Position numbers and translations under genes: made by a program | From: Asanoa ishikariensis | GTDB taxonomy: Bacteria > Actinomycetota > Actinomycetes > Mycobacteriales > Micromonosporaceae | Assembly (NCBI RefSeq): GCF_900107455.1 | Contig: NZ_FNQB01000001.1 | Span: 2,542,001 to 2,606,000, forward strand | DNA length: 64,000 nt | Reading direction: 5' to 3' | Notes under the pieces: generated by a model | The model's input: only the letters and a program-made list of their open reading frames with translations | Databases searched by the model: none | Told to the model about the DNA's origin: nothing | Part shown: positions 1 through 64,000 of the stretch, in pieces | How positions within the stretch are numbered: the first letter of the stretch is position 1 | Layout: each line of letters opens with the position of its first letter

Positions 1-20
1 CTCCCGATAAGGTCGAACCC

Positions 21-782
21 GTGGCTACCGCACTCGTGATCGAGAACGACCCGACCGACGGCCTGGGCCGGCTCGGCGACTGGTTTACCGAGGGCGGCCT
101 GGAGCAGCACGTGCTCCGCCCGTACGACGACGACCAACTACCCGAAGACCTGAGCGGCTACGACGCGTTCGTGGTGCTCGGCGGCGAGCAGAACGCCTAC
201 CCCGACCCCGACGGGGTCTGGGACGGTTGGTGGCTGCCGAAGGTCGAGGGCCTGCTGCGCAAGGCGGTCCGCACCAACCTGCCGACGCTGGGCCTCTGCC
301 TGGGCGCGCAGTTGCTGGCCACCGCGCACGCCGGCGCCGTCGAGCGCAGCGCGTCCGGCCCCGAGATCGGCCCGGCGCTGGTGGCCAAGCGGGACGCCGC
401 CGACCACGACCCGCTGTTCCGCTGGGTGCCGATCGCGCCCGACGTGTTGCAGTGGCACCAGGACGAGATCACCGAGCTGCCCCGGGGCGCGGTGCTGCTG
501 GCCGCCTCGACGTACTACCCGAACCAGGCGTTCCGGCTGGGGGAGCGGGCCTGGGGCCTGCAGTTCCACATCGAGTGCGACGCCGACATGATCGCGTCCT
601 GGGCGGCCGGCTCGACCGAGCTCGCGGAGCTCGGGCTGTCCGAGGAGGCGGTGGTCGGCGCCTGCGCGTCGGTGCTGCCCGACATCGAAGACGTGTGGCA
701 GCCGTTCGCCATCCGGTTCGCCGCGCTCGCGGAAGGCGAGCTGGACCTGCCCCGGACGACGCTCCCGCTGCTCGGGCGGTGA
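21..782 (+). CDS. Class I glutamine amidotransferase-like protein
   Basis: The 253-residue cytoplasmic protein has the class I (Triad) glutamine amidotransferase fold. The nucleophile elbow GLCLGAQ places the cysteine at residue 93, and QFHIE gives the His183/Glu185 pair that completes the triad. Such stand-alone GMP-synthase-like domains hydrolyse glutamine or act as gamma-glutamyl hydrolases; the acceptor here is unknown. The GTG start is at the very left edge, with only 20 bases upstream, so an earlier start or promoter cannot be judged. glnE begins 3 bases after the stop, so the two are almost certainly co-transcribed, which links the protein to glutamine metabolism by context only. Confidence 0.85.
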   Translation: MATALVIENDPTDGLGRLGDWFTEGGLEQHVLRPYDDDQLPEDLSGYDAFVVLGGEQNAYPDPDGVWDGWWLPKVEGLLRKAVRTNLPTLGLCLGAQLLATAHAGAVERSASGPEIGPALVAKRDAADHDPLFRWVPIAPDVLQWHQDEITELPRGAVLLAASTYYPNQAFRLGERAWGLQFHIECDADMIASWAAGSTELAELGLSEEAVVGACASVLPDIEDVWQPFAIRFAALAEGELDLPRTTLPLLGR

Positions 783-785
783 GCC

Positions 786-3728
786 GTGGCCCGGCCGGCG
801 AGTGAGCGCACGAACCGGCTGGCCCGGTTCGGCTTCGGAGAGCGGGCCGCCGACGTCCTCGGGCCTGGCGGCCTGGGGCTCTGGGACCCGACGACCCAGG
901 AACCCGCCGGCGAACAAGCGGCCAGCTTGATCGCGGCGCTGTCCCGCGCCGCCGACCCCGACCTGGCGCTGCGGCAGTTGCACCGGCTGGTCGAGGCCCT
1001 CGACCGCACCGGCGGGCGCCAGGAACTGCTGGACGCCCTGCTCGTCGACAACGGCGTGCGGCGCCGGCTCGTCGCGGTGCTGGGTGCGTCGTCGGCACTC
1101 GGCGACCACCTGGTGGCCAACCCGGGGCAGTGGACGGCGCTGCGCGACCAGAACGGCCAGGCACCCGACGCCTCCGGCGAGCTCTCTCCGGTGGAGGGTC
1201 CGAACGCGGTGGCCGCGCTGCGACTGGCGTACCGGCTGGCGCTGTTGAAGATCGCCTCCGCGGACCTGACGGGTGGGCGCGGGCTCGAGCAGACGATGGC
1301 GGCGCTCTCGGCACTGGCCGACGGGACCCTGCGGGCGGCGTACGCGATCGCGGCGGCCGAGGTCGGCAGCGACCCCCGACTCGGCGTGGTGGCCCTCGGC
1401 AAGTGCGGCGGCAACGAGCTCAACTACGTGTCCGACGTGGACGTCATCTTCGTCGCGGCCACCGACGACGACCTGCCCGCCGCCACCGGCATCGCGACCC
1501 GGCTGATCGAGATCTGCGGCCTGGTCGCGTGGCCGGTCGACGCCGCGCTGCGCCCCGAGGGCAGCCGTGGCCCGCTGGTCCGCACGCTGGCCAGCCACCA
1601 GGCCTACTACCAGCGCTGGGCCCGCACCTGGGAGTTCCAGGCCCTGCTCAAGGCCCGCCCGGCGGCCGGCGACACCGCGCTGGCCCAGGAGTGGATCGAC
1701 ACGCTGGCGCCGCTCGTGTGGCACGCCGCCGAGCGGCCGGAGGCGGTCGACGACGTGCGGGCGATGCGGCGGCGGATCGTCGACAACGTGCCGGCCCGCG
1801 AGCTGGAGCGGGAGATCAAGCGCGGGCCGGGCGGGCTGCGTGACATCGAGTTCGCCGTCCAGCTCCTCCAACTCGTGCACGGCCGGGCCGACGAGACGCT
1901 GCGGGTCACCGGGACGATGCCGGCGCTGCGCGCGTTGGTCGGCGGTGGCTACGTGGGGCGGGCCGACGGCGAGACGCTGCTGCGGGGCTACCGGTTCCTG
2001 CGCACCGTCGAGCACCGGCTCCAGCTCCAGGCGCTGCGCCGCACCCACACCGTCCCGGCCGACCCGGCCGGGCTGCGCTGGCTGGCCGCCGCCATGGGCT
2101 ACACCGCCGAGCCCGGGCGCGACGCGGTCGAGTCGTTCAAGGCCGACTGGGTGGCGCACGCCAGCGAGGTGCGCCGGTTGCACGTCAAGCTGCTCTACCG
2201 GCCGCTGCTGGAGGCCGTCGCCCGGGTGCCGGCCGAGTCGCTGCGGCTGACCCCGGAGGCCGCCCGGCGCCAGCTCGAGGTGCTCGGCTTCGCCGACCCG
2301 ACCGGTGCGTTGCGGCACCTGGAGGCGCTCACCGGTGGCGTCAGCCGCACCGCCGCGATCCAGCGCACGCTGCTGCCGGTGCTGCTCCAGGAGTTCGCCG
2401 ACGCCGCCGAGCCGGACCGCGGCCTGCTCAGCTACCGCCAGGTCTCCGACACCCTCGGCTCGACGCCCTGGTACCTGCGCCTGCTGCGGGACGAGGGCCC
2501 GGTCGCCACGCGGCTGGCCCGGGTGCTCGGCCTGTCCCGGTACGCCGCCGACCTGCTCGCCCGCGACCCGGAGGCGCTGCGGCTGCTGGCCGAGGACGCG
2601 GAGCTCGCGCCCCGCCCCGGCGACGTGCTCCGCGACGGGTTCGGCGCCGCTGCGGACCGGCACGAGGACCCGGTCGCGGCGATCCGCGCGGTACGCGGAC
2701 TGCGCCGCCGCGAGCTGTTCCGGATCGCCTGCGCCGACGCGCTCAGCCACGGTTCGCTCGCACCGACACCGGTGCTCGACATCCGCGGCGTCGGCACCGC
2801 ACTGTCCGATGTGGCCGAGGCGACACTGGGCGCGGCGCTGCGGGCGGCGGCCCGGGTCTATCCGCTGCCGGCGGGGCTGACCTTCGCCGTGATCGGGATG
2901 GGCCGGCTGGGCGGCTTCGAGCTCAACTTCGCCTCGGACGCCGACGTGCTGTTCGTCTACGACCCGCCGCCCGGTGTGCCCGACGGCGCCGCGTCGGCGG
3001 CCGCGCACGCCGTCGCCGAGGAACTGCGCCGCCTGCTCGGCATGGCGGCCCCCGACCCGCCGCTGGGCGTCGACGCCGACCTGCGCCCCGAGGGCCGGCA
3101 GGGTCCGTTGGTGCGCAGCCTGGCCGCGTACGCGCAGTACTACTCCCGCTGGTCGAAGGTGTGGGAGGCGCAGGCGCTGCTGCGGGCGCGACCGGTGGCC
3201 GGCGACGTCGCGTTGGGCGCGCGGTTCGTCGCGATGGCCGACCGCGTGCGGTACCCGGCCGCTGGGCTGACCCGGGAACAGCACGTGGAGATCCGGCGCA
3301 TCAAGGCCCGGGTGGAGAACGAGCGGCTGCCGCGCGGTGCCGACCCGGCCACGCACGTGAAGCTCGGCCGGGGCGGGCTCGCCGACGTCGAGTGGGCCGC
3401 GCAGGTGCTCCAGCTCCGGCACGCGGGCGCGCACGCGTCGTTGCGTACCACCCGCACCGTCGACGCGATCGCGGCCGCCGACGAGGCCGGGCTGCTCTCC
3501 GCCGCGGACGCCGCCGTGCTGGCCGCCGGTTGGCTGCAGGCGGCCCGGGCACGCGACGCGCTGACCCTGGTCCGTGGCCGGCCGGGCGACCAGCTACCCC
3601 GGCACGGCGTGGAGCTGGCCGCCGTGGTGCGGTTGCTCGGACGCGACGACGCGGGCGAGTTCCTCGACGACTATCTCCGGACCGCGCGCCGGGCGCGGAC
3701 GGCTCTGGAGCACGTTTTGGAGGGCTAA
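786..3728 (+). CDS. glnE: Bifunctional glutamine synthetase adenylyltransferase/deadenylylase GlnE
   Basis: The 980-residue protein has the normal GlnE length and two nucleotidyltransferase cores. The N-terminal core (deadenylylase) shows GKCGGNELNYVSDVDV near residues 204-220. The C-terminal core (adenylylase) shows GRLGGFELNFASDADV near residues 703-718. In each, GG followed by DxD supplies the metal-binding aspartates. GlnE attaches AMP to, or removes it from, a tyrosine of glutamine synthetase; its target glnA lies 8.5 kb downstream. The GTG start is 3 bases after the amidotransferase stop, and the TAA stop overlaps the next gene's ATG (taATG), which indicates translational coupling. Confidence 0.97.
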   Translation: MARPASERTNRLARFGFGERAADVLGPGGLGLWDPTTQEPAGEQAASLIAALSRAADPDLALRQLHRLVEALDRTGGRQELLDALLVDNGVRRRLVAVLGASSALGDHLVANPGQWTALRDQNGQAPDASGELSPVEGPNAVAALRLAYRLALLKIASADLTGGRGLEQTMAALSALADGTLRAAYAIAAAEVGSDPRLGVVALGKCGGNELNYVSDVDVIFVAATDDDLPAATGIATRLIEICGLVAWPVDAALRPEGSRGPLVRTLASHQAYYQRWARTWEFQALLKARPAAGDTALAQEWIDTLAPLVWHAAERPEAVDDVRAMRRRIVDNVPARELEREIKRGPGGLRDIEFAVQLLQLVHGRADETLRVTGTMPALRALVGGGYVGRADGETLLRGYRFLRTVEHRLQLQALRRTHTVPADPAGLRWLAAAMGYTAEPGRDAVESFKADWVAHASEVRRLHVKLLYRPLLEAVARVPAESLRLTPEAARRQLEVLGFADPTGALRHLEALTGGVSRTAAIQRTLLPVLLQEFADAAEPDRGLLSYRQVSDTLGSTPWYLRLLRDEGPVATRLARVLGLSRYAADLLARDPEALRLLAEDAELAPRPGDVLRDGFGAAADRHEDPVAAIRAVRGLRRRELFRIACADALSHGSLAPTPVLDIRGVGTALSDVAEATLGAALRAAARVYPLPAGLTFAVIGMGRLGGFELNFASDADVLFVYDPPPGVPDGAASAAAHAVAEELRRLLGMAAPDPPLGVDADLRPEGRQGPLVRSLAAYAQYYSRWSKVWEAQALLRARPVAGDVALGARFVAMADRVRYPAAGLTREQHVEIRRIKARVENERLPRGADPATHVKLGRGGLADVEWAAQVLQLRHAGAHASLRTTRTVDAIAAADEAGLLSAADAAVLAAGWLQAARARDALTLVRGRPGDQLPRHGVELAAVVRLLGRDDAGEFLDDYLRTARRARTALEHVLEG

Positions 3729-5125
3729 TGGATCCTCTGCACGACGACGGTACGGACGCCGCACTGCACGCGGTGTTCTCGGCGGCCGGGCCCTATCTGT
3801 CCTCGTTGGCGGATCGGCCCGTCTACGCGGGTTCCGAGCGGGTCAAGGAGCTCGGCGGCTCGCTGCCCGCCGACGGCGCGGGGGCGGCCTTGGTCGCCTC
3901 GCAACTGCTGTCCGTGGGCATGGAGTCGGCGACCCATTCGGCCGGGCCCAGGTTCTTCCACTTCGTCACCGGCGGCGTGACGCCCGCCGCGCTGGCCGCC
4001 GACTGGACCGTGTCGCTGCTCGACCAGAACGCCTTCTCGCGGGCCGCGTCGGAGTTCGCGACGTCGGTGGAGACCACCGCGCTGGACTGGTTGCGGTCGC
4101 TGTTCGGGCTGCCGCCGTCGTTCGGCGGTGCGCTCGTGGCCAGCGCGACGTTCGCGAACTTCACGGCCCTGGGCGCGGCGACGCACTGGTGGGCCTCCCG
4201 GCACGGCGTGGACGTGGCCGCGGCCGGCCTGCACGGGCTGCCCAGGATGCCGGTGTTCTCCGGCGGCTACGTGCACGCCAGCGCGCGCAAGGCGCTCCAG
4301 ATGCTCGGCCACGGGCGGGAGTCGGTGTCGGTGCACGGCGCGGGGCGGATCGATCTGTCCTCGTTGGACCGGGCGCTGGCGTCGTCCGGCCCGGCGGTGG
4401 TGATCGCCAACGCGGGTGAGGTCAACGCGGGCGACTTCGACCCGCTGGCCGAGCTGGCCTCGGTGGTGGCGCGCCATGACGCGTGGCTGCACGTCGACGG
4501 GGCGTTCGGGCTGTTCGCCGCGCTGTCGCCGCGGACGGCGCACCTGGTCGAGGGGCTCTCTCAGGTCGACTCGATCGCCTGCGACGGGCACAAGTGGCTC
4601 AACGTGCCGTACGAGAGCGGGTTCGCCTTCCTGCGCGAGCCGGTCCGGCTCGGTGCGGCGTTCGGGATGCCGGGCGCCCCGTACCTGCCGGGCGCGGACT
4701 CGCCGCGTGGCGGCTACGGCCTGCTCGGGCCGGAGTCGTCGCGGCGGGCGCGGTCGGTGCCGATCTGGGCGACGCTCGCGGCGTACGGGCGGTCCGGCTA
4801 CCGGGCGATGGTGGAGCGGCACCTGGACCTGGCGCAGGAGCTGGCCGGGCTGGTCGACGCGGCACCGGACCTGGAGCGCTTGGCCGATGTGCCGCTGTGC
4901 ATCGTCTGCTTCCGGGTGCGTCCGCCCGGGGTGCCGGAGTCGGCGCTCGACGACCTCAACCGGCGGGTGGGCGAGGCGCTGCTGGACGACGGGCGGGTGT
5001 TCGCGGGCACGACGGTGTACGAGGGCAAGGTGGCCCTCCGACCGGCGATCGTCAACTGGCGCACGACGTCGCGCGACATCGAGCTGTTCGTGTCGGTGGT
5101 CCGGGAGCTGGCGGCTACGGTGTGA
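3728..5125 (+). CDS. Pyridoxal-phosphate-dependent decarboxylase family protein
   Basis: The 465-residue fold-type I PLP enzyme belongs to the aromatic-L-amino-acid/glutamate decarboxylase group. The Schiff-base lysine is K289 in CDGHKWLNVPYESG, and the cofactor aspartate lies in HVDGAFGLFA upstream. The longer open frame to the left is not coding: the ATG at 3728 overlaps the glnE stop and gives the family's normal N-terminus. The substrate cannot be assigned; close family members act on aromatic amino acids or diaminobutyrate. It is the third gene of the amidotransferase-glnE operon. It ends 11 bases inside the convergent lipoprotein gene. Confidence 0.88.
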   Translation: MDPLHDDGTDAALHAVFSAAGPYLSSLADRPVYAGSERVKELGGSLPADGAGAALVASQLLSVGMESATHSAGPRFFHFVTGGVTPAALAADWTVSLLDQNAFSRAASEFATSVETTALDWLRSLFGLPPSFGGALVASATFANFTALGAATHWWASRHGVDVAAAGLHGLPRMPVFSGGYVHASARKALQMLGHGRESVSVHGAGRIDLSSLDRALASSGPAVVIANAGEVNAGDFDPLAELASVVARHDAWLHVDGAFGLFAALSPRTAHLVEGLSQVDSIACDGHKWLNVPYESGFAFLREPVRLGAAFGMPGAPYLPGADSPRGGYGLLGPESSRRARSVPIWATLAAYGRSGYRAMVERHLDLAQELAGLVDAAPDLERLADVPLCIVCFRVRPPGVPESALDDLNRRVGEALLDDGRVFAGTTVYEGKVALRPAIVNWRTTSRDIELFVSVVRELAATV

Positions 5126-5639
5126 GGTCCGCGGCGGTGACGGTGAGGGTGTTGTCGCCGAGGGGTTTGTAGCCCCCGGCCGGGTCGACCTCGTACTGAG
5201 CCTGGTCGGGGTTCAGCAGCGACGCCGCCGCGTCCGGATAGGTCTCCAGGAACAGCAGATATGGGGTGCCGTCCCGGAACGGCACCTGCTCCGGTTGCTC
5301 GTAGACCACGCCGTCGATCTCGCCGCCCATCTGCTTCACCTGGACCACCTGGCCGACACGCGCCGATCCCTTGTGGACCTTCGTCACGGTGGCGTCGTAG
5401 ACGGTGATGACGACGGCCGTCTCCTCCGTCTTCTCGCCGTCGGTGGGATAGAGCTTGTCGAACCTCGGGTTGGCCGTGGTCGCCTCGACGACGAGGGTGG
5501 CCCTCTCCAGGAGCTCGGCGACGCTCTGGTAGCGGGGATAGTCGCCCTGGTAGACGACCCGCCCGCCGAGGGCCTTCCCGCACCCGCCGGCGGCGAGCAG
5601 CGCGACGACGGCGACAGCGACGATTCTGCGCAAGGCCAT
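5115..5639 (-). CDS. Small secreted lipoprotein, function unknown
   Basis: The 174-residue protein starts MALRRIVAVAV, a classic signal peptide, and runs into a weak lipobox ending AAGGC at about residue 20, so it is probably lipidated and extracellular. The mature part is hydrophilic beta-rich sequence with no motif I recognise. An upstream in-frame extension exists, but it runs through an intergenic hairpin repeat and would bury the signal peptide, so the ATG at 5639 is preferred. Its 3' end overlaps the decarboxylase gene by 11 bp in a tail-to-tail arrangement. Confidence 0.72.
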   Translation of the reverse strand: MALRRIVAVAVVALLAAGGCGKALGGRVVYQGDYPRYQSVAELLERATLVVEATTANPRFDKLYPTDGEKTEETAVVITVYDATVTKVHKGSARVGQVVQVKQMGGEIDGVVYEQPEQVPFRDGTPYLLFLETYPDAAASLLNPDQAQYEVDPAGGYKPLGDNTLTVTAADLTP

Positions 5640-5687
5640 GACAAGTAGACGCGGTGGCGCGTGATGTCGTTCCGTCCGTGGTTTGTC

Positions 5688-5772
5688 CGGCGACCCGCCG
5701 CGGACCTGCCAGCGCAGCGCAGCGGAGCGGTCCCCGGCGGGAGCGACGGTCGCGCCCCCGACGGACCCGGGA
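5688..5772 (-). repeat. 85-bp dispersed hairpin repeat, copy 1
   Basis: This element is about 90% identical to 17311-17395 and sits in the same orientation just downstream of a stop codon (the MFS gene). Its core is a long stem: CCCGCCG (5694-5700) with CGGCGGG (5735-5741), and GGACC (5702-5706) with GGTCC (5729-5733), around a 22-base loop made of GCGCA-like steps. The other copy has the same stem with a compensating base-pair change. It may be a terminator or a REP-type mobile palindrome. Confidence 0.75.
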
Positions 5773-5784
5773 CCGCTCGGCTCT

Positions 5785-7035
5785 TCACGCTCTTGCCGTT
5801 GCGACATCGGCGGTCGCCTTGCTATCCCTGAGGTTGCGGATGGCGGGAAGCGTCAGCAACGCGAGCCCGGAGAGCACCTGCCACATGACGCCTGTCGCGA
5901 GGACGGCGGGGATGCTGGTGGCGGTGGCGACGGGACCGGCCAGGGCCAGGCCGATCGGGCCGACGGAGAACGAGCCGAAGACCACATAGGAGTTGACCCG
6001 GGACATCGCCTCTTCGGGTACGCGCTGGTGGATCGCGGTCATCCAGAGGGCGCCGAAGATGGCGCTGACGATGCCGGCCAGCAGTGCGCCGCCGCAGACC
6101 ACCAGGAGCGGGGCGCGGGCGGCCAGGGCCGCGGACGGTGCCGCCCAGAGGATGGTGGCGGCCGTGGCGACCAGCAGTGGGCGGGTGGGTTTCCAGCCGA
6201 GCACGACGAAGCCACCGAGGATCGCGCCCGCGCCGTACGTCGCGGTGATCGCACCCCAGGCGCCGGCGCCGCCGTACCAGCGGTCCGCGGAGACCGGGCC
6301 GAGCACCAGGTACGGCGCCCAGAGCAGCAGGTTGAACAGGGTGAACTGGAGGGTGATCGTCCACAGCCACGGCAGGGACGCGAACAGCCGCCAGCCCGTG
6401 CGCAGGTCCCGCAGCATCGACGGGCGGTCGACCCGGTCCGGGTCCGGAACTTTCAGCACGAGCAGGGCCAGGATGCTGGGTACGTAGGTGATCGCGTCGA
6501 CCAGCAGCACCGTCGCGGGTGAGGTGACGACGACCAGTGCCGCGGCGACGGCGGGGCCGGCGACGTTGGCGGTCGACTGGACCAGGCCGATGAACGTGTT
6601 GGCCTCGTGGCGGCGGTCGGCGGGCACGAGTTGCGGCACCAGGCCGTCGAAGGACGGGCGGAAGACCGCCTCGCCGAGACCGCCGAGCGCGGCGAGGATA
6701 AGGAGCAGGCTGAGGTCCGGGATGCCGGCGAAGAACAGCACCGCGATCGCGGCCTGGGAGACGGCGCGCAGGATGTCGGCCCAGAGCATCACCAGGCGGC
6801 GCGGGAAGCGGTCGCCGAGGACGCCGGCGAACGGCAGGATGGCGACCATCGGGACGATCCTGGCGGCGAGTACGTAGCTGAGGGTGGCGGGGGAGCCGCC
6901 GCTGTGGAGGACGGCGAACGCGAGGGCCACGCTCGCCATCTGCGTGCCGATCATCGACGTGACGTAACCGCCGACGAAGATGCGGAAGTCGCGCAGTCGC
7001 AGCACCGCGAAGCGCGCGCCGAGAGTCGGTCGCAC
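5785..7035 (-). CDS. MFS transporter
   Basis: The 416-residue, roughly 12-helix major facilitator protein begins with the RLRDFRIFVGGYVTSMIGTQ type N-terminus of the drug-export/enterobactin-exporter-like (MFS_3) group. The loop 2-3 motif GVLGDRFPRR is present. It is likely a proton-coupled efflux pump of unknown substrate. The GTG start has a strong ribosome binding site (GGGGAGGACAC just upstream). A promoter-like TTGACA-N18-CAGGAT precedes it, with a TCAAC-N5-GTTGA dyad over the -35. The HSP18-type regulator gene lies directly upstream on the same strand and carries the same dyad, so regulation by that protein is a reasonable inference. Confidence 0.9.
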   Translation of the reverse strand: MRPTLGARFAVLRLRDFRIFVGGYVTSMIGTQMASVALAFAVLHSGGSPATLSYVLAARIVPMVAILPFAGVLGDRFPRRLVMLWADILRAVSQAAIAVLFFAGIPDLSLLLILAALGGLGEAVFRPSFDGLVPQLVPADRRHEANTFIGLVQSTANVAGPAVAAALVVVTSPATVLLVDAITYVPSILALLVLKVPDPDRVDRPSMLRDLRTGWRLFASLPWLWTITLQFTLFNLLLWAPYLVLGPVSADRWYGGAGAWGAITATYGAGAILGGFVVLGWKPTRPLLVATAATILWAAPSAALAARAPLLVVCGGALLAGIVSAIFGALWMTAIHQRVPEEAMSRVNSYVVFGSFSVGPIGLALAGPVATATSIPAVLATGVMWQVLSGLALLTLPAIRNLRDSKATADVATARA

Positions 7036-7070
7036 GTGTCCTCCCCAGGACCTTGAGCCGTTGCGACTCA

Positions 7071-7112
7071 GATCCTGGGGTTAGGTGGGGTGGCGTGTCA
7101 ACCGTTGGTTGA
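7071..7112 (-). promoter_or_regulatory. Promoter and dyad operator of the MFS gene
   Basis: Read on the minus strand there is TTGACA (7096-7101), an 18-base spacer and CAGGAT. The perfect dyad TCAACC-gtt-GGTTGA (7098-7112) overlaps the -35, the position expected for a repressor site. The same TCAAC-N5-GTTGA pattern recurs at 7721-7735. Confidence 0.55.
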
Positions 7113-7124
7113 GTCTGGTCGGCT

Positions 7125-7724
7125 TTAGGTCAGGGCTTTCCTCAGGTCGTCGGCCGCCTTGGTGATCGGTAGCGGTAACGCGGTTTCGGTGGCTTGTCGC
7201 AGGTCGTCGATCACGCTGCTGGCCAGGGCGAACAGGGCGCCTGGCGGTGCTTCGGCGGCCATTCTGAGGGTGTCTTTGGCGAGGGCGGCTCGGGTGAATC
7301 GGCTCGTCCAGGCATCGTCGGCCTCGACTCTGCGGAGGAGGGCGCGGGTGGCGGCGCGGAGGGTGGCGATGGCTGGGCCGTGACTGGTGTCAACGGATCG
7401 CTGACGCTGTCTGGTGATTCGGCTCGGCGCCACGTCGCGGTTCTGGTCGCCGGTGAGCCTCAGGTAGCGCTGCTCGGCTGCCTGACGGCTGGCCAGGCCC
7501 AGGGCGGTGGCGACGGTAGCCCAACTCGCCCCGCCGGCGCGGGCCGACTCGATCAGCGCGCGTTCGGTGGCGTCCAGTCGCTCACGGACGCCGCGCAGCA
7601 GGGTGAGCGCGTCGAGCGCCGGGTCGGGGTCGTCGCTCCTGGCGGCGGTCAGCAGCGTGTGCAGGTCGCGTTCGACGTCGGGCTCCACGGCGTTGATGGT
7701 CTCGTGCTTTCGTGCGTTGGTCAA
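7125..7724 (-). CDS. HSP18-type transcriptional regulator
   Basis: The 199-residue protein is rich in Ala, Arg and Asp. It has the core ARAGGASWATVATALGLASR followed by QAAEQRYLRL (residues about 64-93), a helix-turn-helix typical of proteins annotated as HSP18 transcriptional regulators in actinomycetes. The C-terminal part is a helical bundle without a recognisable ligand site. The start is uncertain: the listed TTG has no clear ribosome binding site, and a GTG at codon 13 is possible. No small heat-shock gene is adjacent, unlike the usual context; instead it precedes an MFS gene with which it shares an operator dyad. Confidence 0.75.
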   Translation of the reverse strand: MTNARKHETINAVEPDVERDLHTLLTAARSDDPDPALDALTLLRGVRERLDATERALIESARAGGASWATVATALGLASRQAAEQRYLRLTGDQNRDVAPSRITRQRQRSVDTSHGPAIATLRAATRALLRRVEADDAWTSRFTRAALAKDTLRMAAEAPPGALFALASSVIDDLRQATETALPLPITKAADDLRKALT

Positions 7725-7735
7725 CGATGCGTTGA
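7721..7735. promoter_or_regulatory. TCAAC-N5-GTTGA dyad at the regulator start
   Basis: TCAAC-gatgc-GTTGA matches in half-sites and spacing the dyad at 7098-7112 in front of the MFS gene. It overlaps the regulator's start region, as an autoregulatory operator would. Confidence 0.5.
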
Positions 7736-7745
7736 CGACTGAGTA

Positions 7746-7784
7746 CCTTACCTTCCTCAGGCGGGGTCGGACGGGGAGGTAAGG
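7746..7784. repeat. Inverted repeat CCTTACCT/AGGTAAGG
   Basis: An 8-bp perfect inverted repeat, extendable with one mismatch, lies in the 156-bp gap between the divergent regulator and small-protein genes. It could be a second operator or a structured leader; nothing distinguishes these. Confidence 0.4.
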
Positions 7785-7880
7785 AGGGCGGGATTAGGGC
7801 TGGTGCCGGGTGTGGCGGGGCTACCTGCGCGCGGATGGTCAACGTCGACACCACCGACGGCCCGTTCCGAGGAGCTCGCG

Positions 7881-8015
7881 ATGATCAACGACCCGTACCT
7901 GACCCTGGAGCTGCACCGCGCCCGCGTCGACGCGTTGACCGAGGACGCCCGCGCCGGCCGGCTGATCCGCGCCCTGCGCAGGCGGGCGTCCACGAAGCGG
8001 CGCCGGCCGGCTTGA
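7881..8015 (+). CDS. Small conserved basic protein (44 aa)
   Basis: The 44-residue ORF starts MINDPYLTLELHRARVDAL and ends in an Arg/Lys-rich tail (RRRASTKRRRPA). AGGAG sits 6-7 bases before the ATG, an excellent ribosome binding site. Tiny proteins of this shape, with an amphipathic helix followed by a basic tail, recur in actinomycete genomes and remain uncharacterised. It lies between the divergent HSP18-type regulator and the large LuxR gene. Longer in-frame starts upstream lack a ribosome binding site. Confidence 0.65.
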   Translation: MINDPYLTLELHRARVDALTEDARAGRLIRALRRRASTKRRRPA

Positions 8016-8068
8016 GCGCGGGAAATCTCGGCGGCGACATGTCGTACCCACATGGCATCCTCGATGCC

Positions 8069-11000
8069 GTGACCACTCGCACCCGCAGCACCGCGTTCGT
8101 CGGCCGTGACGCCGAGATCGCGGCGCTGCGCGAGGCACTCAAGCGGGTCCGCACCGACGAGCCGGCGATGGTGCTCGTCGGTGGCGAGGCCGGGGTCGGC
8201 AAGACCCGGCTGCTCGAAGAGTTCGCCAAGCACGCGGCCGGCGCGCGTTTCCTCACCGGGCAGTGCCTCGAGCTCGGTGAGGAGGGCCTGCCCTACGCAC
8301 CGTTCGCGGGCATCGTGCGCGAGCTGGTGCGCGCAGAGGGCGTCGCGGTCCTCGACGGCCACGAGGCCGAGTTCGCCCGCCTCCTGCCGGAGCTGGGCGC
8401 CGTCTCGCCAGAGCCCGACCGTGGCGTGCTCTTCGACCGGGTCTCGACGCTGCTCGCCCGGCTGGCCGTCGACCAGCCGCTGGTGGTGGTCCTCGAAGAC
8501 CTGCACTGGGCCGACCGGTCCACCCGAGACCTGATCGACTTCCTGGTCCGCGCCGCCCGCACCGCGCGGGTCCTGCTGGTCTGCACCTACCGCACCGACG
8601 AGCTGCACCGCGGCCACCCGCTGCGCGGCTTCGTCGCCGAGCTCGACCGGGCGCGCGGCGTCGAGCGCCTCGACGTCGGCCGCCTCGACCGCGACGGCAC
8701 GGCCGAGATCCTGGCCAGCGTCTACGGCGCCGAGCCGGGTCAGCGAGCGATCGACAAGGTGCACCAGCGCGCCCAGGGCAACCCGTTCTTCGTCGAGGAG
8801 CTGGCCGCCTCGGGCGACCCGGCCGCCTGCGCCGACATCCCCGAGAGCCTGCGCGACCTGCTGCTCGCCCGGGTCGACCGACTGCCCGAGTCGGCCCAGC
8901 CGGTCCTGCGGATCGCCGCGGCCGGCGGCAACCGCATCGGTCACGAGCTGCTCAGCACCGTGGCGGCCATGCCGGAGGCCGCGCTGGATGCCGCGCTGCG
9001 GACGGCGGTCACCGCACAGCTCCTGGTCGCCGACGCCGAGGGCGGCTACGAGTTCCGCCACGCGCTGGTCCGCGAGGCCGTCCACGACGACCTGCTGCCG
9101 GGCGAGCACGCGCGCCTGCACGCCCGCTACGCCGCCGCCATCGAGGCCGACCCGGCGCTGGTCGCCGCCGGGCGCGCGCCGGCCGAGGTCGCCCACCACT
9201 GGTACGCGGCCCACGACACCCCACGCGCCCTGGTCACCTCGCACGCGGCGGCGGTCGCGGCCGGCGAGCGCTACGCACACGCCGAGCAGGCCCGGCTGCT
9301 GGAGCGGGTGCTCGAGCTGTGGGAGCAGGTCCCGGACGCGGCCGACCGGCTCGGCCTCAACCACCTGACGCTGCTCGAGGAGACGCTGGTCGCCACCTAC
9401 ACGGCCGGCGACTTCAAGCGGGCGCTGAGCCTCAACCGGGCCGCGCTGCACGCCATCGACGAGTCCGCCGAGCCACTGCGGGCAGCCCGGCTGCTCACCC
9501 GGCGCGGCAAGCTGCTGGCCTCGCTGGGCAAGAGCGACGGCGTCGCCCAGCTCCAGGAGGCCGTCACCCTCGCCGAGACCGCACCCGACGACGCGGCCCG
9601 GGCGATGCTGCTGGCCGACATCGCCTACCAGATCAGCCGCGCCGACCGCGACGAAGGAGCGCGGATCGCCGCGCTGGCCCGCGCCGCCGCCGAGTCGCTC
9701 GGCCACGACGGCGCGGCGGTCCACGCGACGCTCACGATGCAGCGCGCCTGCAACCGCATGGTGTCCGCCGAGGTCGGCCTGCCGGACCTACGCCAGGCCG
9801 AGGCCAGAGCCAAGTCCCTCGGCGACGTGGAGGGCCTGGTGCACGCCCGCATCAGCATCTCCGACGCGCTCTTCGAGGTCGGCGACTACGCGGGCTCGGC
9901 CGAGTCCGCGGCCCTGGGCACCAAAGACGCCGGCAAGGTCGGCGTCGACCGCTCCAGCGGCGCGTTCGTCCGCTCCAACCACGCCGAGGCGCTGATGGCC
10001 CTGGGCCGCTGGGACGAGGCCGACGCGATCTGCGCCGAGTCCGCCCGCTTCGACCCACCGGGCCACCTGGGCCTGCACTGGCTCCAGCTACGCGCGGGTC
10101 TACGCCTGGCCCGCGGAGACGCCTCGGCGACCGAGCTGGTGGGGCGCTCACTGGCCTTCCTGGCGCGGCCCTACGTGAGCCCCCAGCACCGGCTGCCGCT
10201 GCTCACACTCAAGATCGAGGCCGCACTGGCGGCCGGCGACGCGACCGGCGCGGCGGAGGCCGCGCGCGGCGCGCTCGGCAGCTTCGGTGGGGGCATCGCC
10301 GGGTTCGCGGCTCCCGCACCACGGGGCGGCGAATCGCACGTCGGCCGCATCGCGGCTCCCGAGCCATCAGGCGGCGCTGGCGTCGCGCGCGGGGCTGCGG
10401 GAGCCAACCACCTGGTCGGCGGCGGGCGGGACCTGGACACGGGGGCCGAGGTCCCGGCCGGCGTCGCTGACCTGCTCGTCAATCCGCGCTACGCCTGGCC
10501 GCTGCTGGCGGCCGCGGCGCGGGCCGCTGTCGCGGCCGCCGACCGGGACCTCGGCGCCGCGGTCAAGGGTCTGGTCGGGCGGGTCGAGTGCCAGTATCCG
10601 GCCGAACGCGCCTACGCGGCCGAGATCGCCGCGTGCCTGGGCGACGACACGGCGGCACATGCCGGCCATGCGTCGCCCGGTCACGCGTCGGCCGGTCACG
10701 CGTCGGCCGGTCACGCGTCGGCCGGTCACGCGTCGCTCGGTCACGCGTCGGCCGGTCACGCGTCGGCCGGCCACGAGCCGCCGGCCGGAGGCTCGGCGCC
10801 GACCGCAGGTGTCATCGAGCGGTGGGTCGCCGCGGTCGAGGCGTGGCGCACCGACGGCCAGCCCTACGCGTTGGCCCGGGCGCTGGTCGGCCAGGCCGAG
10901 GCGGCGGCGGCCGCGGGCGACCGCACCACGGCCCGCGAGGCGCTCGAGGAGGCCGGCGCCATCGCCGCCGATCTCGACGCCCGTCCGCTGCGCGACGAGG

Positions 11001-11290
11001 TCGCCCGACTCGCCCGGCGGGTCGGGTTGCGCGGGGCGGTGCGGGCCGGGCCGGACGTGCTGACCGCCCGCGAGCGTGACGTGCTCCGCCTGGTCGCGGT
11101 CGGGCACAGCAACAGCCGAATCGGTGCGGAGCTCTATCTGTCGCCGAAAACGGTCAGCGTGCACGTTTCACGCATCATCGCCAAGTTGGAGGTCACGAAT
11201 CGGATCGAAGCGGCAGCAGTCGCCCACCGCCTTGGTCTGCTCGGGCCGGACATGATTGCCGGCGGACAGACGACGGCATCCGGCCATTAG
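8069..11290 (+). CDS. Large ATP-binding LuxR-family (LAL) transcriptional regulator
   Basis: This protein of about 1073 residues has an N-terminal STAND-type ATPase: Walker A GGEAGVGKT at residues 38-46 and Walker B VVVLEDLHWAD near 130-143. A long TPR-like helical middle follows, then a C-terminal LuxR helix-turn-helix (LTARERDVLRL...SPKTVSVHVSRI, about 997-1055). The GTG at 8069 has CATCCT seven bases upstream, consistent with leaderless initiation; an ATG 30 bases earlier is the alternative. Unusually, the helical middle is interrupted by a Gly/Pro/Ala-rich stretch (about 745-810) and by eight 5-residue G-H-A-S-x units. LAL proteins usually activate carbon-use or specialised-metabolite genes; no target is evident. 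Confidence 0.88.
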   Translation: MTTRTRSTAFVGRDAEIAALREALKRVRTDEPAMVLVGGEAGVGKTRLLEEFAKHAAGARFLTGQCLELGEEGLPYAPFAGIVRELVRAEGVAVLDGHEAEFARLLPELGAVSPEPDRGVLFDRVSTLLARLAVDQPLVVVLEDLHWADRSTRDLIDFLVRAARTARVLLVCTYRTDELHRGHPLRGFVAELDRARGVERLDVGRLDRDGTAEILASVYGAEPGQRAIDKVHQRAQGNPFFVEELAASGDPAACADIPESLRDLLLARVDRLPESAQPVLRIAAAGGNRIGHELLSTVAAMPEAALDAALRTAVTAQLLVADAEGGYEFRHALVREAVHDDLLPGEHARLHARYAAAIEADPALVAAGRAPAEVAHHWYAAHDTPRALVTSHAAAVAAGERYAHAEQARLLERVLELWEQVPDAADRLGLNHLTLLEETLVATYTAGDFKRALSLNRAALHAIDESAEPLRAARLLTRRGKLLASLGKSDGVAQLQEAVTLAETAPDDAARAMLLADIAYQISRADRDEGARIAALARAAAESLGHDGAAVHATLTMQRACNRMVSAEVGLPDLRQAEARAKSLGDVEGLVHARISISDALFEVGDYAGSAESAALGTKDAGKVGVDRSSGAFVRSNHAEALMALGRWDEADAICAESARFDPPGHLGLHWLQLRAGLRLARGDASATELVGRSLAFLARPYVSPQHRLPLLTLKIEAALAAGDATGAAEAARGALGSFGGGIAGFAAPAPRGGESHVGRIAAPEPSGGAGVARGAAGANHLVGGGRDLDTGAEVPAGVADLLVNPRYAWPLLAAAARAAVAAADRDLGAAVKGLVGRVECQYPAERAYAAEIAACLGDDTAAHAGHASPGHASAGHASAGHASAGHASLGHASAGHASAGHEPPAGGSAPTAGVIERWVAAVEAWRTDGQPYALARALVGQAEAAAAAGDRTTAREALEEAGAIAADLDARPLRDEVARLARRVGLRGAVRAGPDVLTARERDVLRLVAVGHSNSRIGAELYLSPKTVSVHVSRIIAKLEVTNRIEAAAVAHRLGLLGPDMIAGGQTTASGH
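10664..10783 (+). repeat. 15-bp tandem repeat inside the LuxR gene (8 units)
   Basis: Eight in-frame copies of GGTCACGCGTCGGCC (consensus), with the end units degenerate, encode G-H-A-S-A/P/L. The unit length is a multiple of three, so copy-number change would not break the frame. Several units are identical, which suggests recent expansion. Confidence 0.9.
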
Positions 11291-11293
11291 ACT
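11288..11293 (+). promoter_or_regulatory. -10 element for leaderless DUF4191 gene
   Basis: TAGACT overlaps the LuxR stop codon and ends 7 bases before the ATG, the spacing of leaderless actinobacterial transcripts. Confidence 0.5.
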
Positions 11294-11300
11294 GCGTCGC

Positions 11301-11996
11301 ATGGCCAGGGCAGAAGAGAAGGTGTCGTTCGGCGGACGCCTTAAGCAGATCGGGATGGTTTTCTCGTTCACCGCTAAACAGGACAAGATGTTCATCCCGT
11401 TGGCGGCCGGAGCGGTGCTCATCCCGCTGCTGCTCGCTGCCCTCGCGGTGGTGCTCGGCTGGGGCCTCATCTTCATCCCGCTGGGCATCCTGATCGCCCT
11501 GCTCGCGCTGCTCATCGTGCTCAACCTGCGCTCCAACCGCGCCATGATGAACGCGGCCGAGGGGCAGCCCGGTGCCGCCGCGTCGATCATCGAGAACATG
11601 CGCGGTGACTGGCGGGTCCGCCCGGCGGTGAGCTCCACGACCGCGATGGACATGATCCACCTGGTCGTCGGCAAGCCCGGCGTCATCCTCCTCGGGGAGG
11701 GCAACCCCCAGCGCGTACGCGGCATGCTCGGTCAGGAGAAGCGCCGCCTCGCCAAGGTCATCGGCAACGCGCCGCTGCACGACTACGTGATCGGCAACGG
11801 CGAGGACGAGGTCCCGATCCGCAAGCTCCGGATGACCTTGACCAAGCTCCCGCGCGCCCTGACCGGCAAGGACGTCAACTCCCTCGACAAGCGCCTCACG
11901 GCCCTGGCCGCTGCCCGGCCGCAGATGCCGAAGGGCGCGATCCCCAAGAACATGCGCCCGTCGAAGGGCGCCTTCCGCCAGACCCGCGGTCGCTGA
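11301..11996 (+). CDS. DUF4191 domain membrane protein
   Basis: The 231-residue protein has two adjacent hydrophobic segments (about residues 33-52 and 55-77). They are followed by a soluble domain (SIIENMRGDWRVRPAV...VVGKPGVILLGEG) typical of actinobacterial DUF4191, then a basic tail. In actinomycetes this family often lies near glnA and the lipoate genes; its role is unknown. The ATG at 11301 is chosen because TAGACT lies 7 bases upstream, and the longer frame would start inside the preceding LuxR gene. A strong terminator follows. Confidence 0.87.
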   Translation: MARAEEKVSFGGRLKQIGMVFSFTAKQDKMFIPLAAGAVLIPLLLAALAVVLGWGLIFIPLGILIALLALLIVLNLRSNRAMMNAAEGQPGAAASIIENMRGDWRVRPAVSSTTAMDMIHLVVGKPGVILLGEGNPQRVRGMLGQEKRRLAKVIGNAPLHDYVIGNGEDEVPIRKLRMTLTKLPRALTGKDVNSLDKRLTALAAARPQMPKGAIPKNMRPSKGAFRQTRGR

Positions 11997-12006
11997 CCTG
12001 TCCGAT

Positions 12007-12051
12007 GGAACCCCGCGCCTCCGCCGTTCACACCACGGAGCGCGGGGTTCC
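12007..12051 (+). terminator. Rho-independent-type hairpin after the DUF4191 gene
   Basis: GGAACCCCGCGC-c-CTCCG pairs with CGGAGCGCGGGGTTCC, about 16 bp with one bulged C and a 12-base loop. There is no U-run, as is usual in high-GC actinomycetes. Confidence 0.8.
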
Positions 12052-12193
12052 GCATATCCGGGGACCACGGAACGAGCATGGGCGGCGTCACTTGGTCGGC
12101 GAGTCCACAGGTCGTACGCACCCGCGGGTATATGTTCGGTTTTGATCGGTTCCATCGCCGGTCAACGCGCATTCCTGGCGGCTCGCGGGTGAC

Positions 12194-12231
12194 GTAACAC
12201 GGCAGAAACTTTTGCGACACGCTCGGGCAAC
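12194..12231 (+). promoter_or_regulatory. GlnR operator upstream of glnA
   Basis: Four 5-mers are spaced by exactly six bases: GTAAC-N6-GAAAC-N6-GACAC-N6-GCAAC. This is the actinomycete GlnR a1-b1-a2-b2 architecture. It lies about 78 bp before the glnA start, placing glnA under global nitrogen control. An -10 is likely around CATAGC (about 12240-12245). Confidence 0.85.
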
Positions 12232-12308
12232 GGCCTCGCCATAGCGTCGCTGCCAGCCTTGCCGAAGAGACAAAGCCGCAAGCCAAGTAAGCGACGTGCC
12301 AGGAGGAC

Positions 12309-13736
12309 GTGTTGTTCGCCAATCCCGAGGAACTCCTGCGATACCTCAAAGACGAGGACGTGAAGTTCGTCGACGTCCGGTTCTGTGACCTGCCCGGCGT
12401 GATGCAGCACTTCAACGCCCCGGTCGAGTCCGTCGACGACGACATCTTCACCACCGGCCTCGCGTTCGACGGTTCGTCGATCCGTGGTTTCCAGCAGATC
12501 CACGAGTCCGACATGCTGCTGCTGCCGGACGTGGCTTCCGCGTTCATCGACCCGTTCCGGGCGCAGAAGACGCTGGCCCTCAACTTCTTCATCCACGACC
12601 CGTTCACCCGCGAGGCCTACTCGCGTGACCCGCGGAACGTGGCCAAGAAGGCCGAGGCCTACCTGGCGGCGAGCGGCATCGCCGACACCGCCTACTTCGG
12701 TCCCGAGGCCGAGTTCTACATCTTCGACTCGATCCGCCACGAGACCAGCGCCCACCAGGCCTTCTACTACATCGACTCGGTCGAGGGCGCCTGGAACACG
12801 GGCCGCGAGGAGCCGGGCGGCAACCGCGGTTACAAGACGCCGTACAAGGGTGGCTACTTCCCGGTGCCGCCGGTGGACCACTACGCCGACCTGCGCGACT
12901 CGATCGTGCGCAACCTGGTCGACAGTGGCTTTACCGTGGAGCGCTCGCACCACGAGGTCGGCACCGCCGGCCAGGCCGAGATCAACTACAAGTTCTCGAC
13001 GCTGCTGCACGCGGGCGACCAGCTCCAGCTTTTCAAGTACATCGTCAAGAACACCGCCTGGGCCGCCGGCAAGACCGCGACGTTCATGCCCAAGCCGCTG
13101 TTCGGTGACAACGGCTCCGGCATGCACACCCACCAGAGCCTCTGGCTCAACGGCGAGCCGCTGTTCTACGACGAGACCGGCTACGCCGGCCTGTCCGACA
13201 TGGCCCGCTGGTACATCGGTGGCCTGCTGCACCACGCCCCGTCGCTGCTGGCGTTCACCAACCCGACGGTCAACTCGTACCGTCGCCTGGTGCCCGGCTT
13301 CGAGGCCCCGGTCAACCTGGTCTACTCGCAGCGCAACCGCTCGGCCTGCACCCGCATCCCGGTGACGGGCAGCAACGCCAAGGCCAAGCGCGTCGAGTTC
13401 CGCGTGCCGGACCCGTCGGCCAACGTCTACCTGGCCTTCTCGGCGATGCTGATGGCCGGCCTCGACGGCATCAAGAGCAAGATCGAGCCGCCGGAGCCGA
13501 TCGACAAGGACCTCTACGACCTGCCGCCGGAGGAGTACAACTCCGTCAAGCAGGTCCCGGGCTCCCTGCCCGAGGTCCTCGACTCGCTCGAGGCAGACCA
13601 CGACTACCTGCTCGAGGGCGGCGTCTTCACGCCGGACCTGATCTCGACGTGGGTGGACTACAAGCGCGCGAACGAGGTCGACCCGGTCCGCCTGCGTCCG
13701 ACCCCGCACGAGTTCGCCATGTACTACGACGTCTGA
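12309..13736 (+). CDS. glnA: Type I glutamine synthetase
   Basis: The enzyme condenses glutamate, ammonia and ATP to glutamine as a cytoplasmic dodecamer. The 475-residue length and the active-site landmarks are those of GSI-beta: FDGSSIRGF, the PEAEFYIFD metal site, [12 protein letters not shown], and the NRSACTRIP nucleotide/glutamate loop. The adenylylation tyrosine is Y403 in [10 protein letters not shown], so it is a substrate for GlnE encoded in this window. The GTG start follows a perfect AGGAGG with 2 bases between, and TTG is the second codon. Upstream are the GlnR box and a leader of about 60 bases; downstream is a perfect 15-bp hairpin. Confidence 0.98.
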
Positions 13737-13802
13737 GTTGGTAAACCGCTGACCTGGGGCTAAGCATCTTCGACACCCCCCGGGAACAGCACGGGAACAT
13801 CT

Positions 13803-13848
13803 GGCGAGCCATCGACCAAGCCGGACAAGGCGCGGTCGATGGCTCGCC
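13803..13848 (+). terminator. Hairpin after glnA
   Basis: GGCGAGCCATCGACC (13803-13817) and GGTCGATGGCTCGCC (13834-13848) form a perfect 15-bp stem with a 16-base loop, 67 bases after the glnA stop. The rest of 13737-13977 holds nothing else I can support. Confidence 0.8.
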
Positions 13849-13977
13849 GCACTCTGTCCGGCGTCGACGCCATCAGATGCGCGGGGTTGGTCGGCGAGAT
13901 CGTGTTAGCTGTCCAGCCCTCGGCAGATCAGCGGCACCCGGACCGGCTGGCCGAACTCATCGATCCCGGGCGCCGGG

Positions 13978-14844
13978 TCAGGGGCGGTCGTGCAGGAACC
14001 AGGCGTCGCTGCGAGTCAACGCAAGAGCCAGCTTCCAGGCTGGTGTTTCGAGACTGCCGCCGACCGCCAGGTGCTGGAGAGCGAGCTGCCACGCCTGTTC
14101 GCCCAGGGCGGGCTGCCTGCTGACGACGAACTGCAGCATCGTCCCCCAGGACGCCACCAGTTCGGCGCCCCACTGCTGCTCCCATTGACGGATCGCCGCA
14201 GCGAGCCCGTCCCGGCCGGGGTCACCACCACGATTGCCCAGCGAGATCGCACCCCAGTAGTCGAACCATGCCGGGGCAAGCCACTGCACCGGCGTCGGCA
14301 GCAGCACTACATCGGCCCCTTCGAGGGGCGTGAACCAGCACCGGGTGCCGACATACGGCGCAGTTTGCGGCCAAGCCTGCTCAAGGGCCGTTGGGTCGGC
14401 CAACAGCCGCTCCCAGATCCACCGCTGGACCGCGACCGGTGTCGTGGGTGGGCTGAGATCCCGCCGGGCCTGCTCCGCGGCGTCCTGCCCCAGGAAATCG
14501 GGCAGCCGCAGGTGCAGCTGATCGGGCTCGATATGGGAGTGTGCGTCAGCCCCCCACCATTGATAGACCGTCCACGGATCCACCGTCCGGGCCGCACGCT
14601 GAAGCGCCTCGATCTGCTCGCGTTCGGGGTCCAGCCACTGCCCGTCGACCATGGCGAGGACGGGCCATCGGCCGGTCTGTGCCGTCGCCGCCCGTGCCGC
14701 CCGCCAGGCGGGAAGTAGCTGGCTTTTGTCGACGCCGGTGACTACCCAGGTGTCGCCGAGGCCCTCCTCGATCGAAAGCCCGTCCAATACAGTCCCCCGG
14801 AATACGGCGGCGATCTCGTCGGGGTCGTCCAACACCGAAGTCAC
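13978..14844 (-). CDS. DUF4253 domain protein
   Basis: The 288-residue soluble protein has the DUF4253 hallmark VYQWWGADAHSHIEPDQL around the middle, a Trp/His-rich patch typical of this uncharacterised family. There is no signal peptide or membrane segment. The GTG at 14844 is preferred because TACGGT lies 7 bases upstream (leaderless spacing); nine more codons are open upstream. It faces glnA tail-to-tail across about 240 bp. Confidence 0.8.
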   Translation of the reverse strand: MTSVLDDPDEIAAVFRGTVLDGLSIEEGLGDTWVVTGVDKSQLLPAWRAARAATAQTGRWPVLAMVDGQWLDPEREQIEALQRAARTVDPWTVYQWWGADAHSHIEPDQLHLRLPDFLGQDAAEQARRDLSPPTTPVAVQRWIWERLLADPTALEQAWPQTAPYVGTRCWFTPLEGADVVLLPTPVQWLAPAWFDYWGAISLGNRGGDPGRDGLAAAIRQWEQQWGAELVASWGTMLQFVVSRQPALGEQAWQLALQHLAVGGSLETPAWKLALALTRSDAWFLHDRP

Positions 14845-14851
14845 GCCGCGA

Positions 14852-14857
14852 ACCGTA
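14852..14857 (-). promoter_or_regulatory. -10 element for leaderless DUF4253 gene
   Basis: On the minus strand TACGGT ends 7 bases before the GTG start. Confidence 0.4.
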
Positions 14858-14970
14858 GCCCTTGGCGGCAATCCCGATGACCCGGCGGCGTCGACGCCGA
14901 TCGCGCGGCCTAGGCGCAGGGCATGCGCTCACGGCCGGCGCGGTGGCGGTGAGGTGCGATCCTGACGCGC

Positions 14971-15477
14971 ATGGGCATCGCGCGGGCGGACCAAGCTGCG
15001 ATCTTGGGCGCCATCATCGCCGTCTTCTTCACTCTGGACAACAACGAAGGTCGTTGGTCGGGGACCGACGCCCTTGTCGGCGTCGCTGCGGGCCTGATTC
15101 TGCTGGGGTTCGCTCACCTGCCAAGTCGTCCCTGGACGGTCCGCGGAGCGGCGCAAGCAGCCGTCATCGCCGTCGTGGGCTCGCTGTGTCTGTTCCTCGT
15201 CGTCTCGCCGATCGGCCAGACCCCGTCCCTGCCGTTCGTGGTCGGCGTCGGTTTCCCGTCGATCCTTGCCGCACTTGCCGGGGGTGACCGCTGGTCGCTT
15301 GCCCGCAAAGCGGTCGACAAGATCAACCACTACCTCGGCGTCCTGACCCGACCCCCGGCGAGCAGCACGGACCCGCTCGCAGCCGCACAGCTGGAACCAT
15401 CCGACGACACGGCGACGACCCACCGCGTGGAGCAACGGACCGACAGCGAGGGTGGCCGGGCCGGATCGCGCGGCTGA
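14971..15477 (+). CDS. Hypothetical membrane protein
   Basis: The 168-residue protein has three to four hydrophobic segments in its first 110 residues (AAILGAIIAVFF, ALVGVAAGLILLGFA, AAVIAVVGSLCLFLVV, FVVGVGFPSILAALA), then a hydrophilic acidic/basic tail of about 55 residues. I do not recognise a family. GATCCT lies 7 bases before the ATG, so a leaderless start is likely. Divergent from the DUF4253 gene with about 126 bp between them. Confidence 0.65.
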   Translation: MGIARADQAAILGAIIAVFFTLDNNEGRWSGTDALVGVAAGLILLGFAHLPSRPWTVRGAAQAAVIAVVGSLCLFLVVSPIGQTPSLPFVVGVGFPSILAALAGGDRWSLARKAVDKINHYLGVLTRPPASSTDPLAAAQLEPSDDTATTHRVEQRTDSEGGRAGSRG

Positions 15478-15586
15478 CCGGCACCAAGAACCCGTCAAAC
15501 CAGGCAAACCACCACACCGACGGCGGCGTACGCGGGAAACTGTTTAACGGCCTGGGATTGGTGGCCGGACACAAGGGGGAACCGCG

Positions 15587-15883
15587 ATGCGCATGGTCAT
15601 GACGATGCAGATGGAGACCGAGGCCGCCAACCGCGCCATCGCCGACGGGAGTCTGGCCACGGTCATGGACTCCATGATGGAGCGGGTCAACCCGGAGGCG
15701 GTCTACTACACCACCCGCGACGGCATGCGGACCGCGTACGTGTTCTTCGAGCTCAACGAGCCCGCCCAGATGATGGACGTCGCCGAGCCTCTGTTCGTCG
15801 GTCTGAAAGCCAAGATTGACTTCGCTCCGGCCATGACTCCCGACGATGTGCGCCAAGGGATGAGCAGGCTGTCGAAGCGCTGA
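15587..15883 (+). CDS. Hypothetical small protein (98 aa)
   Basis: The 98-residue protein is Met-rich at the start (MRMVMTMQMETE). It has the pattern of a small dimeric alpha/beta-barrel: VYYTTRDGMRTAYVFFEL and a later amphipathic helix. It resembles muconolactone-isomerase-like or DUF3303-like stress proteins, but this is only a fold-level guess. AAGGGGGA sits 6 bases before the ATG, a good ribosome binding site, and TTTAAC about 40 bases upstream could be a -10. Confidence 0.65.
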   Translation: MRMVMTMQMETEAANRAIADGSLATVMDSMMERVNPEAVYYTTRDGMRTAYVFFELNEPAQMMDVAEPLFVGLKAKIDFAPAMTPDDVRQGMSRLSKR

Positions 15884-15892
15884 GCCGCGCTG

Positions 15893-15898
15893 TACTGT
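15893..15898 (+). promoter_or_regulatory. -10 element for leaderless DUF2199 gene
   Basis: TACTGT ends 6 bases before the GTG start at 15905. Confidence 0.4.
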
Positions 15899-15904
15899 GC
15901 CGCA

Positions 15905-16408
15905 GTGATCGAGACGAGTTTTCGCTGTCGTTCCTGTGCCGCGGAGCATGAGGGGCCGCCGTTCTCCTACGGTTCGGACGCGCCCGCCGTCTGGAGCGAC
16001 CAGTTCGCCGCCGACGACAACAGCGAGCTCGACGGCGAGCGGTGCGTCATTCGCGGCGAGCACTTCTTCGTGCGCGCCCGCATCCTGATCCCGGTCGTAG
16101 ACGCGGACACCACCTTCGACTGGGGCGTGTGGACCACGCTGAGCGAGCCGAACTTCCGGCGTATGAGCGAGCTGTGGACCACGCCCGGCCGTGAAGAGGA
16201 GCCGCACTACTTCGGGTGGTTGTCGACGGACCTGCCGGGCTACGAGCGCTCGACGCTCTGGCTCAAGGCCCACGTGGTCACCCAGCCGGTCGGTGAGCGC
16301 CCGATCCTGCGGCTCGAACCCACCGACCACCCGTTGGCCGTCGAGCAGCGCGAGGGCATCACGACCGCCCGGGTACGGGAGTTCGCCGAGCTGCTCCTGC
16401 ACGCGTGA
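15905..16408 (+). CDS. DUF2199 domain protein
   Basis: The 167-residue protein matches DUF2199 over its full length. It has an N-terminal CRSCAAEHEG zinc-ribbon half, CVIRGEHFFVRARILIPV, FDWGVWTTLS, and the C-terminal LEPTDHPLAVEQREGIT. The family is widespread in actinobacteria and proteobacteria with no known function. The GTG start follows TACTGT by 6 bases, so translation is probably leaderless. The Sel1-repeat gene begins 15 bases after the stop. Confidence 0.88.
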   Translation: MIETSFRCRSCAAEHEGPPFSYGSDAPAVWSDQFAADDNSELDGERCVIRGEHFFVRARILIPVVDADTTFDWGVWTTLSEPNFRRMSELWTTPGREEEPHYFGWLSTDLPGYERSTLWLKAHVVTQPVGERPILRLEPTDHPLAVEQREGITTARVREFAELLLHA

Positions 16409-16423
16409 GCGAGGATGGGGACC

Positions 16424-17014
16424 ATGGCGGGTGCGGAGCGGTGGCTGCGACGGGCCGCCGAGGGCGGCGACACTGACGCGATGGCCGCCGTCGGGCAGAT
16501 CCTGCAGGACCGGTGGGACCTGGCGGAGGCCGAGGAGTGGTACCAGCGTGCCGCCGACGCCGGGCATTCCGGCGCGATGGTCAACCTCGGTGTCCTGCTG
16601 ACGATGCGCGGCGAGCTGGCCGAGGCGGAGCGCTGGTACCGGCGGTCGGCCGAGACGGCGGACACCGACGCGATGATCAATCTGGCCGGGCTGCTGGCGG
16701 ACCGTGACGACCGGGCCGGCGCCGAGCAGTGGTTGCACCGCGCCGCCGACGCCGGTGAGACCGACGCGTTGGTCAACCTGGGCATCCTGGCCGGGACCGG
16801 CGGCGACGCGGACGAGGCCCGGCGGTGGTTCGGCCTCGCCGCCGACGCCGGCAACGCCGCCGGCATGTTCAACCTCGGTGTCCTGGCCGAGGAACGCCGC
16901 GACCTGACCGCGGCGGAGGAGTGGTACCAGCGCGCCGCCGCCGCCGGGAACCACCACGCTCAGGTCAACCTCGGCAGCCTCCGCGCCTCCCGGGGTGACT
17001 CCGGCGGATTCTGA
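16424..17014 (+). CDS. Sel1-like repeat protein (short)
   Basis: The 196-residue protein is built almost entirely of about five Sel1-type TPR units of 36 residues with the signature [24 protein letters not shown]. Sel1 repeats form right-handed superhelices for protein-protein contacts. It has no catalytic domain, signal peptide or membrane anchor. The ATG at 16424 is favoured because GAGGAT lies 7 bases before it; an ATG three codons earlier is possible. It is a smaller relative of the 770-residue protein 440 bp downstream, from which it may be a duplication fragment. Confidence 0.8.
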   Translation: MAGAERWLRRAAEGGDTDAMAAVGQILQDRWDLAEAEEWYQRAADAGHSGAMVNLGVLLTMRGELAEAERWYRRSAETADTDAMINLAGLLADRDDRAGAEQWLHRAADAGETDALVNLGILAGTGGDADEARRWFGLAADAGNAAGMFNLGVLAEERRDLTAAEEWYQRAAAAGNHHAQVNLGSLRASRGDSGGF

Positions 17015-17041
17015 CTCTCGCGCGCGCGGCACGCGGGGGAC

Positions 17042-17047
17042 TAACCT
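17042..17047 (+). promoter_or_regulatory. -10 element for the 83-aa protein gene
   Basis: TAACCT ends 6 bases before the ATG at 17054, giving a leaderless arrangement. Confidence 0.4.
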
Positions 17048-17053
17048 GCGACG

Positions 17054-17305
17054 ATGGCGGACGAGTTCACGCGGGCCCTGCTTCTGATGCGACGACGTGA
17101 CCCGCAGTTGGCCGAGGACGGCTTCCAACGGCTGCGCGGCCTCGCCGCCGAGCACGTCGACCGACTGATCGACGAGTTCCGCCGCGAGCCCGCCCACGAC
17201 GTCCGCAGCCGGCTGTTGAAGCTGATCGCCGAGACCGGCACTCCGCGCGCGCTCGAGCTCATGGCCACCCAGGCGCACGACGATGGGAAACAGCCCGGAA
17301 TCTAG
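17054..17305 (+). CDS. Small helical protein, HEAT-repeat-like (83 aa)
   Basis: The 83-residue all-helical protein (FTRALLLMRRRDPQLAEDGF, VRSRLLKLIAETGTPRALEL) looks like two HEAT/ARM-type helical pairs. No enzyme motif is visible. Leaderless start: TAACCT is 6 bases upstream. It sits between two Sel1-repeat genes, so this patch is dominated by helical scaffold proteins. A dispersed hairpin repeat begins 6 bases after its stop. Confidence 0.65.
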   Translation: MADEFTRALLLMRRRDPQLAEDGFQRLRGLAAEHVDRLIDEFRREPAHDVRSRLLKLIAETGTPRALELMATQAHDDGKQPGI

Positions 17306-17310
17306 GGAGA

Positions 17311-17395
17311 TCCCGGGTTCGTCGTGGGCGCGGCCGTCGCTCCCGTCGGGGACCGCTCCGCTGCGCTGCGCTGCCAGGTCCGCGACGGGTCGCGG
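17311..17395 (+). repeat. 85-bp dispersed hairpin repeat, copy 2
   Basis: Second copy of the element at 5688-5772, again immediately downstream of a stop codon and in the same orientation as the upstream gene. The stem is CCCGTCG (17342-17348) with CGACGGG (17383-17389), plus GGACC (17350-17354) with GGTCC (17377-17381). The T/A pair replaces the C/G pair of copy 1, so base pairing is preserved. Confidence 0.75.
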
Positions 17396-17454
17396 TCACG
17401 GCACGAGCGGGCCGGCAAATCGAGCCGGACGGTGGCTCGTCCCGGCTGGACGGG

Positions 17455-19767
17455 ATGAATGACCATATGGCCATGCGTCCACGAAGGCTGATGTGGTGGG
17501 TGGCCGCCATCGGCCTCGCTGTCGTGGTCTTCTACGTCTTCCGTGACCTGCGTGATCTGGGCCCGGACTGGCTCGGCGCGCTCGGTGGGCTGCTCGTCCT
17601 CGGCGGGTTCGTCGGCGCGCTGGCCTGGCCGGGCGACCGCCGCGCCGGCACGGCGTCCACTGCGGACAGTCAACTGCCGGCGCGGGCCGAGGCCGGTGAC
17701 GTCGAGGCCATGGTCGCCCTCGGGCGCGAAGCGGCGCGCGAGGACCCAGCGGCGGCCACACGCTGGCTGGAACGGGCCGCGGAGGCGGGCGACACCAGCG
17801 CGATGGCCGAGCTCGGCATGCTGCTCGAACGGCGGGGTGACCGGGCCGGCGCGCTGCGCTGGAGCCGCCAGGGCGCCGACGCCGGCGACACCGACGTGAT
17901 GGTGGTGCTGGGCCGCCTCCTGCGAGCGTCCGGCGAGGTCGGCAAGGCGAGGAGGTGGCTCCGGCGGGCGGCGGACGCCGGAGACAGCGTCGCCATGTAC
18001 CACCTCGGCGAGCTGCACGAGGAGCACGGCGACCTGGCCGAGGCCGAGCGGTGGCATCGGCTCGCCGCGGAGGCCGGCGACGAGGACTCGATCGTCTGGC
18101 TGGGAGGTGCGCTGGAGCAGCGGGGCGAGCCGGCCGAGGCCGAACGGTGGTACCGCCGCGGCGCGCTGGAGGGCCAGGCCGAATCCATGAAGCGTCTCGG
18201 CCGCGCACTGCTGGACCGGGGCCAACCGGACGAGGCCATGCGGTGGTTCCGGCGCAGTGCCGAGGCCGGCGACGGCGAGGCCATGGTCCGCCTGGGGAAC
18301 CTGCTCGACGACCGCGGCGACGCGGTCGGTGCCGAGCGCTGGTTCAGGGCCGGGGCCGAGGCCGGCGACGTGATCGGAATGGTCAACCTCGGCCTGGCCC
18401 TCGATCGGCGCGGCGACCTCGCCGAGGCCGCGCGATGGTACCGAAGAGCGGCCGACGAGGGCGACCCCGACGCGATGGTCAACCTGGGCGCGCTGATCGG
18501 CCGGGACGACCCCACGAGCGCCGAGGCCGAGCAGTGGTTCCGCCGGGCCGCCCGCAGCGGCAACGCCGCCGCCATGGTCAACATCGGTACCGCCATGGCC
18601 CGGCGGGACAACCCGGCCGCGGCCGAGGTCTGGTACCGGCGGGCGGCCCGGGCGGGCGACGCCGGCGCCATGCTCCAGGTCGGCTACCTCGTGCACGGTC
18701 GCGGGGAGCCGGCCGAGCCGTGGTTCCAGCGGGCCGCGGACGGCGGCGACATCTGGGGGATGTGCGAGCTCGGCAACCTGCTCCAGGAGCGCGGCGAACG
18801 CGACGAGGCCGAGCGGCTGTTCCGGCGTGCGGCCGAGTCGGCGGACCCGACCGCGTTGTTCAACCTCGCCGCCTTCTACGACCGCCAGGGTGAGCGGCCG
18901 GATGCCGAGCGCTGGTTTCAGAAGGCGGCCGAGGCCGGCGACACCGACGCGATGAGCCGGTTGGGCGACTACTGCCACGAGCGCGGCGAGACGAAGACGG
19001 CCGAGCGCTGGTACCGGCAGGGCGCCGAGGCCGGGAACGCCGCCGCGATGGGCGGCCTGGGCGCCGTCCGCTGGGAGCGCGGCGACCGGGCGGAGGCCGA
19101 ACGGTGGTGGCTGCGGGGCATCGAGGCCGGCGACCCGGCGTCGTTCTACTACCTCGCCGACCTGACCCAGCACCGCGTCGACGAGGAATCGGCCGAGCGC
19201 TGGTGCCGCCCGGCCGCCGAAGCCGGCCACCCGGACGCGATGCACGTCGTGGGCTGGTCGCTGCGCGAGCGGGAGCCGGTGGAAGCCGAGCGGTGGTACC
19301 GGCGCTCAGCCGAGGCCGGTGGCGCCGGGGGGATGAACAGCCTGGCCATCCTGCTCAGGAGCCGAGGGGAACGCGTGGAAGCCCGGCGCTGGCTGCACAC
19401 CGCCGCGGAGGCCGGTCATCCCAACGCGATGTTCAACCTCGGGCTGCACGACCAGGAGGACGGCGACCTGGCCAGCGCCCGGCTCTGGTACGAACGTTCC
19501 GCCGACGCCGGCAACCCCTTCGCCGGCTACAACCTGGGCCGGTTGCACGAGAAGGCCGACGAGTTCACCGAGGCCGAACGCTGGTACCGGCAGGGCGCCG
19601 ACGCCGGTGACCCGCTCGCGATGAACGGCCTCGGCATCCTGGCGGAGCGGCGCGGCGACCAGCGCCGGGCGAACCGGTGGTACCGGCGCGCGACGCGGGC
19701 CGCCACCCCCGACCAGTTGGTCGAGCTGCGTACGGACGCCGAGGAGCGGGCGAAGCTGAGCGGTTAG
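17455..19767 (+). CDS. Membrane-anchored Sel1-repeat protein (770 aa)
   Basis: The N-terminus has two hydrophobic segments ([16 protein letters not shown] and [19 protein letters not shown], residues about 14-60). About 700 residues follow, of roughly 19 consecutive 36-residue Sel1/TPR units ([21 protein letters not shown]). The repeats form a long cytoplasmic superhelical scaffold. Sel1 proteins in bacteria mediate signalling or complex assembly, but no partner is suggested here. The ATG at 17455 is preferred over internal ATGs at codons 5 and 7. The stop overlaps the convergent lipA stop by 3 bp. Confidence 0.85.
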
Positions 19768-20696
19768 ACGGCCGGCGTACGCGCGGCGAGAGCCTGCTTG
19801 TAGAGCCGACCCGCGCGGTAGCTGGACCGCACCAGCGGGCCGCTCATCACGCCGGCGAAGCCGATCTGCTCGGCCTCCTGCGCCAGCTCGACGAACTCCT
19901 CCGGCTTGACCCAGCGCTCGACCGGGTGGTGCCGCGGCGACGGGCGCAGGTACTGCGTGATCGTCACCAGCTCGGTCCCGGCCTCGTGCAGGTCGCGCAG
20001 CGCCTGGGAGACCTCGGAGCGCTCCTCGCCCATGCCCAGGATCAGGTTGGACTTGGTCACGAGCCCGAACTCACGCGCCTGGGTGATGACGTCCAGCGAC
20101 CGCTCGTAGCGGAAGCCCGGCCGGATCCGCTTGAAGATCCGCGGCACGGTCTCGACGTTGTGGGCCAGCACTTCCGGGCGCGACTCGAAGACCTGAGTCA
20201 GCAGCGACGGCGTGCCGTTGAAGTCCGGGATGAGCAGTTCGACGCCGCAGCCCTCCTGGAGGGCGTGGATCTGGCGGACCGTCTCCGCGTAGAGCCAGGC
20301 GCCGCCGTCGGGCAGGTCGTCGCGGGCCACGCCGGTGACCGTCGCGTAGCGCAGGCCCATCGTGGCGACCGACTCGGCGACCCGGCGGGGCTCGTCGGCG
20401 TCGAACTCGGCCGGCTTGCCCGTGTCGATCTGGCAGAAGTCGCAGCGCCGGGTGCACTGGTCGCCACCGATCAGGAAGGTGGCCTCGCGGTCTTCCCAAC
20501 ACTCGTAGATGTTGGGACAGCCAGCCTCCTGGCACACGGTGTGCAAGCCTTCGCGCTGAACCAGACCGTGGAGCGAGGTGAACTCGGGGCCCATCTTGGC
20601 CTTGACCTTGATCCACGGTGGCTTGCGCTCAATAGGCGTCTCGGCGTTCCGCGCCTCGATGCGCAGGAGCCGGCGGCCTTCTGGAGCGATCGTCAC
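19764..20696 (-). CDS. lipA: Lipoyl synthase
   Basis: This radical-SAM enzyme inserts two sulfurs into protein-bound octanoyl groups to make lipoyl cofactor. All cluster ligands are present: the auxiliary [12 protein letters not shown] (Cx4Cx5C), the radical-SAM CTRRCDFC (Cx3Cx2C), and the C-terminal RSSY motif. The 310-residue length is normal. The GTG start is 7 bases after TACGCT (minus strand), so the mRNA is probably leaderless. It works with LipB (3 kb away), and its products include the SucB lipoyl domains encoded in this window. Confidence 0.97.
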
Positions 20697-20703
20697 GAAT
20701 CCG

Positions 20704-20709
20704 AGCGTA
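20704..20709 (-). promoter_or_regulatory. -10 element for leaderless lipA
   Basis: TACGCT on the minus strand ends 7 bases before the GTG; lipB has the identical hexamer and spacing. Confidence 0.5.
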
Positions 20710-20807
20710 TCCCGGTGTTCATCCTTCCTGCATACGGGGCGACACGGAACACATGTGCAACAGACCTGTGACGGCGGTCACGGTGCTAAACGGTTGGCGC
20801 CATCCGG

Positions 20808-20813
20808 TAATCT
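20808..20813 (+). promoter_or_regulatory. Probable -10 of the T-box/aspS transcript
   Basis: TAATCT lies just before the predicted 5' end of the T-box leader and would give a start near 20820. No convincing -35 was found. Confidence 0.4.
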
Positions 20814-20819
20814 CGGCCG

Positions 20820-21038
20820 CAACGGCGCAGACGGAACCAAGTAGCGATCGACCACGCCGGCAGAGAGAGCCACCAGCAGCTGTGACGGTGGCCCGGCGCC
20901 CGGTCGCGAAGACACTCCCGAGCCGAGCACGACAAATGAGGCCCCAGCGCCGAAACGCGGGGGCGAAGGTGTGGTGGCACCGCGAGGAACCCGCTCGCCC
21001 ACACCTCCCGGGGATCGCGTTGCGATTGACGAGGAGGT
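20820..21038 (+). ncRNA. T-box riboswitch, Asp (GAC) specific, translational type
   Basis: The leader before aspS has the T-box landmarks in order. AGTA (20840-20843) and the AGAGAG bulge motif (20862-20867) lie in Stem I. GAA-GAC-A (specifier 20911-20913) is followed by a CTCCCGAG-type stem. The T-box GAAGGTGTGGTGGCACCGCG (20965-20984) has the tRNA-pairing bulge TGGC. GAC is an Asp codon, and TGGC fits a G discriminator base, as in tRNA-Asp. GGTGTGG (20968-20974) can pair with CCACACC (20999-21005). Alternatively ACCTCC (21003-21008) can pair with the ribosome binding site GGAGGT (21033-21038). The shared bases make these exclusive, so uncharged tRNA should expose the ribosome binding site. 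Confidence 0.85.
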
Positions 21039-21043
21039 CCACC

Positions 21044-22303
21044 ATGCAACGCATCCTGTCCAGCCAGCTACCCGCCTACGCGGGCCGCACCGTCACCGTC
21101 GCCGGCTGGGTCCATCGCCGCCGCGTGCTGAAGGCGGTCGCCTTCCTGATCATGCGCGACCGGGCCGGCCTGGTCCAGATCGTCATAACTGACCCCAAGG
21201 TGCGCGAACAGCTCGAGCGGCTGACCGAGGAGACGGTCGTCGAGGTCACCGGCCTCGTGACCATCAACAGCGCCGCCCCTCTGGGCGTGGAGCTCACCCA
21301 GCCGGTGGTACGCGCGTTGAGCGCCGCCGCCGCACCGCCCCCGTTCGACCTCTACCGGCCGCTGCTCACGGCGAACCTGCCCACGCAGCTCGACCACGCG
21401 TCGGTGGCCCTGCGGCACGCGACCCGCCGCCGCGCGGTCACGGCCGCCGCGGCCGCCGCCGAGGGGTTCCGCGCGACCCTGGACGAACGCGGCTTCACCG
21501 AGATCTTCACGCCGAAGATCGTCGCCTCGGCCACCGAGAGCGGCGCCAACGTCTTCGGCATCGACTATTTCGGCAGCCAGGCCTTCCTCGCCCAGAGCCC
21601 GCAGTTCTACAAGCAGCTCATGGTCGGGGTCTTCGAGCAGGTCTACGAGGTCGGCCCGGTGTTCCGCGCCGAGCCGCACGACACCGCCCGGCACCTGGCC
21701 CAGTACACGTCGCTGGACGTCGAGCTGGGCTTCATCGACGACCACCGCGACGTGATGGCGGTGCTGCGCGACGTCGTGGCCGGCATGACCGACGCGGTCT
21801 CCAACCGGCTGCCGGGCGTCAAGATGCCGGTCGTGCCCGCCGAGATCCCGGTCGTCCACTTCACGACCGCGCTGGAGATCGCCGGGGCGCCGGACGACGA
21901 GCCCGACCTGGCCCCCGCGCACGAGCGGGCGTTGGGTGAGTGGGCGCTCCGCGAGCACGGCTCGGACTTCCTCTACGTGACCGGCTACCCGATGCGCAAG
22001 AGGCCGTTCTACACGCATCCCGAGCCGGGCCGCCCGACCCACTCGAACTCGTTCGACCTGCTGTTCCGGGGCCTGGAGATGGTCACCGGCGGGCAGCGGC
22101 TGCACGAGCACGCCGACTACGTCGCCGCGTTGAAGGGCGACCTGACCGGCGTCGAGACCTACGTCGAGGCGTTCCGGCACGGCATGCCGCCGCACGGCGG
22201 TTTCGCCATCGGCCTGGAGCGCTTCGTGGCCCGCCTACTCGGCGCGACCAACGTGCGCGAGGTCGCCGTGTTCCCGCGCGACCTGCACCGCCTCACGCCG
22301 TAA
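21044..22303 (+). CDS. aspS: Archaeal-type aspartate--tRNA(Asp/Asn) ligase
   Basis: The 419-residue class II synthetase is shorter than the roughly 590-residue bacterial AspRS and lacks the GAD insertion; it matches the archaeal/eukaryal type. It has an N-terminal OB fold (VAGWVHRRRVLKAVAFLIMR), motif 2 FRAEPHDTARHLAQYTSLD and motif 3 GGFAIGLERFVARLLG, plus the aspartate-binding AQSPQFYKQ and VTGYPMRKRPFY segments. H24 and P79 fill the two OB-fold positions that are Trp and Lys in tRNA-Asp-only enzymes and His and Pro in non-discriminating ones. It may therefore also charge tRNA-Asn for GatCAB. The ATG follows GGAGGT, which the T-box can sequester. Confidence 0.9.
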   Translation: MQRILSSQLPAYAGRTVTVAGWVHRRRVLKAVAFLIMRDRAGLVQIVITDPKVREQLERLTEETVVEVTGLVTINSAAPLGVELTQPVVRALSAAAAPPPFDLYRPLLTANLPTQLDHASVALRHATRRRAVTAAAAAAEGFRATLDERGFTEIFTPKIVASATESGANVFGIDYFGSQAFLAQSPQFYKQLMVGVFEQVYEVGPVFRAEPHDTARHLAQYTSLDVELGFIDDHRDVMAVLRDVVAGMTDAVSNRLPGVKMPVVPAEIPVVHFTTALEIAGAPDDEPDLAPAHERALGEWALREHGSDFLYVTGYPMRKRPFYTHPEPGRPTHSNSFDLLFRGLEMVTGGQRLHEHADYVAALKGDLTGVETYVEAFRHGMPPHGGFAIGLERFVARLLGATNVREVAVFPRDLHRLTP

Positions 22304-22317
22304 GAGAACCGGGCGTG

Positions 22318-22345
22318 CCGGCGCTCCTCAGCCGAGGAGCGTCGG
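22318..22345. terminator. Terminator between convergent aspS and lipB
   Basis: CCG-g-CGCTCCTC pairs with GAGGAGCG-t-CGG around an AGCC loop. One arm lies in a duplicated copy of the lipB 3' end. Confidence 0.65.
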
Positions 22346-22386
22346 CAGGCGCCGCGCCTTAGCCCAGGAGCGTCGGCAGGCGCCGC
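22328..22386 (-). repeat. Tandem duplication of the lipB 3' end
   Basis: Positions 22328-22355 repeat 22359-22386 with 26 of 28 bases identical (period 31). The distal copy still reads R-R-L-P-T-L-L-G-stop. It forms part of the terminator. Confidence 0.8.
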
Positions 22387-22997
22387 TCGACGATCGGCAG
22401 CACGTCGTCGACCGTCACCTGTCGGCCGAGCTCGGCGGTCAGGGACGTCGTCGTGGCGTCGCGGATGCCACAGGCCACGATGTGGTCGTACGCCGCGAGG
22501 TCGCAGTCGGCGTTGATGGAGAACCCGTGCTGGGTGACGCCCCGGGAGACCCGGATGCCGATGGCGGCGACCTTGCGGGCCGGCCCTCGGTCGTCCTCGG
22601 CCACCCAGACGCCGCTGCGGCCCTCGATGCGGGTGGTGGTCAGGCCCAGCTCGGCGCAGGTGTCGATGAGCAACTGCTCGGTGCGCCGGACGTAGGCGAC
22701 CACGTCGATCGGGGCGGGCAGGCGCAGGATCGGGTAGCCGACCAACTGACCCGGCCCGTGCCAGGTGATCTTGCCGCCGCGGTCGACGTCGATCACCGGG
22801 CTGCCGTCGGTCGGCCGGTCCCAGGGCTCGGTGCGCTTGCCGGCGGTGTACACGAACGGGTGGTCCAGGAGCAGCACGGTGTCGGGAGTGACACCGTCGG
22901 CCACCTCGTCGTGGAGGCGGCGCTGTTCGTCCCAGGCGACCTGGTAGTCGATCGTGCCGAGACGGCGGGCCTGAAGCTTGGGAAGCACGCTGGTCAC
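22359..22997 (-). CDS. lipB: Lipoyl(octanoyl) transferase
   Basis: It moves octanoate from acyl-carrier protein to lipoyl-domain lysines, the step before LipA. The 212-residue protein has the LipB core [11 protein letters not shown], the catalytic Lys in [11 protein letters not shown], and the catalytic Cys in [17 protein letters not shown] at 22997 is chosen over the longer frame because TACGCT lies 7 bases upstream and the homologous N-terminus begins here. It is convergent with aspS; its last codons are tandemly duplicated downstream. lipA lies on the same strand, separated by the T-box/aspS unit. Confidence 0.95.
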
Positions 22998-23004
22998 GCC
23001 CCAA

Positions 23005-23010
23005 AGCGTA
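23005..23010 (-). promoter_or_regulatory. -10 element for leaderless lipB
   Basis: TACGCT on the minus strand ends 7 bases before the GTG at 22997. Confidence 0.5.
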
Positions 23011-23051
23011 GCCCTCGCCCGGCGGCGCGACCCCCTGACATGATTCGCGTC

Positions 23052-23468
23052 ATGGTGACCCGGGCGCTGGTGCTGATCCATGCGGGGGTCGCCGCGCTCT
23101 GGCTCGGCTCGATGGCCTACAGCCTGTTCGTGGTGCAGCCCAAGCTGCGCGCGATCGCGCAGGACCACGAGGACGCCCAACGCACCCTGGCCCACGGCAA
23201 CCGCCGCCCGGTGGTCGCCATGATCACTGTGCTCTGGGTCACGGGCATCGCGCTGACGGCGAGACAGCCCAGCGCCACGGCGGCCGCCAAGGCGGGATTG
23301 CTCGCCGCCGCCACCGCAGTGTTCTGGTGGGTCTCCTGGCGCGGCTGGCCGCGCCGGGTGTTCGCCCTGCCGGCCGAGCTACCGGCCCTCCAGCGCCGCT
23401 TCCGGGCCGCCGCATTGGCGATGTTCGCGCTGGTCGGCGCCGCTTTCGCGATCAGCTACCTCTGGTGA
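23052..23468 (+). CDS. Four-helix membrane protein, unknown function
   Basis: The 138-residue protein has four predicted transmembrane helices ([66 protein letters not shown]). The arrangement resembles CopD/DUF4149-like proteins, with a His in the first helix, but no family can be claimed. ATG 23052 is preferred, since CATGAT lies 7 bases upstream; an ATG 12 bases earlier is in frame. Its 3' end overlaps the convergent glycosyltransferase-like gene by 13 bp. Confidence 0.65.
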
Positions 23469-25258
23469 GGTGACATCCGCCAGACCCAGACGTCGTCCAC
23501 CCGCTCGCCGGGGCCGAACAGCGCCCGGGTCGCGGTGAGCAGCGCGTCGTGCTGGACCGGCCACTTCGAGCCGTGGATCCGGTCGGCCAGCACCAGCGCG
23601 TCGACCCGCCAGTAGGCCACGTCCGCCCGCGCCTGGGCCTGCTCGGCCGGCCCGATCGGCGGGACCACCCCGCTCTGGGCCACCTCGTAGAGCATCCCGT
23701 CGGTGTACCGCGGCACCGGCCCGATCCGGCCCCGCCCGTCCGGGCCGCCCGGGCCGAGATAGAAGCCGGACGCGAGCGAGAACTCGCCCTGACCGTGCGT
23801 CCACGCGTACGCCTGCCAGCGTTGCCCGTCCGGAACGGTGTCGAGCGTGAACGGCACTGTGGCCATGACCCCGCCCGCAGGCACGACCGACGTCCAGTTG
23901 CCCGACGTGATGAAGGTCGGGATCGGCTCGCGGGCGACCGTCAGCAGGTTGACCGGCAGGATCGGCACCAGCGCCACCGCGAAGGCGGCCAGCCAGACCC
24001 GGCCGCGCGGCCGGGCGTCGACCAGCAGGGCGAGCAGCAGCCCGACGATCGGGGTGACCACCAGCGCCAGTCGTTGCGGCAACGCGGCGTTGAAGACGGG
24101 GAGCGGGTTCAGCAGCGCGTACGGCAGCGGAAAGTCGGTGTAGTTCTTGAAGATCTTCACCGCCGGTCCCCAGGACAGCACGGCGAAGACCAGCGCGGTC
24201 ACCCCGAGCGCGCGCAGCGTGGCGCGGCGGCCCGGCGCGGCGACCCGCCAGAGGTACCAGAACGCGGCGATCGTCAGCAGCACCAGCGGCAGGCCGAAGA
24301 ACGAGTTCTCCTCGGTCTCGTTGGGCGCCAGGCGGGTGTCCAGGCCCGCGATGCCGGCCAGCGAGCGCTGCGGGAACGCGAAGTACCCGGCGATGTCCTC
24401 GCTGTGCACGCGGGCGTCGAAGCCGGTGCCGTGGAACCGCTGCGGACCCAGGAAATGCATCCAGATGGGGTACGCGAGCAGCGCGAACCCGACGACCGCG
24501 GTGACGCCGAGGCCGCGCAGCACGCCCGGCAGCGCGGCGCGCGCCTCCGCCCGGGTCGCCTTCGACAGTGACCAGACGCCGAGGAAGACCAGGCAGGCCA
24601 GGGCGATGAAGAAGAGCCCCTCGGCGGCGATCGAGAACGCGACCGCGACCAGCACGCCGAGGATCGCGCCGTCGCGCAGCCAGCGTCCGTCGCGCAGCCG
24701 GAGCACCCGCCAGACCACGATCGGCACGAGCCAGCCGGCGGTCCAGTTCAGGTGGGCGTTGGCGTGGGAGACCATGCTCGGCGCGAAGGCGATGAACAGC
24801 GCGCCGGTCGCCGCCGCGAGCTTCGCGCTGACCAGGTGCCGGGAGAGCAGCCAGAACCAGGCGTACGCGGTGGCGACGAGGTTGAGGGTCAGGATCACCA
24901 GGAAGGTCGCCGGGGCGCCGACCAGGAACGTCAGCGGCGCGAACAGCACCGCGTACACCGTGATCGAGGTGTTGACGGCCAGGTTGGCGCCGTCCGGGAA
25001 GCCGATCAGGTGGGTGAAGAACGGGTTCTCCCCGTGCGTGATCGCCCGTGCGCCGTAGGAGAGCAACCACTCGAACAGGGCCTGGTCGCTGGAGTTGACC
25101 TTGATCGCGCGGCCGTTCGGGTCGATCCACAGGCCGCTGGTCACCCAGACCGCCAGGACCAGCGCTATGCCGGTGACCAGCAGGTCCGCCCGCCAGCGGG
25201 AGGCGCGTGCGGGTATCGCCGGTGCGACGTCTGGGTGAGCGGGGGACGCGATCGACAC
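23456..25258 (-). CDS. GT-C-type polytopic membrane protein (putative glycosyltransferase)
   Basis: The 600-residue integral membrane protein has about 11-12 helices and a C-terminal soluble domain after residue 430. The layout, with a first periplasmic loop carrying acidic residues (NSSDQALFEWLLSYGARA) and then SHANAHLNW between helices, resembles GT-C glycosyltransferases and DUF2142/YfhO-like proteins that use polyprenyl-linked sugars. Donor and acceptor are unknown. The GTG start has TAGCCT 6 bases upstream. It is divergent from the ATPase operon across only 83 bp. Confidence 0.7.
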   Translation of the reverse strand: MSIASPAHPDVAPAIPARASRWRADLLVTGIALVLAVWVTSGLWIDPNGRAIKVNSSDQALFEWLLSYGARAITHGENPFFTHLIGFPDGANLAVNTSITVYAVLFAPLTFLVGAPATFLVILTLNLVATAYAWFWLLSRHLVSAKLAAATGALFIAFAPSMVSHANAHLNWTAGWLVPIVVWRVLRLRDGRWLRDGAILGVLVAVAFSIAAEGLFFIALACLVFLGVWSLSKATRAEARAALPGVLRGLGVTAVVGFALLAYPIWMHFLGPQRFHGTGFDARVHSEDIAGYFAFPQRSLAGIAGLDTRLAPNETEENSFFGLPLVLLTIAAFWYLWRVAAPGRRATLRALGVTALVFAVLSWGPAVKIFKNYTDFPLPYALLNPLPVFNAALPQRLALVVTPIVGLLLALLVDARPRGRVWLAAFAVALVPILPVNLLTVAREPIPTFITSGNWTSVVPAGGVMATVPFTLDTVPDGQRWQAYAWTHGQGEFSLASGFYLGPGGPDGRGRIGPVPRYTDGMLYEVAQSGVVPPIGPAEQAQARADVAYWRVDALVLADRIHGSKWPVQHDALLTATRALFGPGERVDDVWVWRMSPHQR

Positions 25259-25264
25259 GGGCGG

Positions 25265-25270
25265 AGGCTA
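25265..25270 (-). promoter_or_regulatory. -10 element for the GT-C gene
   Basis: TAGCCT on the minus strand ends 6 bases before the GTG at 25258. Confidence 0.45.
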
Positions 25271-25316
25271 CCAATCGGGACGACACGCCCAGGAAGCGCC
25301 CGTTGTTTGTGAACTT

Positions 25317-25335
25317 ATTGAAAATGACTTCCAAT
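25317..25335 (+). promoter_or_regulatory. Zur-like palindrome upstream of the ATPase operon
   Basis: ATTGAAAATGACTTCCAAT is an imperfect dyad centred on one G. It matches the Zur-type TGAAAATGATTTTCA pattern at 13 of 15 positions. It lies in a sharply AT-rich island (25301-25350) directly before the ATG at 25342. Confidence 0.45.
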
Positions 25336-25341
25336 ATCACT

Positions 25342-26304
25342 ATGAAAATCGCCTTCGTCGGGAAAGGCGGCAGCGGCAAGACGACGCTGGCCGCCCTGCT
25401 CGCCCGCCACCTGGCCGCGGCGCCGGACCGCCCGCCGCTGCTCGCCGTCGACGCCGACATCAACCAGCACCTCGCCGCCGCGCTCGGCGGAGGCGAGGAC
25501 GCGGTGCTTCCGGCGCTGGGTGACCACCTGACGGAGCTCAAGGAGTACCTGCGCGGCGACAACCCGCGGATCGCGTCCGCCGCCGCGATGGTCAAGACCA
25601 CGCCCCCGGGTCGCGGCTCGCGTCTGCTCACCGTCGCCGGCAGCAATCCCGTGTACGACGCGACGGTCCGTCAGGTGCGGGGCGTGCGGCTCGCGGTGAC
25701 CGGGCCGTTCGCGGAGCGGGACCTGGGAGTCGCCTGCTACCACAGCAAGGTCGGCGCGGTCGAGCTTCTGCTCAACCACCTGGTCGACGGCCCGGGGGAG
25801 TACGTCGTGGTGGACATGACCGCCGGCGCCGACTCGTTCGCGTCCGGGCTGTTCACCCGCTTCGACGCGACGTTCCTGGTCTGCGAGCCGACCCTGCGCA
25901 GCGTCGGGGTCTACCGGCAGTACCTCGGCTACGCCCGGGACCACGACGTGCGGGTGCACGTGGTCGGCAACAAGGTGGCCGACGCGTCGGACGTGGAGTT
26001 CCTCCGCGCGCACGCCGGTGCCGACCTGCTGACCTGGTTCGGCCGCTCCGACTGGGTGCGGGCGGCGGAGCGCGGCGAGGTGCGGTCGCTGGACGCCCTG
26101 GAGCCGGACAACCACGCGGCCCTGCACCTGCTTCGCGGTGCCGCCGACGCCGCGGAGAAGGACTGGCCGTCGTACGCCCGGCAGGCCGCCGAGTTCCACC
26201 GGCGCAACGCGACCGCCTGGGCCAACGACCGGGCCGGCGCGGACCTGACCGACCAGATCGACCCGGACTTCGTGCTGGGTGACCACCACCTGCTCGTCCA
26301 CTGA
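25342..26304 (+). CDS. CooC/ArsA/MinD-type P-loop ATPase
   Basis: The 320-residue protein begins MKIAFVGKGGSGKTTLAALL, a deviant Walker A with the signature lysine of the SIMIBI (MinD/ArsA/CooC) class. VVVDMTAGADSF supplies the Walker B-like segment. Such proteins drive metal insertion or membrane targeting. The pairing with the next gene matches the Streptomyces SCO5388/SCO5389-like pair, whose role is not known. An ATG 18 bases earlier overlaps the putative operator, so 25342 is preferred. The stop is 10 bases from the next ATG. Confidence 0.85.
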   Translation: MKIAFVGKGGSGKTTLAALLARHLAAAPDRPPLLAVDADINQHLAAALGGGEDAVLPALGDHLTELKEYLRGDNPRIASAAAMVKTTPPGRGSRLLTVAGSNPVYDATVRQVRGVRLAVTGPFAERDLGVACYHSKVGAVELLLNHLVDGPGEYVVVDMTAGADSFASGLFTRFDATFLVCEPTLRSVGVYRQYLGYARDHDVRVHVVGNKVADASDVEFLRAHAGADLLTWFGRSDWVRAAERGEVRSLDALEPDNHAALHLLRGAADAAEKDWPSYARQAAEFHRRNATAWANDRAGADLTDQIDPDFVLGDHHLLVH

Positions 26305-26314
26305 GGAGAGAGTC

Positions 26315-26698
26315 ATGTCCCTGACCGTTCCCACCGACCTGCTCGACCGCGCCGAAGCCGGCCCCGTCGACGACGCCGACTTCGTCGACTGCGTGCGCAC
26401 GTCCCTGCCGTACGCCTGGGAGGTCGTCTCCGACGTCGCGTCCCGAGCTGACACCGATCTCGCGGAGCACGCCGTGCCGCCGCCGAGCGAGGCCGAGCGT
26501 GGCCAGTTGCTGCGCGCGCTGGCCAGCGACGCGATCCGGGGGGCGCTGGAGCGGCACTTCGCCGTCAAGCTGGCGTTCCAGAACTGCCACCGGGTCGCCG
26601 CGTTCCCGCCGGCCATGGTGGACGGCGCCGACTACCGCGAGTTCGTCTCGCCGCGCGCCCAGCTCCGCAACCAGTCACCCGAGCTCCGGGACTGTTAG
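26315..26698 (+). CDS. SCO5389-family protein
   Basis: The 127-residue protein has the family core FVDCVRTSLPYAWEVVSDVA, ending QLLRALASDAIRGALERHFA and LAFQNCHRVAAFPP. These are recognisable from the actinobacterial SCO5389 family. Two conserved cysteines (FVDC and QNCH) could bind metal, which would suit a metal-insertion ATPase partner, but this is inference. GAGGAGAG lies 5 bases before the ATG. It is co-transcribed with the ATPase. Confidence 0.85.
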   Translation: MSLTVPTDLLDRAEAGPVDDADFVDCVRTSLPYAWEVVSDVASRADTDLAEHAVPPPSEAERGQLLRALASDAIRGALERHFAVKLAFQNCHRVAAFPPAMVDGADYREFVSPRAQLRNQSPELRDC

Positions 26699-26767
26699 CC
26701 ACGCCACATTCCGGGTCGACGGGTTGTGGGTTCGCCGGCCATGTCATATCGACGGTCGCGAATCATA

Positions 26768-26794
26768 ACCTCCCTGAAACACCTAGAGGGAGGT
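26768..26794 (+). promoter_or_regulatory. Hairpin sequestering the esterase ribosome binding site
   Basis: ACCTCCCT (26768-26775) pairs perfectly with AGGGAGGT (26787-26794) across an 11-base loop. This buries the whole ribosome binding site of the secreted esterase gene. A role in translational control is inferred. Confidence 0.5.
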
Positions 26795-26798
26795 CCCC

Positions 26799-27974
26799 GT
26801 GACCAAACGAATCCTGTCCCTCTGTGCCGCCGGCGCGGCGCTGGTCGTCGCGGCTGTGCTCGCGCTGGCCGCGCCCGCGCAGGCGGCACAGCTCTCCCCG
26901 GTCAGCGGCTTCGGGTCCAACCCCGGAAACCTGGCCATGTACGCGTACCGGCCCGACGGCCTGCCCAGCGGCGCGCCGGCCGTGGTGCTGCTGCACGGCT
27001 GCGGCCAGGACGCCAACGGCTACTTCACCAACAGCGGCTGGCGTACGTTCGCCGACCGGTGGCGGTTCGCGCTCGTCATCCCGCAGCAGAACAGCGGCAA
27101 CAACTCGACGTCGTGCTTCAACTGGTTCGAGACCGGCGACATCAGCCGGGGACAGGGCGAGGCGGCCTCGATCCGCGCCATGGTCGCGTACGCGGTGAGC
27201 ACCTGGGGCACCGCGGCCAACCGGGTCTACGTCAGCGGGCTGTCGGCCGGCGGTGCGATGAGCGCGGTCATGCTCGCCACGTACCCGGACGTGTTCGCGG
27301 CGGGCTCGGTGGTCGCCGGCATCCCGTACCGCTGCGCCACCAGCATGGTCAACGCGTTCAGTTGCATGAACCCGGGCGTCGACAAGACACCGGCGCAGTG
27401 GGGCGACCTGGTCCGCGGCGCGTACTCCGGTTACACCGGCGCCCGGCCGAAGGTGGCCGTCTGGCACGGCACCTCCGACTTCACGGTCGCGACCGCGAAC
27501 GCCAACGAGTCGCGTGACCAGTGGACCAACGTGCTCGGCATCTCCGCGAGCCCGACCGGCACCTCCGCGCTGACCGGTGGGACCACGCTGGAGCGCTACG
27601 GCAACGACCAGGTGCGGGTCTACCGGGTCTCCGGGATGGGGCACGGCACGCCGGTCGATCCCGGCAGCGCGGCCGACCAGTGCGGCACGGCGGCGGCGTA
27701 CTTCCTGGACACCATCTGCTCCGCGTACCACGACGCGACGTTCTTCGGGTTGAACACCGGCGGGCCGACCACACCGCCCACGACCACCCCGCCTCCGACC
27801 TCCGGTCCCTGCGTCACCGCCACCAACTACGCGCACGTGTCCGCCGGACGGGCCTACCAACAGCTCGGCTACGTGTACGCCCGAGGCTCCAACCAGGCGA
27901 TGGGCCTCTACAACGTGTTCCAGACGAACGCCCTGCGGCAGACCGGCCAGAATTACTGGGTGGTCGGCTGCTGA
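26799..27974 (+). CDS. Secreted PHB-depolymerase/feruloyl-esterase family protein
   Basis: The 391-residue extracellular alpha/beta-hydrolase has a signal peptide at residues 1-29 (hydrophobic core, then APAQA-A). The catalytic domain has the oxyanion HGCGQD motif, the nucleophile S149 in GLSAGGAMS and the catalytic His in GMGHGTPVDPG. A Thr/Pro linker (about 325-337) leads to a C-terminal module of 54 residues that begins and ends with Cys (CVTATNYAHVSAGRAYQQLG...WVVGC), a carbohydrate-binding-like module. Likely activity is hydrolysis of short-chain polyesters or feruloylated polysaccharide. The GTG start follows GGGAGGT, which sits in a hairpin. Confidence 0.9.
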   Translation: MTKRILSLCAAGAALVVAAVLALAAPAQAAQLSPVSGFGSNPGNLAMYAYRPDGLPSGAPAVVLLHGCGQDANGYFTNSGWRTFADRWRFALVIPQQNSGNNSTSCFNWFETGDISRGQGEAASIRAMVAYAVSTWGTAANRVYVSGLSAGGAMSAVMLATYPDVFAAGSVVAGIPYRCATSMVNAFSCMNPGVDKTPAQWGDLVRGAYSGYTGARPKVAVWHGTSDFTVATANANESRDQWTNVLGISASPTGTSALTGGTTLERYGNDQVRVYRVSGMGHGTPVDPGSAADQCGTAAAYFLDTICSAYHDATFFGLNTGGPTTPPTTTPPPTSGPCVTATNYAHVSAGRAYQQLGYVYARGSNQAMGLYNVFQTNALRQTGQNYWVVGC

Positions 27975-27982
27975 AGCCCGCT

Positions 27983-29683
27983 TTACGCCGCGCGGTCCCG
28001 GTCTCTGGTGCCGGGGCCGCCGAAGCGGCTGCCGTACGGGCGGCCGGTCTGGTCCGGCGCGTGCACGATGCCGCCGAGCAGCGCGCACTCGAGACCCTCG
28101 GCCGTGGGCGGTGTCCAGCGCTCCACGTCGGCGCGGGCCGCGGCCAGCGACTGGTTCGCCAGCGACTCGGCCGCGCGGGCGGCGGCCAGGGCCTCCACCG
28201 GTTCCGCCTCGGTGGCCACGGCCGCCTGGCCCAGCTCGCAGCGGGCGGCGAAGAGCCGGGTGCGGGCCCGGGCGCCGACCGCGCCGCGCCGGGTGACCAG
28301 GAAGCCGGCCGCCGCGTCGATCGTGGCGCGGGCCGCGAACATCGCCTGGTCGAGCTGCTCGCGGGCGTGCGAGACGCGGGAGGACGGGTCGCGGACCGCG
28401 CCGAGCGACTCGCCCAGCGGCCCGGAGGCCGCCTCCAGCCGTCGAAGGCCGGCCACCGGGTCCGGTCGCGCCTCCGCGAGCTCGGTGGCCAGGGCGCTGG
28501 CGGCCTCGTCGGCCCGGGTCACGTCGGCGGCCAGCCCGACCTTGTCGCCCCGCGCGTTGCCGGGCGGGCGGCCGGCCATCGCCAGCACCGCCTTGCCGGC
28601 CGCGACCTCGGCGTGCAGGTCCGCGAGGAGCTCGGCCGCGGCGTCCTCGGCGGTGGCCAGGTCGGCGGCGTAGGTGTCCAGCGCGTCCAGCAACGCCTCG
28701 GCCTGGCCGAGCGCCTGCTGGGCGGTCCGCAGGCCGGTCCGGCGGCCCTCCTGCTCGATCTCGGCGCCGGCGAAGTCGATCCGGGCGGCCGCCTGCGCCA
28801 GGTTGTCGGCGATCGGCCGCAGCGCGCTGTCCGCGTACGCCGCGGCCAGCTCCTTCCAGGTCGTGCCCGCGACCGTCAGCCGGGTCCGGGCCTCGTCCCG
28901 GCGGACCGTCAACCGGCCGCCGAGGCGCGCCTCCTCGCTGGACCGGAGCAACTCGAACGGCTCGGCCCGGGCGTCCAGGCGCTGGCCGGCCGCCGCGCAG
29001 TGCTCGACGATCGCCCGCAGCACGCGCCGCCGGCTGAACTCGTCCTCGGGCTCGTGGTCGTCGAGGTGCTGCCGGATCCGGAACGCCTCGGCGACGTCGG
29101 CCCGGGCGGCGGTGACCGCCTCGACGAACGCCACCGTCGCGTCCCGGCCGTGCTGGGCCTGCGCGAACGCGAGCTCCTGCTCGCTGGTCGACAGGGCGTT
29201 GTCGGCGGCGACCAGCGCCGCGTCCGCCTGCGCGAGCAGCCGGGCCGTGGGCAGGTCGCCGCCGAGGTCGAGGGTGTCGGCGTCGTCGCGCGGACCGGCG
29301 CGCTCGGCCGGACCCGCCGGGCCGGCCGGTTGGGTCGTGCCGCCGGTGTCGACGCTCGGTGCCCAGCCGCCCTGGTCCGGCGGCGCCCAGGCCGACGCGG
29401 GCGGTTCGTCGAAGATGTGCACGGGCTCCGGCGGAGCGGTCGCGACCGGCTCGGCGGCCTGCTCCGCCGCCGCCTGCTCCGCGCGCTGCCGTTCGCGCCG
29501 GAAGAGGTTCCTGCGGCGGCGGTGGCCCGTGTGGCCGGAGTCGCGACCGAGGCGGTGCCGGGGCCGGGCGCGGTCGCCCGCGCGACGGCGGGCCACCGCC
29601 AACGCGACTATCACCACTCCCAGGACGAACAACACGCACGCCAACAGCGAAAGCGCGTTGTTGTCGCCCGATGCCGCCGACAT
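27983..29683 (-). CDS. Membrane-anchored coiled-coil protein related to the C-terminal half of TPM-domain proteins
   Basis: The 566-residue protein has one N-terminal membrane helix (LSLLACVLFVLGVVIVALAV, residues about 11-30) and a basic/Pro-rich linker. About 400 residues of Ala/Glu/Arg-rich coiled coil follow, in the style ADNALSTSEQELAFAQAQ and ending near a Gly-rich FGGPGTRDRDRAA. Actinobacterial TPM-domain proteins carry a very similar coiled coil, but the N-terminal TPM domain itself is missing here. TAGCCT is 6 bases before the ATG. Function is unknown; an envelope role is likely from topology. Confidence 0.65.
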   Translation of the reverse strand: MSAASGDNNALSLLACVLFVLGVVIVALAVARRRAGDRARPRHRLGRDSGHTGHRRRRNLFRRERQRAEQAAAEQAAEPVATAPPEPVHIFDEPPASAWAPPDQGGWAPSVDTGGTTQPAGPAGPAERAGPRDDADTLDLGGDLPTARLLAQADAALVAADNALSTSEQELAFAQAQHGRDATVAFVEAVTAARADVAEAFRIRQHLDDHEPEDEFSRRRVLRAIVEHCAAAGQRLDARAEPFELLRSSEEARLGGRLTVRRDEARTRLTVAGTTWKELAAAYADSALRPIADNLAQAAARIDFAGAEIEQEGRRTGLRTAQQALGQAEALLDALDTYAADLATAEDAAAELLADLHAEVAAGKAVLAMAGRPPGNARGDKVGLAADVTRADEAASALATELAEARPDPVAGLRRLEAASGPLGESLGAVRDPSSRVSHAREQLDQAMFAARATIDAAAGFLVTRRGAVGARARTRLFAARCELGQAAVATEAEPVEALAAARAAESLANQSLAAARADVERWTPPTAEGLECALLGGIVHAPDQTGRPYGSRFGGPGTRDRDRAA

Positions 29684-29689
29684 GCGGTC

Positions 29690-29695
29690 AGGCTA
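29690..29695 (-). promoter_or_regulatory. -10 element for the coiled-coil gene
   Basis: TAGCCT on the minus strand ends 6 bases before the ATG at 29683. Confidence 0.4.
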
Positions 29696-29730
29696 TTCGG
29701 GCGCGGTTGCGCAGTCTGCCGAATAGGCAG

Positions 29731-30627
29731 TCACCGATCCGTCAGGGCCTCCGTGAGCGCGGAACGGACGTCCTGGTGTCGGAACGTAAAACCGGCTCGG
29801 CTCAACACGCCCGGCACGGCACGCGTGCTCATTACAGCTAGTTCGGCCACGCCGCCCACGACCAGCCGCACACCGAACTCGGGCACCGGCAGCAACGCCG
29901 GGCGGTGCAATGCCGCGCCGAACGCCTTGGTGAACTCGGCGTTGGTCACCGGCACGGGAGCGCAGACGTTGACCGGGCCGGTGAGGTCGGTGCGCTCGGT
30001 GAGCACGAAGCCCACGGCCCGCAGCCAGTCGTCCAGCGAGATCCACGGCACCCACTGCCGGCCGCCGGCGATCGGACCGCCGATGCCCAGGCGGAACGGG
30101 AGCATCTGCGGCTTGAGAAAACCTTCGTCCTTCTCCAGGGGTACGCCGCTGCGCAGCAGGACCACCCGCACACCGGCCTGCTCGGCCGGCCGGGTCGACG
30201 CCTCCCAGACCCGGCACAGATCGGGGAAGAAGCCCTCGCCGGGCGTGTCGGACTCGTCGACCACCCGGTCGCCGGTGTCGCCGTAGATGTTGATGCCACT
30301 CGCGCTGATGAAGGTCATGGGGCGCTGGCTGTGCTTGGCGATCGCTTCCGCGAGCGTGCGGGTCGGCTCGACCCGGCTGTCCCGCAGCAGCCGCCGGAAG
30401 GCCGGGGTCCAGCGTTGGTCGCCGATGTTGGCGCCGGACAGGTTGATCACCGCGTCGACGCCGTCGAGGGCGGCCGGGTCGAGCTGGCCGGACGCGGGCG
30501 TCCAGCGGATCTCGTCCGCGCCGCGCGGCGCCCGCCGCACCAGCCGGACGATCTCGTGGCCGCGCAGCGGGCCGGTGATGAGCCGGTTGCCGAGAAAGCC
30601 GGACGCGCCGGCCATGAGAATCCGCAT
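29731..30627 (-). CDS. TIGR01777-family NAD-dependent epimerase/SDR protein
   Basis: The 298-residue extended-SDR protein has a Rossmann GASGFLGNRL at residues 7-16, the NLSGANIGDQRW motif, ISASGINIYGD in place of the usual YxxxK catalytic region, and a C-terminal DUF1731-like segment. These define the YfcH/SDR39U1 group, whose substrate is unknown though some members act in cell division or pigment pathways. GAGAAT lies 6 bases before the ATG. Divergent from the second LuxR regulator with 65 bp between starts. Confidence 0.9.
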   Translation of the reverse strand: MRILMAGASGFLGNRLITGPLRGHEIVRLVRRAPRGADEIRWTPASGQLDPAALDGVDAVINLSGANIGDQRWTPAFRRLLRDSRVEPTRTLAEAIAKHSQRPMTFISASGINIYGDTGDRVVDESDTPGEGFFPDLCRVWEASTRPAEQAGVRVVLLRSGVPLEKDEGFLKPQMLPFRLGIGGPIAGGRQWVPWISLDDWLRAVGFVLTERTDLTGPVNVCAPVPVTNAEFTKAFGAALHRPALLPVPEFGVRLVVGGVAELAVMSTRAVPGVLSRAGFTFRHQDVRSALTEALTDR

Positions 30628-30680
30628 GCCGGCATTCTCCCCCGGTTTTCGCGGGCTGCGGAGTTGTCGGTGCCCACGGG

Positions 30681-30686
30681 TAGCCT
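30681..30686 (+). promoter_or_regulatory. -10 element for the second LuxR gene
   Basis: TAGCCT ends 6 bases before the GTG at 30693. Confidence 0.45.
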
Positions 30687-30692
30687 GTCGGC

Positions 30693-33440
30693 GTGCGGAC
30701 GACGCGGGGAGGCGCCAGCCCGGTGATGATCGGGCGCGATCGCGAGTTGCGCCAGCTACGAAAGCTGGTCGCGGCCCGCCGATCCGGCGTGGCCATGATC
30801 GCCGGCGAGCCCGGCGTCGGCAAGACGCGACTCGTCCGCGAGCTGCTGTCCACTCTCGACGCCGACGCCGTGGTGTTGGTCGGCCAGGCCGAGCCGGGTT
30901 CGCTGTCGCGGCCCTACGAGGTGCTGATGGACGCCCTCGACGGCCGCGACGGGGTCGACCCCGCCCTGCTGGCCGAGCTCGGCGACTCCGCCCGCAGCCC
31001 CGTCGAGCGCCTGCACAGCGGCGTCCGCCTGGTGACCGAGCTGATCGCCGGCCGACCCGCGGTGATCGTCTTCGAAGACCTGCACTGGGCCGACTCCGAG
31101 AGCGCCGCGCTCTTCGAGCGCATCGCCGACATCGAGGGTCCGCAGGTGCTGATCGGCTCCTTCCGGCCCGCCGAGGTGACCGGCCGCGACCCGGTGACGG
31201 CGCTGCTCGCCCGGCTCGGCCGCCGCCACTCGCTGACCCGGCTCGACCTGCACCCGTTCGACGAGGCCGACACCGCCACCCTGCTCGCCGCCGTCACCGG
31301 CCGCCCCGCACCGCCGCGTGCGGTCGCCGCCCTGCACCAGCGCACCGGCGGCAACCCGTTCTTCCTCGAAGAGCTGCTCCGCGGCCACGAGAGCGACGAC
31401 CTCGAAGCCGTCTACGAGCAGCCCCTGCCGTGGAGCCTGGCCGAGGTCCTCCGCCGGCAGGTCGACGACCTCGAGTCCGAGCAGCGCCGCATCGTCGAGG
31501 CCGCCTCCGTGCTCGGCCACCGGGTGCACTTCGACCTGCTGGCCGCGGTGACCGGCGCCGGCGAAGACGAGCTGATCCGCGCGCTGGGCGCCCTGGTCGC
31601 CCGCGACGTGCTGGTCGAGACCGGCGACGACGAGTTCAGCTTCCGGCACGCCCTGCTCCGCGAGGCGATCGCCGGCCACCTGATCGGCCGCCAGCGCCGC
31701 CGGCTGCACGAGGCGGCCCTGGAGGCGTTGCTCGCCGACACCGAGGGCCGCTTGCCGCACGACCCGGCGATGCTCGCGCACCACGCCCAGGCGGCCGGGC
31801 GCTACGAAGACATGCTGGCAGCGGCCCGCAAGGGCGTCGCGCTCTACCTGTCGATCGGCTCGGCCTACCAGGCGCTCGAGCTGGCCGAGATGGGCCTGGC
31901 CGAAGACGCCGAAGACCCGTCGCTGCTGGCCGGCGCCGCCCGCGCGGCCTGGCTGGCCGGCCTGCTGCCCGACGCGATCGGCTACGCCCGCCGCTGGCGC
32001 GACCGGGCCCGCTCGGCCACCGACCGCAACGACGCGCTCTACCTGATGATCCGGCTCGCCTGGGAGGCCGACGAGGTCGCCGAGATGGACGAGCTGACCC
32101 ACGAGGTCGAGCTGCTGATCGCCGAGCTGCCGCCCGGCGCCGACCAGGCACTCGCGATGACCGCCGTGGCCCAGTCGTCGATGCTGCGCGACGAGACCGC
32201 CGAGGCCGTCGCCTGGGCCGACCGCGCGCTGGCCCTCGCCGAGGAGCTCGACCTGCCCCGCGTCCGCCTGGCGGCGCTGGTCGAAAAGGGCCTGGCGATG
32301 ACCGAGTGGCCGTCCACCGCGGCGGAGGGCCAGGCCATCCTGGCGGGCCTGGTCGACGAGGCCGAGAAGGCGGGCGAGTGGGTGCTGGCCGCCCGCGCCC
32401 TCAACGAGCTGGTCCAGGGCGTGCCGCCCAACTCCCCGGCCGAGCACGCCGAGCTCCTCGAACGCATGCGGGTCGACGCCGAGCGGGCGGGCTTCGAGTC
32501 GCTGGCCGTCGCGGCCTACTTCCAGGGCCAGGCCCGGATCGCGGTGCGCGAAGGTGACCTGGGCCGCGCGATCGCCGCGCTGGAGCAGGGCCGCGAGCGC
32601 GACCGCAGCTACCTGCGGCGGGGTCGCTGGGCCGACTACCACGCGGTGTTCCTGGCGGGCCTCTACCTCGAGTTGGGCTCCCACGACGGGGTCGCGACCA
32701 TCATCGAGTCGCTCCGTTCCGGCCCGACGGTCGAGCCGTTGACGGTGCCGGGTCTGGCCTTCCACCTGGCCTGCCGGCGCACCGGCGCCGGCGACGTTCC
32801 CGCGTTGCTCGACGAAGTGCTGGCCGCGGTGGCCGACCAGAGCTGGCGCAGCGGCTCCCAGGCGCACGACCTGCTGGCGGCGGCCATCGAGGGCGGCCTG
32901 CCGGGGGAGCGGCTGACCCAGCTCACCCGCGCGCTCCTCGACGACAACGTCTGGGACGACTACCGGACCCTGGTCGACGCGCAGCTCGCCGAGGTGGCTG
33001 GGCGCCTGCCCGACGCGCTGGCCGGCTATCAGGCCGTCTGCGGGTCGTTGATCCTGCCGCCGTCCGTGCGGGGGAGCGCGGCGGTGGGTGCGGCGCGGTG
33101 TGCGCTGGCGCTCGATCGGCCTGGCGTCGCCGCCGCCGAGGCTGCTCGCGCGAGCGAGCTGCTGGCCCGCTGGGGCGGGTGGCGGGTGGCCGCCCTCGAC
33201 CGGGTCCGCGACCAGCTCGGCCTCACCCCGCGTGACGGAGAGCGCGGGGTCACCGGTGCGGCGGCGTTGACACCACGGGAGCGTGAGGTCGCGTTGCTCA
33301 TCGCCGACGGCCTGACCAACGCGGAGCTCGCGCGGCGCCTCTACATCTCACCCAAGACGGCCGCGGTCCACGTCAGCAACATCCTGCACAAGCTGGGCGT
33401 CACCTCACGCACCCAGGTCGGCGACGCCGTCGGTCGCTAG
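30693..33440 (+). CDS. ATP-binding LuxR-family (LAL) transcriptional regulator
   Basis: The 915-residue STAND regulator has Walker [11 protein letters not shown] near residues 36-45 and Walker [12 protein letters not shown] near 123-133, with a TPR-like helical middle. The C-terminal LuxR helix-turn-helix is [20 protein letters not shown]...[12 protein letters not shown] (about 859-913). The GTG start has TAGCCT 6 bases upstream, indicating a leaderless message. Its 3' end overlaps the convergent NACHT gene by 36 bp. It is a distant paralogue of the 8-11 kb regulator, without that protein's tandem repeat. Target genes are unknown. Confidence 0.9.
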
Positions 33441-36400
33441 GCCGGTCCGCATCGCGTCGAGGCGCCGGGCCAGGTCCGGACGTGCGGCCAACGTGTCGGC
33501 CCAGTTCTCCATCCGTGCGTTCTCGACGAGCAGGCCGCCCGCGAACCCGAGCTCATGGAAACGCACCACCGCCTCGATGACGAGGAGGTCCCTGGGCGGG
33601 CTCAAGACGTACGCGTAGCTCCGCACATAGCGGGAGAGGATTCCGAAGAGGATCGGGTCGGTCTCGCGATCCCGTCCGATCAACGCCAGCAGGCATCTGA
33701 CGAACGGGTTCGGCAGGGACTCCTGGAACTCGAGGTCAGGGTCCGCCGCGAGCCTTCGCACCACTTCCGTGGCGAGCGCCGCCGGGGCGTGGTCGTCGGT
33801 CGTGATCCGGTCGAGGAGCAACCTGGCGAAGTCCAACCGCTGCTGGCTGCCCCACATCGGCCAGTCGTAGGTCGCGGCCATGGCAGCCCGTTCGTACGCC
33901 ACCTGCCGTTCGCCGGAAGTGAGCTCTCGCGTCGGGATCAGCCAGGCGTCCAGCAGCAGGTGCGCGGCGGATGACCGGTTGTCGGGGGACCAGACCGCGA
34001 AGCTGTGCAGGCTCACGCCGAGCGGGCGCACCAGCGGTTCGATCGCGTGGCCGATGACGTCGTCGATGCGCTCGCACTCGAAACGAGCCCGGCTGAGGAA
34101 CGCGTCCGGGCCGTCGTTCCAGTGCGTGAAGGCGTGGTCTCCGCGGGCGTCGCCGGGCGGGACGTCGTATGTCCAGTATGGATCGAGGCTCGGCGGGTCC
34201 TGCTCGCCGGCCCAGGTGAGACGGAGCTCGCGGCGGCCGTCGCTCCAGCCGCGTTCGACGCGGACGACCGCGACCAAACTGCCCCACGGATCGGCGGCGA
34301 GCTGGGAACGCCACAGCAGGGCCTGGCGGCGCCAGGTGTCCACCACGTCGGCGCCGGCGGGGCAGAGCCGCGAGTACCGGACCTCCCGGACCGCGCACAG
34401 TTGCAGCAGCACGAGGTTCGCGCTGTACGCGGCGAACCGGGCCGCGTCCGGCAGGCGTTGGGGGCGGTAGTCGCCGTAGCGACGGGCGGCGGGGGCCGTT
34501 CCGGCCGCCAGGTACAGGCGGGTCGTGAGGCCGGCCAACCCGTCGTCCGTGGCGAGCTTCTCCTCGATGAAGCCAGGGATGGCCGTCGAGAAGGTCAGCG
34601 GTGTGTAGGAGAGCAGCGCGTGCAGCAGGTCGTCGTCGACCGGCGCCGCGGCCAGCGGCATCATGGTCGCCTTCTCCTGTGCCGCCAGGTTCTGGAGGAC
34701 CTGGCAGGTGAGGCGGGCGACCAGGAACTCGCCGAAGGTCGCGTGCAGGAACTCGTACGTCTCGCGGCGGTCGTCGGCACCGGCCTCCGCCCGCGCGCGG
34801 TGCACGAAGAAGAACCGGCCGACCATCAACTCCGCGGCACGCAGCGGGACGCGCAGGTCCGTGCCCGGCGTCGGCACCCGGGGGATGCCGAACAACGCCG
34901 GGAGGTCCGACTGCAGCTCCTCCTGCGTGACCCAGAGGTTGCCGCGGTTGTGCATCGCGAAGGCCACGACCGACAGCGTGCGCAGCTCCTCCTCGACGGC
35001 GACGCGTAGGTCGGCTTCGGACAGGCCCGCGCGATGCTTCTCGATCTCGCGGCGGGCGAACGTGGTGAGCAGGCGTTCGTAGAGCTCGTACCGCCCGATG
35101 TCCGGACCGAGCTTCTGCAACGCGTTGCTGTCCGCGTCGTAGATCGCGAGCATCAGCAGGAGCAGCGGCTGCCGCCAGGTCGCGCTGGGCCAGGACGGAA
35201 CCGGCCGACAGCGGTGCGACGCCCGCGGAGCGGAACGACGCCGCGTTGAGGCCGTTCCATAGGTCCAGCCACGCCTCGATCCTCGGCTCGTCGAACGGCT
35301 CCAGCCGGAGCAGAACCGTTCCGGTGGGCACGTACGCCCGGTCGGCGACCGCCGTGCGGCTCGTGACCACCACGGCGACGGGCCGGCCCCGGACCTCCTC
35401 CAGGCGTTGGAAATCGGCCACTTTCCGCAGGTAGTCCGTGTGACTGACGCCGACCGCCTGGAGCAGCTCGTCGAAGCCGTCGAGCAGCACGACCGGCAGG
35501 GCGCCGCCGGCCGAGGCCGCGAGGGTCGACCACTCCAGCCGTTCGCCGGTAGTCTTCCGGATCGCCTGTTCGAGCTGTTCGTGCAGGTCGGCGGCCGCGT
35601 GCACGTCCCGCAAGGGCACCCGGACCGGCATGAAGTCCGCCGGTGGCAGACGGGCGGCGAGCACCTTGGTGAGAACCGACTTCCCGGAGCCTGGCTGGCC
35701 GAGCACGAGCAGCGGAGCCGTGAGAGCGGTCCTGGAGGTGAGGTGCCCGACGAGGAACTCGTCGAAGTCGTCGCGGATCTCGTGCCGTTCCCACCAGCCT
35801 TCCTCGTTCGGCTTGTCGGCCGAGTCGGCGTCACCGACCCGGAACCGCGGCGCGAGGTAGGCGGTGCCGAGCGTGGGCACCTTGAGGTTGTCGGGCACGT
35901 CGCCGCCGGTCACAACGGGAAGATCCAGCTCCGCCCGATAGACGCGGGCGAGCGCGCTTCGCCGGGCGTCGGGGGAGTCGCCGGTGGAGCTTCGGGTCAA
36001 CGCGTCCTCAAGCCGTTCCAGTCCGGCCCGCAGCGCCCGTACCTCTGTGCGGGTCTGCGTGTGCTGGCCCAGATTGATCCAGAAGCCGACCTCCGGGAAG
36101 TCCACGACGAGCTGCCGCAGGAGCTCGGAGTACCGGCGACAGGCGGCCTCGGGCAGCGCTTCGAGCCGCGTCGGGAAATCCCTCTCGTCGCGCCCGGGCA
36201 ACCGTTCCCACACCGCGAGCTGGCTGACGAAAAGGCGCAGGTTCACGCACATGTCCTCGTAGAAGACCGCCACGACCCGCAGGTTGCTGTCATGGCCGAA
36301 GTGGGCCAACGGAATCGGCGGTTCGGAGGTGAACAGCTCACGGAAGGCACGGCCCGTGGCGATCGTCAACTGTTCGCCCGGGGTCAGCTCGAGGTCGGCG

Positions 36401-36714
36401 GCGGAGAAAGGAAGGTCGGCCTCGTGCAGCGCCTCGAAGAACGCCGCGACGACGATCACCGTGTGGGCGGCCTCGAAGCGTTGGGTGCGGTCGTAGCGGG
36501 ACAGGCCGCTGCGGCGTTCCGATGCCTTCCGGACAAGCTCGTGCGACAGGCGGATGAACTCGGACTTGGCGTCGAACAGGCTCAGCACCCCGGGTGCGGG
36601 AACCGACAGGCCGAGCAGGAGGCCGCCGGTGACCAGGTCGAGGGCCTTGACCAACTTGCTCTCGCCGCCGCCGAGGAGGCGTGCCGCGTACGCGTAGGTC
36701 AGCTTTTCCGCCAC
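33405..36714 (-). pseudogene. NACHT-domain NTPase, frameshifted
   Basis: Two frames together encode one protein of about 1100 residues. The first (36714 to about 35175) has an N-terminal helical domain of the NNH7 type (KLTYAYAARLLGGGESKLVK), the NACHT Walker A LVLGQPGSGKSVLTKVL and Walker B LPVVLLDGFDELLQAVG. At about 35175 the homologous sequence jumps frame: VLAQRDL continues as RQPLLLLMLAIYDADSNAL in the other frame, down to 33405. No slippery run is visible, so it is a mutation, or an assembly error of one extra or two missing bases. The first frame stays open to 33736 with junk sequence. Bacterial NACHT proteins are antiphage sensors. GTG start 6 bases after CATAGT; it overlaps the MFS stop by 16 bp. 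Confidence 0.75.
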
Positions 36715-37901
36715 CCGTCGACTATGGACCAGGCGGTGTGGGCCGGAGAAGTCCCCTTTCCGGCACCGACGGCCCACACGGTCAGGGCCGCGACGCTCGT
36801 CAACAGGCCCGCCGTGGTGACGGCCGGCCAGCCGCCCACCGGCCAGAGGGCGGTGGCGAGCGCGGAACCAAGCGCGCCGCCGGCGAAGCAGGCCACGACG
36901 TACGCCGTGTTCAGGCGGCTGCGGGCCGTCTCCGAGACCGCGAGGATCCGGATCTGGTTGAGGATCGATGCGCTCTGGAAGGCCACGTCCAGCGCGACGA
37001 TCGCCACGACCAGCAGCACCGCGGAATCGCCGGCGACGGCGGCCACCCCGAAGGCGACCAGGATGACCAGCCACGCGGCCCCGGTCGCGGGGACGGAGCG
37101 GCCCGCGTCGTGCAGGCGGCCGGCGTTGCGGGCGGCGACCGCGCCGGCCAGGCCGGCCAGCCCGAACAGGCCGATGACCGAGACCGGGTAGTCGAACGGC
37201 GGGGCGCTCAGCAGGAACGTCAGCGCCGTCCAGAACATGACGAAGGCCGCGAAGCCAAGAGCGGTCAGGGCCAGCGTCCAGCGGACCGTGCGGTCGCCGA
37301 ACGCCACCGCGGGGATCGAGGCGATCAGCTCCGGGTACCTGATGGTCTGCTTCGGCGGCAGGGGCGGCAACGCGCGGTGCAGGACCACCGCGAGGGTCGC
37401 CGTGGCCAGGGCCGCGACGGCGAAGACCGCGCGCCAGCCCGCGGCGGCGGCGAGCAGGCCGCTGATCGTGCGGGCGGCGAGAATGCCGGTCAGCACTCCC
37501 GACACGACCGTGCCGACCACCTGGCCCCGGCGTTCCGGCTGCGCCAGGTCGCTGGCCAGCGGGATCAGGATGGGTGCGGCCATGGTGGTCAGACCGAGCA
37601 GCGTGGTGGCGACCAGCAGGACGCCGATCGTCGGCGCCACCGCGCATGCCAGCAGCGCGGCCGTGCAGCAGAACAGCAGGGCGGGCAGCAGGCGGCGGCG
37701 GTCGCGCACGTCGCCGAGCGGGACGATCAGCAGCACGGCGACCGCATAGCCGAGTTGGGTGGTGGTGACGAGCCACCCCGCGGTCGCGGTGGAGACCGAC
37801 AGGTCGTCGGCGATCAGGTGGAGCAGCGGCTGCGCCCAGTAGAGGTTGCCGACCGCCACGCCGGCCGTGACGGCGAACAGGACGGTCAGGCGGCGCGTCA
37901 T
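36699..37901 (-). CDS. MFS transporter, tandem paralogue 1
   Basis: The 400-residue, 12-helix DHA-type drug/sugar efflux protein begins MTRRLTVLFAVTAGVAVGNL. It has the loop 2-3 motif PLGDVRDRRRLLP and the family landmark GNLYWAQPLL. It is the most divergent of three tandem copies. Its ATG overlaps the TGA of copy 2 (ATGA), so the two are translationally coupled. The NACHT gene starts inside its last codons. The substrate is unknown. Confidence 0.87.
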   Translation of the reverse strand: MTRRLTVLFAVTAGVAVGNLYWAQPLLHLIADDLSVSTATAGWLVTTTQLGYAVAVLLIVPLGDVRDRRRLLPALLFCCTAALLACAVAPTIGVLLVATTLLGLTTMAAPILIPLASDLAQPERRGQVVGTVVSGVLTGILAARTISGLLAAAAGWRAVFAVAALATATLAVVLHRALPPLPPKQTIRYPELIASIPAVAFGDRTVRWTLALTALGFAAFVMFWTALTFLLSAPPFDYPVSVIGLFGLAGLAGAVAARNAGRLHDAGRSVPATGAAWLVILVAFGVAAVAGDSAVLLVVAIVALDVAFQSASILNQIRILAVSETARSRLNTAYVVACFAGGALGSALATALWPVGGWPAVTTAGLLTSVAALTVWAVGAGKGTSPAHTAWSIVDGWRKS

Positions 37902-39094
37902 CGGGTCGCGGTGGCCACGACGAGGGCGCTGCGGCGGCCGGCCGCCCAGACGGTCAGCGCGAAGCAGCTCAACACGACGCCGGTGGTGGTCACCGCGGAC
38001 CAACCGCCGGCCGTCCACAGTGTGGTCGCGGCCGCCGAGCCGAGGGCGGCGCCGACGAAGTTGCTGACCACGTACGCCGTGTTGATCCGGCTGCGGGCCT
38101 CGTGGGAGACGGCGAAGACCCTGGTCTGGTTGAGGATGGCGAGTGTCTGCAGCGCGGCGTCCAGGGCGACGACCACGACGAGCACGAGGGTGACCGATCG
38201 GCCCGCGAAACCAGCGACCACGAACGCGACGAGTACGAGGAGCCAGGCGGCGCCGGTGGCGGGCAGCGACCAACCCCGGTCGTGCAGGCTGCCGGCGCGC
38301 TGCGCGGCGATCACGCTGGCCAGGCCGGCGAGTCCGAAGAGGCCGATGACGGAGACCGGGTAGCTGAACGGCGGTGCGGACAGCAGGAACGTCAATGCCG
38401 TCCAGAACATCGAGAACGCCGCGAAGCCGGTCGCGCCGAGGACCAACGTCCAGCGCACCGTGCGCTCGCGGAAGGCGACCGTCGCGACCGACGCGATCAG
38501 GGCGGGATACGGCAGGTGGGCCTTCGGCTTCAGCGGCGGGAGGGCCCGGAACAGCAGGACGGCGAACAGGACCGCGACGACCGCGGCCATGGCGAAGATG
38601 GCCCGCCAGCCGGCGGCATCGGCGACCAGGCCGCTCACCGTACGCGAGGCGAGGATGCCCGTGAGGATGCCGGACGCGACGACGCCGACCACCTGGCCCC
38701 GGCGTTCCGGCGGAGCCAGGTCGCTGGCCAGCGGGGTGAGGAGCTGGCCCGACACCGTCGTCAGCCCGACCAGGGTGACGGCGGCCAGCAACAGGCCGAT
38801 GGTCGGCGCGAGGGCGCAGAACAGCAGCGCGACCGCGGAGCAGAGCAGCATCGCCGGCACCAGCCGGCGGCGGTCGAGGATGTCGCCGAGCGGCACGACG
38901 AACAGGACGCCGACGGCGTAGCCGACCTGGGTGGCGGTGACCAACCAGCCCGCGCCGGTGGTGGACGCGCCCAGATCCTCGGCGATTACGTCGAGCAGCG
39001 GCTGCGCCCAGTAGAGGTTGCCGACGGCGGCACCGGCGGTCACGGCGAACAGGAACGTCAGTCGGCGGTCCATGACCGGCGGCGAGGGTTGCAC
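37898..39094 (-). CDS. MFS transporter, tandem paralogue 2
   Basis: The 398-residue 12-helix exporter is clearly paralogous to its two neighbours, sharing GNLYWAQPLLDVIAEDL, FWTALTFLLSAPPFSYPVSV and RSRINTAYVVSNF. The GTG at 39094 is preferred because GAGCAT lies 6 bases upstream, the same arrangement as copy 3; an ATG seven codons later is possible. It is the middle gene of a three-gene tandem array and is coupled to copy 1 by an ATGA overlap. Confidence 0.87.
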   Translation of the reverse strand: MQPSPPVMDRRLTFLFAVTAGAAVGNLYWAQPLLDVIAEDLGASTTGAGWLVTATQVGYAVGVLFVVPLGDILDRRRLVPAMLLCSAVALLFCALAPTIGLLLAAVTLVGLTTVSGQLLTPLASDLAPPERRGQVVGVVASGILTGILASRTVSGLVADAAGWRAIFAMAAVVAVLFAVLLFRALPPLKPKAHLPYPALIASVATVAFRERTVRWTLVLGATGFAAFSMFWTALTFLLSAPPFSYPVSVIGLFGLAGLASVIAAQRAGSLHDRGWSLPATGAAWLLVLVAFVVAGFAGRSVTLVLVVVVALDAALQTLAILNQTRVFAVSHEARSRINTAYVVSNFVGAALGSAAATTLWTAGGWSAVTTTGVVLSCFALTVWAAGRRSALVVATATR

Positions 39095-39136
39095 CCCGCC
39101 ATGCTCGCCTGCTGGCCCCCGACATGAAAAGGCCTT

Positions 39137-40309
39137 TCACGCGTGGGACAGCGTCACGAGTGCACCCCGGCGGCCGGCCGCCCAGACGGTCAGGGCCAGA
39201 CCGGACAGCGCGATGCCGGCCGTCGTGATCGCTGGCCAACCACCGGCGGACCACAGCACCGTCGCCGCCGCCGAGCCGAGACCGCCGCCGATGAAGTTGC
39301 TGACGACGAAGGCCGTGTTGATGCGGCTGCGGGCGTCGTGGGAGATGTCGAAGAGGCGGGCGCGGTTGAGCAGCGAAGCGGTCTGCAGGGCCGCGTCGAG
39401 GGCGACGATCCCGACCACCAGCAGGACGATGGAGCGGCCCGCGAGACCCACCAGGACGAACGACAGCAGGGCCAGCAGCCATGCGGCGCCGGTGGCCGGG
39501 AGGGACCAGCCGCGGTCGTGCAGGCGGCCGCCGCGCTGGCCGGCGAGCACCCCGGACAGGCCCGCGAGGCCGAACAGGCCGATGACCGTGGCGGAGTAGT
39601 CGAACGGGGGTGAGCTGAGCCGGAACGTCAGCGCCGTCCAGAACATCGCGAACACCGCGAAGCCGGTCGCGCCCAGCACCAGCGTCCAGCGGACCGCGCG
39701 TTCGCGCAGGGCGACCGTGGCCACCGATGCGATCAGGGCCGGGTAGGGCAGCGCGGTCTTGGGCGCCAGCGGAGGGAGGGCCCGAAAGAGCAGAGCGGCG
39801 AGCAGCACCACGACCACCGCGGCGCAGACGTAGATGGTGCGCCAGCCGGCGCTGCCGGCGACGAGGCCGCTGATCGTGCGGGCGGCGAGGATGCCGGTCA
39901 GGATGCCCGAACCGACCTTGCCCACCACCTCGCCGCGCTGCGTCGGAGAGGCCAGGTCGCCGGCCAGCGGCGTGAGGATCTGGCCCGCGACCGTGGTCAG
40001 GCCGAGCAGGGCGATCGCCGCGAGCAGGACACCCATCGTGGGCGCGACCGCGCAGAGCAGCAATGCCACGGACGAGCACAGCAGCATTCCGGGTACGAGC
40101 CTGCGCCGGTCGACCACATCCCCGAGCGGGACGATGAGCAGGACGCCGACGGCGTACCCGACCTGGGTCGCGGTGATGAGCCAGCCGGCACGGGACGGCG
40201 ACGCGTGCAGGTCGTCGGCGACCAGGTCCAGCAGGGGCTGCGCCCAGTAGAGGTTTCCGATCGCGACGCCGGCGGCCACGGCGAACAGGAACGTCAGTCG
40301 CCGGGACAC
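39137..40309 (-). CDS. MFS transporter, tandem paralogue 3
   Basis: The 390-residue 12-helix exporter is the promoter-proximal copy of the array. Motifs are the same as copy 2, with PLGDVVDRRRLVP in loop 2-3. The GTG start is 6 bases after GAGCAT, and its upstream bases resemble those of copy 2, so the duplication included the promoter. Separated from copy 2 by 42 bp, and from the sucB end by a bidirectional terminator. Confidence 0.87.
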   Translation of the reverse strand: MSRRLTFLFAVAAGVAIGNLYWAQPLLDLVADDLHASPSRAGWLITATQVGYAVGVLLIVPLGDVVDRRRLVPGMLLCSSVALLLCAVAPTMGVLLAAIALLGLTTVAGQILTPLAGDLASPTQRGEVVGKVGSGILTGILAARTISGLVAGSAGWRTIYVCAAVVVVLLAALLFRALPPLAPKTALPYPALIASVATVALRERAVRWTLVLGATGFAVFAMFWTALTFRLSSPPFDYSATVIGLFGLAGLSGVLAGQRGGRLHDRGWSLPATGAAWLLALLSFVLVGLAGRSIVLLVVGIVALDAALQTASLLNRARLFDISHDARSRINTAFVVSNFIGGGLGSAAATVLWSAGGWPAITTAGIALSGLALTVWAAGRRGALVTLSHA

Positions 40310-40340
40310 CCGGACATGCTCGCGCGTACCCCGGGAAAGC

Positions 40341-40368
40341 GAAAGGCCCGGCCGAAGCCGGGCCTTTC
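40341..40368. terminator. Bidirectional terminator downstream of sucB
   Basis: GAAAGGCCCGGC (40341-40352) and GCCGGGCCTTTC (40357-40368) form a perfect 12-bp stem with a CGAA tetraloop, 14 bases past the sucB stop. Confidence 0.85.
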
Positions 40369-40381
40369 ACGAAACGACAGC

Positions 40382-42193
40382 TCAGGCGAGACCGAGGTCC
40401 GCCTCGAAGTTGCCGGCCTCCAGCCGCTCCTTGATCGCGGTCAGGAAGCGGGCCGCGTCGGCGCCGTCGACGATCCGGTGGTCGTACGACAGCGAGAGGT
40501 AGACCATCGAGCGCGGGACGATGACCTCGCCCAGGTCGGGGTCGTTGATGACGGCCGCCCGCTTGACCACCGCGCCGGTGCCCAGGATGGCGACCTGGGG
40601 CTGGTTGATGATCGGGGTGTCGATCAGCGCGCCGCGGCTGCCGGTGTTGGTCAGCGTGAACGTGCCGCCGGACAGCTCGTCCGGGCTGATCTTGTTGGTG
40701 CGGGTGCGGTCGGCCACGTCGGCGATCCGCTTGGCCAGCCCGGCCAGGTTGAGGTCGCCCGCGTCCTTGATGACCGGGACGACCAGGCCCTTCTCGGTGT
40801 CGACCGCGACCGCCAGGTGCTCGGCGTCGTAGTAGGTGACCTCGCCGGCCTCCATGTCGATCTTCGAGTTGACCGACGGGTGGGTGCGCAGGGCCTCCAC
40901 CGACGCGAGCGCGAAGAACGGCAGGAACGACAGCTTGACGCCGTGCTGCTGCAGGAAGTCGTTCTTGGCCCGCTGGCGCAACTGCGCGATGCGGGTCACG
41001 TCGACCTCGACGACCGTGGTGAGCTGGGCCGAGACCTGCAGCGACTCGACCATGCGGGTCGCGATCGTGCGGCGGATGCGGGACAGCTTCTCGACCCGGC
41101 CGCGCAGCGGGCTCGGAGCCGCCTTGGCGGCGGGTGCGGCGGCCGGCTTGGCGGCGGCAGCCGGGGCGGGAGCGGCCGCGCGGGCCTCCGCCTCGGCCTT
41201 GGCCTTGGCAGCGGCGTCGAGCACGTCCTGCTTGCGGATGCGGCCACCGACGCCGGTGCCGCTGAGCGTCGACAGGTCGACGCCCTGGTCGCTGGCGAGC
41301 TTGCGGACCAGCGGGGTCACGTAGCCGTTGCTCTCGTCGCCGCTGGGAGCGGCGGACGGTGCCGGGCGGGCCGGAGCGGCCGCGGCCGGGGCGGGCTCGC
41401 GGGCCGGCGCCTGCCGAGGAGCCGGAGCCTTCGCCGGAGCGGGCTCGGGGGCCTTCTGCGCCGCGGGTGCGGGCTCCTCCTTGGGCTTCGCCTCCGGCTG
41501 CACGGTCTCCGTCGGCGCGGGAGCACCGCCACCGGCGGACCCGGCCGCACCGATCAGCGCGAGCACGGCGCCGACGTCGGCGGTCTCGTCCTGGGGGACC
41601 TTGATCTCGAGCAGCGTGCCGGCGACGGGCGACGGGATCTCGGTGTCGACCTTGTCGGTCGAGACCTCGAGCAGCGGCTCGTCGACGTCGACGGTGTCGC
41701 CGACCTCCTTGAGCCAGCGGGTGACCGTGCCCTCGGTGACGCTCTCGCCGAGCGCCGGCATCGTGAGCGCGGTGGAATCGCCACCGGCGGACCCGGAGTC
41801 GCCGGACGCGGCCGCCGGCTGCGGCTCGGGCTCTTCGGCCGGCTCGGCCTCGGGCTCCACGGCCTCGGGCTCCACGGCCTCGGGCTCAGCGGCCGCGGCG
41901 GGTGCCGCCTGCTCCGCCGGAGCCGACTCCTGAGCCGGGGCAGCGGCGCCATCGCCGTCGCCGTCGATCACCGCGAGCTCGCTGCCCACGTCGGCGGTCT
42001 CGTCCTCGCGGACGACGATCCGGCTGAGCACGCCGGCGGCGGGCGACGGGATCTCGGTGTCGACCTTGTCGGTGGAGACCTCCAGCAACGGCTCATCGAC
42101 CTCGACGGTGTCACCCTCCTGCTTCAACCAGCGGGTGACCGTGCCCTCGGTGACGCTCTCGCCGAGGCGAGGCATGGTGACCGATACCGGCAT
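40382..42193 (-). CDS. sucB: 2-oxoglutarate dehydrogenase E2 (dihydrolipoamide succinyltransferase)
   Basis: The 603-residue acyltransferase core of a 2-oxo acid dehydrogenase has two lipoyl domains (about 2-76 and 118-192), each with the lipoylated lysine in [15 protein letters not shown] peripheral-subunit-binding domain ([20 protein letters not shown], about 268-305) and the catalytic domain with [12 protein letters not shown] near the C-terminus follow. Long Ala/Pro/Glu linkers join them. Two lipoyl domains is the actinobacterial pattern, where one E2 may serve both 2-oxoglutarate and pyruvate complexes. AGGAGT precedes the ATG. lpdA lies 37 bp upstream on the same strand, so they form an operon. 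Confidence 0.96.
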
Positions 42194-42229
42194 CTCTCTC
42201 AGGACTCCTTTGTCGTGCGACCGAGGTCG

Positions 42230-43627
42230 TCAGGCGTGCGCGTGCAGCGGCTTGCCGGCCAGGGCGAGGTGGGCCTCGCCGAGTGCCTCCGACTGCGTCG
42301 GGTGCGGATGGATGAGCTGGGCGACCTCGGCCGGGTAGGCCTCCCAGTTGTAGATCAGCTGCGCCTCGGCGATCAACTCGCCGACCCGTGCGCCGACCAT
42401 GTGAATACCCACAACGGGCCCGTCGTCCACCCGGATGACCTTGATGAACCCCTGGGTCTTGAGGATCGCGCTGCGGCCGTTGCCGCCGAGGTTGTAGTTG
42501 TAGGCGGTGACCTTGTCGTCGCCGTAGCGCTCCTTGGCCTTGGCCTCGGTGAGCCCGACGGACGCGAGCTCCGGGTCGGAGTAGGTGACCCGGGGGATGC
42601 CGGCCTCGTCGATGACCGGCGGGTTGAGCCCGGCGATCTCCTCGGCCACGAAGATGCCCTGCTGGAAGCCGCGGTGGGCGAGCTGCAGGCCGGGCACGAT
42701 GTCGCCGACGGCGTAGACGTTGGGGACGCTGGTGCGCAGGCGCTCGTCGGTGGTGACGAAGCCGCGGTCGAGCGTGACGCCCTGCTCCGCGTAGCCGAGG
42801 TTGGCGGTCGTCGGGCCACGGCCGACGGCGACCAGCATGATCTCGGCCTCGATGGTCTCGCCGCCCGCCAGCGTCGCGCGTACGCCGTTCTCGGTGCGCT
42901 CGACCTTCTCGAAGGGCTTGCCGACCTTGAAGTTGATGCCGCGCTTGCGGTAGGCCCGCTCCAGCGCCTTGGACAGGTCCTCGTCCTCGGCGGCGACCAG
43001 GCGGGGCAGTGCCTCGACGATCGTCACCTCGGCGCCGAAGGACTTCCAGGCGCTGGCGAACTCGACGCCGATGACGCCGCCGCCCAGCACGATCGCGGAG
43101 GTGGGCACCCGGTCGAGGGTGAGCGCGTGCTCGCTGGAGATGACCCGCTTGCCGTCGAGCTCGAGGCCCGGCAGGCTCCGCGAGTAGGAGCCCGTCGCGA
43201 GGATGACGTTGCGCCCGGTGTAGCGGGTGCCGTCGACCTCCACGGCGTTCGGGGCCACGAGCGTGCCGTGACCCTCGACGTACGTGATGAGCTTGGAGCC
43301 CTTGACCAGGCCCTGGAGGCCCTTGTAAAGGCGGCTGACGACGCCGTCCTTGTAGGTGTTGACGCCGGCCATGTCGACGCCGAGCAGCTCGGCCTTGACG
43401 CCGAACGCCTCGGACTCGCGGGTCTGGTCGGCGATCTCGCCGGCGTGCAGCAGCGCCTTGGTCGGGATGCAGCCCCGGTGCAGGCAGGTGCCGCCGAGCT
43501 TGTCCTTCTCGATCAGCACCACGGACAGGTCGAGTTGTGCGGCACGCAGCGCTGCCGCGTAGCCGCCGCTGCCACCTCCGAGGATCACGACGTCGAAGGT
43601 TGCGTCGTTCGGCTGGCTCACAGTCAT
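42230..43627 (-). CDS. lpdA: Dihydrolipoyl dehydrogenase (E3)
   Basis: This FAD/NAD enzyme reoxidises dihydrolipoyl groups of SucB and of the glycine cleavage system. The 465-residue protein shows the FAD-binding GGGSGGYAAALRAAQ, the redox disulfide C48-L-H-R-G-C53, a second Rossmann GGGVIGVEFA, and the active-site HPHPTQSEAL at the C-terminus. ATG at 43627 is listed; the GTG two codons later has the better-spaced GGGAG and may be the real start. The 65 upstream codons in frame are not homologous. First gene of the lpdA-sucB operon. Confidence 0.95.
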   Translation of the reverse strand: MTVSQPNDATFDVVILGGGSGGYAAALRAAQLDLSVVLIEKDKLGGTCLHRGCIPTKALLHAGEIADQTRESEAFGVKAELLGVDMAGVNTYKDGVVSRLYKGLQGLVKGSKLITYVEGHGTLVAPNAVEVDGTRYTGRNVILATGSYSRSLPGLELDGKRVISSEHALTLDRVPTSAIVLGGGVIGVEFASAWKSFGAEVTIVEALPRLVAAEDEDLSKALERAYRKRGINFKVGKPFEKVERTENGVRATLAGGETIEAEIMLVAVGRGPTTANLGYAEQGVTLDRGFVTTDERLRTSVPNVYAVGDIVPGLQLAHRGFQQGIFVAEEIAGLNPPVIDEAGIPRVTYSDPELASVGLTEAKAKERYGDDKVTAYNYNLGGNGRSAILKTQGFIKVIRVDDGPVVGIHMVGARVGELIAEAQLIYNWEAYPAEVAQLIHPHPTQSEALGEAHLALAGKPLHAHA

Positions 43628-43761
43628 CTCCCAGGTCGCGCGGTCTACCTCGGCCATCTTGTCACTTGTGGAGCCAGGCCGCGTAACGAGGTACCCGCCG
43701 ATGTGGCGTTGGGACGTACGCTTGCCGCAGTCTTCGATGTCCGTTTCGTAGGGGAGGGTCG

Positions 43762-44085
43762 GTGTCCTGGTTCCGACGGCGGAAGGCAACGCCCGGTCGG
43801 CAGTCGGGAAGGCCGACCGCACAGGCCGATCTCGACCATCTTGAGAACTTTGTCCGCTCCCGCCGCGGCGTCGAGGCGTTCATCGAGCCGAAGACGACGG
43901 TCACGGAGACCACAGTGATGCTGATCGCACACGACGGCGAGTGGACCCGGCGCCGCGTCGAGGGCCCTGAGGGTGCCCGTCGTTTCGCGCACCGGATGGC
44001 GATCCCCATTTACGACGTGCGACTGGTCGGATACCCGCAGCGCATGCGTGACTACAACGAGCGACGTAAGCGCGCCGCCAACTGA
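43762..44085 (+). CDS. Conserved actinobacterial protein (107 aa)
   Basis: The 107-residue protein has a basic N-terminus (MSWFRRRKATPGRQ), a helix DLDHLENFVRSRRGVEAFIEP, and the beta-strand region TETTVMLIAHDGEWTRRRVEG. It ends RMRDYNERRKRAAN. This conserved small protein is typically encoded divergently from lpdA in actinomycetes; function unknown. The GTG start has GGGGAGG 5 bases upstream. Confidence 0.8.
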   Translation: MSWFRRRKATPGRQSGRPTAQADLDHLENFVRSRRGVEAFIEPKTTVTETTVMLIAHDGEWTRRRVEGPEGARRFAHRMAIPIYDVRLVGYPQRMRDYNERRKRAAN

Positions 44086-44092
44086 CCTGAGC

Positions 44093-44129
44093 GAGAAAGG
44101 CCCCACCGCGTACGCGATGGGGCCTTCTC
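44093..44129. terminator. Bidirectional terminator between the 107-aa gene and pepA
   Basis: GAGA-a-AGGCCCCA pairs with TGGGGCCTTCTC (one bulged A) around a 12-base loop, between two convergent stop codons. Confidence 0.85.
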
Positions 44130-44141
44130 ACTTGAGTCCGC

Positions 44142-45710
44142 TTATTCGGCGGCGATCCGGTCGACCAGTTCCAGCAGCGTGCGGACCGGCACACCGGTGC
44201 CGCCCTTCGACCAGTGCCCGGTCGGCTCGCCGGAGTGGTAGCTCGGCCCGGCGATGTCGATGTGCGCCCACGGGACGCCCTCGGCCACGAACTCGCGGAG
44301 GAACACGCCGCCCTGGAGCATGTGGCCGGCTCGGTCCATCACGGCGTTGACCTGGGAGATGTCGGCCACGTCGGAGTCCATGCCGGTGCGCACGTCGTCG
44401 GGCAGCGGCATCGGCCAGGCCGCCTCGCCGACGGTGTCGCCGGCGTCGCGGACCCGCTCGCACATCTCCTGCGTGCCCATCACGCCGGCCACCCGCTTGC
44501 CGAGCGCGATCACCTGGCCGCCGGTCAGCGTCGAGGTCTCGAACAGGTAGTCACAGCCGTCGGCGCAGGCCCGGGCCATCGCGTCACCGAGGATCATCCG
44601 GCCCTCGGCGTCGGTGTTGAGCACCTCGACCTTCTTGCCGTTGAACATCGTCACGACGTCGCCGGGCCGGTAGGCGGTGGCCGACGGCATGTTCTCCGCC
44701 ATCGGCAGGTAGCCGGTGACCTCGACGTCGGGCTTGAGCTCGGCGACGGCGAGCAGCGTCGCGGCGACGGCGGCAGCGCCGGCCATGTCGCTCTTCATCT
44801 CCCACATGCCCTGCGCGGGCTTGATGGACACGCCGCCGGTGTCGAAGGTGATGCCCTTGCCGACCAGCGCGACCCGCTTGCGGGCGCCGTCGCCGACCGG
44901 CCGGTAGGTCAGCTTGACCAGTCGCGGCGGCGCCGACGAGCCGAGGCCCACGGCGAGGATGCCGCCGTAGCCGGCCGCCTTGAGCTGCTCCTCGTCGAGC
45001 ACCTCGACCTCGAGGCCGGCCGCCGTCGCGGCCGCGCTGACCGCGTCGGCGAACTGCGGCGGGCGAAGCTCGTTGGGCGCGGAGTTGACCCAGTCGCGGC
45101 AGAGCCCGACCACGCCGGCCACCACCTGGGCGCGGGTGATCTCGTCCTGCACGGTCTTGTCGGTGGCGTCCGGCACGTGCACGGCGATGTCGCCGACCGG
45201 CCCGCGGGGCGCCGGCTTGGTCTTGTAGCCGGCGAACTTGTAGGCGCCGAGCAGCGCGCCCTCGGCGACCGCGCGCAGCGCGGCCGGGCCGTCCTCGTCG
45301 TCCGGCAGCGGCAGCGAGACCGCGACCGACGCGCTGCCGGCCAGGGAGCGGATCGCGGCGGCGGCGCCGCGGCGCAGCGTCTCGGGCGCGGGGGCCGCTC
45401 CGGACGGCTCCGGGCCGAGGCCGACGACCGCGACCACGGGGGCGGCGACGGTGCCGAGGGTGGCGACCTTGGTCACCTCGCCGGCCGCGCCGGACGCACC
45501 GAGCCGGGCCAACGTCTCCGTGAGCTTGCCGTCGAACGCCGCGGCGATGCTCTCGGCGCCGCTGGCCAGCAGCAGCGTGCCGGCCAGACCCGGCGGGCCG
45601 TCTCCACCCGCGTCGGCGACGCTGTGCACGCCGATCACGATCGCGTCGGTGGTGAGTTCGGCCGGGTCGGTGTCGACGAGGCGAAGGTCGGTGGTCAAGG
45701 GCGCGGTCAC
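44142..45710 (-). CDS. pepA: Leucyl aminopeptidase (M17)
   Basis: The 522-residue cytosolic two-metal peptidase removes N-terminal residues, Leu best, in peptide turnover. The M17 signature [12 protein letters not shown] is present. The metal and catalytic residues lie in [15 protein letters not shown] (Lys, Asp) and [11 protein letters not shown]. The GTG start follows GGAG with 5 bases between. It sits beside gcvT and lpdA, the conserved actinobacterial order, and is divergent from gcvT across about 147 bp. Confidence 0.96.
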
Positions 45711-45844
45711 GCGGCGGCTCCGGGCTGGGCTGCGGGGCGGCCGCTCATGACGGCCGGCCGGTCAGGGGACGGTCTCTGCGGCCGAAACCTACCGACCCGG
45801 AGCCGTCTTGTCCCGCCGATGCTAACCATCCGGACCGATCCCGG

Positions 45845-45850
45845 TAAGTT
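45845..45850 (+). promoter_or_regulatory. -10 element for leaderless gcvT
   Basis: TAAGTT ends 7 bases before the ATG at 45858. Confidence 0.5.
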
Positions 45851-45857
45851 GCCACCC

Positions 45858-46967
45858 ATGACCGACGCCGTACCGCTCCTTTCTCCCGTCCACGACCGGC
45901 ACGTCGCGCTCGGCGCGAAGTTCGCGTCGTTCGGCGGCTGGGAGATGCCCCTGGAGTACCCGGGCGGCGGCGTCATCCGCGAGCACACGGCGGTGCGCAC
46001 GGGCGTCGGCATCTTCGATGTGTCACACCTCGGCAAGGCCCGGGTACGCGGCGCGGGCGCGGCGGCGTTCGTCAACAGCACCCTGGCCAACGACCTCGAC
46101 CGGATCGGTCCGGGCCAGGCGCAGTACACGCTGTGCTGCGAGCCGGCGACCGGTGGCGTGGTGGACGACATCATCGCCTACCGCTACGCCGACGACCACG
46201 TCTTCCTCATCCCCAACGCGGCCAACACGGCCGAGGTCGTCCGCCGCCTGGCCGCGGCGGCGCCGGCCGGGCTGACCGTGACCGACGAGCACACCGGGCA
46301 CGCGATCTTCGCGGTGCAGGGCCCGTCGTCCGCGTCGGTGCTCGCGGCGCTGGGCCTGCCGACCGAGCACGACTACATGAGCTTCGAGCCGGGCACCGTC
46401 GAGGGCGTCGACCTCGTCGTCTGCCGCACCGGCTACACCGGCGAGCACGGCTACGAGCTGGTCGTGCCGGCGGCCGGGGCCGGCGCGGTGTGGGACGCGG
46501 TGCTCGCCGCCGGCGCGGCGTTCGACATCCTGCCGTGCGGTCTCGGCGCCCGGGACACGCTGCGCACCGAGATGGGGTACGCGCTGCACGGTCAGGACCT
46601 GGGTCCGGACATCACGCCGGTGCAGGGCCGGGTCGGCTGGGCCGTCGGCTGGAACAAGCCGGAGTTCTGGGGCCGCGAGCCGCTGCTGGCCGAGAAGGCC
46701 GCCGGACCGCGCCGCACGCTGCGTGGCCTGGAGGCGGTCGGCCGGGCGATCCCCCGCCCGCACATGACCGTGTACGTGGGCGACGAGGCGATCGGCGAGA
46801 TCACCAGTGGGACGTTCTCGCCCACGAAGAAGGTCGGCATCGCGCTGGCCCTGCTCGACACGGCCGCCGGGCTCAAGGACGGCGACACCGTCGAGGTCGA
46901 CATCCGCGGCCGCCGGGCCGAGATGAAGGTGGTCAAGCCGCCGTTCGTCACGCCGTCCGTGCGCTAG
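45858..46967 (+). CDS. gcvT: Glycine cleavage system T protein (aminomethyltransferase)
   Basis: The tetrahydrofolate-dependent enzyme releases ammonia and forms methylene-THF from the aminomethyl-lipoyl H protein. The 369-residue protein has [25 protein letters not shown], the folate-site [26 protein letters not shown], and the C-terminal [21 protein letters not shown] 45858 is chosen because TAAGTT lies 7 bases upstream; the much longer upstream frame is antisense to pepA. It abuts the cobS stop with no gap (CTAGCTAG). GcvP/GcvH are not in the window. Confidence 0.96.
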
Positions 46968-47714
46968 CTAGCGCAACACCAGCACCACGAGCGCCACGCT
47001 GGCGGCGGTTTCGACCGCGGCGCCGAGCACGTCGCCGGTGATCCCGCCGAAGCGACGCACGGCGTGCCGCACCAGCTGCAGGCTGGCCGCCAGTCCGGCG
47101 GCCACCGCCAGCGGTCCCTGCCACGGCCGCCCCGGCACCGCGGGCACCGCGACGGCGGCCGTCAACAGGGTCCCGAGGGCCAGTGCGGGCGTGCCGACCG
47201 TGCCGGCGACCAGCGCGCCCAGCCCGTCCGGCCGAGCCGCCGGCACGCCTCGGCGGCAGGCCCAGCTCACCGCGACCCGCCCGGTGGCGAACGCGGCCGT
47301 CCCGGCCAGCACCGCGGCCGTCCCGGAGAGCCCGCCCAGCGCGCCCGCCTGCAGCAGCACGGCGACGACCAGCGCGACCACGCCGAACGGGCCGATGTCC
47401 GGGCGCTTCATGATCTCGAGCGCGGCCGGGCCGGAGCGATAGGAGCCGAGGCCGTCGACGGTGTCGGCGAGCCCGTCCAGGTGCAGGCCGCGGGTCAGCA
47501 AGGCGGCCAGCCCGACGCCGGCCGCGCCCGCGACCAGCCCGGGTGCGCCTCCGGCGTGCAGCAGGGCGGTCGCCCCACCGGCCGCGGCACCGAGGCCGGC
47601 GCCGACCAGCGGTGCCAGGCCCATCGCGGTCGCCGCGGCGGACCGGTCGACCCGGCCGGCGCGGACCGGCAGGACGGTGAAGGTGGTCAGCGCGAGCCGC
47701 AGGCCGTCAGGCAC
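46968..47714 (-). CDS. cobS: Adenosylcobinamide-GDP ribazoletransferase
   Basis: The integral membrane cobalamin synthase joins alpha-ribazole to adenosylcobinamide-GDP. The 248-residue protein has 6-7 helices, the metal/substrate motif LHLDGLADTVDGLG, and KRPDIGPFGVVALV. The GTG at 47714 overlaps the end of the cobU-cobT fusion by 8 bp, implying coupled translation. Together the two genes encode the full nucleotide-loop assembly: CobU activity, then CobT, then CobS. Confidence 0.95.
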   Translation of the reverse strand: MPDGLRLALTTFTVLPVRAGRVDRSAAATAMGLAPLVGAGLGAAAGGATALLHAGGAPGLVAGAAGVGLAALLTRGLHLDGLADTVDGLGSYRSGPAALEIMKRPDIGPFGVVALVVAVLLQAGALGGLSGTAAVLAGTAAFATGRVAVSWACRRGVPAARPDGLGALVAGTVGTPALALGTLLTAAVAVPAVPGRPWQGPLAVAAGLAASLQLVRHAVRRFGGITGDVLGAAVETAASVALVVLVLR

Positions 47715-49800
47715 CGCGGGTCGGCTGGTCCGTTCCGGTGTCGGCGGGCTCCGGCTTGGCGTCGAACCAGGTCTCCAGCGCGGACGGCCTCCGCTCGGGC
47801 TCGACCGGAGCGGTGCCGTTGCCGGCCGCGTGGTCGTCGTCGTTCTCCCGCTGCGCGGGAACCGCGTCGGCCTGGACGGGCCAGGTCGAGGTCGGCTCGG
47901 CGGACGGGTTCGACCAGGTCGTGGCCGTCGCGTCGACCGGGTCCGGGTCCGGGTCCGGGTCCGGGTGGCCCTGCCAGGCCGACGGCGGAAGCTCGGCCGG
48001 GTCGGCCGGCTCGTCGAAGGAGTCCGCGGCGGCCAGCGTCTCGTCGTCGGGCGCCACGGCCGGGTGCACCGGCAGCCCGGCGGCCAGCGCGAGCGCGGAA
48101 CGCAGCAGCGGCAGGGCGGCCAGCGAGGTGGCACCCTCGCCGAGCCCGAGCCGCAGGTCCAGCACCGGTTGCAGGCCGAGCACGTCGGCACCGAGCTTGA
48201 CCGCCGGGTCGTTGCCGTGGTCGGGCAGCAGGCACCAGTGCCGGGCCTGGCCGGCCAGGTCGCGGGTGACCAGGCCGGCGGCGACGCCGACCGGCCCGTC
48301 GAGCAGCACGGGGACACGGCGCGCGGCGGCGCCGAGGATCAGGCCGGTGGCCACCGCGATGTCGCCACCGCCGACGTCGACCAGCACCTGCTTGGCGCTG
48401 CGGGCGCTGCGCCGCACGCGGTGCATCGCGTCGCGGACCGCCGCGCAGCGGATCATCCAGGCGTCGTCGTCGATCTCGGCGCCGGGCACCACGACCCGGC
48501 CGAGGACGGCGGCCGGCTCGGCGCCGGTGGTCGAGGCCAGGACGGCCGCGGCGGCCGCCTCCGAGCCGCTGCCCACGGCGCCCAGGACCAGCACGTCGAC
48601 GCCGTCGTCCGAGGCCTCCTCAGCCAGCCGCCAGCCGTAGCGCAGCGCCGACTCGACCTCTTCCAGCGTCAGGACCTCGCGCTCCTCCATGGCGGCGCAG
48701 GCGGGCGCGTCGACGACCTGGAGGGTGGCGCCCGCGGCGGCAGCCAGGCGGGCGACCGGGCCTTCGCCGGCCCGGGCCTGGTCGGCCCGCCGGCGGGACT
48801 CGCCGGGCAGCGTGCCGGCGGCGGCACCGCCGTTGTGGTCGCCCCGGATCAGCACCACGCGGGGCTTCCGCCACGGCTGCGGCACCGCGCGGCCCTGGGT
48901 CGCGGCGGCGAACTCGACGACCCGCTGCAGGCCGCCGAAGCCGGCGCCGCCCAGGTCGAGGGTGCCGAGCCGCTCGCGGGACAGCGGCGGGGTGTACTCG
49001 TCGGGCATCGGCAGGGACATGCCCTGCTGGATGACCAGCCCGGTGGCGAGCGCGGGCAGCGTCATGGTCGGCGCCGACCAGGCCGGCTGCCCGTCCGTGC
49101 CGGAACCGTTGGCCGCCGCGGCCGGTGCCGGCGTGGGGGTGAGCACCTCCGGCGACGTGGCCGGCACCACAGGCGTGGCCGCGGGCTCAGTCGCAACAGG
49201 GGCGGGGGCGGCTACAGCGGGGGCGGCCACCGCGGCGGCGGCCTGCTTCAGCCAGGTGACCTGGCCGGCGACCACGAGTGCCACCGCGTCGGCCGCGCCG
49301 GCGACCGCCTGGTTCGTGGCGCCCAGCGCGTCGGTGTAGGCCCGCCCGACCGTGGTCAGCGGCACCAGGGAGAGGCCGACCTCGGAGCTGACCAGGATCA
49401 GTCGCGCCTTGCTCTCGCGTACCGCGGTGGCCAGGTCGGCGATCGTCGCCACGTCGTCGGCGGGCTGCCGCTCGGGGTCGATCAGCCCGGTCACCCAGCC
49501 GCCGAGATCGTCGACCAGCAGCGTCTCGCCGTCCTCGGCCGCGGAGATGAGCTCCAGCAGGCGGGTCGGGTCGGCGCCGGTCTCCTCGGTCGGCCAGGAC
49601 GCCGGCCGCCGATCCCGATGAGCGGTGATCCGGGCGTCCCAGTCGGGGTCCTCGGTGCCGTCGGCGCGCGGGCCGGCAGGGGAGCCGGTGGCGACATAAC
49701 GGACAGGGCCGCCCTCGCCAACCAGGGATTCAGCGAACTCTGACTTACCGGACCGGATCCCGCCGAGGACGAGAACGGAGCGCCAGCCGACTACGGACAT
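47707..49800 (-). CDS. CobU-CobT fusion: adenosylcobinamide kinase/guanylyltransferase and DMB phosphoribosyltransferase
   Basis: The 697-residue fusion has an N-terminal CobU domain (residues 1-175; Walker A LGGIRSGKS and the VDDLGGWVTG segment). A Pro/Ala-rich linker of about 90 residues leads to a CobT domain (about 280-600; LVLGAVGSGSEAAAAAVL, VDVGGGDIAVATGL, catalytic Glu in RLGLGEGATSL). The last 100 residues are acidic, include a D-P repeat (DPDPDPDP) and have no homology I recognise. The enzyme activates cobinamide with GTP and makes alpha-ribazole phosphate. ATG start 7 bases after TAAGGT (leaderless). Confidence 0.9.
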   Translation of the reverse strand: MSVVGWRSVLVLGGIRSGKSEFAESLVGEGGPVRYVATGSPAGPRADGTEDPDWDARITAHRDRRPASWPTEETGADPTRLLELISAAEDGETLLVDDLGGWVTGLIDPERQPADDVATIADLATAVRESKARLILVSSEVGLSLVPLTTVGRAYTDALGATNQAVAGAADAVALVVAGQVTWLKQAAAAVAAPAVAAPAPVATEPAATPVVPATSPEVLTPTPAPAAAANGSGTDGQPAWSAPTMTLPALATGLVIQQGMSLPMPDEYTPPLSRERLGTLDLGGAGFGGLQRVVEFAAATQGRAVPQPWRKPRVVLIRGDHNGGAAAGTLPGESRRRADQARAGEGPVARLAAAAGATLQVVDAPACAAMEEREVLTLEEVESALRYGWRLAEEASDDGVDVLVLGAVGSGSEAAAAAVLASTTGAEPAAVLGRVVVPGAEIDDDAWMIRCAAVRDAMHRVRRSARSAKQVLVDVGGGDIAVATGLILGAAARRVPVLLDGPVGVAAGLVTRDLAGQARHWCLLPDHGNDPAVKLGADVLGLQPVLDLRLGLGEGATSLAALPLLRSALALAAGLPVHPAVAPDDETLAAADSFDEPADPAELPPSAWQGHPDPDPDPDPVDATATTWSNPSAEPTSTWPVQADAVPAQRENDDDHAAGNGTAPVEPERRPSALETWFDAKPEPADTGTDQPTRGA

Positions 49801-49807
49801 GCCCCGT

Positions 49808-49813
49808 ACCTTA
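49808..49813 (-). promoter_or_regulatory. -10 element for leaderless cobU-cobT
   Basis: TAAGGT on the minus strand ends 7 bases before the ATG at 49800. No cobalamin riboswitch is visible in front of it. Confidence 0.45.
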
Positions 49814-49894
49814 CGGGCGCGCGCTATGGCTCGGGGTAGCGGTGGTCGCCCGACTAGGCTGTGTGCTGTCCGGATCACGAGGGGAGTCGACACG

Positions 49895-50095
49895 ATGCCG
49901 TGGAGCTGGCGGTACGAGGGAGCGGACGGCAAGCCGGTCACCGGTCCTGCCGAGACGTTCGGGAGTCAGGCCGATGCCGAGTCCTGGATCGGGCAGACCT
50001 GGCGCGACCTCGCCGGCGCCGGTGTGGCGACCGTCGCGCTTGCCGAGGATGACAGGGTCGAATACCGGATGCCGTTGGCACCGGCGGGCGAATGA
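49895..50095 (+). CDS. Conserved small protein (66 aa)
   Basis: The 66-residue protein begins MPWSWRYEGADGKPVTGP and continues SQADAESWIGQTWRDL, a small beta-alpha fold common upstream of site-2 protease genes in actinomycetes; function unknown. GGGGAG lies 8 bases before the ATG. Its TGA overlaps the ATG of the protease gene (ATGA), so the two are co-translated. Confidence 0.75.
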   Translation: MPWSWRYEGADGKPVTGPAETFGSQADAESWIGQTWRDLAGAGVATVALAEDDRVEYRMPLAPAGE

Positions 50096-50883
50096 GCGAT
50101 TGGCGCCGGGGCGACCCGTTGGTGCTCGGCCTGCCCCGGGCGGCGTTCCGGCCGAGCGGCATCTTCCTGGCGCTGGTGGCGATCTTCGCCGTCAGCGGGT
50201 TCATGGCGTGGCATCAGGTCACCCCGCGCTTCGCGGTGTTCCTGTTCGTCATCTCGGGCTGGCTGGTCTCGCTGTGCCTGCACGAGTACGCGCACGCCCT
50301 GGTCGCCTACCGCTCCGGGGACACGGATGTGGCCCACCGGGGCTACCTGACGCTCAACCCGCTCAAGTACAGCAACGTCCTGCTGTCGATCATCCTGCCG
50401 TTGCTGGTGGTGCTGCTCGGCGGCATCGGCCTGCCCGGCGGCGCGGTCTGGGTCGACCATGCGGCGATCCGGGGCCGGCTGCGCAAGTCATTGATCAGCC
50501 TGGCCGGCCCGGCGGTCAACCTGGCCTGCACGCTCCTGCTGCTGATCCCGTTCGCGTTCGACCCGGACGTCTGGCTGCACCTCGAGTTCTGGTCCGGTGT
50601 CGCGCTGCTGGCCTTCCTGCAGCTCACCGCGACCGTGCTCAACCTGCTCCCGGTGCCCGGGCTCGACGGTGGCAACGCGCTGACGCCCTGGCTGAAGCCC
50701 AACACCCAGCGGATGTACAACGTCCTGGCGCCCTACGGCTTCATCCTGCTGTTCGTGCTGCTGTGGCAGCCGGAGATCAACCGTTACTTCTTCGACTTCG
50801 TGTTCTTCGTGGGCGACGGGCTCGGGCTTCCCGACCAGTTGTACGCACTGGGCCGCGAGCTGATCCGGTTCTGGCAACGCTGA
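50092..50883 (+). CDS. Site-2 protease family (M50) membrane metalloprotease
   Basis: The 263-residue protein has about six membrane helices. The zinc motif HEYAH in CLHEYAHALVAYRSGD and the third ligand in NLLPVPGLDGGNAL define an active-looking M50 protease. It has no PDZ domain, as in compact Rv2625c/SpoIVFB-like members. Such enzymes cleave substrates within the membrane; the target is unknown. Translationally coupled to the 66-aa gene. A strong terminator follows. Confidence 0.92.
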   Translation: MSDWRRGDPLVLGLPRAAFRPSGIFLALVAIFAVSGFMAWHQVTPRFAVFLFVISGWLVSLCLHEYAHALVAYRSGDTDVAHRGYLTLNPLKYSNVLLSIILPLLVVLLGGIGLPGGAVWVDHAAIRGRLRKSLISLAGPAVNLACTLLLLIPFAFDPDVWLHLEFWSGVALLAFLQLTATVLNLLPVPGLDGGNALTPWLKPNTQRMYNVLAPYGFILLFVLLWQPEINRYFFDFVFFVGDGLGLPDQLYALGRELIRFWQR

Positions 50884-50887
50884 CGGC

Positions 50888-50921
50888 GGCGCGGCCGGGC
50901 CCGAGAGGGTCCGGCCGCGCC
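50888..50921. terminator. Bidirectional terminator between protease and aldo/keto reductase genes
   Basis: GGCGCGGCCGGGCCC pairs with GGGTCCGGCCGCGCC (one G-U) around a GAGA loop, between convergent stops. Confidence 0.85.
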
Positions 50922-50931
50922 ACCGCCGCTG

Positions 50932-51960
50932 TCACGCGCGGATGTTGCGCGGCGACTCGGTCTTGGCCGGGTCGCGCTCGACCAAGCCGCCCAGCGCCTC
51001 GTCGATCTGCTTGAGGAGGCCCTCCTCCAGCTTCACGCCGGCCGCCTTGACGTTGTCGTGCACCTGCTCCGGGCGGGTCGCACCGACGATCGCCGACGCC
51101 ACGTTGGGGTTCTGGAGCACCCACGCGACCGCGAGCTGGGCCATGGTCAGCCCGGCCTCGTCGGCCAGCGGCTTGAGCTTCTGCACCGCGGTCAGCACCT
51201 CGTCGGACATGAACCGGGAGATGAAGTTGGCGCCCGACTTCTCGTCGGTCGCCCGCGAGCCCGCCGGCGGGGGCTGGCCCGGCAGGTACTTGCCGGTCAG
51301 CACGCCCTGGGCGATCGGCGACCAGACGATCTGGCTGATGCCCAGCTCCTCGGAGGCCGGAACGACCTCGGTCTCGATGACCCGCCACAGCATCGAGTAC
51401 TGGGGCTGGTTGGAGACGAGCGGGATGCGCAGCTCGCGGGCCAGCGCGTGGGCCGCCCGGAGCTCCTCGGCCCGCCACTCGGAGACGCCGATGTAGTGCG
51501 CCTTGCCGGAGTGCACGACGTCGGCGAACGCCGACATCGTCTCCTCCAGCGGCGTGCCGTAGTCGAACCGGTGCGCCTGGTAGAGGTCCACGTAGTCGGT
51601 CTGCAGCCGGCGCAGCGACCCGTCGATGGACGCCATGATGTGCTTGCGCGACAGACCGCGGTCGTTGTGACCGGGGGTGACGGTGTCGTCCGGTCCGCTG
51701 GGGACGGCCGGCCAGTACACCTTGGTGAAGATCTCGAGGCCCTCGCGGCGCTGGCCCTTGAGGGCACGGCCGAGCACGGCCTCGGCACGCGTGCCGGCGT
51801 ACACGTCGGCGGTGTCGAACGTGGTGATGCCCGCGTCGAGTGCGGCACGGACGCAGGCGCCCGCGGCGTCCTCCTCGACCTGGGAGCCGTGGGTGATCCA
51901 GTTGCCGTACGAGATCGCGCTGACCTGAAGGCCCGATCGGCCTAGGTGACGGAATTCCAT
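50932..51960 (-). CDS. Aldo/keto reductase (potassium-channel beta-subunit type)
   Basis: The 342-residue TIM-barrel NADPH oxidoreductase begins MEFRHLGRSGLQVSAISYGN. It has the catalytic Asp and Tyr in FDTADVYAGTRAEAVLG, the Lys in TKVYWP, the His in LYQAHRFD, and a C-terminal NADPH-binding IVGATRPEQVHDN. It belongs to the AKR6/YghZ-like group, reducing aldehydes or ketones of unknown identity. ATG 51960 is chosen over the GTG three codons earlier because TAATGT lies 7 bases upstream. Confidence 0.94.
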   Translation of the reverse strand: MEFRHLGRSGLQVSAISYGNWITHGSQVEEDAAGACVRAALDAGITTFDTADVYAGTRAEAVLGRALKGQRREGLEIFTKVYWPAVPSGPDDTVTPGHNDRGLSRKHIMASIDGSLRRLQTDYVDLYQAHRFDYGTPLEETMSAFADVVHSGKAHYIGVSEWRAEELRAAHALARELRIPLVSNQPQYSMLWRVIETEVVPASEELGISQIVWSPIAQGVLTGKYLPGQPPPAGSRATDEKSGANFISRFMSDEVLTAVQKLKPLADEAGLTMAQLAVAWVLQNPNVASAIVGATRPEQVHDNVKAAGVKLEEGLLKQIDEALGGLVERDPAKTESPRNIRA

Positions 51961-51967
51961 GTGGGAC

Positions 51968-51973
51968 ACATTA
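51968..51973 (-). promoter_or_regulatory. -10 element for leaderless aldo/keto reductase gene
   Basis: TAATGT on the minus strand ends 7 bases before the ATG. Confidence 0.45.
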
Positions 51974-52012
51974 ACCCCGAACGAAGTTCCGAACCCACGC
52001 GGATGATCTTGC

Positions 52013-55000
52013 TTACAGTACGGGCTTGGTGTCCGCGAGTAACCGGTCGATCTCCTCGGTCACCGCGGCACGGCTGCCGTGGATGATGTCGATCAGCGGC
52101 TCGCCCCGCCGGTCGAGCGCGCCCCACAGGCCCTGCCCGCCCCCGACCAGGAACGCGACAGGGTGGATGACCAGCGCGGGGAAGCGCGGCGGCACCAGTA
52201 CCCGGCCGTTGCGGTCGACCACGCCCTTGCGCCCGCCGGAGTCCACGACGGCCAGTCCCTCGTCGGTGAAGCCGTCCACGTAGCGGCCGTCGGTCAACGC
52301 CGTCGCGAACCCGGTGTACTGGGGCGGCAACACGGTGCGACCACCCTTGTCGATCGCACCCCAGGCGCCCCGCTTGACCGCCGCGACCCCGCCGCGGAAC
52401 GGGCGTACGTCCTCGAAGCCGATGTTGATGACGACGTCGCCGGACTTCTCGATGGCCAGCCAGTTGCCCCGGCCGTTGTGCGAGACCCACGCGAGTCCGT
52501 CGTGGAACGAGCCGACGCCCAGGTAGCCCAGCGACGCGAACAGGCGCACCTCACCCGACTCGTCGATCAGCTCCCACGGCTCGGTCTCCGGCCGGCGCAC
52601 CCAGGCGACACCCTCCCGGAACGGCTGCACCTCGGCGTAGCTCGGCGCGATCGCCCACTCACCCTCCGCGTCCACGTACCCCCAGCGCTGCACCTTCTCG
52701 CTGAACCTGGGCTTGGGCGGCTTGTGGATCTGGAGGATCTCGTCCTCGTCCCGCGGGTACGGGCCGAGACCGTTCGTCGCCACCTTGGCCAGGACCGCGT
52801 CGAGCGCCTGCTCGGTCCGGGCGATCAGCTCCGGGTCGTCCACCTTGCGCAGGTCGAGCGCCTTCTCGAAGTGGTTGCAGGCCTCGATGTAGCGACCCTG
52901 GTCGTAGCAGGAGCGCCCGGCGTGCTCATGCATCGTCGCCCGCAGCCGGTCGGGCAGCTCGGGGGAGTTGGCCAGCGCGTTGAGCCGGTCCGCCTCCGCG
53001 TAGTCACCGCGCCACTGCAACACGTGCGCCAGCCGCGCCTGCGCGATCGAGATCCGGCGCAGCTCGCCGGTCGCCTCCGCGTGGGCCAGCGCGAGCTTGC
53101 CGTCGGCGAGCGCCTTGCCGAGGTCACCGAGAATCCGCGAGACGACCGCGCGCAGGCTCAACAGCCGGGCCCGGGAGGCGTTGTCCGTCGCGACGTCCAC
53201 CTTCACGGTGAGCTGGTCACGGATTGTCCGCAGCTCGTCCGGGTCCTCGACCAGCTCGCGCAGGGTCTCGTGGTGGAACCGCCACTGGTACCCGGCCAGC
53301 ACCTGTTCAGGGTCCTTCGGCTCGTCAGGTTTCGGCTCGTCCTCGTCGTCGGTCGTGACGACCGGGTGCAGCATCGTGGGCGCGCGCAGGGCGGTCGCCG
53401 CACCGGCCGCGGTGCCTTCCGGCACCGGCAGCACGGTATCGGCGGACGCCTGCATTTGCTCAGCCGCCGGAGCGCCTTCCGGCTCGGGGGCTGGTTCCGG
53501 CTCGGGCGCGGGTTCCGGCTCGGGGGCCGGTTCCGGGTCGGGCGTCGGTTCCGGTTCGAGGGCCGGTTCCGGTTCGAGGGCCGGTTCCGGGTCGGGCGTC
53601 GGTTCCGGTTCGGGGGCCGGTTCCGGGTCCGCGGTTGCTTCTGGCTCATCCTGGGATACGGGCGACGGTGCCGGACCGGTGTCGTCGGTCGTGCTGTCGT
53701 CCGGTGCTGGTTCCGCCTCACCCGCGGCTGGCTCGTCCGTGCCCGCGTCCGCCGGGGTCGGCGTCTCGATGATGCCGCCGTCCGCCGGCGTGGCGTCCTC
53801 GGGTTCCGTGGTCGGCTCTGCCGACGCGGTGGCGTCGGGCTCGGCTTCTTCCGCCTCCGCGATCGGCTCTGGCAGCGGAGCCGGCTCTGGTTCGGCCGGT
53901 TCGGTGGCCGTCGGGGCCTCGGCCGGGGTGGTGGCCTCCACCGGCTCGGCCTCGGCCGGTGTTGCCTCTTCAGCGGGCTCTGCCGATTCGGTGGGCGTTG
54001 CGGCCTCGACCGGCGGGGTGAGCTCGACAGCCTCGACCGGCACGGGCTCCGCGACCGGCTCGGGCTCCGCGACGAGTTCCGGCTCGGGCTCCGCGACCGG
54101 TTCTGGCTCCGCGACCGGCTCGGGCTCCGCGACGAGTTCCGGCTCGGGCTCCGCGACTGGCTCTGGCAGCGCGACCGGTTCCGGCTCGGGCTTCGCGACT
54201 GGCTCTGGCAGCGCGACCGGTTCCGGCTCGGGCTCCGCGACGGGTTCCGGTTCCGCGACGAGTTCCGGCTCGGGCTGGGCGACGGGTTCCGGTTCCGGCT
54301 GTGCGACCCGGTCGAGTTGCTCGACCGGTTCCGCCGGCTGGGCAGGTTCGGTCGGCTCGGTCGGCTCGGTGGGTGTGGTGGGTTCGGCGAGGGCGGCCGC
54401 GAACCAGCCGGAGTCGCCCCGCGGCTCGACCGGTGCCGGCGCCTCTTCCGTCGGTGGCGCGGCGTGCAGCTCGGCATCCGAGATCCGCCGGGGGTAGGCG
54501 GGCGCGGAGTCTCCCGTGCGCGGCGCCGGCACGCGGACGCCAGTGGCGGCCTCGGCCGCCGGTGGCACCTCGGCCACCGGCAGCTCGACAGCCGGCACCT
54601 CGGCCGGCGGGGGCACCTCGGCACGCACCGGCACGTCGGCCACCGGTGCGACGGCGGGCGCGGGTGTGCGCTCGCCGAACTCCGGCACGAACGGCGGCGG
54701 CGGTGCCACGAGCCACGGCTCGGGGGTACCACCGTCGCGGGCGGCCCGCGTCGGTGTGTCGCCCAACCGCTCCGGCTGGCGCGGCGGGGGCGGGGACAGC
54801 GGCGCGGTCGGCAGGTCGTCGACCAGCGGCGGCCGTGGAGCGACCCGCTCGTCGTGGCGCGCGGCGGGCCGCTGGTCCACCCGGGGCGCGTCGGTGAACG
54901 GCGCGGGCTCGCGGAACGCGGCCGGGCGCTCGTCGCGGCGCGGCGGCTCGGCATACGGCGGCACCGGCTCGCGGCGCGGCGCGGGCCGCTCCGGTCGGCG

Positions 55001-56587
55001 CTCGGGCACGTCGGCGTGCGGCGGCGGCTCGCGCCGCGCGGCCGGCCGTTCGTCGCGGCGTCGCTCGTCGGGCTCGCGGAACGGCACGACGCGCTCGTCG
55101 CGGCGGCGCTCGTCGGGCTCGCGGAACGGCACGACGCGCTCGTCGCGGCGGCGCTCGTCGGGCTCGCGGCGCCGCTCGTCCGGGAACGGCACGACCCGCT
55201 CGTCACGGCCCGGCGCGTGGCGCGGTGGCGCCTGGTCGCGGTAGGCGGCCGGCCGTTCGTCACGGCGCGGTCCGTCGGGCGCGTCGGACCAGGGCGGCGG
55301 CGGTCCGGGCTGGCGGAACGCGGCCGGGCGCTCGTCGCGGTGCGGCCGGCGGTCCGGCTCGCCCCGGCGGACGGGCTCGTCCGGGTAGGCGGGCGAGATC
55401 GGCTCGACCGGCCGGTCCCGGTAGCCCGGAGGCGGCCCACCGCGCCGCTCGTCCCAGCCACCCGGGCGGTCCGGACGGCGCGGACCGTCGCGGTCGTCGA
55501 ACGGCGCGCGGTCGTCGTAGGGACGGCCACGCCGGGTCTCGTCGTGCAACGCCGCGGGCCGGTCCACCTGGCGGGGCGGCCCCGCCGGGCGACGGGCGGG
55601 CGGCCGCTCGTCCGGGAACTGCTCGTGCGGGTAGCCCGGCGACACCGGACCGGCCGGCCCGCGCCGGCCGCCGTCGACGGGCGGCCGACCGCCGCGGTCC
55701 CACGGCTCCGCTCCGCGCTCGTCGTGGAAGGCGGCCTCACGTCCGGGTGGCGCGGTGCGCCGGTCGGGCCGCGACTGTGGCCGGTCGTCCCAGCCCGGTC
55801 CGGCCGGCGACTGCGGTCGTTCGGCCCAGCCGGGTCCGGCGGGGGACTGCGGCCGGTCGGCCCAGCCGGGAGCGGGCGCGCGTCGGTCGTCGGACACCCG
55901 GCCGCCCCGCGTGGGGTCGTCGTGCGCCGGGCCGCGCCCGCGCTCGTCGTGGAAGGCGGCCTCGCGCCCGGCCGGTGCGCTCCGGCGGGCCGGTGGGCCG
56001 TCGACGCGCCGGCCCACGCCGTCGACCGGCGAGATCGGGTGCGGCGCGCGGGGGTCGGGCATGTGTGGGTCGGTGGCGCTCGGGTCGGCCAGCCGGGGGT
56101 CCGCGTTGTAGGACTCGTCGACCGGATCCGGCGCCGCGCCGGCCCGGCCGCGCACCACGGCGCGCCCGGACGAGCGCCCGGGGCGCTGAGGCGTCTGGTC
56201 GCCCGGGTAGCGCTCGCCGCTGGCGGCCGCCCATTCGTCGGTGCGCTCGCTCACCCAGGAGGGCTCGGTGGACGCCACTCGCCGGGGTCCCGGGCCGCCG
56301 CCCGGCTGACTCGGCGGCTGGCCGGGAACATCGTCCCAGCCGGGCCCGCCGGGGCCGGCCGGTACGCCGGTCGGTTCCCAGCCGGGCGCCGGTGGGCGGT
56401 CCTTGGCCCAGGCCCACGGGTCGTTGGGGTCCTTGTATCCGCTGCCGCCGCTGGAGCCGCTGTCACTGCGGCCGAGCTCGCGGAGCCAGCCGTCCTCGTC
56501 GCCTAGTCGGTCGTCGTCGCCGCGCCGGTCACGGTCGCGACCCCGGCCGCCGTCGCGGCGCCGCCGGTCTGCCCGTTCGTTGCTCAT
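52013..56587 (-). CDS. Giant WG-repeat protein with disordered charged repeats
   Basis: The 1524-residue protein has three zones. Residues 1 to about 700 are disordered, rich in Arg/Asp/Pro, with imperfect repeats such as [15 protein letters not shown]. Residues about 735-1042 are dominated by E-P repeats ([16 protein letters not shown]). The C-terminus has TPR-like helices (about 1095-1260) followed by WG repeats (about 1299-1500; [47 protein letters not shown]). WG repeats form beta-barrel-like recognition surfaces. No signal peptide or membrane anchor is present. The ATG at 56587 is the best start; upstream ATGs are possible. Function unknown. Confidence 0.8.
53460..54380 (-). repeat. Degenerate E-P codon repeats inside the WG-repeat gene
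   Basis: Dozens of imperfect 12-, 18- and 24-base units encode E-P-x-P/E-P-V-A motifs (for example GGTTCCGGCTCGGGC on the plus strand). The repetition keeps several antisense frames open, which explains the long spurious frames on the opposite strand. Confidence 0.85.
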
Positions 56588-56759
56588 CCGGGCACACCGA
56601 TCCGCCGGGCGTTTCCCGCGCGCGAGCCGCTGGAGCGCGGTTCGCGTCGATCGTTCACGGCGGGTCACCTCGTCGGAATTTGTGTCGCGCGGCATCCGCC
56701 GGCACCCGATACTGTCATGCGGCCCGATACGGCGTATGTCGCGGATGGAGGGTAACGGC

Positions 56760-57617
56760 GTGGACTTGGTCACCGCCACTGTCCCTCGCCCGCGTTATGC
56801 GAATGTCGCCAGTGATATCAGGACATTTTTGGCGCTAATGGGCGCTGGATTCCGCCGATACTCGACCTATCGGCAGGCCACCATCGCAGGCGCGTTCACC
56901 AACACCGTTTTTGGCTTCCTTCGCTGCTACGTGTTGCTGGCCGTGGTGGCCGGCGCGGGCACCGCGACGGTCGGCGGCTACGACGCCGCCCGCCTCGCCA
57001 CGTTCGTCTGGTTCGGACAGGGTTTGCTGGCTGTCGTCCTGCTCTGGGGCTGGACCGAGCTCGCCGACCGGATCCGCACGGGTGACGTGGTCGCCGACCT
57101 GCTCCGCCCGGTCGACCCGGTGACCCGTTATCTGGCCACCGATCTCGGCCGGGCCGGTCATGCCGCGGTGACGCGACTCGTACCCCCGGTGCTCACCGGT
57201 CCGTTGTTCTTCCCTTTCTATGTCCCGCACCGCTGGACGACCGTGCCGCTGTTCGTCGTGTCGGTGGTGCTGGCCACGGTGCTCTGCTTCGGTTGCCGCT
57301 ACCTGGTGAACGCCACCGGCTACTGGCTGCTCGACATCCGCGGCCCGATGATCCTGTGGGCGCTGGTCTCCGGCGTACTCGGTGGGCTCTATTTCCCGTT
57401 GCGCTTCCTGCCCGACGCTCTCGTCGTGCCGCTGTGGGTGCTCACGCCGCTGCCCAGCCTGTTCCAGACGCCGCTCGACATCATGGTCGAGATCGACTCG
57501 ACCCCGCGCCAGCTCTGGCTCGTGGCGCTGCAGGCCGCCTGGGTCGCGCTGGTGCTCGTGCTCTGCCGCGTGGTGCAGCGCAGGGCCGAGCGCCGCTTGG
57601 TGGTGCAGGGTGGCTGA
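56760..57617 (+). CDS. ABC-2 type transporter permease 1
   Basis: The 285-residue protein has six membrane helices and the DUF990/ABC-2 features [23 protein letters not shown] and [20 protein letters not shown]. It is one half of a heterodimeric exporter with the next gene. The GTG at 56760 has GGAGG 8 bases upstream and is preferred to an ATG 15 bases earlier. Divergent from the WG-repeat gene across 172 bp, where GATACT may be a -10. Confidence 0.85.
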
Positions 57618-58419
57618 CCCCGGCGCCATGCGCGCGTACTGGGCCCTGTTGCGCGGCCAGGCCCGCAGCCAGACCTCGTACCGGCTGTCCTTCGCCATCG
57701 ACTTCGTCTCCAACGTCTGGGCCACCGTGCTCGACGTGTTCACGGTGTTCGTGCTGTTCGGGGTGACCCGCAGCCTCGGCGGACTCGACCTGCGCGAGGC
57801 GCTGGTGGTCACCGGCATGTCCGCGTGCGCGTTCGCCACGGGCGACATGCTGGTCGGCAACATCGAGCGGATCACCTTGTACGTGCGCACGGGCCGCTTC
57901 GACGCCGTGCTGGTCCGCCCGCTGCGGGCGCTGCCGCAGCTCGTACTGCTCGACCTGCCGTTGCACAAGCTGTCGCGGGCCGCCTTCGGCACCACCGTCT
58001 ACCTGGTCGCGCTCGGCGCCGCCGACGTCGCCTGGACACCGTCCCGGGTGCTGCTGGCCGTCGTCGCCCCGGTCGGCGGCGTGGTCTTCTTCGGCGCGGT
58101 ATTCGTCATCACCGCCTCGGTCGCGTTCTGGTGGACCGAGTCCGGCGAGTTCGGCAACGCCTTCACCTACGGTGGCCGGGACTTCACCAGCTATCCGATC
58201 AGCGTCTACAGTGGATGGTTTCGGAACGCCTTCGCGTACGGGCTGGGATTCGCCTTCGTCTCCTACTACCCGGCGCTGGCACTGCTGGGCAAGCCCGACC
58301 CGATCGGCCTGCCGGGCTGGGTCGGCTGGCTCGCGCCGCTGGTCGCCCTGCCGGCCACCGCCGCGGCCGCGCTGATCTGGCGGGCGGGCCTGCGGCGCTA
58401 CACGAGCACGGGGTCATGA
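57610..58419 (+). CDS. ABC-2 type transporter permease 2
   Basis: The 269-residue, six-helix permease is homologous to permease 1 (RSQTSYRLSFAIDFVSNVWA, VRTGRFDAVLVRPLRALPQL). The GTG start overlaps the previous stop by 8 bp; an ATG six codons later is the alternative. The stop overlaps the ATPase ATG. Exporters of this three-gene type occur throughout actinomycetes; some protect against toxic cations or peptides. No substrate is indicated here. Confidence 0.85.
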   Translation: MADPGAMRAYWALLRGQARSQTSYRLSFAIDFVSNVWATVLDVFTVFVLFGVTRSLGGLDLREALVVTGMSACAFATGDMLVGNIERITLYVRTGRFDAVLVRPLRALPQLVLLDLPLHKLSRAAFGTTVYLVALGAADVAWTPSRVLLAVVAPVGGVVFFGAVFVITASVAFWWTESGEFGNAFTYGGRDFTSYPISVYSGWFRNAFAYGLGFAFVSYYPALALLGKPDPIGLPGWVGWLAPLVALPATAAAALIWRAGLRRYTSTGS

Positions 58420-59381
58420 TGACGGTCATAGCGGCGCACGGGTTGCGCAAGGAGTTCACGGTCCGGGTCAAGGTCGGGTGGCTGCGGCGCGACCGGCGCA
58501 CGGTGGCCGCGGTCGACGGCGTCGACCTCGCGATCGAGCGGGGCGAGATGGTCGGCTACATCGGCCCCAACGGCGCCGGCAAGTCGACGACGCTCAAGAT
58601 GCTCACCGGCGTCCTGACGCCGACCGCCGGACAGATCAGTGTCTGCGGGTTCTCGCCGGTGCGGCAGCGTACGCGGCTGGCCCGTCGGATCGGTGTGGTC
58701 TTCGGCCAGCGCAGCCAGCTCTGGTGGGACCTCCCGTTGCGCGAGTCCTTCGACCTGCTCCGGCACATCTACCGGGTGCCGCCGGCCGAGCACGCCGTCC
58801 GGCTGCGGCGGTGCCGGTCACTGCTCGACCTCGACGAGTTCCTCGACACCCCGGTCCGCCAGCTCTCGCTGGGCCAGCGGATGCGCGGCGAGCTGACCGC
58901 GGCGCTGCTGCACGGCCCCGAGGTGCTCTTCCTGGACGAGCCGACGATCGGTCTGGACGTGGTCAGCAAGCAGGCGGTCCGGGGCTTCCTGGCGGAGCTG
59001 GGCGCGACCGGCGACGTGACGCTGATGCTGACCACCCACGACCTGGCCGACATCGAGAAGCTGTGCCGGCGGTTGCTGGTCATCGACCACGGGCGGGTGG
59101 TGCACGACGGCACGATCGAGGCGCTGCACGCCCGCTACGGCTCGCGCCGGCGGGTGGTGGTCGAGCTCGAGTCGCCGGAGGCGCCGCCCGAGGTGCCGGG
59201 CGCGACGCTCACCGTGGTCAGCCCGCTGCGTTTCGAGTACGACCTGACCGGTGCGACCGCCGGTGAGCTGTTGGTCCGGTTGGCCGGGCTGCCGATCCGC
59301 GACGTGTCCATCGTGGAGCCCGACATCGAGGACGTGGTGGCCCGCCTCTACACCGGTGTGCCCGTCACGGATGCTCCATGA
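58416..59381 (+). CDS. ABC transporter ATP-binding protein
   Basis: The 321-residue ATPase has Walker A GPNGAGKST, a Q-loop in VVFGQRSQLWWDLP, the signature LSLGQRMRGE and Walker B VLFLDEPTIGLD. The FGQRSQLWWDLP segment and C-terminal extension mark the subfamily that partners DUF990-type permeases. Two consecutive ATGs overlap the upstream TGA, so all three genes form one coupled operon. Its last 17 bp overlap the convergent XRE-cupin gene. Confidence 0.93.
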   Translation: MMTVIAAHGLRKEFTVRVKVGWLRRDRRTVAAVDGVDLAIERGEMVGYIGPNGAGKSTTLKMLTGVLTPTAGQISVCGFSPVRQRTRLARRIGVVFGQRSQLWWDLPLRESFDLLRHIYRVPPAEHAVRLRRCRSLLDLDEFLDTPVRQLSLGQRMRGELTAALLHGPEVLFLDEPTIGLDVVSKQAVRGFLAELGATGDVTLMLTTHDLADIEKLCRRLLVIDHGRVVHDGTIEALHARYGSRRRVVVELESPEAPPEVPGATLTVVSPLRFEYDLTGATAGELLVRLAGLPIRDVSIVEPDIEDVVARLYTGVPVTDAP

Positions 59382-59919
59382 CCAGCACGGCGAACGTGCC
59401 CGGGGCGAGCGCCTCGTAGGTGTGCGGCACGTCGCCCGCGAAGGTGGCGTAGTCGCCGGGGTCCAGGTCCACGGTCTCGCCGGCCGGCCCGGTGCGCAGC
59501 CGGCCCGCGGCCACCACGATGTGCTCGACGCTGCGGGGCGTGTGCGCCTCGGCGTGCCGCACCGCGCCCGGCTCGATGGTCATCACGTAGATGTCCCGCC
59601 GCACCGCCCGCGACCCTGCGGCGACCAGCGTGCCGGTGTAGTCGAGCTGGTCCGACTTGATCCGAGGCCCGTCGCCGGCCCGGATCACCCGCAGCGCCGG
59701 CACGGGCGGCTCGACGAGCCGGCTGAACGGCACGTCGAGGGCGACGCCGAGCGACCAGAGGGTCTCCACGCTCGGGTTGCCGACGCCGCTCTCGAGCTGG
59801 GAGAGCGTCGACTTCGCGATGCCGGCGCGGCGGGCGAGCTCGGTCAGCGAGATCCCGGCCCGCTCCCGCTCGTGCCGCAGCGCGGCGGCGATGGTGGCGG
59901 CGATGGTCGGCTCGGTCAC
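59365..59919 (-). CDS. XRE-family regulator with cupin domain
   Basis: The 184-residue protein has an N-terminal helix-turn-helix (GISLTELARRAGIAKSTLSQ, residues about 20-45) and a C-terminal cupin (AEAHTPRSVEHIVVAAGRL...LDPGDYATFAGDVPHTYEA) that should sense a small ligand. It resembles regulators paired with azlCD amino-acid exporters. The GTG at 59919 has GGAG 7 bases upstream. It is divergent from azlC by 68 bp, and an inverted repeat overlaps the azlC -35, so it probably controls azlCD. Confidence 0.9.
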   Translation of the reverse strand: MTEPTIAATIAAALRHERERAGISLTELARRAGIAKSTLSQLESGVGNPSVETLWSLGVALDVPFSRLVEPPVPALRVIRAGDGPRIKSDQLDYTGTLVAAGSRAVRRDIYVMTIEPGAVRHAEAHTPRSVEHIVVAAGRLRTGPAGETVDLDPGDYATFAGDVPHTYEALAPGTFAVLVMEHP

Positions 59920-59942
59920 TCGTTCGCTCCATCGGTCGCTTT

Positions 59943-59979
59943 GTTCGGCTTGACGAACGTTACCCCGTGCGGGCACGAT
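59943..59979 (+). promoter_or_regulatory. azlC promoter with dyad operator
   Basis: TTGACG (59950-59955), an 18-base spacer and CACGAT (59974-59979) precede a leaderless ATG at 59988. GTTCG-N6-CGAAC (59943-59958) overlaps the -35, a likely site for the divergent XRE-cupin regulator. Confidence 0.5.
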
Positions 59980-59987
59980 CGGTAACC

Positions 59988-60680
59988 ATGACTGTCGGCG
60001 CTCGGTCCATCCTGGGCGATCGCTCCCTGGTGCGCGACGTCGCCGCCCTCGGTCTCGCGGTGTTCGCGGTGAGCATCTCGTTCGGCGCGATCGCGGTCGC
60101 GGCCGGCATCCCCGCCGGGCTGACGATCCTGATGTCGCTGGTCGTCTTCGCCGGCGGCTCGCAGTTCCTGGCCGTCGGGCTGATCGCGGCCGGCAACCCG
60201 TTCGCCGCGATCTTCGCGGGCCTCCTGCTCAACGCCCGGCACCTACCGTTCGGCCTGGCGATCGGCGAGGTGATCGGCACCCGCTGGTGGCAGCGGCTGG
60301 TCGGCGCGCACCTGCTGATCGACGAGTCGGTCGCGTTCGCCCTGGCCCAACCCGATCCCGTGCGCCGCCGCCTGGCCTACTGGGCCACCGGGTGCACGCT
60401 GTTCGTCCTGTGGAACATCGGAGCATCCCTCGGCGTGCTGCTCGGCAACGTGGGGGACCCGGCCCGGCTCGGCCTCGACGCGGCGTTTCCCGCAGGGCTG
60501 ATCGCGCTGCTGCTGCCCACCCTCCGGGATCCAACCGTTCGGCTGGTCGCGTTGACGGGGGCCCTGGTCGCCCTGGTCACCACACCGATCCTGCCCGCCG
60601 GCCTGCCGGTCCTCCTGGCCCTGACGGGCCTGCTCATGGTGGCGCTACCGCGCCGCACCGGCCCGGAGGCGGCGTCATGA
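59988..60680 (+). CDS. azlC: AzlC-family branched-chain amino acid exporter, large subunit
   Basis: The 230-residue membrane protein has about seven helices. The AzlC motifs are FGAIAVAAGIPAGLTILMSL, VFAGGSQFLAVGLIAAG and LLLNARHLPFGLAIG. With AzlD it exports branched-chain amino acids or analogues. ATG 59988 is chosen from promoter spacing (CACGAT, 8 bases); a GTG seven codons earlier is in frame. Unusually, a 41-codon ORF separates it from azlD. Confidence 0.9.
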   Translation: MTVGARSILGDRSLVRDVAALGLAVFAVSISFGAIAVAAGIPAGLTILMSLVVFAGGSQFLAVGLIAAGNPFAAIFAGLLLNARHLPFGLAIGEVIGTRWWQRLVGAHLLIDESVAFALAQPDPVRRRLAYWATGCTLFVLWNIGASLGVLLGNVGDPARLGLDAAFPAGLIALLLPTLRDPTVRLVALTGALVALVTTPILPAGLPVLLALTGLLMVALPRRTGPEAAS

Positions 60681-60802
60681 CGCCCGCGATGGGCGCCGAC
60701 CTGGCGCTTGCACCGCGCGGTGGCGGAGGTCGCGTCGTGAGGCCCGCGATGGGCGCCGGCTTACCCCTGACGCGCGCCGCTCTGCCGGAGGTTTCCTCAT
60801 GA
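60677..60802 (+). CDS. Bridging micro-ORF between azlC and azlD (41 aa)
   Basis: An ATG overlapping the azlC stop (ATGA) opens 41 codons, and its TGA overlaps the azlD ATG in the same way. GGAGG precedes both starts. The peptide contains two related halves (MTPAMGADL and VRPAMGAGL), so it arose by duplication of the azlC-azlD junction. It is translatable and would preserve coupling; whether the peptide has a function is doubtful. Confidence 0.45.
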   Translation: MTPAMGADLALAPRGGGGRVVRPAMGAGLPLTRAALPEVSS

Positions 60803-61107
60803 TCCTGGCGGTGATCGTCGGCCTGGCGATCGGCACCTACGCGTTCCGTCTGGCCGGTGTCGTCCTGCGCGAGCGGGTCGCCCTGCCGGAGCGCGTCCAG
60901 GTCCTGCTCCCGATGGCCGCCGCCGCCCTGCTCGCCGCGCTGGCGGCCACGGCGACCTTCTACGACTCGGGTGTCTTCGCGGGCGTGGCGCGGCCAGCCG
61001 GCGTCGCGGTGGGCGCGCTCCTGGCCTGGCGCCGAGCCCCGTTCGTGCTGGTGGTGGTCGCGGCCGCCGCCACCGCCGCCCTGCTGCGCCTGGCCGGCCT
61101 GGACTAA
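60799..61107 (+). CDS. azlD: AzlD-domain protein, small subunit
   Basis: The 102-residue, three-to-four-helix protein has the AzlD pattern IGTYAFRLAGVVLRERVALP and VQVLLPMAAAALLAALAATA. It partners AzlC in amino-acid export. GGAGG lies 7 bases before the ATG, which overlaps the micro-ORF stop. Its TAA stop is the first element of the large palindrome that follows. Confidence 0.9.
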   Translation: MILAVIVGLAIGTYAFRLAGVVLRERVALPERVQVLLPMAAAALLAALAATATFYDSGVFAGVARPAGVAVGALLAWRRAPFVLVVVAAAATAALLRLAGLD

Positions 61108-61228
61108 GCAAGGGCCCCTTGTTAACGCTTTCCGCAGAGGAAGGGCCCCTTGTTAACACCTGGCCCGCGGCCAAGCGTTAACAAGGGGCCCTTCCTATAG
61201 CGAAAGCGATAACAAGGGACCCTTGCTT
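61106..61228. repeat. 123-bp near-perfect palindromic repeat
   Basis: Two direct units of AAGGGCCCCTTGTTAAC type on each arm are arranged as one inverted structure. The left arm (61106 on) matches the reverse complement of the right arm (to 61228) at about 52 of 60 positions, with the centre in GGCCCGCGGCC near 61167. It fills the whole gap between convergent azlD and the DUF3043 gene, so it can act as a bidirectional terminator. Similar intergenic units are common in Micromonospora-type genomes. Confidence 0.85.
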
Positions 61229-61233
61229 CAGCG

Positions 61234-61827
61234 TCAGACCTTTTCGCCGAACTTCACGGCGGGGCCGGGCACGCGCATGCGGCGGAAGGTGAGCGACCGC
61301 ATGATCGCGTACATGTAGAGCGAGCCCATCTTCTGCTCGGTCTTGGGGTAGCGCTCGGCGACCAACCGCTTGATCTTGCGTGCGATCAGGACCGCGTCGA
61401 CGACCACGGCGAGCAGGAGGACGCCCCACAGTGAGGTGGCGACCGTGCGCACCAAGTCGGGCATGGCGCCGTTCGAGCCGATCAGCACGATCAGCGCGCC
61501 GCCGAAGAAATAGGTGCCGGCGGTGCGGCGGGAGTCGACCACGTTGCGGGCGAGTTGGCGCTCGGGGCCCCGGTCGCGCGGGCCGCCCTCACGGCGGTAC
61601 TCAGCCGCGGCCTCCTGGCGCAGCGTCCGCTTGCGCTCCTTGGACTCTTCCTTGGTCAGCGCCTTGGCGTTGCCGGCCGGTTGGCGCCCAGCGGTTGGGC
61701 GCTTCGGAGTCTCCCGGCCCTTGGCCGGCGTGTAGCCGGCCTTGGCGCGGCCAGACTCGACCGACTCGGGAGCCCCAGAGGTCTCCTCGACCACATCAGA
61801 TGACTTGCGGCGAAACAGCGACTGCAC
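61234..61827 (-). CDS. DUF3043 domain membrane protein
   Basis: The 197-residue protein has a basic N-terminus (LFRRKSSD), a charged disordered region with KALTKEESKERKRTLRQEAA, and then two membrane helices (GTYFFGGALIVLIGSNG, LWGVLLLAVVVDAVLIA). It ends MYAIMRSLTFRRMRVPGP. This is the actinobacterial DUF3043 family, of unknown function. The GTG at 61827 has AAGGG 6 bases upstream; longer in-frame sequence upstream is non-homologous. Confidence 0.88.
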   Translation of the reverse strand: MQSLFRRKSSDVVEETSGAPESVESGRAKAGYTPAKGRETPKRPTAGRQPAGNAKALTKEESKERKRTLRQEAAAEYRREGGPRDRGPERQLARNVVDSRRTAGTYFFGGALIVLIGSNGAMPDLVRTVATSLWGVLLLAVVVDAVLIARKIKRLVAERYPKTEQKMGSLYMYAIMRSLTFRRMRVPGPAVKFGEKV

Positions 61828-61927
61828 GGGATGCCCTTCTGCGGCGCGGCTTACCAGAAGGTTAACCGGCCCGGGCGCACCGAGACGAGCCGACCCCAAG
61901 ATCAGCTCGCCTCGGCATCGACCAAGG

Positions 61928-63283
61928 TCAGGGGCGTTCGACGTGCGCGCCCAGCGCGGAGAGCTTGCTCTCGAAGTCCTCGTAGCCACGGTTGATCAAG
62001 TCGACACCGTAGACCCGCGACGTGCCCTCCGCGGCCAGGGCGGCGATCAGGTGGCTGAAACCGGCCCGCAGGTCGGGGATGACCAGGTCGGCCGCGTGCA
62101 GCTTGGACGGGCCGGCGATCACCGCGGAGTGCTTGAAGTTGCGGCGCCCGAACCGGCACGGCGTGCCGCCGAGGCAGTCCCGGTAGACCTGGATCGTCGC
62201 GCCCATCGTGTTGAGCGCCTCGGTGTAGCCCAGCCGCTGCTCGTACACGGTCTCGTGGACGATCGACAGCCCGCGCGCCTGGGTCAGGGCGACCACCAGC
62301 GGCTGCTGCCAGTCGGTCATGAAGCCCGGGTGCACGTCGGTCTCCAGGGCCACCGCGCGCAACTCGCCGCCCGGGTGCCAGAACCGGATGCCGCCCTCGG
62401 TGCCCGGCGAGGAGCCGCGCGGCGGGAGGGTGTCGGTGACCTTGTATTCGCCGCCGATGGAGCGGAAGACGTTGAGGAAGGTCATCATGTCGACCTGCTG
62501 CGCGCCGAGCACCTCGATCTCGCCCCGGGTGGCCAGCGCCGCCGCCGCCCAGGAGGCCGCCTCGATCCGGTCGGGGATCGGCCGGTGGGTGTAGCCGCCG
62601 AGCCGCGGCACGCCCTCGATCTCGATCACCCGGTCGGTGTGGACCGTGATGATCGCGCCCATCTTCTGGAGCACGCAGATGAGGTCGATGATCTCCGGCT
62701 CGACGGCCGCGTTGCGCAGCTCCGTCACGCCGTTGGCCAGCACCGCGGTCAGCAGCACCTGCTCGGTCGCGCCGACGCTGGGGTACGGCAGCTCGAACTT
62801 GGTGCCGTGCAGGCCCGCGGGCGCGGTCAGGTGCATGCCCTCGGGGGTCTTGTCGACCACGGCGCCGAACTCGCGCAGCGCCTGGATGTGGAAGTCGATC
62901 GGGCGCGGGCCGATGTGGCAGCCGCCCAGGTCGGGGATGAACGCGTGGCCGAGGCGGTGCAGCAGCGGGCCGCAGAACAGGATCGGGATCCGGCTGGACC
63001 CGGCGTGCACGTTGATCTCGTCGGTCGACGCCCGCTCGACGTTGGCCGGGTCGAGGATCAGCTCGCCGTCCTCCGCGCCGTCGGTGACCTTGACGCCGTG
63101 CACGCCCAGCAGTCCGCGGACCACCTCGACGTCGCGGATCCGGGGCACGTCGAACAACCGGCTGGGCTCGTCACCGAGCAGGGCCGCGACCATCGCCTTG
63201 GAGACGAGGTTCTTGGCTCCGCGGACCCGGATCTGACCATGCAGGGGCGTGCCGCCGTGTACGACCAGGACGTCATCGGGCAA
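61928..63283 (-). CDS. murA: UDP-N-acetylglucosamine 1-carboxyvinyltransferase
   Basis: It catalyses the first committed step of peptidoglycan synthesis: PEP plus UDP-GlcNAc to the enolpyruvyl ether. The 451-residue protein has the EPSP-synthase-like inverse barrels, RGAKNLVSKAMVAALLG for substrate binding, and the flexible-loop GGCHIGPRPIDFH that keeps the catalytic, fosfomycin-reactive Cys. PYPSVGATEQVLLTAVL and DLRAGFSHLIAALAAEG follow. A TTG start is chosen because GGAGG lies 5 bases before it; the extra upstream codons lack homology. Convincing MurA, although actinomycetes may hold a second copy elsewhere. Confidence 0.92.
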   Translation of the reverse strand: MPDDVLVVHGGTPLHGQIRVRGAKNLVSKAMVAALLGDEPSRLFDVPRIRDVEVVRGLLGVHGVKVTDGAEDGELILDPANVERASTDEINVHAGSSRIPILFCGPLLHRLGHAFIPDLGGCHIGPRPIDFHIQALREFGAVVDKTPEGMHLTAPAGLHGTKFELPYPSVGATEQVLLTAVLANGVTELRNAAVEPEIIDLICVLQKMGAIITVHTDRVIEIEGVPRLGGYTHRPIPDRIEAASWAAAALATRGEIEVLGAQQVDMMTFLNVFRSIGGEYKVTDTLPPRGSSPGTEGGIRFWHPGGELRAVALETDVHPGFMTDWQQPLVVALTQARGLSIVHETVYEQRLGYTEALNTMGATIQVYRDCLGGTPCRFGRRNFKHSAVIAGPSKLHAADLVIPDLRAGFSHLIAALAAEGTSRVYGVDLINRGYEDFESKLSALGAHVERP

Positions 63284-63475
63284 GGCAACCTCCGGGGCGG
63301 GCAGCGATCCAACACGTAGGCCGTAACCAATGCGTGGAATCGCGGGTTGATCGGGAGTGGCGCCCGGGCAGCATAGCGCTCGGTGATGGGCCTGGGGCCA
63401 CACACACCGGGTTGTCTGGCACGAAATCAGGACGACTGTGGCACCCGGTAACGTCGGCCGCCACGATCAGTTACG

Positions 63476-63498
63476 GCCGCCCGGTCAGCCCGGGCGGC
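63476..63498 (-). terminator. Terminator downstream of nadA
   Basis: GCCGCCCGG (63476-63484) pairs perfectly with CCGGGCGGC (63490-63498) around a 5-base loop, 7 bases past the nadA stop. The remaining gap to the murA start (63284-63475) shows nothing else clear. Confidence 0.75.
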
Positions 63499-63505
63499 GC
63501 CGGCC

Positions 63506-64000
63506 TCACGGCAGGGCGAGCATCTGGTCCAATGCGGATCGCGCCTCGAGCGCGGTCTTCGGATCGACCGTGATCTGATTCACCAGCCGCCCCTCCGCCA
63601 ACTCCTCCAGCGCCCACACCAGGTGCGGCAGGTCGATCCGGTTCATCGTCGAGCAGTAGCAGACCTGCCGGTCGAGGAACATGACCTGCTTGTCGGGGTG
63701 GGCCAGGCCCAGCCGCCGGACCAGGTTGAGCTCGGTGCCGATGGCCCACGCGGAGCCGGCCGGCGCGTTCTCGATGGCCTTGATGATGTATTCGGTGGAA
63801 CCGACGTAGTCAGCGGCGGTCACCACGTCGTAGCGGCACTCGGGGTGGACCAGCACGTTGACGCCCGGCACCCGCATCCGCACCTCGTCGACGGCCGACT
63901 TGGTGAACCGGCCGTGCACCGAGCAGTGCCCGCGCCAGAGCAGCATCTTCGCCTCGCCGAGCTGCGCCTGGGTCAGGCCGCCGTTGGGCTTGTGCGGGTC
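63506..64000 (-). CDS. nadA: Quinolinate synthase, C-terminal part (runs off the window)
   Basis: The gene enters from beyond the right edge; about 164 C-terminal codons are visible. NadA condenses iminoaspartate with dihydroxyacetone phosphate using a 4Fe-4S cluster. Visible landmarks are KMLLWRGHCSVHGRFT (cluster Cys in GHCSVH), VHPECRYDVV, ADYVGSTEYIIKAIE, GTELNLVRRL and CYCSTMNRIDLPHL, the last carrying the C-terminal cluster cysteine. It heads toward murA on the same strand with a terminator between. Confidence 0.95.
   Translation of the reverse strand, partial: DPHKPNGGLTQAQLGEAKMLLWRGHCSVHGRFTKSAVDEVRMRVPGVNVLVHPECRYDVVTAADYVGSTEYIIKAIENAPAGSAWAIGTELNLVRRLGLAHPDKQVMFLDRQVCYCSTMNRIDLPHLVWALEELAEGRLVNQITVDPKTALEARSALDQMLALP

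Follow-up and report, generated by a model that had tools for sequence, protein, structure and literature searches.

A probable aspartate-specific translational T-box riboswitch upstream of an archaeal-type aspartyl-tRNA synthetase gene in Asanoa ishikariensis

The leader at positions 20819-21043 of the window (the whole stretch of 64,000 nucleotides of A. ishikariensis DNA that was analysed) is, judged on its sequence, very probably an Asp-specific translational T-box riboswitch controlling aspS2, which encodes a second aspartyl-tRNA synthetase (AspRS2). Support from this analysis comes from the sequence, conservation of the fold, covariation, a specifier that follows the gene, and overlap with the Shine-Dalgarno (SD) sequence. 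An earlier note on this DNA had named Stem I motifs, a specifier, a T-box and switch bases, and all were re-read in place, base for base (Table 1); the names K-turn, AG bulge and elbow-binding distal loop are those we take to apply to the Stem I motifs. The leader has a codon-like specifier in the Stem I internal loop, a UGGN bulge whose N can pair with the discriminator base of its tRNA (TGGC, G73), Stem III with helices A1 and A2, and an anti-SD helix that cannot coexist with the antisequestrator, which would place it among translational (class II) T-boxes. Stem II with S-turn and IIA/B, an optional feature, is absent from the window.

Table 1. Features of the aspS2 leader and its neighbours in the window.
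Feature	Position	Strand	Basis or detail
T-box aptamer and discriminator (full RF00230 match)	20819..21005	+	RF00230, 38.6 bits
Stem I, long form, K-turn at base	20824..20925	+	RF00230 consensus alignment, 31-sequence alignment
AGTA facing specifier in Stem I	20840-20843	+	
AG bulge AGAGA in Stem I	20862-20866	+	
Stem I distal loop (elbow-binding motifs)	about 20875-20885	+	
GAA preceding specifier	20908-20910	+	
Specifier GAC (Asp)	20911..20913	+	followed by A at 20914
Stem III	20941..20964	+	20941-20945 paired with 20960-20964, purines either side
Antisequestrator, helices A1 and A2	20968..21005	+	covariation in both
Helix A1	20968-20974 with 20999-21005	+	GGTGTGG with CCACACC
T-box bulge TGGCACC	20975..20981	+	TGGC complementary to GCCA end of tRNA-Asp (G73)
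Helix A2	20982-20986 with 20994-20998	+	GCGAG with CTCGC
Anti-Shine-Dalgarno ACCTCC	21003..21008	+	first three bases also within A1
Shine-Dalgarno GGAGGT	21033..21038	+	sequestered in predicted OFF fold
aspS2 start ATG	21044-21046	+	
aspS2, archaeal-type aspartate--tRNA(Asp/Asn) ligase, 419 aa and stop	21044..22303	+	NF003483
lipA, upstream neighbour	19764..20696	-	context only
lipB, downstream neighbour	22359..23195	-	context only

The order lipA-aspS2-lipB was found in most of the micromonosporaceal loci examined. Elsewhere in the window, Sel1/TPR-repeat proteins are encoded at 17455-19767 (770 aa) and 16415-17014.

A search with the Rfam T-box model RF00230, the check proposed in the earlier note, matched 20819-21005 with 38.6 bits over 219 of 219 model positions (E = 3.1e-7 in 401 bases and 1.7e-6 in the 9.09 Mb genome). 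This score falls short of the Rfam gathering threshold of 93 bits, and no T-box in the window is listed at that curated cut-off; the genome's own ileS T-box (L001), with 54.6 bits, likewise stays under it. These two, the aspS2 leader and the one upstream of ileS, were the RF00230 matches in the whole genome. The folding energy of the whole leader compared with shuffled sequences gave no signal for or against (z = -0.83). We regard the T-box as real because it is conserved and covaries in relatives.

For conservation, 103 leaders were collected, 20 from relatives and 83 from further loci (78 of the 80 retained among the matches listed, and 5 plasmid records), after three rows lacking the leader or the start (L026, L093, L114) had been dropped. 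Among the matches listed, 88 of the 103 aspS2 leaders carried the core GGTGG[CT]AC[CA][GA][CG]G, with C as the fourth T-box base in 79 and T in 9; a variant core was recognised by eye in L100. By phylum, again among the matches listed, the core was present in 45 of 46 loci of Actinomycetota, 15 of 17 of Chloroflexota (L100 included) and 5 of 5 of Bacillota, and in none of 10 in the remaining groups. It also occurred in 4 of the 5 plasmid records and was not found in the one Thermus locus examined (L109). Five leaders (L063, L064, L066, L080, L120) had the bulge TGGCACA. Our model R1, whose training set took in 14 of the 20 leaders concerned and left 6 outside, matched directly upstream of aspS2 in 20 of 21 aspS2-bearing relatives, the remaining one being a truncated contig; in the 20 relatives lacking aspS2 it gave a single, weak match, at ileS. 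RF00230 itself detected 10 of 14 aspS2 loci tested, and the four missed (L014, L018, L020, L025) were read as having an ultrashort Stem I.

Covariation was scored on structures that came from the same alignments or from one member and were thus somewhat favoured. In the discriminator (46 selected sequences), 91.5% of cells were paired and 14 of 18 pairs showed changes on both sides, with a score of 0.346 against 0.151 for shuffled alignments (0 of 500 shuffles as high) and at most 0.110 for slid ones. In the long Stem I (31 sequences), 93.6% were paired and two-sided change was seen in 19 of 22 pairs, with a score of 0.560 against 0.204 shuffled and at most 0.103 slid. On an AspRS2 tree built by a quick method from 83 rows among the matches listed, 69 of them with a T-box, the T-box label changed 8 times compared with 13.2 times when shuffled. 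Since long branches leave the deep order of this tree unsure, no transfer story was drawn. The gene itself is patchy, as only 5 genomes in an even sample of 296 from the phylum had an aspS2 match at E <= 1e-60.

Bases 21003-21005 are common to helix A1 and the anti-SD helix exactly as claimed earlier, and the proposed switch at the level of translation is borne out by conservation of an anti-SD that overlaps the antisequestrator among relatives. The sequestrator helix of the window (21003-21008 with 21033-21038) has 6 bp, a length that 2% of shuffles reach. Across relatives, 71 leaders among the matches listed, with a GCG or GGG core, were analysed; 15 lay outside by their core (14 with ACCACG, L081 included, and L113), and L036 and L038 were dropped as repeats of L007 and L014. 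In these 71, the longest Watson-Crick helix that the SD region can form with the end of A1 and its flanking bases averaged 5.34 bp against 3.16 bp shuffled, and was at least 5 bp in 45, at least 6 bp in 38 and under 5 bp in 26. Bases flanking the SD core vary together with their partners, for example CTGGAGG/CCTCCAG and CCAGGAGG/CCTCCTGG. When A1/A2 was forced, the modelled unpaired fraction of the SD in the window rose from 0.47 to 0.99. The thermodynamic model was weak across the family: in the same 71 leaders, mean SD exposure went from 0.28 to 0.43, and although 62 showed a rise, it exceeded 0.3 in only 11.

We infer tRNA binding, sensing of aminoacylation and the direction of the switch as follows, together with the stand-by role of AspRS2 taken up below. 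The long Stem I would pair GAC with the tRNA-Asp anticodon while its distal loop holds the tRNA elbow. With uncharged tRNA-Asp, the GCCA end would pair with UGGC and stabilise helices A1/A2 (20968-21005); once these have formed, 21003-21005 would be withheld from the anti-SD, the SD would be free and AspRS2 would be made. With charged tRNA-Asp, ACCUCC would pair with GGAGGU and translation would be blocked.

Asp specificity, claimed from the GAC triplet, held both in a specifier profile and in the way the triplet follows gene type. A Stem I profile trained with the specifier columns masked matched 60 leaders among the matches listed; of 58 that were readable, 56 had GAC, one GAT (also Asp) and one an insertion-shifted triplet (ATGACC), and two more were uncovered. 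The base 3' of the specifier is C rather than a purine in many relatives, which counts against the model. The C of TGGC had been taken to predict a G73 tRNA, as in tRNA-Asp. Among the 30 of 77 tRNA loci covered, both tRNA-Asp genes indeed had G73, but so did both tRNA-Asn genes, whereas the two tRNA-Ile genes had A73; UGGC alone therefore cannot separate Asp from Asn, and the specifier can. In ileS leaders, the specifier is ATC and the T-box UGGT. A dense tRNA array in the same genome (G000:C2:1892645-1896405; L129, L133, L143) holds second copies of many tRNAs, including those for Asp and Asn.

The triplet follows the gene in a wider search as well. R1 gave 23 matches in 22 of 296 genomes of the class: 17 lay at aspS2 of this kind, and the others at a distant AspRS (L179, 35% identity), a SerRS (L180), a bacterial AspRS (L184), ileS (L196) and two places without gene assignment (L194, L195). 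In the genus of L180, probably Streptomyces, 36 of 295 genomes had matches, 46 matches in all, of which 37 were read and 9 left out. Reading of 46 leaders, with one SerRS place and one AspRS place counted twice and L236-L238 outside the analysis, gave TCC before SerRS in 14 of 14 and GAC before AspRS in 29 of 30, the odd one (L189, GAAGACCC) being a misread by the regular expression; two GAC leaders had no assigned gene. The TCC leaders stand before a second SerRS (L231-L234, L203, L212, L218, L219, L225, L226, L228-L230, L235); in genome G533 the T-box SerRS is a second copy with 38% identity to its other SerRS. In L231-L234 the two kinds occur in tandem, TCC leader with SerRS and GAC leader with AspRS separated by about 3 kb; the Stem I sequences of both leaders of L232 are almost identical apart from the triplet. 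Between SerRS and AspRS, L232 also encodes a 343-aa protein (5056-6087, minus strand), present in L233 too, kinase-like by eye and without a Pfam match. At about 1290-1540 of L184 (minus strand of the locus; genome G437), an ultrashort Asp T-box with a GTGACG loop and UGGC precedes the bacterial-type AspRS.

Leaders of this family differ in stem layout. In the window, Stem III follows Stem I after a linker of 14 nt and there is no Stem II, which counts against the model; short linkers of this kind were shared by Asanoa, Phytohabitans and Kribbella leaders, and in Micromonospora leaders Stem II is retained and carries an AGTAGA motif. Similar palindromic, repeat-like inserts were seen in the aspS2 T-box leaders of Micromonospora L039, L048 (with Stem II) and L041, in the last of which Stem I is beyond recognition. 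At several loci, a short hairpin with TGAC in its loop stands where Stem I would be, and L063, L066, L080 and L070, upstream of aspS2, seem to have an ultrashort Stem I, also without Stem II. These four are predicted to function as minimal T-boxes; unconstrained folding of them did not find the ON fold. The ultrashort class was left uncounted, since its finder used a motif containing GAC and took wrong hairpins in several rows. In the accessible parts of a review, Stem II is described as optional in the T-box family and usual in translational T-boxes, and a short Stem I without Stem II as hardly binding tRNA. Leaders lacking both the elbow-binding motifs and Stem II would test that view.

The synthetase had been called a second type, and the genome indeed carries an archaeal-type AspRS beside a bacterial-type one, the latter matched as pieces at C4:1976624 and 1977986 with 36-38% identity. 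AspRS2 scored 506 bits with NF003483 (cut-off 353) and 347.6 bits with TIGR00458, just below its cut-off of 368.4; its Pfam domains are tRNA-synt_2 and tRNA_anti-codon only, with no GAD insertion domain. Its best solved relative is Thermus AspRS2 (1n9w, E = 2.2e-105). H24 and P79 align with W26 and Lys of the Asp-only archaeal enzyme 1b8a, a pattern that we take to be non-discriminating. GatB is present, and the genome search returned no AsnRS or other class IIb relative besides a LysX-like match.

These features of the enzyme bear on which tRNA is sensed. As an enzyme of this type serves asparagine formation with GatCAB, the leader might sense tRNA-Asn, a reading favoured by GatB and the absent AsnRS match, by G73 in both tRNA-Asn genes observed, and by H24 and P79 in place of W26 and Lys. 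We give it very little credence and rejected it on the specifier triplet, which is GAC or GAT, and never AAC, in 57 in-register leaders among the matches listed. That the element is a decayed T-box without function, which merely happens to survive close to aspS2, would agree with the loss of Stem II and the low RF00230 score; compensatory changes on both sides of the helices, the conserved anti-SD and the same leader in five other Asanoa genomes make this highly improbable. Control by transcription termination rather than by sequestration of the ribosome-binding site was considered in view of terminator-like hairpins with a T run seen by eye 3' of the T-box in several Chloroflexota and Bacillota (L088, L089, L111, L116). 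It is unlikely here, as the competing helix in the window is anti-SD:SD and no T run is seen on reading the sequence.

An Asp-specific translational switch would suit a stand-by synthetase turned on by uncharged tRNA-Asp, since a second enzyme lies under a sensor of uncharged tRNA-Asp while a full first enzyme is present. There is nonetheless an appreciable, if lesser, possibility that aspS2 supplies Asp-tRNA-Asn as a housekeeping function or serves under Asp starvation: Thermus and Deinococcus use a second AspRS in that way, as far as the consulted part of PMC4206432 goes, although 20 of 41 relatives have no aspS2 and manage with the bacterial AspRS alone (judged on AspRS, AsnRS aside). The stand-by role may extend to protection against synthetase inhibitors, by analogy with the synthetase paralogues reviewed in PMC9437257 (sections consulted). 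In a Macrococcus plasmid (L119, 2953-4236), aspS2 directly follows genes for an MFS transporter and an unassigned 455-aa protein, preceded by a methyltransferase, and has no T-box core; microcin-like self-immunity is a lead only for this locus.

Among known systems, the translational ileS T-box of Mycobacterium and Nocardia, one of which is in this genome, shares with the aspS2 leader the T-box bulge, Stem III and an antisequestrator opposed to an anti-SD. It differs in combining ATC with UGGU rather than GAC with UGGC and, in its form here, in having a short Stem I with Stem II where the aspS2 leader has a long Stem I without it. The glyQS T-box has a long Stem I and lacks Stem II, which is the reduced layout of the Asanoa leader, but it senses tRNA-Gly and acts on transcription. 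Firmicute aspS/asnS T-boxes also act transcriptionally, unlike the mode proposed for the aspS2 leader. Those of Clostridium acetobutylicum, linked to tRNA-dependent amidation, are likewise reported as Asp/Asn-related T-boxes on an extra AspRS, but they are not known to belong to a separate lipA-aspS2-lipB locus as in Asanoa. For Thermus thermophilus AspRS2 (1n9w), the closest solved enzyme, the likeness ends at the leader, since the single Thermus locus examined lacks the T-box core.

The earlier note had named ileS as the known actinobacterial translational T-box, in agreement with the parts available to us of the literature (PMC7583486, PMC1262725, PMC2494555, PMC7778990, PMC10651847, PMC4206432, PMC3766115, PMC9437257, PMC9413887). 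One of these, in its accessible part, records extra AspRSs in Actinomycetales without mention of a T-box (PMC4206432), and the TBDB description at hand states that a class II model was applied to Actinobacteria. Searches of the open-licence literature found no account of an Asp or Ser T-box from actinobacteria; TBDB may list such leaders. An Asp version is thus unusual, as had been said, relative to the ileS-centred literature in those parts, but it is common where aspS2 occurs (45 of 46 actinomycetotal loci among the matches listed).

Asp, and in relatives Ser, would thus be added to the actinobacterial translational T-boxes, described through ileS in the sources as available, and this known kind of switch would be broader in actinobacteria than the familiar isoleucine example. 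The tandem Ser and Asp pairs amount to a specifier swap experiment made by nature. As a tentative and rather doubtful generalisation, a T-box joined to a spare synthetase (AspRS2, SerRS2, sometimes adjacent) might form a codon-addressed inducible stand-by in actinobacteria: inhibition of the housekeeping enzyme would leave its tRNA uncharged, and a second enzyme, divergent or unrelated, would then be turned on, possibly as a defence against antibiotics that target synthetases. Copying of the RNA together with a three-base change might give rise to new specificities, and some members (Humibacillus, Terrabacter, Flexivirga) might function with an ultrashort Stem I and without Stem II. The tie to second synthetase copies makes the stand-by role directly testable.
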